From assembly GCA_019237945.1 (NCBI GenBank), contig JAFAOG010000046.1, positions 1 through 41,380 on the forward strand: 41,380 nucleotides of DNA. Direction: 5' to 3'. The translations under genes and the position numbers were made by a program. The stretch comes from Deltaproteobacteria bacterium. GTDB taxonomy: Bacteria > Myxococcota_A > Polyangia > Haliangiales > Haliangiaceae. The notes below the pieces were generated by a model. The model did no database searches. It was given only the letters and a program-made list of their open reading frames with translations, and was not told the origin of the DNA. The stretch's first letter is position 1, and the number at the start of each line of letters is the position of its first letter. Below, piece after piece: positions 1 through 41,380 of the stretch.

Positions 1-844
1 TCGCGAGCCGCGTGCGTTCGCGAACGACCTCCGCGGCGTGCTCGTCGCACCACGCGCGCGCCTCGCGCAGCACGAATGCCGCCGCGCGCTGGTCGAGCGC
101 CGACAGGTTGTACGGCGGGCGGACCTTCTCGAGCAGCTGCGCGATCGCGCGCGAGGCGATCGTGTAGCCGACGCGCAGGCCGGCAAGCCCGACCTTCGAC
201 AGCGTGCGCATGATGACGAGGTTTCCGTGCTCGGCGAGCGCGGGCAGGTTCGACTGGCCGGAGTACGCGCCGTATGCCTCGTCGGAGACGATCACGGTGT
301 CGCGGTGACGGGTGGCGAGATCGAGCGCGAAGCTCGTGCGCCACAGCGTGCCGGTCGGATTGTTCGGCAGCGCGAGGAACACGACGGCCGGGCGCTGCTC
401 GATGATCGCGTGCTCGACCGCGATCTCGTCGAGCTCGAAGCGCGCGTCGAGGGGCACCTCGATCGTCTCGAGCCCGCGCGCGACGGCGGCGAGCTTGTAG
501 TAGACGAACGTCGGCACCGGATAGAGCACCGGCCCGGTCGCGAACGCGTTGACGAGCATCGCGATGAGCTCGTCGCTGCCGTTGCCGAACGTCAGCTGAT
601 CGCCGGCGACACCGTGATGCGCGGCGACCAGCGCTCGCAGCTCGCGGGCTTGCGGATCGGGGTAGCGCTCGAGCGGCGTCTCCGCGAGCACGGAGGCGAG
701 GCGCGCGCGGAGCTCGGCGGGCAGGCTGTACGGCAGCTCGTTCGCATCGAGCTTCGCCTTGATGTTCGCCGGCTGCGGTACGTGATACGCGGCCGCGCCG
801 CGCAGCGCCGCCGGAACCCGACTCTCGAGCGGTCCGAGGCTCAT
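1..844 (-). CDS. hisC: Histidinol-phosphate aminotransferase (3' end outside window)
   Basis: PLP-dependent aminotransferase of histidine biosynthesis that converts imidazole-acetol phosphate and glutamate to histidinol phosphate. The minus-strand reading starts [16 protein letters not shown] and then shows KLDANELPY, the family N-terminal substrate region, FGNGSDELI in the cofactor site, LPNNPTGT, and [25 protein letters not shown] contains the PLP lysine (SK). About 281 codons are visible and the C-terminal part lies beyond base 1. The ATG (842-844) overlaps the hisD stop as ATGA, so translation is probably coupled. This start is firm because the coding frame begins right after hisD and the N-terminus matches the family. 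Confidence 0.93.
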
Positions 845-2082
845 CGGCGTTTCAGCGCCGAACGACCGTGCGCCTCCAGGCCTTCGCACGACGCGAGCGT
901 CGCGATCGGGCCGGCGTGCTCGCGCGCGGCCTCCGCCGTGTACTCGATCAGCGACGTGCGCTTGCGGAAGTCGTGGACGCCGAGCGGCGATGCGTAGCGC
1001 GCGGCCCCGCCCGTCGGCAGCACGTGGTTCGCGCCGGCCAGGTAGTCGCCCGCGGCCTCCGACGAGTAGCGGCCGAGGAAGATCGCGCCGGCCGTCGTGC
1101 ACTGGGCGGCGAGCGCGCGCGGCTCGGCGACGTCGAGCTCGAGGTGCTCGGGCGCGAACCGGTTCGCGAATGCGACGGCATCGTCGAGCGACGCGGCGAT
1201 CACGCACGCACCGTGCGTCGCGATCGAGTGCGCGGCGATCTCGCGGCGCGGCAGCGTGGCGAGCTGCGCATCGACCTCGCGAGAGATCGCGGCGGCGAGG
1301 TCGCGCGAGATCGTCACGACGATCGCGCGGGCTTCACGATCGTGCTCGGCCTGCGCGAGCAGATCGGCGGCGACCCACGACGGTTCGGCCGTCTCGTCCG
1401 CGATGATCAGGACCTCCGACGGGCCCGCGATCGAGTCGATGTCGACCTCGCCGTAGACCTGGCGCTTCGCGCTCGCGACCCACGCGTTGCCCGGGCCGAC
1501 GATCTTGTCGACGCGCGGCACGGTCTCGGTGCCGTACGCGAGCGCCGCAACGGCCTGCGCGCCGCCGAGCTCGAACACGCGATCGACGCGAGCGAGCCGC
1601 GCCGCGAGCATCGCCTCGGGCGACGCGCCCGGCGTCACCATGATCACCTCGGGGACGCCGGCGACCTTCGCCGGGATCGCCGTCATCAGCACGCTCGACG
1701 GATAGCGCGCGGTGCCGCCCGGCACGTAGAGTCCGGCGCGGTGGAGCGGCGAGATGCGCAGCTCGAGGCGAACGCCGTCGAGTGTGATGTCGACATCGTG
1801 CTCGACCTGGCGCTCGTGAAATGCGCGGATACGCGACGCGGCGAGCTCGAGCGCGTCATGGACGTCGGGCGCCACGCGGCCCGCGAGCTCGTCCCAGCGC
1901 GCGCGCGACACCTCGTACGGCGGCTCGCGCTTGTCGAAGCGGCGCGTGTAGTCGGCGACGGCGGCGTCCCCGCGTGCGCGAACGTCGGCGAGGATCGCGG
2001 CGACCTGCTCGTCGATGCCGTGCTCGAAGCGCGTCGAGCGATCGAGCAGCGGGCCGGCGTCCTTGAGGTCGACGATGCGCAT
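841..2082 (-). CDS. hisD: Histidinol dehydrogenase
   Basis: Zinc- and NAD-dependent enzyme that oxidises L-histidinol to histidine in the last two steps of the pathway, in the cytoplasm. The protein is 413 aa, close to the usual 420-440. Visible family signatures are [16 protein letters not shown], the [10 protein letters not shown] segment, [19 protein letters not shown] (the Gln/His region of the zinc site) and FAPEHLEL near the C-terminus. The ATG at 2080-2082 overlaps the stop of the upstream lipoprotein gene by one base (TGATG), and the stop overlaps hisC (ATGA). It is therefore the middle gene of a tightly coupled operon. No hisG precedes it, which is the common arrangement elsewhere. 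Confidence 0.96.
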
Positions 2083-2747
2083 CAGTCCTTCTTCTTCTCG
2101 TTCCGGTCGGGCAGCTTCGACTTCTTCGGGTCGTACTTGTCGAGATCGGGGCGCGGCGCGTTCGGGTCGTACTGCTCCTTCTCCTTCGTCGGCTGATCGT
2201 CGGGGCCCGGCGGCAGCGGGCCTTCGAGCACGCCGCCCGGCACGATCGATGGATAGCGATCGGCGTACGTCACGACGAGCCCATCGGGCACGCTCTCGCG
2301 CCCTCGCCCACCGACCTTCACGACGTGCTGCTTCGCGGCCCACATCACCCACGTCTCGCCGTGGCCCTGCAGACGCAGCGCGCGCGTGCCTTTGATCTTG
2401 TCTTCCTCGACCTGGTAGCCGTCCTCGGCTGCGAGGCGACGGACGTACTTCACGAGCGCGCGGAGCACGCCGTCGTCCTTCTCGTACCGTGTAACAAACG
2501 CGTTGACGACGTCCTTGTCGTCACAGCAGTGCGCGCGCTTCTCGGCGGCCTCGTCGACGTAACTCGCGGTGAATCCCTGCGCCTTGTTGTTCGCGACCCA
2601 CACCTCGATATCGACGACCGCCTGGAATCGCCGGTACTTCCACGTGCCAAGATCTGCCTGAATCACACCCTGCTTCGGCTGGGGTGGACGCCCTCCGCAC
2701 GCCGCCAACCCAAGGGTCAGAAGCAGGCCGAGTAGCGGCGATCTCAT
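2082..2747 (-). CDS. Putative lipoprotein heading the his operon
   Basis: Hypothetical lipoprotein of 221 aa. The N-terminus [19 protein letters not shown] is a lipoprotein signal peptide with lipobox LAAC, so the mature protein should start at Cys17 and sit on an outer or inner membrane leaflet. The middle has a soluble domain with a CC pair (HCCDDKD) and an [13 protein letters not shown] strand. The C-terminus is a charged, proline-rich tail ending in Lys/Asp. I recognise no named family. The start is chosen because the lipoprotein signal begins exactly there. A TACCAT -10-like hexamer lies 7 bases upstream. Its stop overlaps hisD, so an envelope protein of unknown role is co-transcribed with histidine genes. 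Confidence 0.8.
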
Positions 2748-2754
2748 ATCCGCA

Positions 2755-2760
2755 ATGGTA
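2755..2760 (-). promoter_or_regulatory. -10 hexamer TACCAT, 7 bases before the lipoprotein ATG
   Basis: Read on the minus strand, TACCAT is followed by seven bases and then the ATG at 2747. This is the TANNNT-plus-short-gap pattern that recurs in the window and would give a leaderless or one-base-leader mRNA. A purine-rich GGAGGAG lies further upstream, but it is before the predicted transcription start and so unlikely to be a ribosome site. No convincing -35 is seen. Confidence 0.5.
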
Positions 2761-2773
2761 CTCCACTCCTCCG

Positions 2774-2802
2774 TTGACAGCAGACGCGCGTCGTCGAATA
2801 GT
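2774..2802 (+). promoter_or_regulatory. Sigma-70-type promoter of metK
   Basis: A perfect -35 TTGACA (2774-2779), a 17-base spacer, and a -10-like AATAGT (2797-2802). A start 6-8 bases downstream falls near 2809, leaving only about 4-5 bases before the metK ATG at 2814. The leader is too short for a SAM riboswitch or a Shine-Dalgarno, and the bases there are C-rich. Confidence 0.7.
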
Positions 2803-2813
2803 GCCCCCCACTC

Positions 2814-4073
2814 ATGGCCAGCTACCTGTTCTCGTCTGAATCCGTGACCGAAGGTCATCCCGACAAGCTGTGTGATGCCGTCTCCGACGCCGTCCTCGAT
2901 GCGTGCCTCGCGCAAGATCCAGCGAGCCGCGTTGCCTGCGAGAGCGTGACGAAAACCGGCTTGGTGCTCCTCGCCGGCGAGATCACGACGAAGGCTGTCC
3001 TCGACTACCCGAAGATCGTTCGCGACGCAGTTCGCGAGATCGGGTTCACCAGCTCCGACATGGGCTTCGACGCCGACAGCTGCGCCGTCATGGTCGCGGT
3101 TGCTCAGCAGTCTCCCGACATCGCGCAGGGCGTCGATCGCGGCGACCCGGCCAAGCAGGGCGCAGGCGATCAGGGCCTGATGTTCGGCTACGCGTGCGAC
3201 GAGACCAAGGAGCTGATGCCGATGCCGATCCAGACGGCGCACCAGCTCGCGGCGAAGCTCGCCGAGGTCCGCAAGAAGCAGACGAAGGGCGTCAACTGGC
3301 TCCGTCCCGACGGCAAGACCCAGGTCTCCGTGCGCTACGAAGACGGCAAGATCACCGGCATCGAGGCCGTCGTCGTCTCGACCCAGCACAACGAAGAGGT
3401 CAAGCAGAAGACGATCGAGGAAGCGATCCGCGAGCTCGTCATCAAGCCGGTCCTCCCGGCCAAGCTGCTGACCAACAAGACCAAGATCCACATCAACCCG
3501 ACCGGCCGCTTCGTCATCGGTGGCCCGCACGGCGATGCCGGCCTCACCGGCCGCAAGATCATCGTCGACACCTACGGCGGCTACGCCCGCCACGGCGGCG
3601 GCGCGTTCTCGGGCAAGGACCCGTCGAAGGTCGACCGCTCGGCCGCGTACTACGCGCGCTACATCGCGAAGCACGTCGTCGCGGCCGGCCTCGCGAAGCG
3701 CTGCGAGGTCCAGTTCGCATACGCGATCGGCGTCGCCGAGCCCGTCTCGATGCTCGTCGACACGTTCGGCACCGGCATCGTCTCCGACGAGAAGCTGACC
3801 AAGGCCGTGCTCGCCACGTTCGACGCGCGCCCGGGCATGCTGATCAAGGAGCTCGACCTCCGCCGCCCGATCTTCAAGAAGACCGCCGCCTACGGCCACT
3901 TCGGCCGCGAGGAAGCGGAGTTCACGTGGGAGAAGACGCCGCTCGTCGAGAAGCTGCGCGACCACGCGAAGGGCGGCAACGGCGTCGCCGTCACGAACGG
4001 CAATGGCCACGGCAAGGCCGCGTCGAAGAAGGTCGCCGCGAAGACGAAGGCCGGCGCGGTCGCCCGCGCGTAG
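2814..4073 (+). CDS. metK: S-adenosylmethionine synthetase
   Basis: Makes S-adenosylmethionine from methionine and ATP in the cytoplasm. The 419 aa protein begins [21 protein letters not shown], the invariant N-terminal ATP-binding region, which fixes the start. Other family motifs are [19 protein letters not shown], the [21 protein letters not shown] glycine-rich loop and [19 protein letters not shown]. The family is usually about 385-400 aa. The extra length is a C-terminal tail of about 25 residues rich in Lys, Ala and Gly (from [11 protein letters not shown] onward), which resembles a flexible, basic, possibly nucleic-acid-contacting tail. It is monocistronic, with its own promoter and an almost leaderless start. 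Confidence 0.98.
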
Positions 4074-4257
4074 GACGCACTCGCTCGCCAGATATTCACG
4101 GGCTCCGATCGCACGCGCGGTTGGGGCCCGCGGAGTTTTCGGGGTCGACGATCGCGACATCGCCGTCGCGAACCTGCAGCCGCGCGCGTTCGTGCGTTGC
4201 ATAAGCCTGCGAAGCGGGCGGCGCGTGCGTGGCGCGGCGGCTGCTGAATGCGCCGGC

Positions 4258-4815
4258 ATGCCGATCGTGCTCGGACTGCTGGGACCGTACATCTCGTGGT
4301 CGCTGACCGGATGGTTTCCGACCGACAAGCTCGCGAGCCACTTCACCCACATGGAGAACGGCGCGCAGTTCGCGCTGATCCTCGGGGCGCGCGTGACCGA
4401 TCACCTCGCGATCGAGGCGTTCACCGCGCCGCCGCTCGCGCACGACCAGCCGTCGATCGACGTCGAGGGCGTCGACGCGAAGATCATGTGGCCGATCGGG
4501 AGGTACGTCACACCGTATGCGCGGCTGCGCATCGCGCGGATGACCGTCGACCTCGATACGCTCTATCACCGCACCGCCCCGCTGTCGGGGATGGGTGGCG
4601 GCGAGGGCATCGGGCTGCAGGTGCAGTTTCCCGGGCGGATGTTCGGCTTGATCGTCCCCGCGTGGTTTGCCGCGCCGTTCGGGTTCAAGGGCGTCGGCGG
4701 CATCTGGACCGAGGTGACGCACGAGGCATACGACCTCGCCGCCGGCGGGTCACATGGCGCGCCCGAACATTTCTGGCGCTACGCGTATGGCGTCGCGTGG
4801 GGCGCCGCATTCTAG
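4258..4815 (+). CDS. Beta-barrel-like hypothetical protein
   Basis: A 185 aa protein I cannot assign to a named family. It has alternating hydrophobic/polar strands, glycine-rich turns (GMGGGEGIGLQVQFPG) and a C-terminal Phe in AYGVAWGAAF, as in many outer-membrane barrels. The start at ATG 4258 is uncertain. No signal peptide is seen there, and the frame stays open upstream without an obvious better start. A frameshifted or missed signal sequence is possible. It lies 184 bases after metK and 58 bases before the protease gene. That upstream gap holds no clear terminator or promoter. Confidence 0.5.
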   Translation: MPIVLGLLGPYISWSLTGWFPTDKLASHFTHMENGAQFALILGARVTDHLAIEAFTAPPLAHDQPSIDVEGVDAKIMWPIGRYVTPYARLRIARMTVDLDTLYHRTAPLSGMGGGEGIGLQVQFPGRMFGLIVPAWFAAPFGFKGVGGIWTEVTHEAYDLAAGGSHGAPEHFWRYAYGVAWGAAF

Positions 4816-4861
4816 GTGGCAAGGCGTGGCATCGGGCACGGCGCGGCGCGGGCGGCCGTCG

Positions 4862-4867
4862 TATCGT
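4862..4867 (+). promoter_or_regulatory. -10 hexamer TATCGT, 6 bases before GTG 4874
   Basis: TATCGT is followed by six bases and then GTG at 4874, so the predicted transcription start coincides with the start codon. This spacing is why I prefer GTG 4874 over the in-frame ATG two codons later. Confidence 0.55.
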
Positions 4868-4873
4868 CGGGCC

Positions 4874-7471
4874 GTGCGCATGGTCCTCGCAGTGATCGCT
4901 CTCGCCTTCGCAGGCGCGCGCGCGCAGGGCGAGCCGGTCCACGCGCAGCGCGTGATCCATCGTGCGATCGAGACGCGCACGATCGGCGGCTGGCGCGCGA
5001 GCATCGATCCGCGCACCGGCACGGCCGTCGCGATGTGGGGCGCGCATGTCGATGCGCCCGGCGCGATCGCAGACGCGCGCGTGGCGGAGCGGGCGGCGCT
5101 CGCGTTCGTCGCATCGCATCGCGAGGTCGGCGCCGGCGGGACGTTCGTCGTCGCGCGCGACAGCGTGACCGATGGGTTGCGCACGGTCGTGCTGCAGCAG
5201 ACGAGCGGCGGACGGCCTGTGATCGGGGCGCAGGTGCTGTGCGTGTTCGGCCGCGACCGGATGTTCGCGGTCCAGTCGCACGCGCTGCCCGGCGTTGCCG
5301 CACCCGCGGGCGGGTCGGCCGTGTTGCCGCTCGACGACGCCGGCACGATCGCGTTTCACGCGGTCAGCGTCGCGACCGACGATCACTTCGACGTGTATCG
5401 CGCGCTCGACGGGCGCGAGCTGCTGCGCGTCGACCAGCGGCTGTACAACACGGGCACGTTGAGGTTCGACGTCGGCGAGCGCTACGCGAGCGGTGTGCGT
5501 GTGGCGGCGCCCGCACCGCGCGTCGACATCACGGTGAACGGCACGGCGACGGCGACCGGCAGCGATGGCACGTTCTCGTGGGCGAGCGGCACGGCGACGG
5601 TCGTGCCGAGCGTGCGCGGCGCGGTCGTCGATGTCGTCGATGCGAGTGGCAGCGGCGCGCCGGTGGCGTCGCTGAACGTCACGAACGGCAGCAGCGCGAC
5701 GTGGAGCGCGGCGACCGACGAGGTCGGCGATGCGCAGCTGTCGACGTACATCTACGGCAACATCGTCAAGGCGCGCGATCGGCTGATCAACCCGGCGGTC
5801 GCGACGTGGCTCGACGCGCGGATGACGTTCTCGGTCAACGAGGCGAGCTCGTGCAACGCGTACGCGACCGCGACCGACGTGCACTTCTTCCGCGCGAGCG
5901 CCGACTGCCAGAACACCGGACGGATCGCCGACATCGTGTTCCACGAGTTCGGCCATTCGTTTCACTACAACTCGTTCCTCGGCACGGGCGGTCCTGCGGG
6001 CGACCTGTCGGAGGGCCTCGCCGACTTCAACGCGGCGAACATCACCGAGGATCCGGGCGTCGGGCGCGGCTTCTTCTACACCGACGCGCCGAACCGCGAC
6101 ATCGATCCGCCGGGACGCGAGTACGTGTACCCGCGCGACGTGGTCGTCGTCGATCCACACCAGACGGGCCTGATCATCGCCGGGGCGCTGTGGGATCTGC
6201 GCGCCGGGCTCGTGCGCGACCTCGGGCATGCGGCGGGCGTCGCGGCCGCGGAGAACGTGTTCAAGGGCGTGCTGCAGCGCGCGGCTGACATCCCGTCGAC
6301 GTACATGGCGGCGCTCGTCGCCGATGATGACAACGCGGATCTGTCGGACGGCACGCCCCACTACTGCGCGATCGAGCGCGCGTTCGGGCGCCACGGGCTC
6401 GCGCCGGGGTTCATGGACACCGACGTCGCGACGCCCGTCGTCGACGGCCTCAACATCTCGGTCGCGGTGACGCCGCCCGCGTCGAGCGATTGCCCGCCAT
6501 CGACGATCACCGCGATCCACGTGACGTGGCACGCAGGCGACGGCGTGCCGTCGACGTTCGACCTCGCGCTCGGCGATGCGTGGACCGGCTCGTTCCCGCA
6601 GATGCCGCCGGGCACGGTCGTGGGCTACACCGTCGAGGCCGTGCGCGACGACGGCACGAGCATCGTGTTCCCGCAGAACCCCGCGGATCCCGAGTACCAG
6701 CTGTTCGTCGGGCCCGCGATCGCGATCTGGTGCGACCCGATGGACAAGGATCCGATGTGGAACCAGACCGGCAACTACGGCATCGAGTGGAACTGGGGCC
6801 AGCCGACCGGCGGCGGCGGCGATCCGCACGCGGCGCACACCGGGCTCAACGTCGTCGGCACGCAGGTCGGCGGCAACGGGCTCTACGACGGCGCGACGTC
6901 GACGTGGATCGAGACGCCATCGCTCGACGTCTCGGCGTACGCGCAGGTCCACCTGCAGTACTGGCGCTGGTTGACCGTCGAGGATCGCGCGTACGACGCC
7001 GCCGGCATCTCGGTCAACGGCCAGGTCGCGTGGCAAAACCTGATGACGCCGCAGAAGACGATCAATCACATCGATCGCGAGTGGCGCTTCCAGGACGTCG
7101 ACCTCACGCCGTACATCAGCGACGGCACGGCGCAGGTGCGATGGACGCTCGACACCGACTCGAGCAATCAGTTCGGCGGCTGGAACCTCGACGACGTGTG
7201 CATCGTCGCGCTGATCAAGTACCCGCTGTGCGGCGACGGCATCGTCGATCCGGGCGAGCAGTGCGACGACGGCAACACGACCAGCGGCGACGGCTGCAGC
7301 AAGAGCTGCATCGACGAGCCGGAGGCCGGCGGCGGCGGGTGCAGCGCGGGCGGGTCTAGTGGCTGGCTCGTGTGCTTCGCAGCTCTTGCTCGAGCACGTG
7401 GCCGTCGCGGTCGGTCTCGGCGCGAATGCCGTAGTACGTGTGCGGTCCGCGCGGATCGGCATCGATCGTGA
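4874..7471 (+). CDS. Secreted zinc metalloprotease with Myxococcus Cys-rich repeat
   Basis: Probable secreted or surface zinc peptidase of 865 aa. A signal peptide (VLAVIALAFAGARA) opens the protein, followed by an FTP/PepSY-like propeptide region to about residue 200. The zinc motif HEFGH is at residues 357-361, with a downstream EGLADF segment that may give the third ligand. Beta-rich domains fill the C-terminal half, including a region reading YWRWLTVEDRAYD that resembles an adhesion or carbohydrate-binding fold. Near residues 785-815 is a Myxococcus Cys-rich repeat (CGDGIVDPGEQCDDGN). Then come a Gly-Cys, a short hydrophobic run and an Arg-rich cluster, as in MYXO-CTERM surface-sorting tails. 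The last 116 bases overlap the convergent lipoprotein gene. Substrate unknown. Confidence 0.88.
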   Translation: MRMVLAVIALAFAGARAQGEPVHAQRVIHRAIETRTIGGWRASIDPRTGTAVAMWGAHVDAPGAIADARVAERAALAFVASHREVGAGGTFVVARDSVTDGLRTVVLQQTSGGRPVIGAQVLCVFGRDRMFAVQSHALPGVAAPAGGSAVLPLDDAGTIAFHAVSVATDDHFDVYRALDGRELLRVDQRLYNTGTLRFDVGERYASGVRVAAPAPRVDITVNGTATATGSDGTFSWASGTATVVPSVRGAVVDVVDASGSGAPVASLNVTNGSSATWSAATDEVGDAQLSTYIYGNIVKARDRLINPAVATWLDARMTFSVNEASSCNAYATATDVHFFRASADCQNTGRIADIVFHEFGHSFHYNSFLGTGGPAGDLSEGLADFNAANITEDPGVGRGFFYTDAPNRDIDPPGREYVYPRDVVVVDPHQTGLIIAGALWDLRAGLVRDLGHAAGVAAAENVFKGVLQRAADIPSTYMAALVADDDNADLSDGTPHYCAIERAFGRHGLAPGFMDTDVATPVVDGLNISVAVTPPASSDCPPSTITAIHVTWHAGDGVPSTFDLALGDAWTGSFPQMPPGTVVGYTVEAVRDDGTSIVFPQNPADPEYQLFVGPAIAIWCDPMDKDPMWNQTGNYGIEWNWGQPTGGGGDPHAAHTGLNVVGTQVGGNGLYDGATSTWIETPSLDVSAYAQVHLQYWRWLTVEDRAYDAAGISVNGQVAWQNLMTPQKTINHIDREWRFQDVDLTPYISDGTAQVRWTLDTDSSNQFGGWNLDDVCIVALIKYPLCGDGIVDPGEQCDDGNTTSGDGCSKSCIDEPEAGGGGCSAGGSSGWLVCFAALARARGRRGRSRRECRSTCAVRADRHRS

Positions 7472-7814
7472 GCTTCAGATCGAACGGCGCGGGGCCGTCG
7501 ACGCTCTCGATCCGGTAGTGACTCTTCACCTTGTCGTGCGTCTCGAGCAGGTTGAAGCGGATCTCCTCGTTCGTCGCCTCGAACTGGAACAGCTCGAACG
7601 TGCCCTTGAAGATCGTGCGGTCCTGGTAGACGCCGCCGCCCATCGACGGCACGAAGCGATAGACGTGCAGCTTGTCGCGCTCGGTCTCGGGCATCCGGTC
7701 GATCCAGTTGCGATCGATCAGCACCTGGCGAGCTTCATCGCCGGTGATCTGCTTCGAAGGCGTATGCGACGAGCACGCGGTCGCCGCGACGAGAACGAAT
7801 GCGATGGAGCGCAT
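7356..7814 (-). CDS. Putative lipoprotein
   Basis: 152 aa. The N-terminus MRSIAFVLVAATACSSH is a lipoprotein signal with Cys14 as the likely acylated residue. The mature part has a helix (ITGDEARQVLIDRNWIDRMPE) followed by beta-rich sequence with VYRFVPSMGGGVYQDRT and TFELFQFEATNEEIRFNLLE. It resembles a small lipocalin- or CHAP-unrelated beta protein, but I cannot name a family. The start is supported by the signal sequence and by a TAGCCT hexamer 6 bases upstream. Its 3' end overlaps the 3' end of the protease gene on the opposite strand by 116 bases, an unusually long convergent overlap. Confidence 0.78.
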   Translation of the reverse strand: MRSIAFVLVAATACSSHTPSKQITGDEARQVLIDRNWIDRMPETERDKLHVYRFVPSMGGGVYQDRTIFKGTFELFQFEATNEEIRFNLLETHDKVKSHYRIESVDGPAPFDLKLTIDADPRGPHTYYGIRAETDRDGHVLEQELRSTRASH

Positions 7815-7820
7815 GCTCCA

Positions 7821-7826
7821 AGGCTA
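7821..7826 (-). promoter_or_regulatory. -10 hexamer TAGCCT, 6 bases before ATG 7814
   Basis: On the minus strand TAGCCT is followed by six bases and then ATG, which would give a leaderless mRNA. It lies in the 14-base gap between this lipoprotein gene and the roadblock-like gene upstream, so the two may be separately transcribed. Confidence 0.5.
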
Positions 7827-7828
7827 GC

Positions 7829-8203
7829 TCACGCAGCGAGGATGCGCAGGGCACCGGCGGCGCCGCGAGCGATCTGCTTCTTGCGCTGCTCGGAGCTGCC
7901 TCCGACCGCGCAGACGAGCAGCTCGGAGCCGTCGATCGCGACCTTCGTCATCTGGACGTCCCAGCGCGCGCCCTGGCCGAGCAGCGTGCCGTCGAACGAC
8001 CGGATCTTCGGGCCGACGAGCACCATCCGGGCGGCGACCTCGTCGCACGCGTAGACATCGCCGGCGGCGGCGAGCGGGAGGCCATCGCTATCGGCGACGA
8101 CCATCGCCTGGATCTTGCCTTCCTTGCAGCAATCGTCGAGCTGGTAGGTCAACGCGAGGGTGACCGTGTCGGCGCGGCGGCGCCTGCGTTCGTTCTTCCG
8201 CAT
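7829..8203 (-). CDS. Roadblock/LC7-like small regulatory protein
   Basis: 124 aa. The fold is suggested by ALTYQLDDCCKEGKIQAMVVADSDGLPLAAAGD, matching the roadblock pattern of a helix, a strand carrying VADSDGLPLA, and a conserved Gly. Later strands read SELLVCAVGG and are followed by an Arg/Lys helix. Roadblock proteins in this phylum commonly act with small Ras-like GTPases, but no GTPase gene is adjacent here. The N-terminus MRKNERRRRR is very basic. I chose ATG 8203 because no earlier in-frame start keeps homology. A GACGAT hexamer 6 bases upstream is a weak -10. It is divergent from the S9 peptidase gene, with 57 bases between starts. The family call is from pattern recognition and is moderate. 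Confidence 0.7.
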   Translation of the reverse strand: MRKNERRRRRADTVTLALTYQLDDCCKEGKIQAMVVADSDGLPLAAAGDVYACDEVAARMVLVGPKIRSFDGTLLGQGARWDVQMTKVAIDGSELLVCAVGGSSEQRKKQIARGAAGALRILAA

Positions 8204-8236
8204 GGTGCAATCGTCGAGCAGGACGGGCGCGGGGGC

Positions 8237-8257
8237 AAAAAACCGGCATACTGCCGG
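8237..8257 (-). terminator. Rho-independent terminator-like hairpin (minus strand)
   Basis: On the minus strand CCGGCA-GTA-TGCCGG forms a perfect 6-bp stem with a 3-base loop, followed at once by six T residues. That is a compact intrinsic terminator. It points toward the roadblock-like gene and sits upstream of it, so it would stop antisense transcripts coming from inside the S9 peptidase gene. The same palindrome also covers the predicted -10 of the S9 gene, so it could instead be an operator. Confidence 0.5.
8247..8252 (+). promoter_or_regulatory. -10-like CATACT, 8 bases before ATG 8261
   Basis: CATACT agrees with TATAAT at four of six positions and is followed by eight bases and the ATG, so the message would have at most a two-base leader. 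It is embedded in the loop of the hairpin at 8243-8257. Confidence 0.4.
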
Positions 8258-8260
8258 CCG

Positions 8261-10426
8261 ATGCGCCTGGCCCTCGTCGCGCTCCTCGCCACCGCCTGCG
8301 CCCACGGCTCCTCCATGCCCAACCAGACCTGGCCCGCCCTCAACGCCCAGCTGCTCACCGATTCCGTCGAGACGTTCAACTGGCGGCTCGGGCTGCCGAC
8401 GGTGCTCGCGATCACGCTCGATGGGTCGGTGATCTACCGGCGTACGCCGCCGCGCAGCTTTGTCGCGAGCATCTACCAGCTCGATACGCGGACCGGCAAG
8501 GAGACGATGCTCCTGTCGGGCGACGACGACACGAACCTGTCGGATGCGGAGAAGGCCCGCCGCGAGCGGTCGCGCACCGTGCAGCGCGGCATTGTCGACC
8601 TCGACCTCTCGCGCGACGGCGCGTGGATGTTCTACTCGCGCGGCAACCAGCTCGTGTTCGCGGATCGCACGAGCCCCAAGCGCGCGGTCGAGCGCACGAT
8701 CGACGGCGAGGTCTACGACCCGCACCTGTCTCCCGACGGCAAGCTCGTCGGCTACGTGCAGGACGGCGATCTGTTCGTCGTCGGGATGGAGGGCCCACCG
8801 CGCCGGCTGACGAAGCACCCCGAGGGCATCGAGTACGGCGTCGCGGACTTCGCGGCGATGGAGGAGCTCGACCGGCGGCGCGGCTGGTGGTGGTCGCCCG
8901 ACAGCAAGCAGATCCTGTTCCAGCGCAACGACAACCGCTCGATCGACACGGTCTACGTCAGCGACGTGCGGCACCCCGAGAAGAAGCCGGTGCCGTTCAA
9001 GTATCCGCGCGCCGGTACGAACAACGCGAAGGTCGACCTCGGCCTGGTGTCGGTCGATGGCGGTGAGCCGACGTGGATCACGTGGGACACCGAGAAGTAC
9101 CCGTACCTGGCGCGCTGCTCGTGGTCCGCGGCCGGCCCGGCGACGATCGTCGTGCTCACGCGCGAGCAGCAGGACGTCGTCGCGTACGCGCTCAAGGGCA
9201 CGCAGCTCGAGAAGCTCGTCGAGGAGCACGACGATGCGTGGGTCAACGTCCCGCGCCCCGAGTCGACGCTGTACGCCGCCGGCACGCCGCTGTGGATCGG
9301 CGACAAGTTCCTGTGGACGACCGAGCGCACCGGCGACTGGACGCTCGAGCTGCGCGACGCCGCCGGCACCGCGAGGCCGCTCGCGATCCCCGGCCTGCGC
9401 ACGCTCGTCGGCGCCGATGACCACGCCGCGTACGTGACGGCGTCGACGGATCCGCTGCGCCAGGACGTCTACCGCGTGCCGCTCGACGGCAAGCCCGCAA
9501 CGCGGATCACGCCCGGCGATGGCGGGTACACGGCCGATGTGGCCAGCGGGGTCGTCGTCGTGTCGGGCGCGCTCGCCAAGGGCGGCCGCGTGACGTTCGC
9601 GATCCGCGACGACAAGGAGCATGACCTGCCCGCCGTGGCCGAGCATCCGTCGCTCGTGCCGACGACGGTGATCGAGAAGATCGAGATCGATGGCCGCACG
9701 CACTACGCGACGATCACGCGCCCGCGCGATTTCGACGCGAAGAAGAAGTATCCGGTCCTGCTCAAGGTCTACGGCGGTCCGCACGCACGCACGGTCGAAG
9801 ATGCGCGCGACGGCTACGTGATGGATCAGTTTTACGCCGACGCCGGCTTCGTCGTCGTGCGCAGCGACAACCGCGGCACCCCGGATCGCGGCCGCGCGTG
9901 GGAGCGCGCGATCCTCAAGGATCTGATCACCGTGCCGCTGCGCGACCAGGTCGACGTGCTGCAGGCGATGGGCAAGCGCCATCCCGAGATGGACATGAAG
10001 CGCGTCGGCGTCACCGGCTGGTCGTTCGGCGGCTACTTCTCGGCGATGGCCGTGCTGCTGCGGCCCGACGTGTTCGCGGCCGGCGTCGCGGGCGCCCCCG
10101 TCACCGACTGGCAGCTCTACGACACCGCGTACACCGAGCGCTACATGCGCGAGCCCGTCCACAACCCCGAAGGCTACAAGTCGACGAGCGCGCTCACGCA
10201 CGCATCGAAGCTGTCGCGGCCGCTGCTGATCATCCACGGCATCACCGACGACAACGTCCACTTCGCGCACTCGCTCTCGCTGATCGAGGCGCTCTACGTC
10301 GCCGGCAAGTTCGCGAACGTGATCACGCTGTCGGCGACGCACATGGTGCCCGACCCCAAGCTCAACCTCGCGCGCGAGCAGGTGCAGATCGACTTCTTCC
10401 GCCAGCACCTCGGCCCGCCGCCGTGA
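8261..10426 (+). CDS. S9 family prolyl oligopeptidase (DPP IV-like)
   Basis: Serine peptidase that probably removes X-Pro dipeptides from peptide N-termini in the envelope. 721 aa. It starts with a short lipoprotein-like signal (MRLALVALLATACAHG). A beta-propeller follows (repeats with LSPDGKLVGYVQDGDLFV and WWWSPDSKQILFQRND). The Glu pair in FAAMEELDRRRGWWWSPD matches the DPP IV N-terminus-binding glutamates. The catalytic alpha/beta domain has nucleophile Ser588 in GWSFGGY, an Asp pair 663-664 in TDDNVHF and His694 in ATHMVPD, so the triad is complete. ATG 8261 is chosen for the signal peptide and -10 spacing. It overlaps the next gene as GTGA. Confidence 0.95.
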   Translation: MRLALVALLATACAHGSSMPNQTWPALNAQLLTDSVETFNWRLGLPTVLAITLDGSVIYRRTPPRSFVASIYQLDTRTGKETMLLSGDDDTNLSDAEKARRERSRTVQRGIVDLDLSRDGAWMFYSRGNQLVFADRTSPKRAVERTIDGEVYDPHLSPDGKLVGYVQDGDLFVVGMEGPPRRLTKHPEGIEYGVADFAAMEELDRRRGWWWSPDSKQILFQRNDNRSIDTVYVSDVRHPEKKPVPFKYPRAGTNNAKVDLGLVSVDGGEPTWITWDTEKYPYLARCSWSAAGPATIVVLTREQQDVVAYALKGTQLEKLVEEHDDAWVNVPRPESTLYAAGTPLWIGDKFLWTTERTGDWTLELRDAAGTARPLAIPGLRTLVGADDHAAYVTASTDPLRQDVYRVPLDGKPATRITPGDGGYTADVASGVVVVSGALAKGGRVTFAIRDDKEHDLPAVAEHPSLVPTTVIEKIEIDGRTHYATITRPRDFDAKKKYPVLLKVYGGPHARTVEDARDGYVMDQFYADAGFVVVRSDNRGTPDRGRAWERAILKDLITVPLRDQVDVLQAMGKRHPEMDMKRVGVTGWSFGGYFSAMAVLLRPDVFAAGVAGAPVTDWQLYDTAYTERYMREPVHNPEGYKSTSALTHASKLSRPLLIIHGITDDNVHFAHSLSLIEALYVAGKFANVITLSATHMVPDPKLNLAREQVQIDFFRQHLGPPP

Positions 10427-11046
10427 TCCTGCATCGCGACGCGCGCTGCGTCGCCGTCGACAAGCCGAGCGGCGTGGCCACCCACCGCGGCTGGGCCGAC
10501 GACGACGACGCCCTGCTCCAGCGCGTGCGCGACGCCGTCAACTGCTACGTCTATCCGATCCATCGCCTCGACCGCGGCGCGTCGGGCATCGTGCTATTCG
10601 CGCTCGACAAGGAGGCCGCGCGCGCGTTCTCCGATGCGTGGAGCGAGGCCGACAAGCGCTACCTCGCGGTGACGCGCGGCCACCCGCCCGAGCACGCGAT
10701 GATCGATCACGCGATCGACGGTGCCCCCTCGCGCACCGAGATCTGGCGCCAGCGCACGTTCGGCCGCTACGCCGTTGTCGAGGCGCGCCCCCACACCGGC
10801 CGGCTCCACCAGATCCGCCGCCACTTGAAACACATCTCGTGTCCGCTGATCGGCGACGTCCGCTACGGCAAGGGCGAGCACAACCGGCTGTGGCGCGAGC
10901 GCTTCGCGCTGCACCGCCTCGCGCTGCACTGCACGTCGCTTCGCGTGCCGCACTGCGAGGGCGGCGAGCTTGCCGTGACGTGCCCGCTTGCGCCGGATCT
11001 CGCAGCGGCGATCGAGCGAGCGGCTATGGAACTGCTTGAACGATGA
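10423..11046 (+). CDS. truC: RluA-family pseudouridine synthase, TruC-like
   Basis: Isomerises a uridine to pseudouridine in tRNA (TruC acts at position 65) or rRNA. 207 aa, somewhat shorter than E. coli TruC. It begins VILHRDARCVAVDKPSGV, then has YPIHRLDRGASGIVLF with the catalytic Asp in HRLDRGASG. Next come ARPHTGRLHQIRRHLKH, the conserved RNA-contacting motif, and CPLIGDVRYGKG. The GTG start at 10423 overlaps the stop of the S9 peptidase (GTGA), giving translational coupling. TruC versus another RluA member is judged from the short, S4-less architecture and the HLKHISCPLIGD segment. Its last 23 bases overlap the convergent repeat-protein gene. Confidence 0.85.
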   Translation: MILHRDARCVAVDKPSGVATHRGWADDDDALLQRVRDAVNCYVYPIHRLDRGASGIVLFALDKEAARAFSDAWSEADKRYLAVTRGHPPEHAMIDHAIDGAPSRTEIWRQRTFGRYAVVEARPHTGRLHQIRRHLKHISCPLIGDVRYGKGEHNRLWRERFALHRLALHCTSLRVPHCEGGELAVTCPLAPDLAAAIERAAMELLER

Positions 11047-12304
11047 TGCTTCGGTTCGTAAACGTCGCGTTGCCGCCGCCGTTGACGCGGTACTCGATCG
11101 CGAACGTGTGACTACCGGGCGTGACGGTCACGAAGTACGTCGCGCTCGACTGCAGCGGGTTCGTATCGGCGTTGAGCGACTGCGCGTCGGTTGCGGCGGC
11201 ACTGTCGATCGAGAGCCCCATGAACGCGCCATTGCCGTTCGTCGGCTGGATCGCGCCGGTGATCGTCACGAGCGCGTGACCGCTGGCGACGTTCGCGGAG
11301 ACGCTCGGCCCCGCGTTGCCGTAGCTCTGGCTGTTCGTCTGCTGGCCGCCCGCGGTCGACGCCGAGAACACCGTCGAGCCCCCGCACGTCACCGTGCCGT
11401 CTTGTGCGATCGCGCTGATCGCCTGGCCGACCGCGCACGTGCCGGTCACGCGGCGCTGCACGTTGGCCGTGTTGACGTCCCACGCCTTCGTGCCCGCGTT
11501 GAACTGGATGCCGAAGCCGGCCGAGTAGCACGTCGCCGTGCCCGACGAGTCCGCGCTGGAGAGCAGCGAGCCTGCTGTGCACGGCACGATCGCGTGCTGC
11601 GTTGTCGTGAAGTCGACGACGAACTGGTTCGTCGTGAACGCCAGGCCGGTGCCGGCAGTCAAGCACGTCACCGCGCCCGTCGCCGTGATCGTCTCGATCG
11701 CGCCAGAGGCGCAGACGCCGGAGACGCGCGCCTGCGTCAGCGTGGTGTCGACGGAGAACGTCGACCCGGTGAGCGTCAGGCCCGCGCCCGCGAGGTACGT
11801 CGGGACGGCCTGGCACATGACCGAGCCCGCGGCGTCGATCGACGCGATCGCCGAGCCCGACGAGCACGCGTTCGAGACGCGCGCCTGATAGAAGCTCGCG
11901 GGATGCGTGCCGAGCGTGTCGCTGTCGACCGCGTGCGAGGCCTCCCCGGATCGGATCGCGTACGGCGTGCTCTCGATGACGATGCGCGGCGTCGTGATCT
12001 GCGCGTCGATCGTGACCTCGAGGTACTTCTTGTTGCCGCTGAACACATTGGCGTCGAGCGGGGTCACGCTGCCGAGGTCGAGGTAGAGGACGCCGTCGCT
12101 CGGGATCGTCACGCCGCTGCGCGACTCGGTCCACACGGGGTTGCCGCCGGTCGACGCGTCGAACAGCGAGAGCACGAGGTCGTGCGCGCCCGTGATCGGC
12201 GTGCCGTTGTCGGCGAGGCGCGCGACGAACGAGATCGTCGGCGGCGTGCCGGCGGCGTGCGCCGACGTTGCGAGCAACAGCGCGAGCAAGAGAGCTTTCT
12301 TCAT
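11024..12304 (-). CDS. Secreted protein with four Cys-pair repeats
   Basis: 426 aa with a classical signal peptide (MKKALLLALLLATSAHA, cleavage after AHA). The first domain (FVARLADNGTPITGAHDLVLSLFD) resembles the N-terminal region of secreted or tail-fibre-like proteins. Four imperfect repeats follow, with pattern Q-x-R-V-x3-C-x2-G-x-A-I-x2-I-x3-G-x-V-x-C: QARVSNACSSGSAI, QARVSGVCASGAIE, QHAIVPCTAGSLLS and QRRVTGTCAVGQAI. Each has two Cys about 15-17 residues apart, suggesting one disulfide per repeat in an extended surface fibre. The C-terminus is a beta domain with YFVTVTPGSHTFAIEYRVNG. The ATG overlaps the upstream stop (ATGA). Function unknown; an adhesin or extracellular filament is an inference. 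Confidence 0.8.
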   Translation of the reverse strand: MKKALLLALLLATSAHAAGTPPTISFVARLADNGTPITGAHDLVLSLFDASTGGNPVWTESRSGVTIPSDGVLYLDLGSVTPLDANVFSGNKKYLEVTIDAQITTPRIVIESTPYAIRSGEASHAVDSDTLGTHPASFYQARVSNACSSGSAIASIDAAGSVMCQAVPTYLAGAGLTLTGSTFSVDTTLTQARVSGVCASGAIETITATGAVTCLTAGTGLAFTTNQFVVDFTTTQHAIVPCTAGSLLSSADSSGTATCYSAGFGIQFNAGTKAWDVNTANVQRRVTGTCAVGQAISAIAQDGTVTCGGSTVFSASTAGGQQTNSQSYGNAGPSVSANVASGHALVTITGAIQPTNGNGAFMGLSIDSAAATDAQSLNADTNPLQSSATYFVTVTPGSHTFAIEYRVNGGGNATFTNRSIIVQAVP

Positions 12305-12564
12305 GGCTGCACCACCTGGGCACCGGTGATCGTGATCGTTCCGACGCTCGACTTGCGCACGAGCACCGCGTGACCGACCTCGATGTCGATCGTCTTCGTT
12401 CCCGCCGTCACGCGGCCTGCGCCCGCGACGATCTCCATCTGCTGGCGACCCGTCGCGATCGCGGCATCGCTGCCGCCGCCGCCCGAGTCGCGCGCATCCG
12501 TCGGCGCACCGCGCGCCGAGAAGCTACAGCCCGTCCACAAGACGAGCGCGATCGCGATCCTCAT
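12301..12564 (-). CDS. Small putative lipoprotein
   Basis: 87 aa. MRIAIALVLWTGCSFS gives a lipobox at Cys13. A low-complexity linker with GGGGS follows, then a compact beta-rich domain (QMEIVAGAGRVTAGTKTIDIEVGHAVLVRK). No family is recognised. It is the middle gene of a three-gene operon. Its ATG overlaps the preceding stop (ATGA) and its stop overlaps the start of the secreted repeat protein (ATGA). It may anchor or accompany that protein at the cell surface, an inference from context only. A TACGCT hexamer lies 6 bases before the ATG inside the upstream coding region and could be an internal promoter or chance. Confidence 0.72.
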   Translation of the reverse strand: MRIAIALVLWTGCSFSARGAPTDARDSGGGGSDAAIATGRQQMEIVAGAGRVTAGTKTIDIEVGHAVLVRKSSVGTITITGAQVVQP

Positions 12565-12932
12565 GCGACCAGCGTATCACCGAGATCGCGCACGCTCTCG
12601 TCGAGAACTGCATAGATGATGGCGGCGATCACGGTCGCGATCGCGTCCTGCTCGCGCGGCGTCAGGGCGACCGGAAGCTCTTCGATCTGGTCGCGCAGCG
12701 AGCGCACCATCGCGCGGTCACACCGCCCCGAGCGCACATCGCCAAGCGCGCGAGACAGGGCGCGGTGATCGAGACGTAGATCACCGAGGCGGGTCTTGCC
12801 GCCGAGCACCCGACACGCGAGCTCGAGGCCGGCCGCGAACGCGTCACCGTCGGGTGTCGCCAGCTCCGCTTCGAGCATGCGGATTACCGAAGGTTGGCGG
12901 ATGGCAAGCCAGCTGGCGTCGTCGGTATCCAT
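12561..12932 (-). CDS. Hypothetical cytoplasmic protein
   Basis: 123 aa from ATG 12932; an alternative GTG at 12941 adds three residues. It is predicted to be all-helical, with a run containing ELACRVLGGKTRLGDLRLDHRALSRALGDV and a C-terminal DAIATVIAAIIYAVLDESV. No signal peptide or membrane segment is seen, and I recognise no family. It is the first gene of the operon with the lipoprotein and the repeat protein, overlapping the next gene as ATGA, and is divergent from the thiolase gene. A TACATA hexamer (12944-12949 on the minus strand) lies 11 bases before ATG 12932, consistent with a very short leader. Confidence 0.65.
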   Translation of the reverse strand: MDTDDASWLAIRQPSVIRMLEAELATPDGDAFAAGLELACRVLGGKTRLGDLRLDHRALSRALGDVRSGRCDRAMVRSLRDQIEELPVALTPREQDAIATVIAAIIYAVLDESVRDLGDTLVA

Positions 12933-12978
12933 CGCCCCCACCCTATGTAGGCAGGATCCGTCGCGCCAGTTTTCGGCG

Positions 12979-12984
12979 TATGGT
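12979..12984 (+). promoter_or_regulatory. -10 hexamer TATGGT, 6 bases before ATG 12991
   Basis: TATGGT, six bases, then the thiolase ATG. The predicted transcription start is the A of the ATG. There is no purine-rich ribosome site between them. Confidence 0.55.
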
Positions 12985-12990
12985 CGCGCA

Positions 12991-14199
12991 ATGACGCGTC
13001 CCGCTTACCTTGTCGACGGAATCCGGTCGCCGTTTGGCCGTTACGGCGGGGGGCTGGCGGGCGTGCGAGCGGACGACCTGCTCGCGGCCGTGATCGCGGC
13101 GCTGGTGGCGAAGACGAAGATCCCGGCGGACCGGATCGATGACGTGATCGCGGGGTGCGCGAACCAGGCGGGCGAGGACAACCGCAACGTCGCGCGGATG
13201 TCGGCGCTGCTCGCCGGGCTTCCGGTCGGCATTCCCGGCGTCACCGTCAACCGGCTGTGCGGCTCGGGCATGCAAGCGGTCGCCGATGCGGCGCGCCTGG
13301 TGATGACCGGCGAGGCCGATCTCGTGATCGCAGGTGGTGTCGAGCAGATGACGCGCGCGCCCTACGTGATGGGAAAGCCGACCGAGGCGTTCCAGCGCGG
13401 CGCCCCGACGGTGTTCGACACGACGCTCGGCTGGCGGTTCGTCAATCCGAAGATGGAAGCGGCGCATGGCGTCCTCGCGATGGGCGAGACCGCGGAGCGC
13501 GTCGCCGAGAAGTGCGGCGTGTCGCGCGAGGCGCAGGACAAGTTCTCGATCGTGTCGCAGCAGCGCGCGGGCAAGGCGCTCGCGAGCGGACGCATGGCGC
13601 TCGAGACGACGCCGATCGTCACCGGCACCGACAAGAAGACCGGCGCGAAGATCGAGGTCACGACTGACGAGCACCCGCGGCCGGAGACGACGCTCGAGCA
13701 ATTAGCAAAACTCCGTCCCGCTTTTGCGAAAAATGGGACCGTCACGGCCGGCAACGCCTCCGGCCTCAACGACGGCGCCGCGGCGCTGCTCGTGGCGAGC
13801 GAATCGGCCTGCAAGGAGCTGAATCTCGTACCGAAAGCGCGCTACGTCGCCGGCGCGGCGGCGGGAGTCGAGCCGAGCTACATGGGCCTGGGGCCGGTTC
13901 CGGCGAGCAAGAAGGTGCTGGCCAAGGCGGGGCTGACGCCGCAACGTATCGATCTTGCTGAGCTCAACGAGGCTTTTGCCGCGCAGGCGATTCCCTGCAT
14001 CGACCAGATCGGCCTCGACCCGGAGCGGGTCAACGTCAACGGCGGCGCGATCGCGTGGGGACACCCGCTCGGAGCCTCCGGTGCGCGCCTGCTCCTGACG
14101 CTCATGATCGAGCTCCAGCAACGGTCGAACCAGTACGGTCTCGCGTCGATGTGCATCGGCGTCGGCCAGGGGATCGCCGTCGTGCTCGAACGAACCTAA
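12991..14199 (+). CDS. Thiolase (acetyl-CoA C-acyltransferase, PcaF/FadA-like)
   Basis: Cleaves 3-ketoacyl-CoA with CoA to acetyl-CoA and a shortened acyl-CoA. 402 aa, the normal length. The N-terminus reads RPAYLVDGIRSPFGRYGG. The nucleophile is Cys90 in NRLCGSGMQAV. His358 lies in NVNGGAIAWGHPLGASGAR and the second active-site Cys388 in CIGVGQG. ELNEAFAAQ is also present. The NRxCGSG and GSG spacing resembles beta-ketoadipyl-CoA thiolases, but substrate cannot be told from sequence and no aromatic-degradation genes are adjacent. Around 13699-13738 a short run of codons uses TTA, TTT, AAA and AAT, which is unlike the rest of the gene. Confidence 0.95.
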   Translation: MTRPAYLVDGIRSPFGRYGGGLAGVRADDLLAAVIAALVAKTKIPADRIDDVIAGCANQAGEDNRNVARMSALLAGLPVGIPGVTVNRLCGSGMQAVADAARLVMTGEADLVIAGGVEQMTRAPYVMGKPTEAFQRGAPTVFDTTLGWRFVNPKMEAAHGVLAMGETAERVAEKCGVSREAQDKFSIVSQQRAGKALASGRMALETTPIVTGTDKKTGAKIEVTTDEHPRPETTLEQLAKLRPAFAKNGTVTAGNASGLNDGAAALLVASESACKELNLVPKARYVAGAAAGVEPSYMGLGPVPASKKVLAKAGLTPQRIDLAELNEAFAAQAIPCIDQIGLDPERVNVNGGAIAWGHPLGASGARLLLTLMIELQQRSNQYGLASMCIGVGQGIAVVLERT

Positions 14200-14254
14200 C
14201 GATTCCCTTAGCCACCGAGATCATGCGAGAACCGAAAGACCGCTCTGGGGTGAC

Positions 14255-17200
14255 GTGACGGTGCAGGACCAAGTCCAGAAGTCCTTGAAGCTTGTCGGCC
14301 GGGTCCTCGGCGACAAGTTCAAGCTGACTGCCTGCATCGGCATCGGTGGCTCCGGTGCCGTCTACAAGGCGGACCAGATCGCGCTCGGCCGCACCGTCGC
14401 GGTCAAGATCCTCAACGAGGAGCTGTGCGCGGACCCCCGCATGATCACGCGGTTCCGCGGCGAGGCGATGAGTGCATCTCGCCTCAACCATCCCAACTGC
14501 GTCTCGATCATCGACTACGGCCAGTCGCCCGACGGCCTGCTCTATCTCGCGATGGAGTACGTCAAGGGTCCCACCCTGACCCAGCTGCTCACGAACGAGA
14601 GCCCGCTCGCGATCGATCGCGTGATCGACATCGTCACCCAGTCGCTCGCCGGGATCGAAGAAGCGCACCTCGCGGGCGTCGTCCACGCCGATCTCAAGAG
14701 CGACAACATCATCCTCGACCAGCGGCGCGCGAGCGTCGACATGGTCAAGATCGTCGACTTCGGCATCGCGCGCCTCGTCACCGGCGTGCGCGAGACCAGC
14801 GAGGACCGCTCGATCAGCGGCACGCCCGAGTACATGGCGCCCGAGGTGATCAGCGGCGCGCCGCCGTCGTTCGCGAGCGACATCTACGCGGTCGGCATCA
14901 TCCTCTACGAGCTGCTCGCCGAGCGCACGCCGTTCTTCGCGTCGTCGACGACGGAGATCCTGACGAATCACTTGAAGGCGTCGTTGCCGCTGCTGACGCC
15001 GCGCCGCGAAGGCGTACCGAAAGAGCTCGACGCGGTGATCGCGAAGGCGCTCGCGAAGCACCCGACGGATCGCTTCACGTCCGCGAACGAGATGCGCGAC
15101 GCGCTGATGGCGATCCGCGTCAAGATGCGCGGCATCCCGACGACCGACAAGTGCGCGAGCTGCGGCGCGTCTTGTCAGCCGAACTTCAAGTTCTGCCCCG
15201 AGTGCGGCGCGCCGCGCGTGCGCGTCAGCAAGACGTTCGAGATCCCGACGATGCAGGCCTCGCTCGACGAGGTGCTGCCGCTGCCGTTCACCGGCCGCAA
15301 GAACGAGCTGCAGACGCTGCTCACGCACATGCGCCGCGCGCCGGGCACCGAGGTCGGCCTGCTCGCGATCGGCCAGGAGGGCGCGGGCCGCACGACGCTG
15401 CTCCGCCACGCCTACGACGCGCTGACGACCGAGGGACGCGTGATCTACCAGGTCGGCCCCGATCCGAGTGGGCTCGCGGCGCCGTTCTACCCGATCCGCT
15501 CGCTGCTCGCGGCGGTGCTGCAGCTGCCGCCGGTGTCGTCGGAGATCGACCTGCGCGACGCCGTGCTCGGCATCGGCCTCAACGAGCGCGACGTCCCCGG
15601 CATCGCTCAGCTGTTCGGCTATCCGACGACGCTGCTCGAGCTCGAGCCGCCCGTGCGCCGACGCGAGATGGTGTGGTCGGCGCTGCGCGCGCTCGAGCGG
15701 GCGGCGGCGGGTGGCGGCGTGACGCTGGTGTGCGAGGACGTCGATCGCTTCGACCATCCGAGCCTCGAGATCCTGCGCCGCGCGACCGAGGCGAACGAGC
15801 TGCAGCTGCCGCCGATCGTGCTCACCGCGACCACGTCGTTCGGCGCGCAGTGGCCGGGCGCCGTGCAGCGGCTCGACGTCGGCGCGCTCGACTCCAAGGA
15901 CCTCGAGACGATCGTCGCGCACCTCGCGAAGAGCGGTGTCCGCGGGCTGCCGCCGGTGCAGCAGCTGTTCGAGACCACCCGCGCGTATCCGGGACACGTC
16001 GAGCACGTCGTGCGCTACCTGCTCGAGGGCGGCAAGGCCGAGGACACGAAGGTCTCGCTGCCGGACTTGATCGCGGCTCGCCTCTCGCTGCTCGCGCAAT
16101 CGACGCGCGACGTGCTGCAGGCCGCCGCCGTGCTCGGCATCGAGCCGCAACTCGATCTGCTGCGGTCGATGCTGCCGAGCGAGCAGCTCGAGCCCGCGCT
16201 TGCCGATGCCGAAATTCACGGCCTGCTCGGGCGCGACCCGTCGGGCGAGCTGTTGTTCGCGAGCCGGCTCGTCCGCGAGATCGTCTACGACGCGACGCCG
16301 GCCGACGTGCGCCGTTCGCTGCACGCGACCGCGGCGGCCGCCGTCGAGGCGATGTCGCACGATCTCGGTCTGCTCGGTCATCACCACGACCTCGCCGGTC
16401 ACGCGCGCGATGCGATCGAGCTCTTGCGCACCGCCGGCGATCACGCGGCCGAGCAGCTCGACGACGTCGGCGCCGGCGAGTTCTTCTATCGCGCGCTCGT
16501 CGCGGTTCGCCAGGCCGTGCAGTCGGGTGAGATCGAGGACGGCGCGGATCAGCAGTTCGTCGAGCTCAGCGTGCGACTCGCCGACGTCCTGCGCACCCGC
16601 GGCGAGACGGCGCTCGCGCGCGGCATCCTCGCCGAGGCCCGCGACTGGTCGAGCCGACCGCTGCTCGTCGCGATGATCGATCGGGCGAGCGCCGCGATCG
16701 CGCTGAGCGAGGGCGATGTCGACGGCGCGGTCACGGCGCTTCGCCGCGGCGTCGGTCGTGCGATCGGCTCGGGCGACATGAACCTCGTCTGCGAGCTGTA
16801 TCTCGACCTCTCGCAGGCGCTGCTGCGCTCGGGCGACGGCGACACCGCGAATCGCGAGCTGGTCGAGTGCGTCGATCTGGCGACGCTCGGCGAAGGCTTC
16901 ACGGCGACCGACGGCCCGCAGGCGTTCTGGCGCGTGCTGCGGGCGCAGTCGCAGATGGTCGATGCGGCCGGCGATTCGTATCGCGCGCTGCGGCTCGCGG
17001 AGGCGGCGCTGTTCCATGCGCAGCGCGTGCGGTCGCGGCTCGGGGCGGCGCGCGTCCAGCAGCTGCTCGCCACGCTGTGCGACAAGGCCGGCCTCGGCAA
17101 CAAGGCCGAGCGCTACCGCCAGGCCGCGATCAACGAGATGCGCAGCCTCGGTGATCGGCGGGCGACCGCGGAGCTGCTGCTCACGGATACCCCCCAGCGC

Positions 17201-17335
17201 GGGGTCGTCGTGGCCCCCGGTCGCATCCAGGATGCGATGGCACTCACCAAAGAAATTGGCTGGGCCGAGGGCCATGAGCGCGCGAAACGAAAGAGCAACC
17301 CGCCTCCGACGCCCGCTGACGTCGACAAATCGTAA
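14255..17335 (+). CDS. Ser/Thr kinase fused to zinc ribbon and NACHT/AAA-like ATPase with helical repeats
   Basis: 1026 aa signalling protein. Residues about 15-285 form a Hanks-type kinase with a glycine loop (GIGGSGAVYKA), AVKIL lysine, VVHADLKSDN catalytic loop (Asp and Lys kept, Arg of HRD replaced by Ala), IVDFG and GTPEYMAPE. A zinc ribbon uses Cys300, 303, 314 and 317. An ATPase domain opens with FTGRKNELQTL. Its Walker A is GQEGAGRTT (373-381) with Arg where Lys is expected, and its Walker B is VTLVCEDVDRFD. The C-terminal half is TPR-like helices. This layout matches kinase-adenylate-cyclase-like or MalT-like myxobacterial regulators. GTG 14255 is used; GTG 14261, placed 7 bases after a GGGGTGA, is an alternative. 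It is followed by a receiver-domain gene. Confidence 0.88.
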   Translation: MTVQDQVQKSLKLVGRVLGDKFKLTACIGIGGSGAVYKADQIALGRTVAVKILNEELCADPRMITRFRGEAMSASRLNHPNCVSIIDYGQSPDGLLYLAMEYVKGPTLTQLLTNESPLAIDRVIDIVTQSLAGIEEAHLAGVVHADLKSDNIILDQRRASVDMVKIVDFGIARLVTGVRETSEDRSISGTPEYMAPEVISGAPPSFASDIYAVGIILYELLAERTPFFASSTTEILTNHLKASLPLLTPRREGVPKELDAVIAKALAKHPTDRFTSANEMRDALMAIRVKMRGIPTTDKCASCGASCQPNFKFCPECGAPRVRVSKTFEIPTMQASLDEVLPLPFTGRKNELQTLLTHMRRAPGTEVGLLAIGQEGAGRTTLLRHAYDALTTEGRVIYQVGPDPSGLAAPFYPIRSLLAAVLQLPPVSSEIDLRDAVLGIGLNERDVPGIAQLFGYPTTLLELEPPVRRREMVWSALRALERAAAGGGVTLVCEDVDRFDHPSLEILRRATEANELQLPPIVLTATTSFGAQWPGAVQRLDVGALDSKDLETIVAHLAKSGVRGLPPVQQLFETTRAYPGHVEHVVRYLLEGGKAEDTKVSLPDLIAARLSLLAQSTRDVLQAAAVLGIEPQLDLLRSMLPSEQLEPALADAEIHGLLGRDPSGELLFASRLVREIVYDATPADVRRSLHATAAAAVEAMSHDLGLLGHHHDLAGHARDAIELLRTAGDHAAEQLDDVGAGEFFYRALVAVRQAVQSGEIEDGADQQFVELSVRLADVLRTRGETALARGILAEARDWSSRPLLVAMIDRASAAIALSEGDVDGAVTALRRGVGRAIGSGDMNLVCELYLDLSQALLRSGDGDTANRELVECVDLATLGEGFTATDGPQAFWRVLRAQSQMVDAAGDSYRALRLAEAALFHAQRVRSRLGAARVQQLLATLCDKAGLGNKAERYRQAAINEMRSLGDRRATAELLLTDTPQRGVVVAPGRIQDAMALTKEIGWAEGHERAKRKSNPPPTPADVDKS

Positions 17336-17364
17336 GTCCCGCGCCCCACATCTGCGCCGGGCGG

Positions 17365-17370
17365 GATACT
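17365..17370 (+). promoter_or_regulatory. -10-like GATACT, 8 bases before GTG 17379
   Basis: GATACT matches TATAAT at four of six positions and is followed by eight bases and GTG. It would give a near-leaderless transcript of the receiver-domain gene, separate from the kinase 43 bases upstream. Confidence 0.4.
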
Positions 17371-17378
17371 CTTCGACC

Positions 17379-17813
17379 GTGGGCAGTATCCTCGTCGTGC
17401 AGTCCGATCCTGATACGCGCGATTCCCTCGGGCGGGCGTTGCGGAGTGCGGGGCACGAGGTGATCACGGCGTTTGTCGTACGTGAGGCGCTCTTACGGCT
17501 GCGCGAGGGCGGCATCGATGCCGTGCTGATCGATGCGTACGATCCGCGCGTCGGCGTTCCCGAGCTCGCGCGACAGATGGAGTCGCTGCCCGACACCCCG
17601 CCGCTGGTGCTGATCTCCGGTTCTCCTCACGCACCCGAGATCTCGGCGCGCGTCGGAGCCGCCGCGTTCATCCCGAAGCCGTACGAGGCCTCGGAGATCA
17701 CGACGGCAATTGACCGCGTCGCCAACGCCACGCGCCCGGTCAAGCTGATCGATGAAGACGAGCTGGGCGACGAAGACGAAGAACCGACCAGCCCGGCTCG
17801 CTTCAGCTCGTGA
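17379..17813 (+). CDS. Stand-alone response regulator receiver domain
   Basis: 144 aa with a single CheY-like domain: SILVVQSDPDTRDSLGRAL (beta1 with its acidic residues at the DPD), DAVLIDAYDP with the probable phospho-acceptor Asp after VLI, LVLISGS (beta4 with Ser), and FIPKPYEASE with the conserved Lys. No output domain is present. The C-terminal tail (LIDEDELGDEDEEPTS) is very acidic. GTG 17379 is the only start that gives a complete beta1. The adjacent kinase-ATPase gene suggests they work in one pathway, but no histidine kinase is nearby. Confidence 0.85.
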   Translation: MGSILVVQSDPDTRDSLGRALRSAGHEVITAFVVREALLRLREGGIDAVLIDAYDPRVGVPELARQMESLPDTPPLVLISGSPHAPEISARVGAAAFIPKPYEASEITTAIDRVANATRPVKLIDEDELGDEDEEPTSPARFSS

Positions 17814-17819
17814 CATAGT
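17814..17819 (+). promoter_or_regulatory. -10-like CATAGT, 6 bases before GTG 17826
   Basis: CATAGT starts on the base after the receiver-gene stop codon, and six bases later comes GTG 17826. It fits the window-wide leaderless spacing. Confidence 0.4.
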
Positions 17820-17825
17820 GCGCGG

Positions 17826-19094
17826 GTGGACGAGGAGCCCCGCAGCCTGCGCATCGAGATCGCGCCGCGCACCCTCCTCGCGATCGTGGCCGTCGTCGCG
17901 GGCTGCTACCTGTTCTGGCAGCTGACGAACGTCGTCCTCGTCATCATCGTCGCGCTCGTGCTCGTCGGCACGTTCGATCCGCTCGTCGGCTGGCTCGAGC
18001 ATCGCGGCTGGGGGCGCGGCCGCGCGCTCGCGCTGATCTTCCTGCTCGCCGCGCTCGTGCTCGCCGCCGTGATCATCGCGTCGGTCCCGCCGCTGCTCGC
18101 GCAGCTCCAGCACATCATCGAGGACGCGCCCAACGAGCGCCGCAAGCTCGTCGCGTTCCTCAACCAGTACCGGTGGGCCGCCCCGTTCGTGAAGACGATC
18201 CGCGCCGTGCCGCTCGATGACCTGGTCGTCAAGGCGGGCAACTCGCTGATCGGATACTCGTCCGCGATCCTCGAGATCATCGGCTACGCGGTCACCACGC
18301 TGTTCCTCGCGCTCTACCTGCTCGCCGACCCCGGCCGCGCCAAGTCGCTCGTCTACGCGCTCGTCCCGCGCAACTATCACGTCAAGCTCGCGCGGATCCT
18401 GATCGAGCTCAAGACGATCGTCGGCGGCTACATGCGCGGCCAGCTGATTACCTCGGTCGCGATCACGGTCTTCACGTTCGGCCTGCTGACGATCCTGCGC
18501 GTCGAGGACGCCCTCGCGCTCGCGCTGTTCGCCGGCCTCACCGACGTGATCCCGTTCATCGGTGGCTACGTCGCGTCCGCGCCAGCGATCATCGCGGTCG
18601 CTCCGCAGGGCACGGCCACGATGCTGATCGTCGCGGCGCTGATGTTCCTCTACCAGGAGTTCGAGTCGCGCATCCTCGTGCCGCGCGTCTACGGCCGCAC
18701 GCTCCGCATGTCGCCGGCGATCGTCCTGCTCGCCCTGCTCGTCGGCGGCACGCTGCTCGGCATCCTCGGCGCCCTGCTCGCGCTTCCGATCGCCGCGGGC
18801 CTCAAGATGGTCGTCAGCGAACTGCGCGTCGAGCTGCCGGGCGAGGAGCACCTCGACGCCGAGGTCCGCGCGAGAGACGAGAAAGCCGAGCAAGTCTACG
18901 AGGAGCTCGCCGCGGGCGAACCGGTCGAGAAGGCCGCCGCGATCGCAGGCGAGCTCGCCGCGCGCATCAAGCAGTCCGAACAGCACGGCGGCCGCGTCTC
19001 CGCCGAGCTCGAAGCGATTCGCGAGGTGCGCGCCGAAGAAGAACCCGCCGTCGCGAACGACGCCGCGCACAAGCTCGAAAAGAAGCAGCGATGA
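17826..19094 (+). CDS. AI-2E family transporter (PerM/YdiK-like permease)
   Basis: Inner-membrane permease of 422 aa. Several long hydrophobic helices occur: TLLAIVAVVAGCYLFWQL, VVLVIIVALVLVGTFDPLV and ALALIFLLAALVLAAVIIASV. The typical family region GLTDVIPFIGGYVASAPAIIAV is present, as is the closing block VGGTLLGILGALLALPIAAGLKM. After about residue 340 a charged helical tail (EVRARDEKAEQVYEELAAGEP) extends into the cytoplasm, longer than in most relatives. The family exports varied small molecules or ions; the substrate here cannot be inferred. It overlaps the next gene by four bases (ATGA). Confidence 0.9.
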   Translation: MDEEPRSLRIEIAPRTLLAIVAVVAGCYLFWQLTNVVLVIIVALVLVGTFDPLVGWLEHRGWGRGRALALIFLLAALVLAAVIIASVPPLLAQLQHIIEDAPNERRKLVAFLNQYRWAAPFVKTIRAVPLDDLVVKAGNSLIGYSSAILEIIGYAVTTLFLALYLLADPGRAKSLVYALVPRNYHVKLARILIELKTIVGGYMRGQLITSVAITVFTFGLLTILRVEDALALALFAGLTDVIPFIGGYVASAPAIIAVAPQGTATMLIVAALMFLYQEFESRILVPRVYGRTLRMSPAIVLLALLVGGTLLGILGALLALPIAAGLKMVVSELRVELPGEEHLDAEVRARDEKAEQVYEELAAGEPVEKAAAIAGELAARIKQSEQHGGRVSAELEAIREVRAEEEPAVANDAAHKLEKKQR

Positions 19095-19639
19095 GCGTGT
19101 GGAAGTACCTCGTCCTGCTCGCCGGCATCATCGGCCTGCTCGGCTTCTTCCTCCCGTTCATCGACGTCCACACGTCCAACGCACGCTTCGGCCGCCACCC
19201 GTCGGCGTTCGAGCTCGTGCGTCGCCTCGAAGGCCTCGACGCGATGACGCTCGACCTCACCAAGCTCGGCCTCGGCGACGCCCAGGCGCGCGAGATGGCG
19301 CAGCAAGCGCACGTCCAGCTCGAGCAAGCCCGCACCGCCGCGTCGGTGATCTACGCGCCGGCCGCGCTGCTCGCGATCCTCGGCGCGGTGTGCGGTGCGC
19401 GCCGCCGCATGGGCCGCCTCGCCGGTTTCCTGGCGCTCGTCCTCGGCGCCGTCAGCGCGAGCGTCTGGGCCATCTTCTACTACGTCGCGTCGCGCGACCC
19501 GCACCACGCGGCGACGATGGGCCTCGGTGCCAATCTGCTGCTGGCGTGCGGCGCGGCCGCCGCGGTCGCCGGCATCGGCGCGTTGATCCTTCCGGACCGC
19601 GGCGCATCCGATCTGCCGCCGCCGCGCAAACGCCGCTGA
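19091..19639 (+). CDS. Predicted four-helix membrane protein
   Basis: 182 aa. Hydrophobic segments lie near residues 5-25 (LVLLAGIIGLLGFFLPFI), 85-101 (ASVIYAPAALLAILGAV), 107-130 (LAGFLALVLGAVSASVWAIFYYV) and 143-168 (LGANLLLACGAAAAVAGIGALILP). A periplasmic or cytoplasmic loop sits between the first two, and a short basic tail ends the protein. No named family is recognised. The ATG overlaps the transporter stop (ATGA), so it is probably made together with that permease and may be an accessory subunit, an inference from coupling only. Confidence 0.75.
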   Translation: MSVWKYLVLLAGIIGLLGFFLPFIDVHTSNARFGRHPSAFELVRRLEGLDAMTLDLTKLGLGDAQAREMAQQAHVQLEQARTAASVIYAPAALLAILGAVCGARRRMGRLAGFLALVLGAVSASVWAIFYYVASRDPHHAATMGLGANLLLACGAAAAVAGIGALILPDRGASDLPPPRKRR

Positions 19640-19655
19640 TCGGACCCAGAGGGAT

Positions 19656-19852
19656 CTAGCCGCCAAGCCCGCCTAGCTGAGAACCAGAAAGAATTACCGC
19701 CAAGAAGCCGAGGGGCAGAGAGCCAGCCAAGAGACGAGCTTCTGGATCGATTCCCTCTTCGAACGCTCGGCTACCTCGGCCTCTCCGCGTCTTGGCGGTA
19801 ATTCTGGTCTCTTCCGAGCTTGGCGGTCTTGGCGGTCTTGGCGGCCAACAAC
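19656..19852. repeat. Long inverted-repeat element with CTTGGCGG units
   Basis: This fills most of the 231-base gap between convergent genes. The core arms GAATTACCGCCAAGA (19691-19705) and TCTTGGCGGTAATTC (19790-19804) are perfect 15-base complements, and similarity continues outward (CCAGAA... against ...TTCTGG). The outer ends carry CCGCCAAG on the left and three CTTGGCGG copies on the right. No ORF is supported. It looks like a REP/MITE-type palindromic element and could act as a bidirectional terminator. Confidence 0.7.
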
Positions 19853-19870
19853 TCTGAGGAACGCGCAGCG

Positions 19871-20347
19871 TCAGCGCTTCGCGATCGCGGCAACCCGGGC
19901 GTTCGTCATGCGGACGAGCTCCGCCGGCGTCAGCGCGAACACGGCGTGCGGATGGCCGGCGGCGGCCCACACGCGCGCGAACGCGAGCAGGCCTTCGTCG
20001 ACGATGCAGTGGAGAGGTGACGCGTGGCCGAGCGGGGGCACGCCGCCGATCGCGTAGCCGGTCTGGCCGCGCACGAAGTCGGGGTCGGCGCGCTCGAGCG
20101 GTTCGCCGAGGATGGCGCCGGCGGCTTTCTCGTCGACGCGATTCGCGCCGCTCGCGAAGATCATCACACCGCGTCCGCTGGTACGCGCGCGGAAGACGAG
20201 TGACTTGACGATCTCGGCGACCTCGCAGCCGATCGCGGCGGCGGCTTCGGCGGCCGTGCGCGCCGAGTCGGGGAGCTCGATGACCTGGTTCGTGAAGCCG
20301 GCCGCCGCGAGCGCGTCCTGGACCTTCTGGGCACTCGGCTTGAGCAT
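19871..20347 (-). CDS. YbaK/aminoacyl-tRNA deacylase family protein
   Basis: 158 aa. YbaK-type enzymes hydrolyse mischarged aminoacyl-tRNA such as Cys-tRNA(Pro). Family features are VIELPDSARTAAEAAAAIGCEVAEIVKSLVFRA, which includes the catalytic Lys in VKSLVF, FASGANRVDEKAAGAILGE, TGYAIGGVPPLGHA with the conserved GG-PP-GH pattern, and DEGLLAFARVWAAAGHPHAVFALTPAEL. The stop of the upstream glycosidase overlaps the ATG at 20345-20347 by one base (TGATG), so it is the last gene of a coupled minus-strand operon. The substrate tRNA is uncertain. Confidence 0.9.
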   Translation of the reverse strand: MLKPSAQKVQDALAAAGFTNQVIELPDSARTAAEAAAAIGCEVAEIVKSLVFRARTSGRGVMIFASGANRVDEKAAGAILGEPLERADPDFVRGQTGYAIGGVPPLGHASPLHCIVDEGLLAFARVWAAAGHPHAVFALTPAELVRMTNARVAAIAKR

Positions 20348-22236
20348 CAGGCGAGCAAGCGTACCGCGCCCGGCGGCATCGGCACGGAGATGCGTCCGTC
20401 GCGCAGCTCGAAGCGTTCGTTCGAGAGGACATCGCGCAGCGCGCGATCGGCGAGGAGGACGGCGGTCGCGGCGCGCTCCGCCGACGAGATCACGAAGATC
20501 GCGCGCGCGGCGCCGGCGGCGTCGGTGAAGACCGAGGTGCGGATGTCGTCGGGGCGTTCGACCTGCCAGGTGTCGGAGAGCTCGCCCGCGAGGCCGGCGA
20601 GGTCCTCCGCGAGGCCGGCGAGATCGTCGAGCGAGGCGGGCTTGAGCTTGCCCATGCGGCGGGGGAGCGGCTCGGGGAGCGGCTGGTCGTACTCGTCGCG
20701 GGTCGGCGAGGTCGGGCCGATCACGACGACGGCGCGCTTGTGCTCGGCGAGCGCACGCAAGCGAGTCCACAGGGCGCGGTCGATGCGATCGCCCGTCGGG
20801 GCGATGATCGCGCGGTAGCGTGCGAGCTCGTCTTCGGGTGCGGACTCGTCGACGATCGTGTACGGCACCTGCGCGAGCTCGAGCGCGCGGCAGACGGCGG
20901 TTTGCCAGCGGCGCGCGGTGATCGCGGCCGGGTCGCGCGACAGCTCGGCGGAGCCGGCGGGGCCGAGGCCGAGCACGTCGGCGAGGACGGGCGTCATCGG
21001 ATCGAGCACGGAGGATGCGGCGCCGAAGCGGGCGTCGGCGCGCATGTCGACGACGGCGATCGGGGTCGCGCGGCGCAGCGACGGCCAGTCGACCTCGGCG
21101 AGCGCGGCGAGCAGCGGAGGAAGCCATTTCGCTTCGAGCTTGCCGTGCTGATCGATCGCGGCGCCGTAGTAGCGGTCGCGCTCGATCGCCATGAAGATGT
21201 TGAAGCCGCGGATGCCCGACGCGAGCAGCGTGAGGAGATGGTCGCGCTCGCGCGTCGGATCGTCGGTGTGATCGAGCGGCGGAAACCACGGAAAGAAGCC
21301 GACGCCGACCTCGAAGGCGATCGGCACGGGCGCGGCGTTGCCGGCGCAGGCGAGCGCGCGGCGGCGGAGATCGGGGAACAGATCGCGCGGCGTGTAGGCG
21401 TCGATGCCGACCGGGCCACCTAGCGCGTTCTGGATCCGGCGCAGGTCGTAGAGGCCGTGGTGGCCGGGCGGCAGATTGTGGAAGCGCGCAATGCCCGCGA
21501 AGCCGGCGTCGTCGAGCAGCTTCGCGAAATCGCCGAGCGCGCGCGCGATGTACGCGTCCTTGAACGTGACCCACTCGAGGCAGCGCTTGGCGTCGGCGGG
21601 ATCCCAGGCGCGCGGCGGATCGCCGAGGCCGGAGAACTCGCGCCACCAGGTGAGCGCGTCGGGGTGATAGTCGAGATCGTACGCGCCGGTGCGGAAGAAC
21701 ATCTGCGCTTCGTTGTCGACGCCGACCGCGACGACCGGATCGCCGAGATACGGCACGACGACCTCGCCGACCGCCGCGTACCAGGCGCGCACGTGATCGC
21801 GGAACGTCGTCGACGCGTACGACGGGATCGGGAACGCACGCGGCGGCACGGGCAGCCAGGCCGGCGTGTCGCGCGACGTGCGGGCCTGGCAGGTTGGATC
21901 GGCGAGCACCCAGTCGGGGATGCCGAAGCTCGTCAGCTCCGCGTTGACGTGCGGGCCCGGGCGCAGCACGACGGCGAGACCGGAGGCCTTCGCGGCGTCG
22001 AGGAATGCGGCGAGATCATCGAGCTTCGGCGGCGCGGCGCGCTCCGGTTGATGCACGCGCCACGGCACGTAGGTCTCGACGAGCGCGAAGCCGGCCTCGT
22101 GCATCGCGCGCAGGCACAGCGGCCAGCGAGCACGCGGCACGCGCCAGTAGTGGAGCGCGCCGGCGTAGAACGGCAGGGAGCGCCTGCCGTCGGTTACGCC
22201 GCGCTCGTCGAACCAGGTGCGGCGACGTGCTTCCAC
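20347..22236 (-). CDS. GH35-like beta-galactosidase/glycosyl hydrolase
   Basis: 629 aa cytoplasmic-looking glycosidase (no signal peptide). The (beta/alpha)8 domain begins with LPFYAGALHYWRVPRARWPLCLRAM and FALVETYVPWRVHQ, the GH35 N-terminal signature. VVLRPGPHVNAEL follows, then the probable acid/base Glu in VAVGVDNEAQMF. A later IAFEVGVGFFPWF supplies the likely nucleophile Glu. C-terminal domains hold a Rossmann-like block (IVDESAPEDELARYRAIIAPTGD) typical of GH42/GH35 beta-trimer regions. The GTG start at 22236 is set by a strong GGAGGA six bases upstream inside the end of the NUDIX gene, overlapping it by 43 bases. This is one of the few clear Shine-Dalgarno sites in the window. Confidence 0.82.
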   Translation of the reverse strand: MEARRRTWFDERGVTDGRRSLPFYAGALHYWRVPRARWPLCLRAMHEAGFALVETYVPWRVHQPERAAPPKLDDLAAFLDAAKASGLAVVLRPGPHVNAELTSFGIPDWVLADPTCQARTSRDTPAWLPVPPRAFPIPSYASTTFRDHVRAWYAAVGEVVVPYLGDPVVAVGVDNEAQMFFRTGAYDLDYHPDALTWWREFSGLGDPPRAWDPADAKRCLEWVTFKDAYIARALGDFAKLLDDAGFAGIARFHNLPPGHHGLYDLRRIQNALGGPVGIDAYTPRDLFPDLRRRALACAGNAAPVPIAFEVGVGFFPWFPPLDHTDDPTRERDHLLTLLASGIRGFNIFMAIERDRYYGAAIDQHGKLEAKWLPPLLAALAEVDWPSLRRATPIAVVDMRADARFGAASSVLDPMTPVLADVLGLGPAGSAELSRDPAAITARRWQTAVCRALELAQVPYTIVDESAPEDELARYRAIIAPTGDRIDRALWTRLRALAEHKRAVVVIGPTSPTRDEYDQPLPEPLPRRMGKLKPASLDDLAGLAEDLAGLAGELSDTWQVERPDDIRTSVFTDAAGAARAIFVISSAERAATAVLLADRALRDVLSNERFELRDGRISVPMPPGAVRLLA

Positions 22237-22988
22237 GCGCGGTCCTCCAGGACGAAACGACTCGGACCGGTTGCCCAGGCCGGGCGATAGGCCATCGGCG
22301 CGCTGTCGCCGGTCGCGTCGCTGTACTGCGGATCCCAGGGGAGCAGCAGGCACGGACGCTCGCCGGGCATCAACCGCGGCATGATCGGATGCGGCTCGGT
22401 CGCGCGCGTGCGGCCGGCGGCGAGCACGGCGTCGAGCGTCGTGAGCTGCGCGAGCTCCCAGCACGTGCGCACCTGCGGCGGCGGCAGCATGAGATCGGCC
22501 GCGCGCGCGAGCGCCTCCTGCGGCGTCACCCAGATCTGATCGACGGTCTCCGTCTCGTCGAAACGCGGCTCCTGACCGGCCGGCATCTCGCACACGAAGA
22601 AGCGCGCGCTGAACCGCTTCTTCTCGACCGACGGCGTGATCCAGTGCGACCACGGGACGAGGCCATCGGTCCCCCACGTCAGCCCGGCATCGCGCAGCAC
22701 ATCCTTCGCCGGCACGCCGGAGAGCACGCGCTTGCGGAGCTTCTCCTGGTTCGGCGTCTCGAGCGTCTCGGCCTGCACGCCCGCATCGCGCGCGAGCAGC
22801 ACACCGGCTTCTTCGAACAGCTCGCGCGCCGCGGCCGTCTTCGCGTCCTCGCCTTCCTCGGCGGCGCCGCCGGGAAACACGAACGCGCTCGCCATGAAGC
22901 TCGAGCCCTTGTGCCGGCGCACGAAGAACACCTCGTAGCCGGGCTCTACACGCCGCAGCAAGATGACCGAGGCGGCCTCGCGAATCAC
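22194..22988 (-). CDS. NUDIX hydrolase (NUDT7/NUDT19-like)
   Basis: Hydrolyses nucleoside-diphosphate-linked substrates, perhaps CoA derivatives. 264 aa, longer than minimal NUDIX enzymes and similar in size to the NUDT19 type. The Nudix box is complete: G, five residues, E, seven residues, then RELFEEAGV. It is preceded by SSFMASAFVFPGG. C-terminal additions include RFFVCEMPAGQEPRFDETETVDQIWVTPQEAL. The start is GTG 22988, because a stop codon (TGA of the upstream gene) lies four codons before it. The gap to the upstream gene is seven bases, so they form an operon. Confidence 0.9.
   Translation of the reverse strand: MIREAASVILLRRVEPGYEVFFVRRHKGSSFMASAFVFPGGAAEEGEDAKTAAARELFEEAGVLLARDAGVQAETLETPNQEKLRKRVLSGVPAKDVLRDAGLTWGTDGLVPWSHWITPSVEKKRFSARFFVCEMPAGQEPRFDETETVDQIWVTPQEALARAADLMLPPPQVRTCWELAQLTTLDAVLAAGRTRATEPHPIMPRLMPGERPCLLLPWDPQYSDATGDSAPMAYRPAWATGPSRFVLEDRAWKHVAAPGSTSAA
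22243..22248 (-). promoter_or_regulatory. Shine-Dalgarno GGAGGA for the glycosidase GTG
   Basis: On the minus strand GGAGGA is followed by six bases and GTG 22236. It lies inside the NUDIX coding region and decides the glycosidase start. Its strength contrasts with first-in-operon genes, which lack such sites. Confidence 0.7.
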
Positions 22989-22995
22989 CGGATGT

Positions 22996-23385
22996 TCATA
23001 TCACGCGTAGCTCGCCGCGGACCGGCTCGTCGCGCAAACCGAGACGCTCCTCGACGGTGCGCTCGACGAAGCGCGCGACCTTGCCGTCCGGAGTCTCGAG
23101 CAGCAGGCGATCGGGCAAGCCGCGACGGCGCGCGAACACGCCGAACCACGTGAGGAAGCGCCACGCGGGAGGCTGGCGCTCGACGACGAACAGCTGATCG
23201 ATGCCGCCCAGCGCGAAGCACCCGCGGTGATCACAGACCTCGACGCGCTCGTCATCGACCTCGATCGTGACCTCGCACGGGAGCATGCCGCGCGGCTCGA
23301 TCGAGACGATCAGCCGCACGATCGATCGCCCCACGACGCCCCGATAGGGAGATCGCAGCGCGATCGTCTCGACGCGGACTGCCAT
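22996..23385 (-). CDS. Hypothetical protein
   Basis: 129 aa with no signal peptide. Beta-rich N-terminal half (IVRLIVSIEPRGMLPCEVTIEVDDERVEVCDHRGCF), then LFVVERQPPAWRFLTWFGVFARRRGLPDRLLLETPDGKVARFVERTVEERLG. The second half reads like a short membrane-associated or PH-like strand-helix unit. No known family is recognised. It is first in the operon with NUDIX, glycosidase and YbaK. The ATG 23385 is preceded by six G residues and a TACACT hexamer, one of the cleanest leaderless-type starts in the window. Confidence 0.7.
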   Translation of the reverse strand: MAVRVETIALRSPYRGVVGRSIVRLIVSIEPRGMLPCEVTIEVDDERVEVCDHRGCFALGGIDQLFVVERQPPAWRFLTWFGVFARRRGLPDRLLLETPDGKVARFVERTVEERLGLRDEPVRGELRVI

Positions 23386-23391
23386 CCCCCC

Positions 23392-23397
23392 AGTGTA
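23392..23397 (-). promoter_or_regulatory. -10 hexamer TACACT, 6 bases before ATG 23385
   Basis: Minus strand TACACT, then GGGGGG, then ATG. The G run could pair with an anti-Shine-Dalgarno only if transcription began further upstream. The -10 spacing argues for a leaderless start of the four-gene operon. Confidence 0.55.
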
Positions 23398-23410
23398 GCG
23401 CAGGGATCCG

Positions 23411-24343
23411 TCAGGGAACGACGACGAACTCGCGCTTCATCAGGCTGATGATGTTCTGCGCTGCGTCGAGGTCGGTGCCCGGAAAGTTATCGAGGACTTT
23501 CTGGAGCTGACCGTGATCCAGGACAAGCTGGAACGTGTCGAGCTCGCTCGGCGTGAGCTCGCGGAGCTTGCCGGCGAGCGGCGTTGGCACCGCGAGAGGC
23601 GAGCCGAGCGGAGGGAGCTGCTTCTGCAGGTTGTGAAACTCGTCGAGCTGGCGCACGCCCTCCATGAGCAGACCCTCGGTCGACTCCTGGATCTCGTTCA
23701 TCACCTGCATCTCGCCGCCCGGCTCGAGCTCGAACGTGCCGGTCGCCCACGTCAGCATCCGGTAGATTGCCTTCTGCGGCGCCACGCTGAAGTCGTCGTT
23801 GATCGTCGCGAAGTAGATCTGGCCCTTGCGCAGGAAGATCTTGCCGATCGAGACGCCGTTGTTGATCGAGAGCACGCCCGACTTGCGGCTCGTCGACAGC
23901 AGCTGCAGCAGGTCGGGCAGCGGGATCTCTTCGATCACGCCCGACATCGGCCGGCCCTGCGTCGCCTGGCGCTGCTGCGCGCCGGCTTCGAGGCGGCGAC
24001 GCGCTTCGGCCTCGGACTGGTTCGCGACCTGGCCCTCGACCGCGACGACCTTGATGATCGACGTGCCGACCAGGATGCGATCGCCCTCGTGGAGCAGGGC
24101 CTTGCCGGCGATCTTCTCGCCGTTGACGAACGTGCCGTTCGTCGAGCCCATGTCCTGGATGTAGACCTCGGCGTCCGTCGAGCTGATCTTCGCGTGACGA
24201 CGCGACACCATGTCCTCGACGAGCACCATGTCCAGGTCAGAGGACCGACCGATGATGATTTCCCGATTCATGCGAAGCGGGAACTCACCACCCTGGTACT
24301 TGCCCGAGATGAAGCGCAGTGCGAAGCGGGGACGGTCGTTCAT
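23411..24343 (-). CDS. FHA domain plus PATAN (DUF4388) domain protein
   Basis: 310 aa signalling adaptor. The N-terminal FHA domain (phosphothreonine binding) shows IIIGRSSDLDMVLVEDMVSRRHAKI and DMGSTNGTFVNG, with the Arg, Ser and Asn of the binding site. After a charged helix comes a PATAN/DUF4388 domain beginning SGVIEEIPLPDLLQLLSTSRKSGVLSI. A helical C-terminus follows (ELTPSELDTFQLVLDHGQLQKVLD). ATG 24343 is preferred; a TTG at 24361, ten bases after a TAGAAT -10, is an alternative giving six more residues. It probably reads phosphorylation by Hanks kinases such as those in this window, an inference. Confidence 0.88.
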   Translation of the reverse strand: MNDRPRFALRFISGKYQGGEFPLRMNREIIIGRSSDLDMVLVEDMVSRRHAKISSTDAEVYIQDMGSTNGTFVNGEKIAGKALLHEGDRILVGTSIIKVVAVEGQVANQSEAEARRRLEAGAQQRQATQGRPMSGVIEEIPLPDLLQLLSTSRKSGVLSINNGVSIGKIFLRKGQIYFATINDDFSVAPQKAIYRMLTWATGTFELEPGGEMQVMNEIQESTEGLLMEGVRQLDEFHNLQKQLPPLGSPLAVPTPLAGKLRELTPSELDTFQLVLDHGQLQKVLDNFPGTDLDAAQNIISLMKREFVVVP

Positions 24344-24371
24344 GGACGTCGCAGCGGCCAAGGACTCGAAA

Positions 24372-24377
24372 ATTCTA
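24372..24377 (-). promoter_or_regulatory. -10 hexamer TAGAAT upstream of the FHA-PATAN gene
   Basis: TAGAAT on the minus strand matches TATAAT at five of six positions, and a TTGCGC 18 bases further upstream is a possible -35. It lies 28 bases before ATG 24343 and ten before TTG 24361, inside the 54-base gap after the hydrolase gene. Confidence 0.5.
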
Positions 24378-24415
24378 GCGGCTATGTGCTGGATCGCGCA
24401 AGCAAATGGCCTGGC

Positions 24416-25270
24416 TCAATCGGTCTCCGGCGCTTCTTGCTCGACGATCTGGTCGTGATCAGGGGGCCGCAGGGTGTGGACGACCCGGCGGTAAACCTCC
24501 TCCGACACGACGAGACTGGAGTGCCCGAGCGGGACGGTCGTCGAGGTCGCGCCCGCGATCCGGGTCGTCGATAGCGGCACCACCCAGTCGCGCGCGGCCG
24601 CGATCGTGTGGACCTCGACTCCCGGCGGGATCGGCCCCTGCGCCAGCTCGTCGAGGAACCGGCTGCGCGGCAACAGCTGCCACGACGAGGTCGACCACAG
24701 CCCGAGCGTCGCCACGCCGGCGAGCGCCGCCCAGGTTCCGCGCACGGGGGTTCCCATCATGATCAGCTTGCGGACACGCGCGTGGCCGCCGAGTTTCTTC
24801 ACGTAGTAGAGGCCGATCAGGCCGCCCATCGAGTGACCGATGATGTCGATCTTCTGCGACGGCGTCTGCGCCATGATCCGCTCGATCTTGCGGTGGATCA
24901 GGAACGCCGAGCGGCGGATGTCGCGGACGTTGAGCGTCCCGAGGTTGAACGACACGCACACGAAGCCATCCTGCACGAGGCGGCGCTCGAGCATGTACAT
25001 CGAGCCGCGCGTGCCGAGGAAGCCGTGGATGATCAAGACCGGCGGCGACTCGGGCGTCATCTCGCCGAACGCATCGCGCCGGCGCAGCCGGTTGCCGCGC
25101 ACGAGGTGGCGCAGGTACGACAGGCCGTCGGCGCCGCCGGCGACATCCTGCGCGATCGTGCTGCGCCGCCCTAGCCAGCGCTGCGGCGCTTCGAGCGCCC
25201 ATCGCACCAGCCACGACGAGCGGAGCGCGAGCGCCTTGCGGGACTTCGGCTGGTCGGCCACCTCACTCAC
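24416..25270 (-). CDS. Alpha/beta hydrolase (lipase/PGAP1-like)
   Basis: Putative esterase or lipase of 284 aa. The oxyanion-hole region is PPVLIIHGFLGTRGSMYMLERRL. The nucleophile elbow is IDIIGHSMGGLIGLYYVKKLGG. LIMMGTPVRGTWAAL follows, typical of triacylglycerol lipases and PGAP1-like proteins. The acid and His are probably in AARDWVVPLST and VPLGHSSLVVSEEV. The start at GTG 25270 overlaps the WGR-gene stop by eight bases; GTG 25261 is an alternative. There is no signal peptide, and the N-terminus is a basic helix, so it may act on the inner membrane. Confidence 0.87.
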   Translation of the reverse strand: MSEVADQPKSRKALALRSSWLVRWALEAPQRWLGRRSTIAQDVAGGADGLSYLRHLVRGNRLRRRDAFGEMTPESPPVLIIHGFLGTRGSMYMLERRLVQDGFVCVSFNLGTLNVRDIRRSAFLIHRKIERIMAQTPSQKIDIIGHSMGGLIGLYYVKKLGGHARVRKLIMMGTPVRGTWAALAGVATLGLWSTSSWQLLPRSRFLDELAQGPIPPGVEVHTIAAARDWVVPLSTTRIAGATSTTVPLGHSSLVVSEEVYRRVVHTLRPPDHDQIVEQEAPETD

Positions 25271-25961
25271 GATAGTCCGAGAAACCCTCCGAGACGAATC
25301 GCGAGGCCTCCTTCGCGTAGGCGTGGCTCGCCGCCGACGACGTAGGATATTCGACCACCCGCCACTGACCACGCGTTCCGATCGTGCCGACGCGCCAGAT
25401 GACGAACGTCTGCACGCGGTAGATCAGCGCGAATTCGTTCCCGCGGCGCAGCGAGCGCGAGTCACCGCGCGGCACGTACCCGGGCGCGGGGGCCGGATCG
25501 TTCGGCTCGCCACCGGGAATCTCGCGCGGGCCCGGCATGTGGGCGGGGTTCTCGACCGCGCCGAGCGTCAGCGGCGGCGGGGCGGTCGTCGTCGGCATCT
25601 CGGGCGGGCGTCCGAGATCGGCTGGCACCGTGACGGTCAGCGTCTGCGCGCGCGCAGGCTCGACGGGCTTCATCGGCGGAGGCGTCGCGTCGGCCCACGG
25701 CACGCCGCCCGGGTCCGGGGGCGTGATCACGGGGAGCTCGTCGGGCTTCGGCTGGGCCGGCTGGGCCGCGCTCTTCGGCTCGGGCCGCGGCTGCACGTGA
25801 GGCCCGATCTCCGGCCGGGTCTCCTCCATGCTGCGGTCGATCTCGTCCTTGTCGTCGTCCTTGTCGTCCCCCTCCGAGCCGGTCCGCTGTCGCCGCGCGA
25901 ATGCCTGGGTGGCGCCGCGCGCGATCTTCGATCGTTCCGGAGTCCGGTTGCTCCTGCCCAT
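25263..25961 (-). CDS. WGR-domain protein with long disordered linker
   Basis: 232 aa. The N-terminal part is basic (MGRSNRTPERSKIARG) followed by an acidic run (DDKDDDKDEID). A proline-rich disordered linker spans about residues 55-165. The C-terminal 65 residues look like a WGR domain: RRGNEFALIYRVQTFVIWRV, then GTIGTRGQWRVVEYP in place of the usual W-G-R-I-G block, then SAASHAYAKEASRFVSEGFSDYRE, which matches the closing helix. WGR domains occur in PARPs and bind nucleic acid or protein. It overlaps the hydrolase gene by eight bases. No clear promoter is seen. The family call is moderately sure. Confidence 0.65.
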   Translation of the reverse strand: MGRSNRTPERSKIARGATQAFARRQRTGSEGDDKDDDKDEIDRSMEETRPEIGPHVQPRPEPKSAAQPAQPKPDELPVITPPDPGGVPWADATPPPMKPVEPARAQTLTVTVPADLGRPPEMPTTTAPPPLTLGAVENPAHMPGPREIPGGEPNDPAPAPGYVPRGDSRSLRRGNEFALIYRVQTFVIWRVGTIGTRGQWRVVEYPTSSAASHAYAKEASRFVSEGFSDYRE

Positions 25962-26057
25962 GGATCGGTCGTGCCAGCGAACGCCGTCGAGAGCAAGTTC
26001 ACGGTGCGTCGGAAATGCTCGTGGGCACGGGCCGCGCCGCGAAGGCCCCGGATCGGT

Positions 26058-26063
26058 TACAGT
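26058..26063 (+). promoter_or_regulatory. -10-like TACAGT upstream of the pseudokinase
   Basis: TACAGT lies ten bases before GTG 26074 and 13 before ATG 26077, giving at most a short leader. It sits in the 115-base divergent region shared with the WGR gene. Confidence 0.35.
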
Positions 26064-26076
26064 CGCGGTTCGGGTG

Positions 26077-28989
26077 ATGGAGTCACAGGCCGCGCCGGAG
26101 CGTCTGGGACGGTACCAGCTGTTGGAACCGATCGGCGCCGGGCCCAACGGGTCCGTCGCTCGCGCGAAGGTCTTTGGCGTCGCCGGGTTCGAGCGCCAGT
26201 TCGCGGTCAAGCGGATCTCGCCCGAGCTGACGGCCTCGCCTGCCGCAGCGCAGCAGCTATCGGCGGCCGCGCGCAGCTACGGCTCGCTCGAGCACCCGCG
26301 AATCGCTCGGATGAGCGAGTTCGGCGTCGCGCAGGGCACGACGTTCACCGCGGTCGAGCTGGTCACCGGCCTCGATGCGATGCGCCTCGTCGCCGACGCC
26401 AAGCTCGGCGGCACCGGCCTTCCGGCCGGCGGCGCGCTCGCGCTGGTCTCGCAGATCGCCCGCGCGGTCGGCTACGCGCACGGCCGCGGGCTCACGCACC
26501 TCGGGCTCGCGCCGACGAACGTGATCGTCACCCCCGACGGCGACGTCAAGGTCACCGACTTCGGCATCCTCGCGGCGACGCTGCCGTCGCGCCCGTCGGA
26601 CTTCACGCGGCTCTCGAACCGAATCGCGTACCTCGCGCCGGAGCAGCTCGCCGGCGAGGCGTCATCGGCCGCGACCGACGTGTTCGCGCTCGGCGTGATC
26701 GCGTACGAGCTCGTCACCGGCCAGCGCGCGTACACCGGCGACACGCCACTCGCCGTCGCGCAGGCCGTGCTCGCCGGACCACCGCCCGATCCCGCGCTGC
26801 CGCGTCCGATCGTGCGCGTGCTCCAGCGCTGCCTCGCGCGCTCGCCGTTCGAGCGGTTCCCCGATGCGCGCGCCCTCGCCGACGCCCTCGACGCCGCGCT
26901 GCGCGTCGCCCCGGTCCCCGGCACGCGCAAGGACATCGGCGCGCAGGTCAAGTCGACGCTCGATCGCCTCGCCGCGCTCCACGAGGGCGAGCTGTCGGGC
27001 GTGCTCTCGCTCAACTTCGGCACCGCTGCCGGTGCGAGCCCGCCGCCGAGCGAACCGCCTGGCGAGGTCGCGACGACCGAGTTCGTCCGGCCCGATGTTC
27101 CCGTCGCGGGCCCGCCGCCGCTCGTCGGTCCGCGCGCCGCGAACGCCTCGCAGCCGCCCGCGATCCCGAAGATCGTCACCGCGCCGGGCCTCGCGCCGCC
27201 GCCGACGCCGAGCGCGACGATCATGGGCATGGCCGCCGCGAAGCGCCCGGGCTCCGGATCGTCGCCGCCCGCGTCGATCCCGTCGATCCCGAAGATCATC
27301 TCGCCGCGCAATCCGAAGGCATCCGACCCGCCGACCGGCGCACCGCCGCTGCCGGCCGGACGAGGCCGCTTCGACAGCGTGCCGACGATGCCTGGCCCCT
27401 CCGATCGCCTCGCCGCCGACGACGCCGCGCGCGCTGCCGCCGAGGACGTCGCGACGCGACCCGACAGCATCGCCGCCAAGCCCCGCGCACCGAGCGAGGT
27501 CGCCCGCGGCGAGAACCTGTCGCGCGCGCTCTCCGAGCTCGGCCACCTCGACGAGGTCACACGCGAGCGGTCGCGCGAGGACAGCCACCACAACTTCGAG
27601 CAGCCGACGCGCGAGCACGCCGTGAACCCGGTCGACATCGCGCGCAGCACGCCGCCCGAGCGCGAGCTCCAGCGCCAGATCCCGCAGCGCGCGCAGAGCG
27701 AGGCGCCGACGCGCGTCGATCCGAACCGCATCGAGGATCCACTCGCGGAGCTCGACTCGGCATCGATCACGCTGATCCCCGACGAGCCCGACGAGCCCGT
27801 GCGCCCCGATCGCGACATGGCGACCGACGAGATGTCGCCGCTGCTCGCCGAGAAGCTCAACCTCGCCGCCCGCCTCGACACTCACGAGGTCCCGCGTCAG
27901 ATCGAGGTCGATCCGTCGGAGATCCCGCCGCCGGCGAGCGCGCGCGTGGAGACTCCGCCGCCTGTCCCGCGCGTCCCTGAACCGGAACCGAGCCCGTCGT
28001 CGACGCTGACCGGCTTCGCACCACCGCCGCGCCCGCAGAGCGCGCCGCCGACGTCGAAGGTGCCGGTGACGAGCTTCAATCCCCAGCTCGCGCAGCGGAA
28101 GTCCGGCGGCTCTGGACTCAAGGTCGTGCTCGCGCTGCTCGTGATCGGCGGGCTCGGCGCCGGCGGCTACTACGGCTACACACAGTACCTCGCGAAGGAT
28201 CACGGCGCGGGCAGCGGTGCGCAGGTCGCGACGACCGGCTCCGACACGCACGTCGCTGGCTCCGATACGCACGTCGCGAGCGGCGGCTCGGGAGACATCG
28301 TCGCGATGAAGGGATCGGACGAGGCCGGTGCGAAGGGATCCGCCGACGTCGGCGCGAACGGTTCGACCGACGTCGAGAAGGGCTCCGCCGACGTCGCGAA
28401 GGGCTCCGCCGACGTCATCGCGGCGAAGGGCTCCGCCGAGGTCGCCGCGAAGGGCTCGGCCGACATCGCCGCGAAGGGCTCGGCCGAGATCGCCGCGAAG
28501 GGCTCCGCCGCAAAGCCGGGCGCCGAGACGCAGGCCGCGAGCGACCATCCAACCGCGACCGCGCCGTCGGATCAGCTGCAGATCACGTCGACGCCCGGCG
28601 GCGCGCGCGTGTTCATCGACGGCGCCGACCAGGGCACGACGCCGGTCAAGCTGCCCGGCTCGAGCGATCGCCACAACATCGCGCTGCTGATGCCGGGCCA
28701 CGACCTCTACGTCGCCGAGGTCGATGGGCACGGGCAGTTCAAGATCGACCTGAAGCCGGTGACGCCGACCGGTGGGCCCGCCGGCATCAAGGTCCTCAAG
28801 TGCAAGAAGGACCGCTACTACGTGTTCGTCGACGGCAAGCCGACGGGCATGCTGTGCCCGACCGAGCGCATCCACACGACGCTCGGCGCGCACTCGGTCG
28901 AGGTCTACGACGCGGTCACCGAGAGCCGGCAGAAGTTCGACATCAACGTGCCCGACGATCGTCTGTCGGTGCGCGTGCGGCTCGAGTAG
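26077..28989 (+). CDS. Kinase-fold protein lacking the catalytic Asp, with PEGA-like C-terminus
   Basis: 970 aa. Kinase fold at about residues 9-285: GAGPNGSVARA loop, FAVKRI lysine and VTDFG are present. The catalytic loop reads THLGLAPTN, so the HRD Asp is Gly143 and the Lys is Ala145. It is therefore a probable pseudokinase. A proline-rich linker with many basic and acidic patches runs to about 680. A transmembrane helix follows (VVLALLVIGGLGAGGYYGY). Then come nine KGSADV-type repeats (745-813) and PEGA-like domains (ITSTPGGARVFIDGADQGTTPVKL and KKDRYYVFVDGKPTGMLCPT). The periplasmic PEGA part probably binds envelope components. GTG 26074 is an alternative start. Confidence 0.87.
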   Translation: MESQAAPERLGRYQLLEPIGAGPNGSVARAKVFGVAGFERQFAVKRISPELTASPAAAQQLSAAARSYGSLEHPRIARMSEFGVAQGTTFTAVELVTGLDAMRLVADAKLGGTGLPAGGALALVSQIARAVGYAHGRGLTHLGLAPTNVIVTPDGDVKVTDFGILAATLPSRPSDFTRLSNRIAYLAPEQLAGEASSAATDVFALGVIAYELVTGQRAYTGDTPLAVAQAVLAGPPPDPALPRPIVRVLQRCLARSPFERFPDARALADALDAALRVAPVPGTRKDIGAQVKSTLDRLAALHEGELSGVLSLNFGTAAGASPPPSEPPGEVATTEFVRPDVPVAGPPPLVGPRAANASQPPAIPKIVTAPGLAPPPTPSATIMGMAAAKRPGSGSSPPASIPSIPKIISPRNPKASDPPTGAPPLPAGRGRFDSVPTMPGPSDRLAADDAARAAAEDVATRPDSIAAKPRAPSEVARGENLSRALSELGHLDEVTRERSREDSHHNFEQPTREHAVNPVDIARSTPPERELQRQIPQRAQSEAPTRVDPNRIEDPLAELDSASITLIPDEPDEPVRPDRDMATDEMSPLLAEKLNLAARLDTHEVPRQIEVDPSEIPPPASARVETPPPVPRVPEPEPSPSSTLTGFAPPPRPQSAPPTSKVPVTSFNPQLAQRKSGGSGLKVVLALLVIGGLGAGGYYGYTQYLAKDHGAGSGAQVATTGSDTHVAGSDTHVASGGSGDIVAMKGSDEAGAKGSADVGANGSTDVEKGSADVAKGSADVIAAKGSAEVAAKGSADIAAKGSAEIAAKGSAAKPGAETQAASDHPTATAPSDQLQITSTPGGARVFIDGADQGTTPVKLPGSSDRHNIALLMPGHDLYVAEVDGHGQFKIDLKPVTPTGGPAGIKVLKCKKDRYYVFVDGKPTGMLCPTERIHTTLGAHSVEVYDAVTESRQKFDINVPDDRLSVRVRLE
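28309..28515 (+). repeat. Tandem KGSADVAA coding repeat
   Basis: Nine imperfect units, about 21-27 bases each, encode Lys-Gly-Ser-Ala-Asp/Glu-Val/Ile-Ala-Ala (one unit has Asn for Lys). It forms a charged linker between the membrane helix and the PEGA-like domains. Nucleotide units are similar enough for copy number to vary by slippage. Confidence 0.8.
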
Positions 28990-28994
28990 CCGGC

Positions 28995-30359
<1,365 letters not shown>

Positions 30360-30453
30360 CGAGTGCTGGAATACCCCCCAGCCTTCGCGATGGTAGACCT
30401 GCGGCTCCCTGGTGTCTATACCCCCACCCCTCAGAATCCCCCAACGAAGTCGG

Positions 30454-32148
30454 TCACTTTCCGACGCTGGGACCCGACAGCGCGACGATGACGCCGGCGA
30501 TCGCGGCCGCCAGCAAGATCACGCCGATCACGATCCACGGCGGGATGCGAAGGCCGGTCTTGGGTGCCGTCTCGAGCCGCGGGCGCTCGGTCGGAAGCTG
30601 CGGAGCGGCAACCTGCTGCGGCGGCGCGGCCGGCATGCGGCCCGACGGCGGGATCGGCTTGCGCGGCGCCGTCGACATCGCCTCGAACGCCGCATCGCTG
30701 CGCACGCTCGGCGGCGGCACGAGCGGTGGTCCCGGCAGGCGGCCGGTCTTCGACGGCGGCGGCAGCGGCGGCGATGCCGAGAGCGGCGCCGACGGCGGCA
30801 GCGGCAGGTTCGGACCGATCAGCGCGGGATCGCTGCCGAGCTGACGCGGCCCCGAGTCGAGCTGGCGCGGCGCCGGCGCGTGATCGAGATCGACGAGCGG
30901 GCGGCTGCCCTCGTTCTCGACGTCCATCATGTTGATGATCGACGTAAGCTCGACGCCGTTGAACCGGTCTATTTCCATCCTGCTGGAGGCCCCCTCGGTC
31001 TTCGGGCGCGGCAGCGGCAGCTTCGGCCGCGAAGGCGTCAGCGGCCGTGGAGGCTTCGGCGGCTTGGCGACCTTCGCTGCGATCGAGTGGACCGACATCG
31101 GCCCGAGATCGAGCTCGTCGTCGTCATCCTCGTCGTCTTCGTCATCGACCGCGTCGTAGATCTCGGTGCCGGCGCGCGCGACGTAGCCGAAGTCCTCGTC
31201 GTCGGCATCCTCGCGCCACTGATCGTTGGGACCGCACGCATCGCGCAGCTCCTTCGCGAGCTCGGGCGCGCTCATCAAGAGACCGTTGCGATGCGCGCAC
31301 CGCATCAACGCCTCCTGCAGCTCGCCGGCGGTCTGGTAGCGCGCGTTCGGATCGATCGCGAGCGCCTTCTGCATGATCGCGTCGAGGTCGGGCGTCAGGC
31401 CCGGCACCTTCTTCGACACCTGCGGCACCGGCTGGCTGTAGATCTCCTCGGCGCTCGTCGTGAGACCCGCGTGCACGAACAGCCGCTCGCCGGTGAGGAT
31501 CTCGTACATGCACACGGCGAGCGAATACAGATCGCTGCGGTGATCGAGCGGCTCGCTCTTCGCCTGCTCCGGCGACATGTAGCCGATCTTTCCCTTCACC
31601 TTGTAGAACAGCGACGTGTGCGTCGCGGCCTTCGCGATGCCGAAGTCGGTCAGCTTCACCTCGCCCGCGTACGACAACAGGATGTTCGACGGCGACACGT
31701 CGCGATGGATCAGCTTGAGCGGCTTGCCCTGGAAGTCGCGCTTCGCATGCGCGTACGCGAGCGCGGAGAGCACCTCGCGCGAGATGTAGATCGCCGCCGC
31801 CGGCGAGAATCGCTTGCCGCGGCGCTTCGCCTTCTTGAGCAGCGTCCGCAGATCGCCGCCCGGCAGGTACTCCATCACGATGAAGTACTCGTTGCCTGCC
31901 GTCACCAGATCGATCGTGTGGACGATGTTTGCGTGATCGAGCGTCGCGGACAGCTTCGCTTCGCGCAGGAACAGGTCGATGAACTCTTCCTGCTGCGTGA
32001 ACTCGGGCAGCAGCTGCTTGAGCACGACCTCCATCTCGAAGCCGCCGGCGCCCATCTTCTTGCCGACGTAGATCGCACCCATCCCGCCCTCGCTGAGGTG
32101 CTCGAGCACCACGTAGCGGTCGATCGGTGCGTCCCCGGCGTGGACCAT
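30454..32148 (-). CDS. Membrane-anchored Ser/Thr protein kinase
   Basis: 564 aa. The Hanks kinase domain begins IDRYVVLEHLSEGGMGAIYVGKK and has VVLKQLL, IHRDVSPSNILL (Asp present; Lys replaced by Ser, frequent in this phylum), LTDFGIAK and GYMSPEQ, so it is likely active. A long acidic then proline-rich linker (DDEDDEDDDDELDLG, and repeated PPLPPPS) leads to one C-terminal membrane helix (PPWIVIGVILLAAAIAGVIVAL) with almost no periplasmic part. ATG 32148 is chosen because TACACT lies eight bases upstream; ATG 32166 would add six residues. The FHA activator gene is next downstream. Confidence 0.93.
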   Translation of the reverse strand: MVHAGDAPIDRYVVLEHLSEGGMGAIYVGKKMGAGGFEMEVVLKQLLPEFTQQEEFIDLFLREAKLSATLDHANIVHTIDLVTAGNEYFIVMEYLPGGDLRTLLKKAKRRGKRFSPAAAIYISREVLSALAYAHAKRDFQGKPLKLIHRDVSPSNILLSYAGEVKLTDFGIAKAATHTSLFYKVKGKIGYMSPEQAKSEPLDHRSDLYSLAVCMYEILTGERLFVHAGLTTSAEEIYSQPVPQVSKKVPGLTPDLDAIMQKALAIDPNARYQTAGELQEALMRCAHRNGLLMSAPELAKELRDACGPNDQWREDADDEDFGYVARAGTEIYDAVDDEDDEDDDDELDLGPMSVHSIAAKVAKPPKPPRPLTPSRPKLPLPRPKTEGASSRMEIDRFNGVELTSIINMMDVENEGSRPLVDLDHAPAPRQLDSGPRQLGSDPALIGPNLPLPPSAPLSASPPLPPPSKTGRLPGPPLVPPPSVRSDAAFEAMSTAPRKPIPPSGRMPAAPPQQVAAPQLPTERPRLETAPKTGLRIPPWIVIGVILLAAAIAGVIVALSGPSVGK

Positions 32149-32156
32149 CCGCGGGC

Positions 32157-32166
32157 AGTGTAACAT
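32157..32166. promoter_or_regulatory. Bidirectional promoter: overlapping -10 boxes TACACT and TAACAT
   Basis: On the minus strand TACACT (32162-32157) lies eight bases before the kinase ATG 32148. On the plus strand TAACAT (32161-32166) lies six bases before GTG 32173. The boxes share the two bases 32161-32162. Only 24 bases separate the two start codons, leaving no room for leaders or Shine-Dalgarno sites. Confidence 0.6.
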
Positions 32167-32172
32167 TGCAGT

Positions 32173-32601
32173 GTGGCCGAGGATCGCTACCGACTCGAGC
32201 CGGTCCGCGACGCGCGCGCACGCGACGAACGCACGCGCAAGTCCGTGCTCGCCGGTGCGATCGCCGATGCGAACAACGCCGACGCGCACCTCACCGCGGC
32301 CCGCGCCCGAACCGAGGCCGCTCGCCTCGCCCTCGCCGCTGCGCTCACCGCCCGCGACGCCACGCCAACGGCCCACGCCCGCGCGCTCGCCGACCGCTTC
32401 GTCAGGCGCCGCCGCCGCGAGCTCGCCGACGCCCGCACGCACGAGCTCGCCGCCGAGGCCGCCCGCGCCGATCACCAGGGCGTCGTCGATGCCGCGCGCC
32501 TGCAGCTCGCCCGCGCCCGCGCCGATCGCGAGGTGATCGAGCGCCACTTCGCGCGCTGGCGCGACGAGCGCAAGAAGGCCGCCGAGCGCCGCGAGGACTA
32601 G
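32173..32601 (+). CDS. Coiled-coil protein, possibly FliJ/YscO-like
   Basis: 142 aa and almost entirely helical. It is Ala/Arg/Glu-rich and starts AEDRYRLEPVRDARARDE, then has long heptad-like stretches (AARARTEAARLALAAALTA and ARADHQGVVDAARLQLARA) and a basic end (RHFARWRDERKKAAERRED). The size, the opening LEPVRDAR-type segment and the antiparallel-coil layout recall the FliJ/YscO stalk proteins of flagella and type III secretion. No secretion gene is nearby, so this is only a suggestion. The GTG start is fixed by a TAACAT hexamer six bases upstream. Confidence 0.6.
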   Translation: MAEDRYRLEPVRDARARDERTRKSVLAGAIADANNADAHLTAARARTEAARLALAAALTARDATPTAHARALADRFVRRRRRELADARTHELAAEAARADHQGVVDAARLQLARARADREVIERHFARWRDERKKAAERRED

Positions 32602-32604
32602 CGG

Positions 32605-33663
32605 CTAGTGCGCGGGCAGCGATGCGATCAGCGTGCGCGTCACGCGCGACAGATCGTCCTGGCTCGCCGCATTCGCGGGGAACTTCTGGTGCGCGTGCCA
32701 CAGCACGGTGCCGGTCGCGTTATCGACGAGCGTCATCTCGAGATACATCTGCGAGTCCTCGCCGTTCGACGGCACGTCGCCCGACCAGTCGGGATGCGAC
32801 ACGGTCTGCGGATCGATCGAGTCGATCACGTCGAGCGCGGTGTCGATGTGCACGCTCGGGCCGCTCGCGGCATGCACGCTCGACGGCGTGCGCGGAGGCG
32901 TCCAGCCGCCACCACCGCCGCGGTGATCGCGCACCGAGCCGGTCGCGACGGTGACGAAGCTCGGGTTGTCGGCCGCCGCGACGCCGCCCCCGCGGTGATC
33001 GTGGAACGTCGGCGCGCTGTGTCCGCCGCTCGCGAGGTGAGATCCGCCGCCCCCTCCGCCGCCGTGCGAGCCGCCGCCGCCGTGACTGCTGCCCTTCGAC
33101 GACAGCGCGATCGCGACGATCGCCACGACCGCGACGATCGCGACGCCGATCAAGATGCCCTCGGCGACCTTCTCGCCGGTCGACTCGTGCTCGGCGGCGA
33201 CGTAGGCCCAGCCACCGATGTAGAGCGTCGCGTCGGCGCCGCTGACGCCGCCGAGCTTCGCCGGCAGCTGTGGATCGGGTAGGCGCACCGGGAACCGGCC
33301 GGTCTTGATGTCGTAGCTGGCGAGGCTCGCGATCGTCTGCTCGAGATCCGCGCGCTCGATCACCGCGCCGCGCCCGTCGATCTCGCCGTTCCAGTCGATC
33401 AGGCCGCCGATCGCGTACCCGTTCTTCTGCAGCAGGTCGACCGCGCCCATCATCAGGCGCGAGCTCGCGCCGTCGCGCACGTCCTCGGGCGGCTGCGGAT
33501 ATCCGCGCTCGGTCCACACCTCGAGGTCGATCGGGAGCACGTCGACGGTCGTGATCTGGTGCACGCGCGGGGTCGCCAGCGCCGCGGCGCGGTTCGGCCA
33601 CGACGCACCGCAGCCACCAAGCAGCACCCCCGAGCAGACCGTCGCGGTCAACGCGCGCAACAT
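32605..33663 (-). CDS. Putative lipoprotein with Gly/His-rich segment
   Basis: 352 aa. MLRALTATVCSGVLLGGCG gives a lipobox ending at Cys18. The N-terminal domain (TTVDVLPIDLEVWTERGYPQP through LQKNGYAIGGLIDWNGEIDG) resembles lipoproteins of the GNA1162 or DUF799 kind in layout, but I would not name a family. A hydrophobic helix (GILIGVAIVAVVAIVAIAL) follows, then a Gly/His/Ser-rich run with repeated GGGGSHGGGG. The C-terminal strand domain reads MYLEMTLVDNATGTVLWHAHQKFP, as in secretin-associated or outer-membrane assembly lipoproteins. It is convergent with the coiled-coil gene, three bases apart. Confidence 0.78.
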   Translation of the reverse strand: MLRALTATVCSGVLLGGCGASWPNRAAALATPRVHQITTVDVLPIDLEVWTERGYPQPPEDVRDGASSRLMMGAVDLLQKNGYAIGGLIDWNGEIDGRGAVIERADLEQTIASLASYDIKTGRFPVRLPDPQLPAKLGGVSGADATLYIGGWAYVAAEHESTGEKVAEGILIGVAIVAVVAIVAIALSSKGSSHGGGGSHGGGGGGGSHLASGGHSAPTFHDHRGGGVAAADNPSFVTVATGSVRDHRGGGGGWTPPRTPSSVHAASGPSVHIDTALDVIDSIDPQTVSHPDWSGDVPSNGEDSQMYLEMTLVDNATGTVLWHAHQKFPANAASQDDLSRVTRTLIASLPAH

Positions 33664-33784
33664 GTGCGACGCCGTACGAGCAATGCCCGTTCCACCGCCG
33701 CGACGCGACCTTAGCCGGATTTCGCGTGGTGACGCGACCACACTGTGGCTCGCAACTCACGGCCGCGCCGCGTGTCTTGCCGCC

Positions 33785-34060
33785 ATGCGCATCCTCATCG
33801 CCCTGTTGATCGTCCCCGCCATCGCCGCCGCGAACCCGGCCAAGACCGCCGAGCAGAAGCACAGCGACGACTGCGCCGCCGCGCGCAAGGCGAACAAGAC
33901 CTGCGTCCTCGACATGGGTAAGGAGGAGGTCACCGGTGACAAGCCGGTCGGCACCGGCGTCGGCGTCGCCGTGATCAAGATCGAGAAGGAGCCGAGCATG
34001 ATCTCGATCCGTCGCGACTTCATCGTCGAGATCCTCAAGTCGGCCGAGGATATCGACTAG
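33785..34060 (+). CDS. Small secreted protein
   Basis: 91 aa. Signal peptide MRILIALLIVPAIAAA, then a Lys/Ala-rich stretch with two Cys (DDCAAARKANKTC) and a C-terminal region ending ISIRRDFIVEILKSAEDID. No family recognised. ATG 33785 fits the signal sequence; TGTCTT six bases upstream is a weak -10. Its stop directly abuts the stop of the convergent lipoprotein gene, with no gap. Confidence 0.7.
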   Translation: MRILIALLIVPAIAAANPAKTAEQKHSDDCAAARKANKTCVLDMGKEEVTGDKPVGTGVGVAVIKIEKEPSMISIRRDFIVEILKSAEDID

Positions 34061-34309
34061 CTACTGGCACTCGAGGACGGCCGAGCACGCCTGCTGCTTG
34101 TTCACGCAGTCGGCGTGCTTCTGGACCTTGGCGAGGTTGTCCTGATCCTGCTCGAGCACCGCGCACGCCGCGATGCACTCCTTCTCGTCGAACGGCATGT
34201 CGGCCTTCGTCGAGATCACGCACTCGTACTCGCGCGCGCACACCTGCTTGCACCGCGGACTGCGCGGCTGCGTGCAGGCAACGAGGGCGGCGAGCAACAA
34301 GAACCTCAC
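34061..34309 (-). CDS. Small Cys-rich lipoprotein
   Basis: 82 aa. The N-terminus RFLLLAALVACTQ gives a lipobox at Cys12. The mature part contains seven further Cys: CKQVCAREYEC, ECIAAC, DCVNKQQAC and LEC, spaced like a compact disulfide-stabilised domain. No named family. It starts with GTG 34309, because TATAGT lies exactly six bases upstream and the signal peptide begins there. It is divergent from the MFS gene with 20 bases between start codons. Confidence 0.75.
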   Translation of the reverse strand: MRFLLLAALVACTQPRSPRCKQVCAREYECVISTKADMPFDEKECIAACAVLEQDQDNLAKVQKHADCVNKQQACSAVLECQ

Positions 34310-34315
34310 GCCGTG

Positions 34316-34323
34316 ACTATACT
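34316..34323. promoter_or_regulatory. Bidirectional promoter ACTATACT: shared -10 boxes TATAGT and TATACT
   Basis: The eight bases ACTATACT contain TATACT on the plus strand (34318-34323) and TATAGT on the minus strand (34321-34316), sharing four bases. Each is exactly six bases from its start codon (ATG 34330 and GTG 34309), so both transcripts would begin on their start codons. Confidence 0.7.
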
Positions 34324-34329
34324 GCGCCG

Positions 34330-35550
34330 ATGAACTTGGCGGAGCGGCGATGGCTACGGCTATTCACGCTCGGCCTGTTGTTCTTCGCCCAGGGCATCCC
34401 CTGGGGGTTCATGGCGATCACGCTCTACGGCTACCTCGCCGAGCGCGACGCGAGCCCCGACACGCTCGCGAACATCACGACGGTCACCGTCCTGCCGTTC
34501 GCGTTCAAGTGGGTCGCCGGCCCGATCGTCGACGCGATCTCGAGCAAGCGGTTCGGCCGCCGCCGCCCGTGGATCGTCGGCGCGCAGCTCATGATGGCCG
34601 TGACGCTCGCGTCGCTGCTGTTGCTCGGCGACTTCGGCGACCACCTCGACGCGATGTTCGCGTTGATGTTCGCGCACACCGTGTTCAACGCGCTCCAGAA
34701 CGTCGCGGTCGACGGCCTCGCGATCGACCTGCTCGACAAATCCGAGCGCGGCCGCGCGAGCGGCATCATGTACGGCTCGAAGTTCCTCGGCGGCATGGCG
34801 GGCTCCGCGGGCATCGGCATCGTGGTCGCGCACGCGGGCCTGCGTGCCGGCATCGTCGTCATGGTGATCGTGCTGCTCGCGATCATGCTCGTGCCGCTGT
34901 TCGTCAAGGAGCGCGCGCACGAGGAGCAGCACAAGATGTCGTTCCTCGACACGGTCAAGTCCATCCCGCGCGCGTTCTCGACGCGAGGCGCGCTGATCGC
35001 CGCGCTCGTGATGACCTGGATGAACCTCGCGCTCGGCATGCTCAACCCGGTCTCCGGCGTGCTGTTCATGCAGCACCTGCACTGGAAGCAGGAGGAGTAC
35101 TCGGCGGTGACCGGCGGGTTTGGCCTGCCGGCCGGGTTCGTCGCCTCGCTGTGCGCGGGCTTCCTGGCCGATCTCGTCGGACGTCGCCGGCTCGCCGCGA
35201 TCGCGTGCATCGTCACGGCCGCCGGCTGGCTCGTGTTCGCGTTCAACGATCAGTGGTGGCACCACCACGGCTTCATCTACTTGCTGTCGATGATCGAGCC
35301 GCTCGCGAACGCGACGCTCATCGTCTGCCTGTGGGCCCTCTGCATGGACACGACCGACGCGAAGGTCGGCGCCACCCAGTTCGCGGCGTACACGTCGCTG
35401 ACGAACCTGTCGACCGTCGTCGGCGCCAAGCTGCTCGGCGCGAACGTGCTCTCGTACCTGTCGTTTCAGCAGACGTACATCTTCGCGGCGCTGCTGCAGC
35501 TGGTGATCGTCGGCCTGCTGCCGTTCGTCAAGCCGCGTCAGCGCATGTAG
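34330..35550 (+). CDS. AmpG-like MFS transporter
   Basis: 406 aa inner-membrane carrier with about twelve hydrophobic segments. The opening RRWLRLFTLGLLFFAQGIPWGFMAITLYGYLAERD resembles AmpG and acetyl-CoA transporter (PAT) families. The loop-2 motif FGRRRPWIVGAQ and DLLDKSERGRASGIMYGSKFLGG support this. In AmpG the substrate is anhydromuropeptide from cell-wall turnover; here it is uncertain. ATG 34330 is decided by the TATACT six bases before it and by the basic N-terminus. Its last 13 bases overlap the convergent AgmX-like gene. Confidence 0.88.
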   Translation: MNLAERRWLRLFTLGLLFFAQGIPWGFMAITLYGYLAERDASPDTLANITTVTVLPFAFKWVAGPIVDAISSKRFGRRRPWIVGAQLMMAVTLASLLLLGDFGDHLDAMFALMFAHTVFNALQNVAVDGLAIDLLDKSERGRASGIMYGSKFLGGMAGSAGIGIVVAHAGLRAGIVVMVIVLLAIMLVPLFVKERAHEEQHKMSFLDTVKSIPRAFSTRGALIAALVMTWMNLALGMLNPVSGVLFMQHLHWKQEEYSAVTGGFGLPAGFVASLCAGFLADLVGRRRLAAIACIVTAAGWLVFAFNDQWWHHHGFIYLLSMIEPLANATLIVCLWALCMDTTDAKVGATQFAAYTSLTNLSTVVGAKLLGANVLSYLSFQQTYIFAALLQLVIVGLLPFVKPRQRM

Positions 35551-36185
35551 TGGAACGTCATGTAGGCGTTCTCGACGAGCTTGCCGTTCTCGAGCTTCAC
35601 GCGCCGAAACGCGAACACGCCGTCGGCATCGGGGACATACGTGAACTTCATGTCCTTCGCGGTGTCCTTGAGACAATCGAGCAGCGGTTGATCCGTGATC
35701 GTCGTGCCGTCGTACTCGACGCCCGTCTGCTCGATGTTCACCTGCTGCTTCTTCTTGTCGGGCGTCACCATGTACGTCAGCACGGCCGTGCCGTTCGCCG
35801 CGGAGCCCGCGTCCTTCGCGCACGCCTCGACCTGCGGGCGCACCGCTGCGATCTGGTCGCGCAGCAGGCGATTGTTTGCGATCGGCGGGTGCTTCTCCGT
35901 CGGCACGAACGCCTGCGCGATCGCAGGGAGCTCCGGCGCATTCGGCGCCGCGGTTGGAGCCGGCCCACTCGGCGTGGGCGCGGTCGCCGCGGGCGCCGCC
36001 GGTGCGGACGGCGCGCTCGGCGCGGAAGGCAGCGGCGTCGAGGCGGTCGGCGCGCCCGACGCGGCCGTGCGTGGCGGTGGTGTCGCCGCTTCCTCGTCGC
36101 TCGAGGCGAGCGAGCAGCGCAGCGCGACCATTCCGGCAAGGAGCAGCACGCCCGCGATCGCGAGCGCGGCGGAACGACCACGCAT
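35538..36185 (-). CDS. AgmX/PglI C-terminal domain-like membrane-anchored protein
   Basis: 215 aa. One N-terminal membrane helix (SAALAIAGVLLLAGMVAL) is followed by an Ala/Pro/Ser-rich linker of about 65 residues. The globular C-terminal domain reads LLRDQIAAVRPQVEACAKDAGSAANGTAVLTYMVTPDKKKQQVNIEQT and LDCLKDTAKDMKFTYVPDADG. This matches the TonB-box-like AgmX/PglI pattern (RPQVxxC, then a strand pair, then C-x5-7-MKF), seen in adventurous-motility and related proteins of this phylum. ATG 36185 gives the anchor helix. It is divergent from the first GIDE-like gene by 54 bases. Confidence 0.75.
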   Translation of the reverse strand: MRGRSAALAIAGVLLLAGMVALRCSLASSDEEAATPPPRTAASGAPTASTPLPSAPSAPSAPAAPAATAPTPSGPAPTAAPNAPELPAIAQAFVPTEKHPPIANNRLLRDQIAAVRPQVEACAKDAGSAANGTAVLTYMVTPDKKKQQVNIEQTGVEYDGTTITDQPLLDCLKDTAKDMKFTYVPDADGVFAFRRVKLENGKLVENAYMTFHYMR

Positions 36186-36227
36186 CGGGCCGACCTTGCC
36201 CGACAATCGGGGCGCTGTAAACGGCGG

Positions 36228-36233
36228 TAGGCT
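36228..36233 (+). promoter_or_regulatory. -10 hexamer TAGGCT, 6 bases before GTG 36240
   Basis: TAGGCT, six bases, then GTG 36240. It fits the leaderless pattern and supports GTG rather than the downstream ATG (out of frame at 36243). Confidence 0.5.
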
Positions 36234-36239
36234 CGGACC

Positions 36240-36869
36240 GTGGATGGCGAGTTGACGATGCTCGTGGTGCTCGGCGGCGCGATGATGCTCGGCTGGCTGT
36301 TCTGGCGGCAGTTCGACCGGGACAAGCGGCTGCGCGAGCGCATCGAGGACGCGCCGAAAGCGACGCTCTCGACGTTTCCCGTCGACCGGGCGGCGCGTGT
36401 CGAGGGAATCGCGCGCGCAATCCTGCCGCCGATCGCAGCGCCGCTGTCGAAACGTCCGTGCGTCTACTACAAGGTCTGGCTGATCCATCACGTCGATGGC
36501 AATAGCGACGGCCGGGGATGGTCGGAGACGCTGCTCGAGGATCACGGCGGCGTCGAGTTCGAGCTCGACGACGGCACCGAGCGTGCGCTCGTCGATCCGC
36601 GCGGCGCAGAGCTCGCGCTGGATACCGACTGGCGCCGCGAGACGTTGCCCGGCATGTCGTTGAGCCCCGAGCAGGCCGCGTTCGTCACCAGCCACGACAA
36701 GACGGCGAAGCTCGCGCGCAAGCTCGGCAAGAAGCACCTGCGGTGGAAGGAAGCGATCGTCGGCGTCGACGAACCGATCACGATCCTCGGCAGCGCGACG
36801 CGCGAGAACGGTCGGCTCAAGCTCGCGGGCGAGGGCCTCATCATCAGCGACGGCCGCGAACGCACGTGA
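36240..36869 (+). CDS. GIDE-like membrane protein, copy 1
   Basis: 209 aa. N-terminal membrane helix (MLVVLGGAMMLGWLFW), a basic stretch, then a beta-rich domain: RVEGIARAILPPIAAPLSKRPCVYYKVWL, VEFELDDGTERALVDPRGAELALD, KKHLRWKEAIVGVDEPITILGS and GLIISDGRE. This matches the domain of bacterial proteins annotated as E3 ubiquitin ligase/GIDE-like, which lack the RING part. It is about 30% similar by eye to copy 2 (37137-37796), so they arose by duplication. It may have a role in an envelope stress or quality-control process, but nothing here shows it. Confidence 0.75.
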   Translation: MDGELTMLVVLGGAMMLGWLFWRQFDRDKRLRERIEDAPKATLSTFPVDRAARVEGIARAILPPIAAPLSKRPCVYYKVWLIHHVDGNSDGRGWSETLLEDHGGVEFELDDGTERALVDPRGAELALDTDWRRETLPGMSLSPEQAAFVTSHDKTAKLARKLGKKHLRWKEAIVGVDEPITILGSATRENGRLKLAGEGLIISDGRERT

Positions 36870-36945
36870 CGCGCGACCCGGGCTGCGACATCGCTGCGAC
36901 CTGTCGCTGATCGAGCTAACTGCGCGCCGCGCCTGAGACGCGCGA

Positions 36946-36959
36946 TGGCATCGTCCGTG
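36946..36959 (+). repeat. Conserved 14-mer before micro-gene A
   Basis: TGGCATCGTCCGTG occurs here 14 bases before the ATG of micro-gene A and again at 37889-37902, 15 bases before micro-gene B. The surrounding intergenic DNA is also related (CGCGACCCGGGCTGCGACA against CGCGACACGGGGTGCGACA). It may be a promoter or 5' leader element. Confidence 0.6.
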
Positions 36960-36973
36960 AAGAAGGCTCGGGC

Positions 36974-37126
36974 ATGACCCGCCTCGAAACCATCGCGTGC
37001 CGCCAGCGCAAGAGCTTTGCCCGTGACGTCCTGTTCGCCGCGCTCGTCGTGGTGGCCGGTGCCGTGTCGGTGTCGTCGGTGTCGGTGGCGGCGCATGCTG
37101 CCCACGTCGCCGTCGCGCGCAGGTAA
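36974..37126 (+). CDS. Micro-membrane protein A
   Basis: 50 aa. It opens MTRLETIACRQRKSFARD, followed by one membrane helix (VLFAALVVVAGAVSVSSVSVA) and a His/Ala tail. The homologue at 37918 opens MMNRLDTIATRQKQSRVRD, so the N-terminal motif RL-E/D-TIA-x-RQ and the helix are conserved in two copies, which supports real translation. AGAAGG lies seven bases before the ATG as a ribosome site. The TAA stop is ten bases before the second GIDE-like gene. No known family. Confidence 0.65.
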   Translation: MTRLETIACRQRKSFARDVLFAALVVVAGAVSVSSVSVAAHAAHVAVARR

Positions 37127-37129
37127 GCT
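37124..37129 (+). promoter_or_regulatory. -10 hexamer TAAGCT, 7 bases before GTG 37137
   Basis: TAAGCT includes the stop codon of micro-gene A and lies seven bases before GTG 37137. It could start a separate leaderless transcript, but because it doubles as the stop codon this may be chance. Confidence 0.35.
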
Positions 37130-37136
37130 CGCCGGG

Positions 37137-37796
37137 GTGGAAGTACTCCTGATCTTCGGCGGCATCGCGGTCTTCGTGACGCTCGCCTGGTACTTCTCCG
37201 AATCCGCGAAGATCAAGCGCGAGCTCAAGAGCGCGCCGCGGATGTCGCTGAGAGAGCTGCCCGAGTCGAAACGGGCGCGCGTCGTCGGGGCGGCGCAGCC
37301 GCTGGAGCGCACGCTCGAGGCGCCGCTGACCGGGCGGACGTGCATGTACTACGTCGTGACCGTCGAGCAGCATCACTCGACGGGACGTAGCTCGTACTGG
37401 AAGCAGATCATCAAGGAAGAAGCGGGCGTGCCATTCGTGCTCGATGACGGAACGGGGCGCGCGATCGTCGATCCGCGAAGCGCGCGCGTCGCGCTCGATG
37501 TCGATGGCAAGGGCGACTCGGGCACGTTCGACGAGCCGAACGAGCGCGAGACGGCGTTCCTGCAGCGCCATGGCACGACCGGCCAGGGCTGGATCTTCAA
37601 CAAGCGGCTGCGCTATCGCGAGGCAATCATCGAGCTCGGCGAGCGCGTCGCGATCCTCGGCGAGGGCGTGCGCGAGCCCGATCCGGATGCGCCGCCCGCG
37701 GATGCGTATCGCGGCGACCAGCCGACGCGCGTGCGGATGACGAGCTCGGCGCGGTTTCCGCTGCTGATCTCGGACAGCCCCGACACCACGCAATAG
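37137..37796 (+). CDS. GIDE-like membrane protein, copy 2
   Basis: 219 aa. Membrane helix (VLLIFGGIAVFVTLAWYF), then RARVVGAAQPLERTLEAPLTGRTCMYYVVTVEQ, VPFVLDDGTGRAIVDPRSARVALDVD, GWIFNKRLRYREAIIELGERVAILGEG, and an end with PTRVRMTSSARFPLLISD. All these blocks match the bacterial GIDE-like/E3 ligase-annotated family and are closer to its usual form than copy 1. GTG 37137 starts just before the helix. It follows micro-gene A at ten bases and precedes micro-gene B by 121 bases. Confidence 0.82.
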   Translation: MEVLLIFGGIAVFVTLAWYFSESAKIKRELKSAPRMSLRELPESKRARVVGAAQPLERTLEAPLTGRTCMYYVVTVEQHHSTGRSSYWKQIIKEEAGVPFVLDDGTGRAIVDPRSARVALDVDGKGDSGTFDEPNERETAFLQRHGTTGQGWIFNKRLRYREAIIELGERVAILGEGVREPDPDAPPADAYRGDQPTRVRMTSSARFPLLISDSPDTTQ

Positions 37797-37888
37797 GACT
37801 GCGACAGCGGCAGGACCGCGACACGGGGTGCGACAGGGCAACGGCGCTTCAGCGCGGTGCAAGTGCTCGGAACGGCTAGCGTCGCGAC

Positions 37889-37902
37889 TGGCATCGTCCG
37901 TG
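37889..37902 (+). repeat. Conserved 14-mer before micro-gene B
   Basis: Second copy of TGGCATCGTCCGTG, 15 bases upstream of ATG 37918. A GGAG ribosome-like site lies between it and the start. Confidence 0.6.
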
Positions 37903-37917
37903 TATTACGGAGCGGTC

Positions 37918-38094
37918 ATGATGAACCGCCTCGACACCATCGCCACCCGCCAGAAGCAGTCCCGCGTCCGTGACGCGATGTTCGCGGTGGCGCTCGCCGT
38001 CGCCGCGTTCGTCTCGATCACCGGCGTCGAGACGGCCTGCCAGGCTGCCACGACGCACGCTGTTCACGTCGCGCAGCTAGCCCCGCGGCAATGA
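37918..38094 (+). CDS. Micro-membrane protein B
   Basis: 58 aa (57 if the second of two adjacent ATGs is used). MMNRLDTIATRQKQSRVRD precedes a hydrophobic helix (MFAVALAVAAFVSITGV) and a tail with HAVHVAQLAPRQ. It is paralogous to micro-protein A with the same N-terminal motif, helix position and a tail containing HxxHVA. No family known. It is followed 27 bases later by upp. Confidence 0.65.
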   Translation: MMNRLDTIATRQKQSRVRDAMFAVALAVAAFVSITGVETACQAATTHAVHVAQLAPRQ

Positions 38095-38121
38095 GCGTTG
38101 TGAGCTAGATTGCGCGGGCTC

Positions 38122-38754
38122 ATGCCCGGCACCGTTCACGTCATCGCTCACCCGCTCGTTCAACACAAGCTCACGCTGATGCGCTCGAAAGAGACCAGCA
38201 CGAGCACGTTCCGAAATCTGTTGTCCGAGATCTCGATGCTCCTGGCGTACGAAGTGTGCCGGGACATGCCGACGACGCTGACCGACATCGAGACGCCGAT
38301 CGCGAAGATGCGCGCGCCGATGCTCGACGGCAAGAAGATCGTCATCATCTCGATCCTGCGCGCCGGCAACGGCCTGCTCGACGGCATGCTGAAGATCGTG
38401 CCGAGCGCGCGCGTCGGCCACATCGGCCTGTATCGCGACCACAAGACGCTGCAGGCCGTCGAGTACTTCTACAAGGTGCCCGAGAGCATGGGCGATCGCG
38501 ACGCGATCGTCGTCGACCCGATGCTCGCGACCGGCAACTCGGCGGTCGCCGCGATCAGCCGCATCAAGGCGAGCGGCCCCAAGAGCGTGAAGTTCGTCTG
38601 CCTGCTCGCGTGTCCCGAAGGCATTCGCGCGTTCCACGACGCCCATCCGGACGTGCCGGTCTACACCGCCGCCGTCGACGAGCGGCTCAATGAAAAGAGC
38701 TACATCGTCCCTGGGTTAGGTGACGCTGGCGATCGCCTGTTCGGGACGAAGTAG
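38122..38754 (+). CDS. upp: Uracil phosphoribosyltransferase
   Basis: Salvages uracil with PRPP to UMP. 210 aa, the standard length. [29 protein letters not shown] at the N-terminus, [37 protein letters not shown] (PRPP-binding loop) and [43 protein letters not shown] are all family motifs. ATG 38122 matches known starts; a TTG at 38110 is also in frame. TAGATT lies ten bases upstream, giving at most a short leader. The amt gene follows 55 bases later. Confidence 0.97.
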
Positions 38755-38773
38755 GTTTTTCGCGTACGAAACG

Positions 38774-38795
38774 GACCGGAAACAAACTCCCGGTC
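38774..38795. promoter_or_regulatory. Inverted repeat upstream of amt
   Basis: GACCGG (38774-38779) and CCGGTC (38790-38795) are separated by ten A/C-rich bases, 15 bases before the amt ATG. It could be an operator or a short hairpin. No T-run follows, so a terminator of upp is unlikely. Confidence 0.4.
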
Positions 38796-38809
38796 AAAGT
38801 CGCCTTCAT

Positions 38810-40024
38810 ATGATCGACGGCGATACCGCCTGGCTCCTGATCTCGGCCGGGCTCGTCATGCTGATGACGCCGGGACTCGCGCTGTTCTACGGCGGCATGG
38901 TCCAGGGCAAGAACGTGCTCTCGACGTTCATGCACAGCTTCTTCGCGCTGGGCATCGTGACCGTGCAGTTCGCGGTGATCGGCTACACGCTCGCGTTTGG
39001 CCCCACGTGGCACGGCGTGATCGGCGGGCTCGACTTCCTCGGCCTCTCCGGCATCGACCAGACGACCGCACACGGCACGGTGCCGCACCTCGCCTTCTTC
39101 GCGTACCAGTGCATGTTCGCCGTGATCTCGCCGGCGCTGATCTCGGGCGCGTATGCCGAGCGCATGAAGTTCTCCGCGTACGTGCTGTTCACGCTCGGCT
39201 GGACGACGCTCGTCTACGATCCGATCGCGCACTGGTCGTGGGCGGAGGGTGGCTGGCTCGCGAAGCTCGGCGCGATCGACTACGCGGGCGGCACCGTCGT
39301 TCATCTCTCGAGTGGTCTTTCCGCGCTCGTGTGCGCGCTCGTCCTCGGCAAGCGTCGCGGCTATCCGTCGACGCGCCACATGCCGCACGACCTGACGATG
39401 ACCGTGCTCGGCGCGGGCCTGCTGTGGTTCGGCTGGTTCGGCTTCAACGCGGGCGCGGCCGGTGCGAACGGCACTGCGGCCCTCGCGATGGTGAACACAC
39501 ACCTCGCGGCGGGCGCGGGTGCACTCGCGTGGTCGATCGTCGAAGGCTCGCGCATCAAGAAGATGACGATGCTCGGTGTCGCGTCGGGTCTCGTCGCGGG
39601 TCTCGTCGCGATCACGCCGGCGGCCGGCTACGTGTCGCCGATGACCGCGATCGTGATCGGCATCATCGCGGGCCTCGTCTGCTACTTCGCGGTGCTCGCG
39701 AAGGCCAAGCTCGGCTACGACGACGCGCTCGATGCGTTCGGCGTGCACGGCGTCGGTGGCGCAACCGGTGCGCTGCTGACCGGCATCTTTGCGCGTGCCG
39801 CCCTCAACAACGGCACCGGCGGCGGGCTGTCGCTGCTCGGCAAGCAGGCGATCGGGATCGCGGCGGCGGGCGCGTGGGCGGCCGTCGTCACGTTCGTGCT
39901 GCTCAAGGTCCTCGACCTGACGATCGGCCTGCGCGTCGACGCCGAGACCGAGCACGACGGCCTCGATGGCGCGCTCCACGGTGAATCCGCATACGGCAAC
40001 GCGGGCTCGGTTTCTCACCAGTAG
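38810..40024 (+). CDS. amt: Ammonium transporter
   Basis: Amt/MEP/Rh channel of 404 aa in the inner membrane with eleven hydrophobic helices. It starts IDGDTAWLLISAGLVMLMTPGLALFYGGMV, followed by YDPIAHWSWAEGGWLAKLGAIDYAGGTVVH with the first pore His, LLWFGWFGFNAGAA, and DALDAFGVHGVGGATGAL with the twin His. The tail (GLRVDAETEHDGLDGALHGESAY) is the usual GlnK-contact segment. There is no glnK beside it. ATG 38810 was chosen because no signal sequence or earlier family residue lies upstream; CAAAGT nine bases before it is a weak -10. Confidence 0.96.
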   Translation: MIDGDTAWLLISAGLVMLMTPGLALFYGGMVQGKNVLSTFMHSFFALGIVTVQFAVIGYTLAFGPTWHGVIGGLDFLGLSGIDQTTAHGTVPHLAFFAYQCMFAVISPALISGAYAERMKFSAYVLFTLGWTTLVYDPIAHWSWAEGGWLAKLGAIDYAGGTVVHLSSGLSALVCALVLGKRRGYPSTRHMPHDLTMTVLGAGLLWFGWFGFNAGAAGANGTAALAMVNTHLAAGAGALAWSIVEGSRIKKMTMLGVASGLVAGLVAITPAAGYVSPMTAIVIGIIAGLVCYFAVLAKAKLGYDDALDAFGVHGVGGATGALLTGIFARAALNNGTGGGLSLLGKQAIGIAAAGAWAAVVTFVLLKVLDLTIGLRVDAETEHDGLDGALHGESAYGNAGSVSHQ

Positions 40025-40059
40025 TTACAAGGCGTTAGCAATTCATCCGTAAAAACAGA

Positions 40060-40095
40060 TTGACCCCGTCCGCTATGATGGATAGATTTCTATCC
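40060..40095 (+). promoter_or_regulatory. Promoter with palindromic operator before the Trp-rich micro-ORF
   Basis: TTGACC (-35, 40060-40065), a 17-base spacer, then TAGATT (-10, 40083-40088) seven bases before ATG 40096. The palindrome GGATAGA-TT-TCTATCC (40080-40095) spans the whole -10 and the initiation site, so a bound protein would block transcription. The XRE regulator encoded just downstream is the natural candidate for autorepression. Confidence 0.7.
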
Positions 40096-40254
40096 ATGAG
40101 CAGTGCAGCAGCGGCCAGCAACATCGTGAGCCTCGACGACTACCGTCGGAACCGCGGTGACAAGCGGACGATGCCGCCCCGCCTCCAGTCCGTGCCGGCG
40201 TCCCAACCCGCACCTACCGTGTGGGTATACTGGGTCCCGGTTTGGGTCTGGTGA
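40096..40254 (+). CDS. Trp-rich micro-protein/leader peptide
   Basis: 52 aa. MSSAAAASNIVSLDDYRRN at the start, then a basic, proline-containing middle and the C-terminus TVWVYWVPVWVW, with four Trp and one Tyr in the last ten residues. Its TGA stop overlaps the GTG of the XRE-cupin gene (GTGA), so the two are translationally coupled, which supports both starts. Earlier in-frame starts at TTG 40060 and ATG 40075/40078 exist, but the promoter places transcription at about 40095. It may act as an aromatic-amino-acid-sensitive leader peptide, or simply as a small coupled protein; both are inferences. Confidence 0.6.
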   Translation: MSSAAAASNIVSLDDYRRNRGDKRTMPPRLQSVPASQPAPTVWVYWVPVWVW

Positions 40255-40922
40255 AGAAAAAGAAAGCGTCCTCCGTGGCTACTCCCCGCGCTGAGAAGGC
40301 GTCGTCCCCGCGCACCGAAGAGGTTCCCGAGGCGCCGCCCGCGGCGTCGTCGGAGACAACCGATCTCGCGCCTGTCGTGGGTTCGAACCTGCGCCGGCTG
40401 CGCACGCGTCGCGGCCTCTCGCTCGAGCGTCTCGCGCAGATCAGCGGCGTGTCGCGCGCGATGCTCGGCCAGATCGAGCTCGGCCAGTCCGCGCCGACGA
40501 TCAACGTCCTGTGGAAGATCGCGCGCGCCCTCGAGGTCACGTTCTCGGCGCTGATCAGCGCGCGCACGCAGTCCGGTGCGCTCGTCCTGCGCTCGTCCGA
40601 GTCGAAGATCCTGACGTCGAAGGACCGCAGCTTCAGCTCGCGCGCGCTGTTCCCGTTCGATGAACCGCGCCGCGTCGAGTTCTACGAGCTGCGCCTGAGC
40701 GCCGGCTCCGTCGAGGACGCCGACGCGCACCCGCCCGGCACCTCGGAGAACCTGGTCGTCACCGCGGGCACCGTCGAGATCGACGTCGCGGGCGACACGC
40801 ATCGCCTCGAGGCCGGAGACTCGATCCTGTTCGAGGCCGACACGCCGCACGCCTACCGCAACGCGGGCAAGACGGAAGCGGTGATGTACCTCGTGATGAC
40901 GTACGCCGAAGAAATCGGCTGA
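40251..40922 (+). CDS. XRE-family regulator with cupin domain
   Basis: 223 aa transcription regulator. A Lys/Pro-rich N-terminal arm precedes the helix-turn-helix at about residues 45-105 (SNLRRLRTRRGLSLERLAQISGVSRAMLGQIELGQSAPTINVLWKIARALEV). A C-terminal cupin domain ends with NLVVTAGTVEIDVAGDTHRLEAGDSILFEADTPHAYRNAG. This SutR/PuuR-like layout senses a small molecule and represses nearby genes. The start at GTG 40251 is set by the overlap with the micro-ORF stop. The palindrome at 40080 is a probable binding site. The ligand is unknown; amt upstream is a plausible target by position only. Confidence 0.9.
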   Translation: MKKKKASSVATPRAEKASSPRTEEVPEAPPAASSETTDLAPVVGSNLRRLRTRRGLSLERLAQISGVSRAMLGQIELGQSAPTINVLWKIARALEVTFSALISARTQSGALVLRSSESKILTSKDRSFSSRALFPFDEPRRVEFYELRLSAGSVEDADAHPPGTSENLVVTAGTVEIDVAGDTHRLEAGDSILFEADTPHAYRNAGKTEAVMYLVMTYAEEIG

Positions 40923-40925
40923 GCG

Positions 40926-41380
40926 TTACTTCGAGCGCTTCGACGTCAGCTTGTCGACGCAGCCGCCGCGCGCTGCGCAGGCATCGCTGATCTTCGACAG
41001 CGTCATCGTGCTGCAGTCGGCGGCGAACTTGACGTTGTACTTGCCCTCGCCCGCGCACTGATCCTTCTCGTTGATCGTGAGCACGCCGTCCTTGAGGACC
41101 CACGTCTGGTTGATCGGCCCGAGGCCTTCGATCGATCCGTTCGCGGTGCCATCGGCATTCATGATCCACGTGTAGTGCTTGCCGGCGAGCGGCCCCGGGC
41201 ACGAGTACGTGCCCTTCCACGTGGCGGCCATCGAGCAGGTCGCGGCGGCCGCGGCCGAGCCAGCGCCGGATCCCGTGGCGGAGCCCGCACCCGAGCCGGC
41301 GGCCTTCTTCGGAGCCGCGACGGCGGTGCCATCACACGCGCTCGCGAGAAGCGGGAGCGCCACGATTGCGAGAACAGAGA
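40926..41380 (-). CDS. Putative lipoprotein (5' end outside window)
   Basis: At least 151 codons. The frame stays open to the right edge, where SVLAIVALPLLASAC is the end of a lipoprotein signal with Cys as acylation site, so the true start lies beyond base 41380. A Gly/Ser/Ala linker follows (GSGAGSATGSGAGS), then a Cys-rich beta domain: CSMAATWKGTYSCPG, YTWIMNADGTANGSI, WVLKDGVLTINEKDQC and CAARGGC. The WKGTYSCPG and ADGT-strand layout resembles short secreted META- or lipocalin-like modules, but I recognise no family. It is convergent with the XRE gene, three bases apart. Confidence 0.75.
   Translation of the reverse strand, partial: SVLAIVALPLLASACDGTAVAAPKKAAGSGAGSATGSGAGSAAAAATCSMAATWKGTYSCPGPLAGKHYTWIMNADGTANGSIEGLGPINQTWVLKDGVLTINEKDQCAGEGKYNVKFAADCSTMTLSKISDACAARGGCVDKLTSKRSK

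Follow-up and report, generated by a model that had tools for sequence, protein, structure and literature searches.

The 20-bp gap at positions 34310-34329 of the window (the whole stretch of DNA analysed, 41,380 nucleotides long) is probably a leaderless bidirectional promoter, born from the fusion of two leaderless promoters that each belonged to one gene. It lies between a Cys-rich lipoprotein gene and an AmpG-like transporter gene. By joining a bidirectional -10 core to leaderless mRNA, it would form a near-minimal control region for two genes, 20 bp from start codon to start codon. This arrangement is a compact variant of the known two-way promoter that recurs at other gene pairs across this genus of myxobacteria, and comparison shows that such leaderless two-way architecture can be conserved.

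The divergent genes and the gap between them

The features of the region are as follows.

33785..34060, plus strand: small conserved protein of 91 aa with the pattern RRDF..EIL.SAEDID (the 'RRDF' gene), no assigned family; converges on the lipoprotein gene
34061..34309, minus strand: Cys-rich lipoprotein of 82 aa with a MRFLLLAALVAC lipobox, starting at GTG; no family in Pfam or NCBIfam
34310..34329, no strand: divergent intergenic gap of 20 bp, GCCGTGACTATACTGCGCCG, read from the sequence
34316..34323, no strand: pseudo-palindromic core ACTATACT, of the ASTATAST class, as at other divergent pairs
34316..34321, minus strand: predicted -10 box TATAGT of the lipoprotein gene, with predicted +1 at G34309
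34318..34323, plus strand: predicted -10 box TATACT of the AmpG-like gene, with predicted +1 at A34330
34330..35550, plus strand: MFS transporter, AmpG-like, of 406 aa; MFS_1 (PF07690), E 1.7e-32

Both open reading frames flanking the gap are real, as the sequence-only reading had taken them to be: the lipoprotein has orthologs in 15 of the 16 genomes of the genus (its own genome counted), and the transporter matches MFS_1. The best NCBIfam model for the transporter is AmpG (TIGR00901), which it matches with 111.5 bits (E 3.8e-32) against a cut-off of 350 bits. Because this score is under the model's cut-off, the protein is an AmpG-like MFS transporter only and is not assignable as an AmpG muropeptide transporter. 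In most relatives the 'RRDF' gene shares the strand of the lipoprotein gene and lies immediately upstream of it; in the window the lipoprotein gene is inverted relative to it.

Read directly, the gap consists of GCCGTG, the core ACTATACT, and GCGCCG. The two predicted boxes overlap reciprocally on opposite strands and have TATA at 34318-34321 in common. Six bases separate each box from its start codon, which is ATG at 34330-34332 on the plus strand and CAC at 34307-34309, read as GTG, on the minus strand. The earlier description of a 20-bp gap with two -10 boxes sharing four bases and six-base spacings is thus correct to the base, and the near symmetry that it pointed out is borne out by the 6/6 spacing and the pseudo-palindromic core.

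The first T of TANNNT stands at -12 for both genes. In the survey of Zheng et al. 2011 (PMC3160421), leaderless genes are recognised by a TANNNT roughly 12 bp ahead of the start codon. The gap at 34310-34329 contains no Shine-Dalgarno-like stretch when read directly. A sigma-70 scan requiring a -35 element returned no -35-like hexamer on either strand, and because of this the predicted promoter may be very weak. Elsewhere in the window, a second close divergent pair is separated by a 24-bp gap (CATCCGCGGGCAGTGTAACATTGCAGTGTG, within 32146-32175) with TANNNT-type boxes near both starts, an arrangement that could be due to chance.

Leaderless boxes across the genome and the genus

In 485 kb of this genome (G000), TANNNT is followed exactly six bases on by an ATG or GTG that opens a frame of at least 60 aa in 66 cases, about 5-fold over a background of 12.1 taken as the mean at distances 13-30. 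The same excess is found in two relatives within the genus (61 versus 18.2 in G013 and 25 versus 3.6 in G012). The RTC control (ATC or GTC) has no peak at distance 6 after TANNNT in the same samples. Genes predicted to be leaderless are therefore common in this genome, where the class-wide TANNNT signal is present. These genome-wide statistics come from 1.4 Mb of sampled sequence and from pattern searches.

Samples of G000, G012 and G013 (loci L079-L098 and L149-L228) also allow a comparison of initiation signals. TANNNT stands 6-8 bases before the 5'-most starts at a rate of 0.051 versus 0.002 in the control. By a crude test, SD-like sequence precedes the 5'-most starts at a rate of 0.078, barely above the 0.069 of the control, which suggests that many genes of the genus may begin translation without a Shine-Dalgarno sequence. 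The 2011 survey already counts delta-Proteobacteria among the groups with leaderless genes, which make up 15.8% on average in 8 of its 33 genomes of that group (PMC3160421); for Myxococcus, that survey gives no per-species numbers.

The boxes accompany the lipoprotein and AmpG-like genes through differing gene orders. TANNNT lies 6-10 bases before the start in 12 of the 15 lipoprotein orthologs (TATAGT, TATAAT, TATACT, TACACT and others), and the remaining three are without a perfect TANNNT; spacings of 8-10 in some orthologs would imply leaders of a few bases. Eight of the nine AmpG-like genes of the genus that were read directly have TANNNT at 6-8 bases, in the form of TACGCT, TAGGCT, TAAGAT or similar. 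The upstream neighbour of the lipoprotein gene is usually the co-directional 'RRDF' gene and once a transporter gene. It is a divergent AmpG-like gene only in this genome and in one relative, G001.

The same two genes of G001 diverge from a gap of 32 bp (GGACGTAGTGTAGATCAGCTACGCTGCGCAGC), with TACACT on the minus strand six bases and TACGCT on the plus strand seven bases from the starts. The G001 gap lacks a shared TATA core, and in the genus genomes outside these two the lipoprotein and AmpG-like genes are not divergent neighbours. A conserved shared core at this pair is accordingly rejected, since G001 has separate boxes and the other relatives have other gene orders. A relative with a long gap and no TATA core but with both genes in place had been named by the sequence-only reading as evidence against its proposal, and G001 fits that description in part: the length and the shared TATA are not kept in G001, while each gene retains its own box six or seven bases off. 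The overlap at the lipoprotein/AmpG-like pair is therefore lineage-specific, either recent or private to this genome, and the putative leaderless boxes are old.

The retention of a box by each gene when the two are apart, the separate boxes of the divergent pair in G001, and the co-directional neighbour of the lipoprotein gene in most relatives also favour a neutral origin. On that account, two independent leaderless promoters came to abut after a rearrangement, and their overlap has no regulatory role. We give this account slightly better than an even chance. The confidence placed in it overlaps with that placed in a fused bidirectional promoter because the two agree on origin and differ only on the function of the overlap. 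Against strict neutrality stands the PEGA/MSF gene pair described below, whose shared palindromic core is kept in about ten species and indicates that such an overlap can be maintained.

Recurrence and conservation of two-sided cores

The exact geometry CAY-N6-ANTATANT-N6-RTG occurs at 10 sites in 30 genomes of the family, against 1 in a control in which the codons are swapped to GAY/RTC. Of these 10 sites, nine belong to the genus, and most are flanked by two clear ORFs in divergent orientation. When ASTATAST sites are found by a one-sided core, the upstream CAY stands at 6, 7 or 8 in 23 of 38, out of 21 possible distances (0-20). A looser form sharing only TA gives 275 sites versus 89 for the control in 16 genomes. 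In the phylum, the 6-8/6-8 form gives 67/284 genomes versus 25 for the control; like the other site counts, this one spans related species with repeated orthologous sites, and nominal P values are not to be taken literally.

Because of this excess of two-sided geometry over the control, together with the excess of TANNNT-6-RTG, the shared-core geometry at the lipoprotein/AmpG-like pair is not chance. The gap spectrum is treated as suggestive only: some contigs of G000 and G012 were chosen from control matches, which inflates its control count of 6 (2 in the systematically taken pieces of G013). An 18-bp register, CAY-N5-TANNNTA-N5-RTG, was expected to be the commonest form and is rejected, with 12 sites versus 9 RTC sites in the genus and only about a 2-fold excess in the family.

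A strongly conserved case joins a PEGA-domain protein (PF08308) to a protein of about 90 aa with the pattern MSFPWLD.. ('MSF').

G000:C37, about 19044-19070: PEGA/MSF site (L114), with orthologs L100, L109-L111, L115-L119 and L131

In ten species these two genes diverge, 20-21 bp apart. Their core is the perfectly palindromic AGTATACT, or AGTATAAT in one species, with a spacing of 6/6 or 6/7 to the starts. In an alignment of 12 sequences/species, the core is 98% identical versus 52% for 20 flanking bases. The core is kept in G011, where the partner has been replaced, and in G015 the spacing is kept by the small gene only. PEGA/MSF is a better test case than the lipoprotein/AmpG-like pair, and the recurrence of the architecture together with this conservation is more interesting than the lipoprotein/AmpG-like pair itself.

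A second recurring pair, diiron-like/SBP_bac_3, keeps ACTATACT both in G011, with a gap of 20 bp, and in G006, with one of 22 bp. This genome also contains a third two-sided ASTATAST site (L130, G000:C41:21400-21426), which lies between two long ORFs that diverge and has AGTATACT at a 6/7 spacing. Tentatively, and with less than even confidence, leaderless bidirectional promoters with palindromic ASTATAST cores 6-8 bp from two start codons may be a selected, recurring device of this Myxococcota genus that couples or balances divergent pairs. The device would have lasted for long at some pairs (PEGA/MSF) and have arisen recently at others (lipoprotein/AmpG-like).

It is unlikely that only one direction of the lipoprotein/AmpG-like gap is a real promoter and that the other merely resembles one through the near-palindromic nature of a TATA-type -10 box. 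TATAnT does overlap itself on the opposite strand, such that one box makes half of the other, and the lipoprotein gene of G007 is preceded by ACTATAAT, which is symmetric in its core and has no convincing divergent gene. Yet both genes carry boxes when separated, both start codons here are at a distance of six, and two-sided sites lie far above the RTC control. An incidental AT-rich core in a gap with no promoter, the genes being served by upstream promoters with long leaders, would suit the missing -35 element but is very improbable, given that the DNA upstream of each gene is the coding sequence of the other, that no Shine-Dalgarno sequence is present, and that the TANNNT-6-RTG peak is genome-wide and the boxes are conserved.

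Proposed mechanism and known systems

Support at the level of sequence extends to the geometry, the genome-wide signature, the gene-linked boxes, the recurrence and the PEGA/MSF conservation. The actual start sites, the sigma factor, leaderless translation, use in two directions and any coupling are what we infer for a leaderless bidirectional promoter at 34310-34329. The housekeeping sigma factor would bind the pseudo-symmetrical ACTATACT in either orientation and the same DNA would be opened. RNA would start at A34330 on the plus strand or at G34309 on the minus strand, the positions where the two start codons begin. Both mRNAs would then have no 5' leader and would be translated without Shine-Dalgarno pairing. 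The promoter would have originated when two genes, each with its own leaderless -10 box, were brought into a head-to-head arrangement in which these boxes fused.

The sequence-only reading had further proposed that the pair is transcribed alternately from one melted core, with both messages leaderless. The leaderless shared-core part of this is well supported by the sequence comparison: each box behaves like a leaderless -10 element, and a single melted core could serve either direction. Strict alternation is rejected as unsupported: the five E. coli bidirectional promoters tested have a basal activity too low for polymerases to compete, and one direction is repressed only when the opposite direction is strongly activated (PMC12825309). 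Steric constraints make it physically likely that polymerases facing opposite ways exclude each other when they bind. Alternating expression would not be expected here unless one direction were strongly activated.

Enterobacteria have an established class of bidirectional promoters whose -10 elements are shared (PMC12825309, PMC10268837). As defined by Warman, Grainger and colleagues, their divergent starts lie 7-25 bp apart, most commonly 18 and also 10 or 23, and 24% of E. coli bidirectional promoters yield two mRNAs (PMC10268837, PMC12825309). The predicted starts at the lipoprotein/AmpG-like gap, 21 bp apart, fall within this definition, and this spacing is the one that results when TATAnT overlaps itself. 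The gap resembles the symmetrical -10 promoters of these studies in its reciprocally overlapping -10 boxes, its predicted start spacing and its divergent genes, as at acrA/acrR. It differs from them in its 4-bp TATA overlap, in a predicted spacing that is not among the commonest, and in having no -35 element; both transcripts are predicted to be leaderless, and the whole gap would thus be promoter core. A literature search found no paper joining leaderless and bidirectional promoters, and one may still exist. The recurring sites form a natural set for testing how polymerase chooses its orientation free of leader or -35 confounders.

The gap also resembles TANNNT leaderless genes (PMC3160421), including those of M. 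tuberculosis (PMC3898074), in its box, in the position of that box relative to the start codon and in having no Shine-Dalgarno sequence. Surveys of leaderless genes consider each gene singly, whereas here two predicted leaderless genes share one box.
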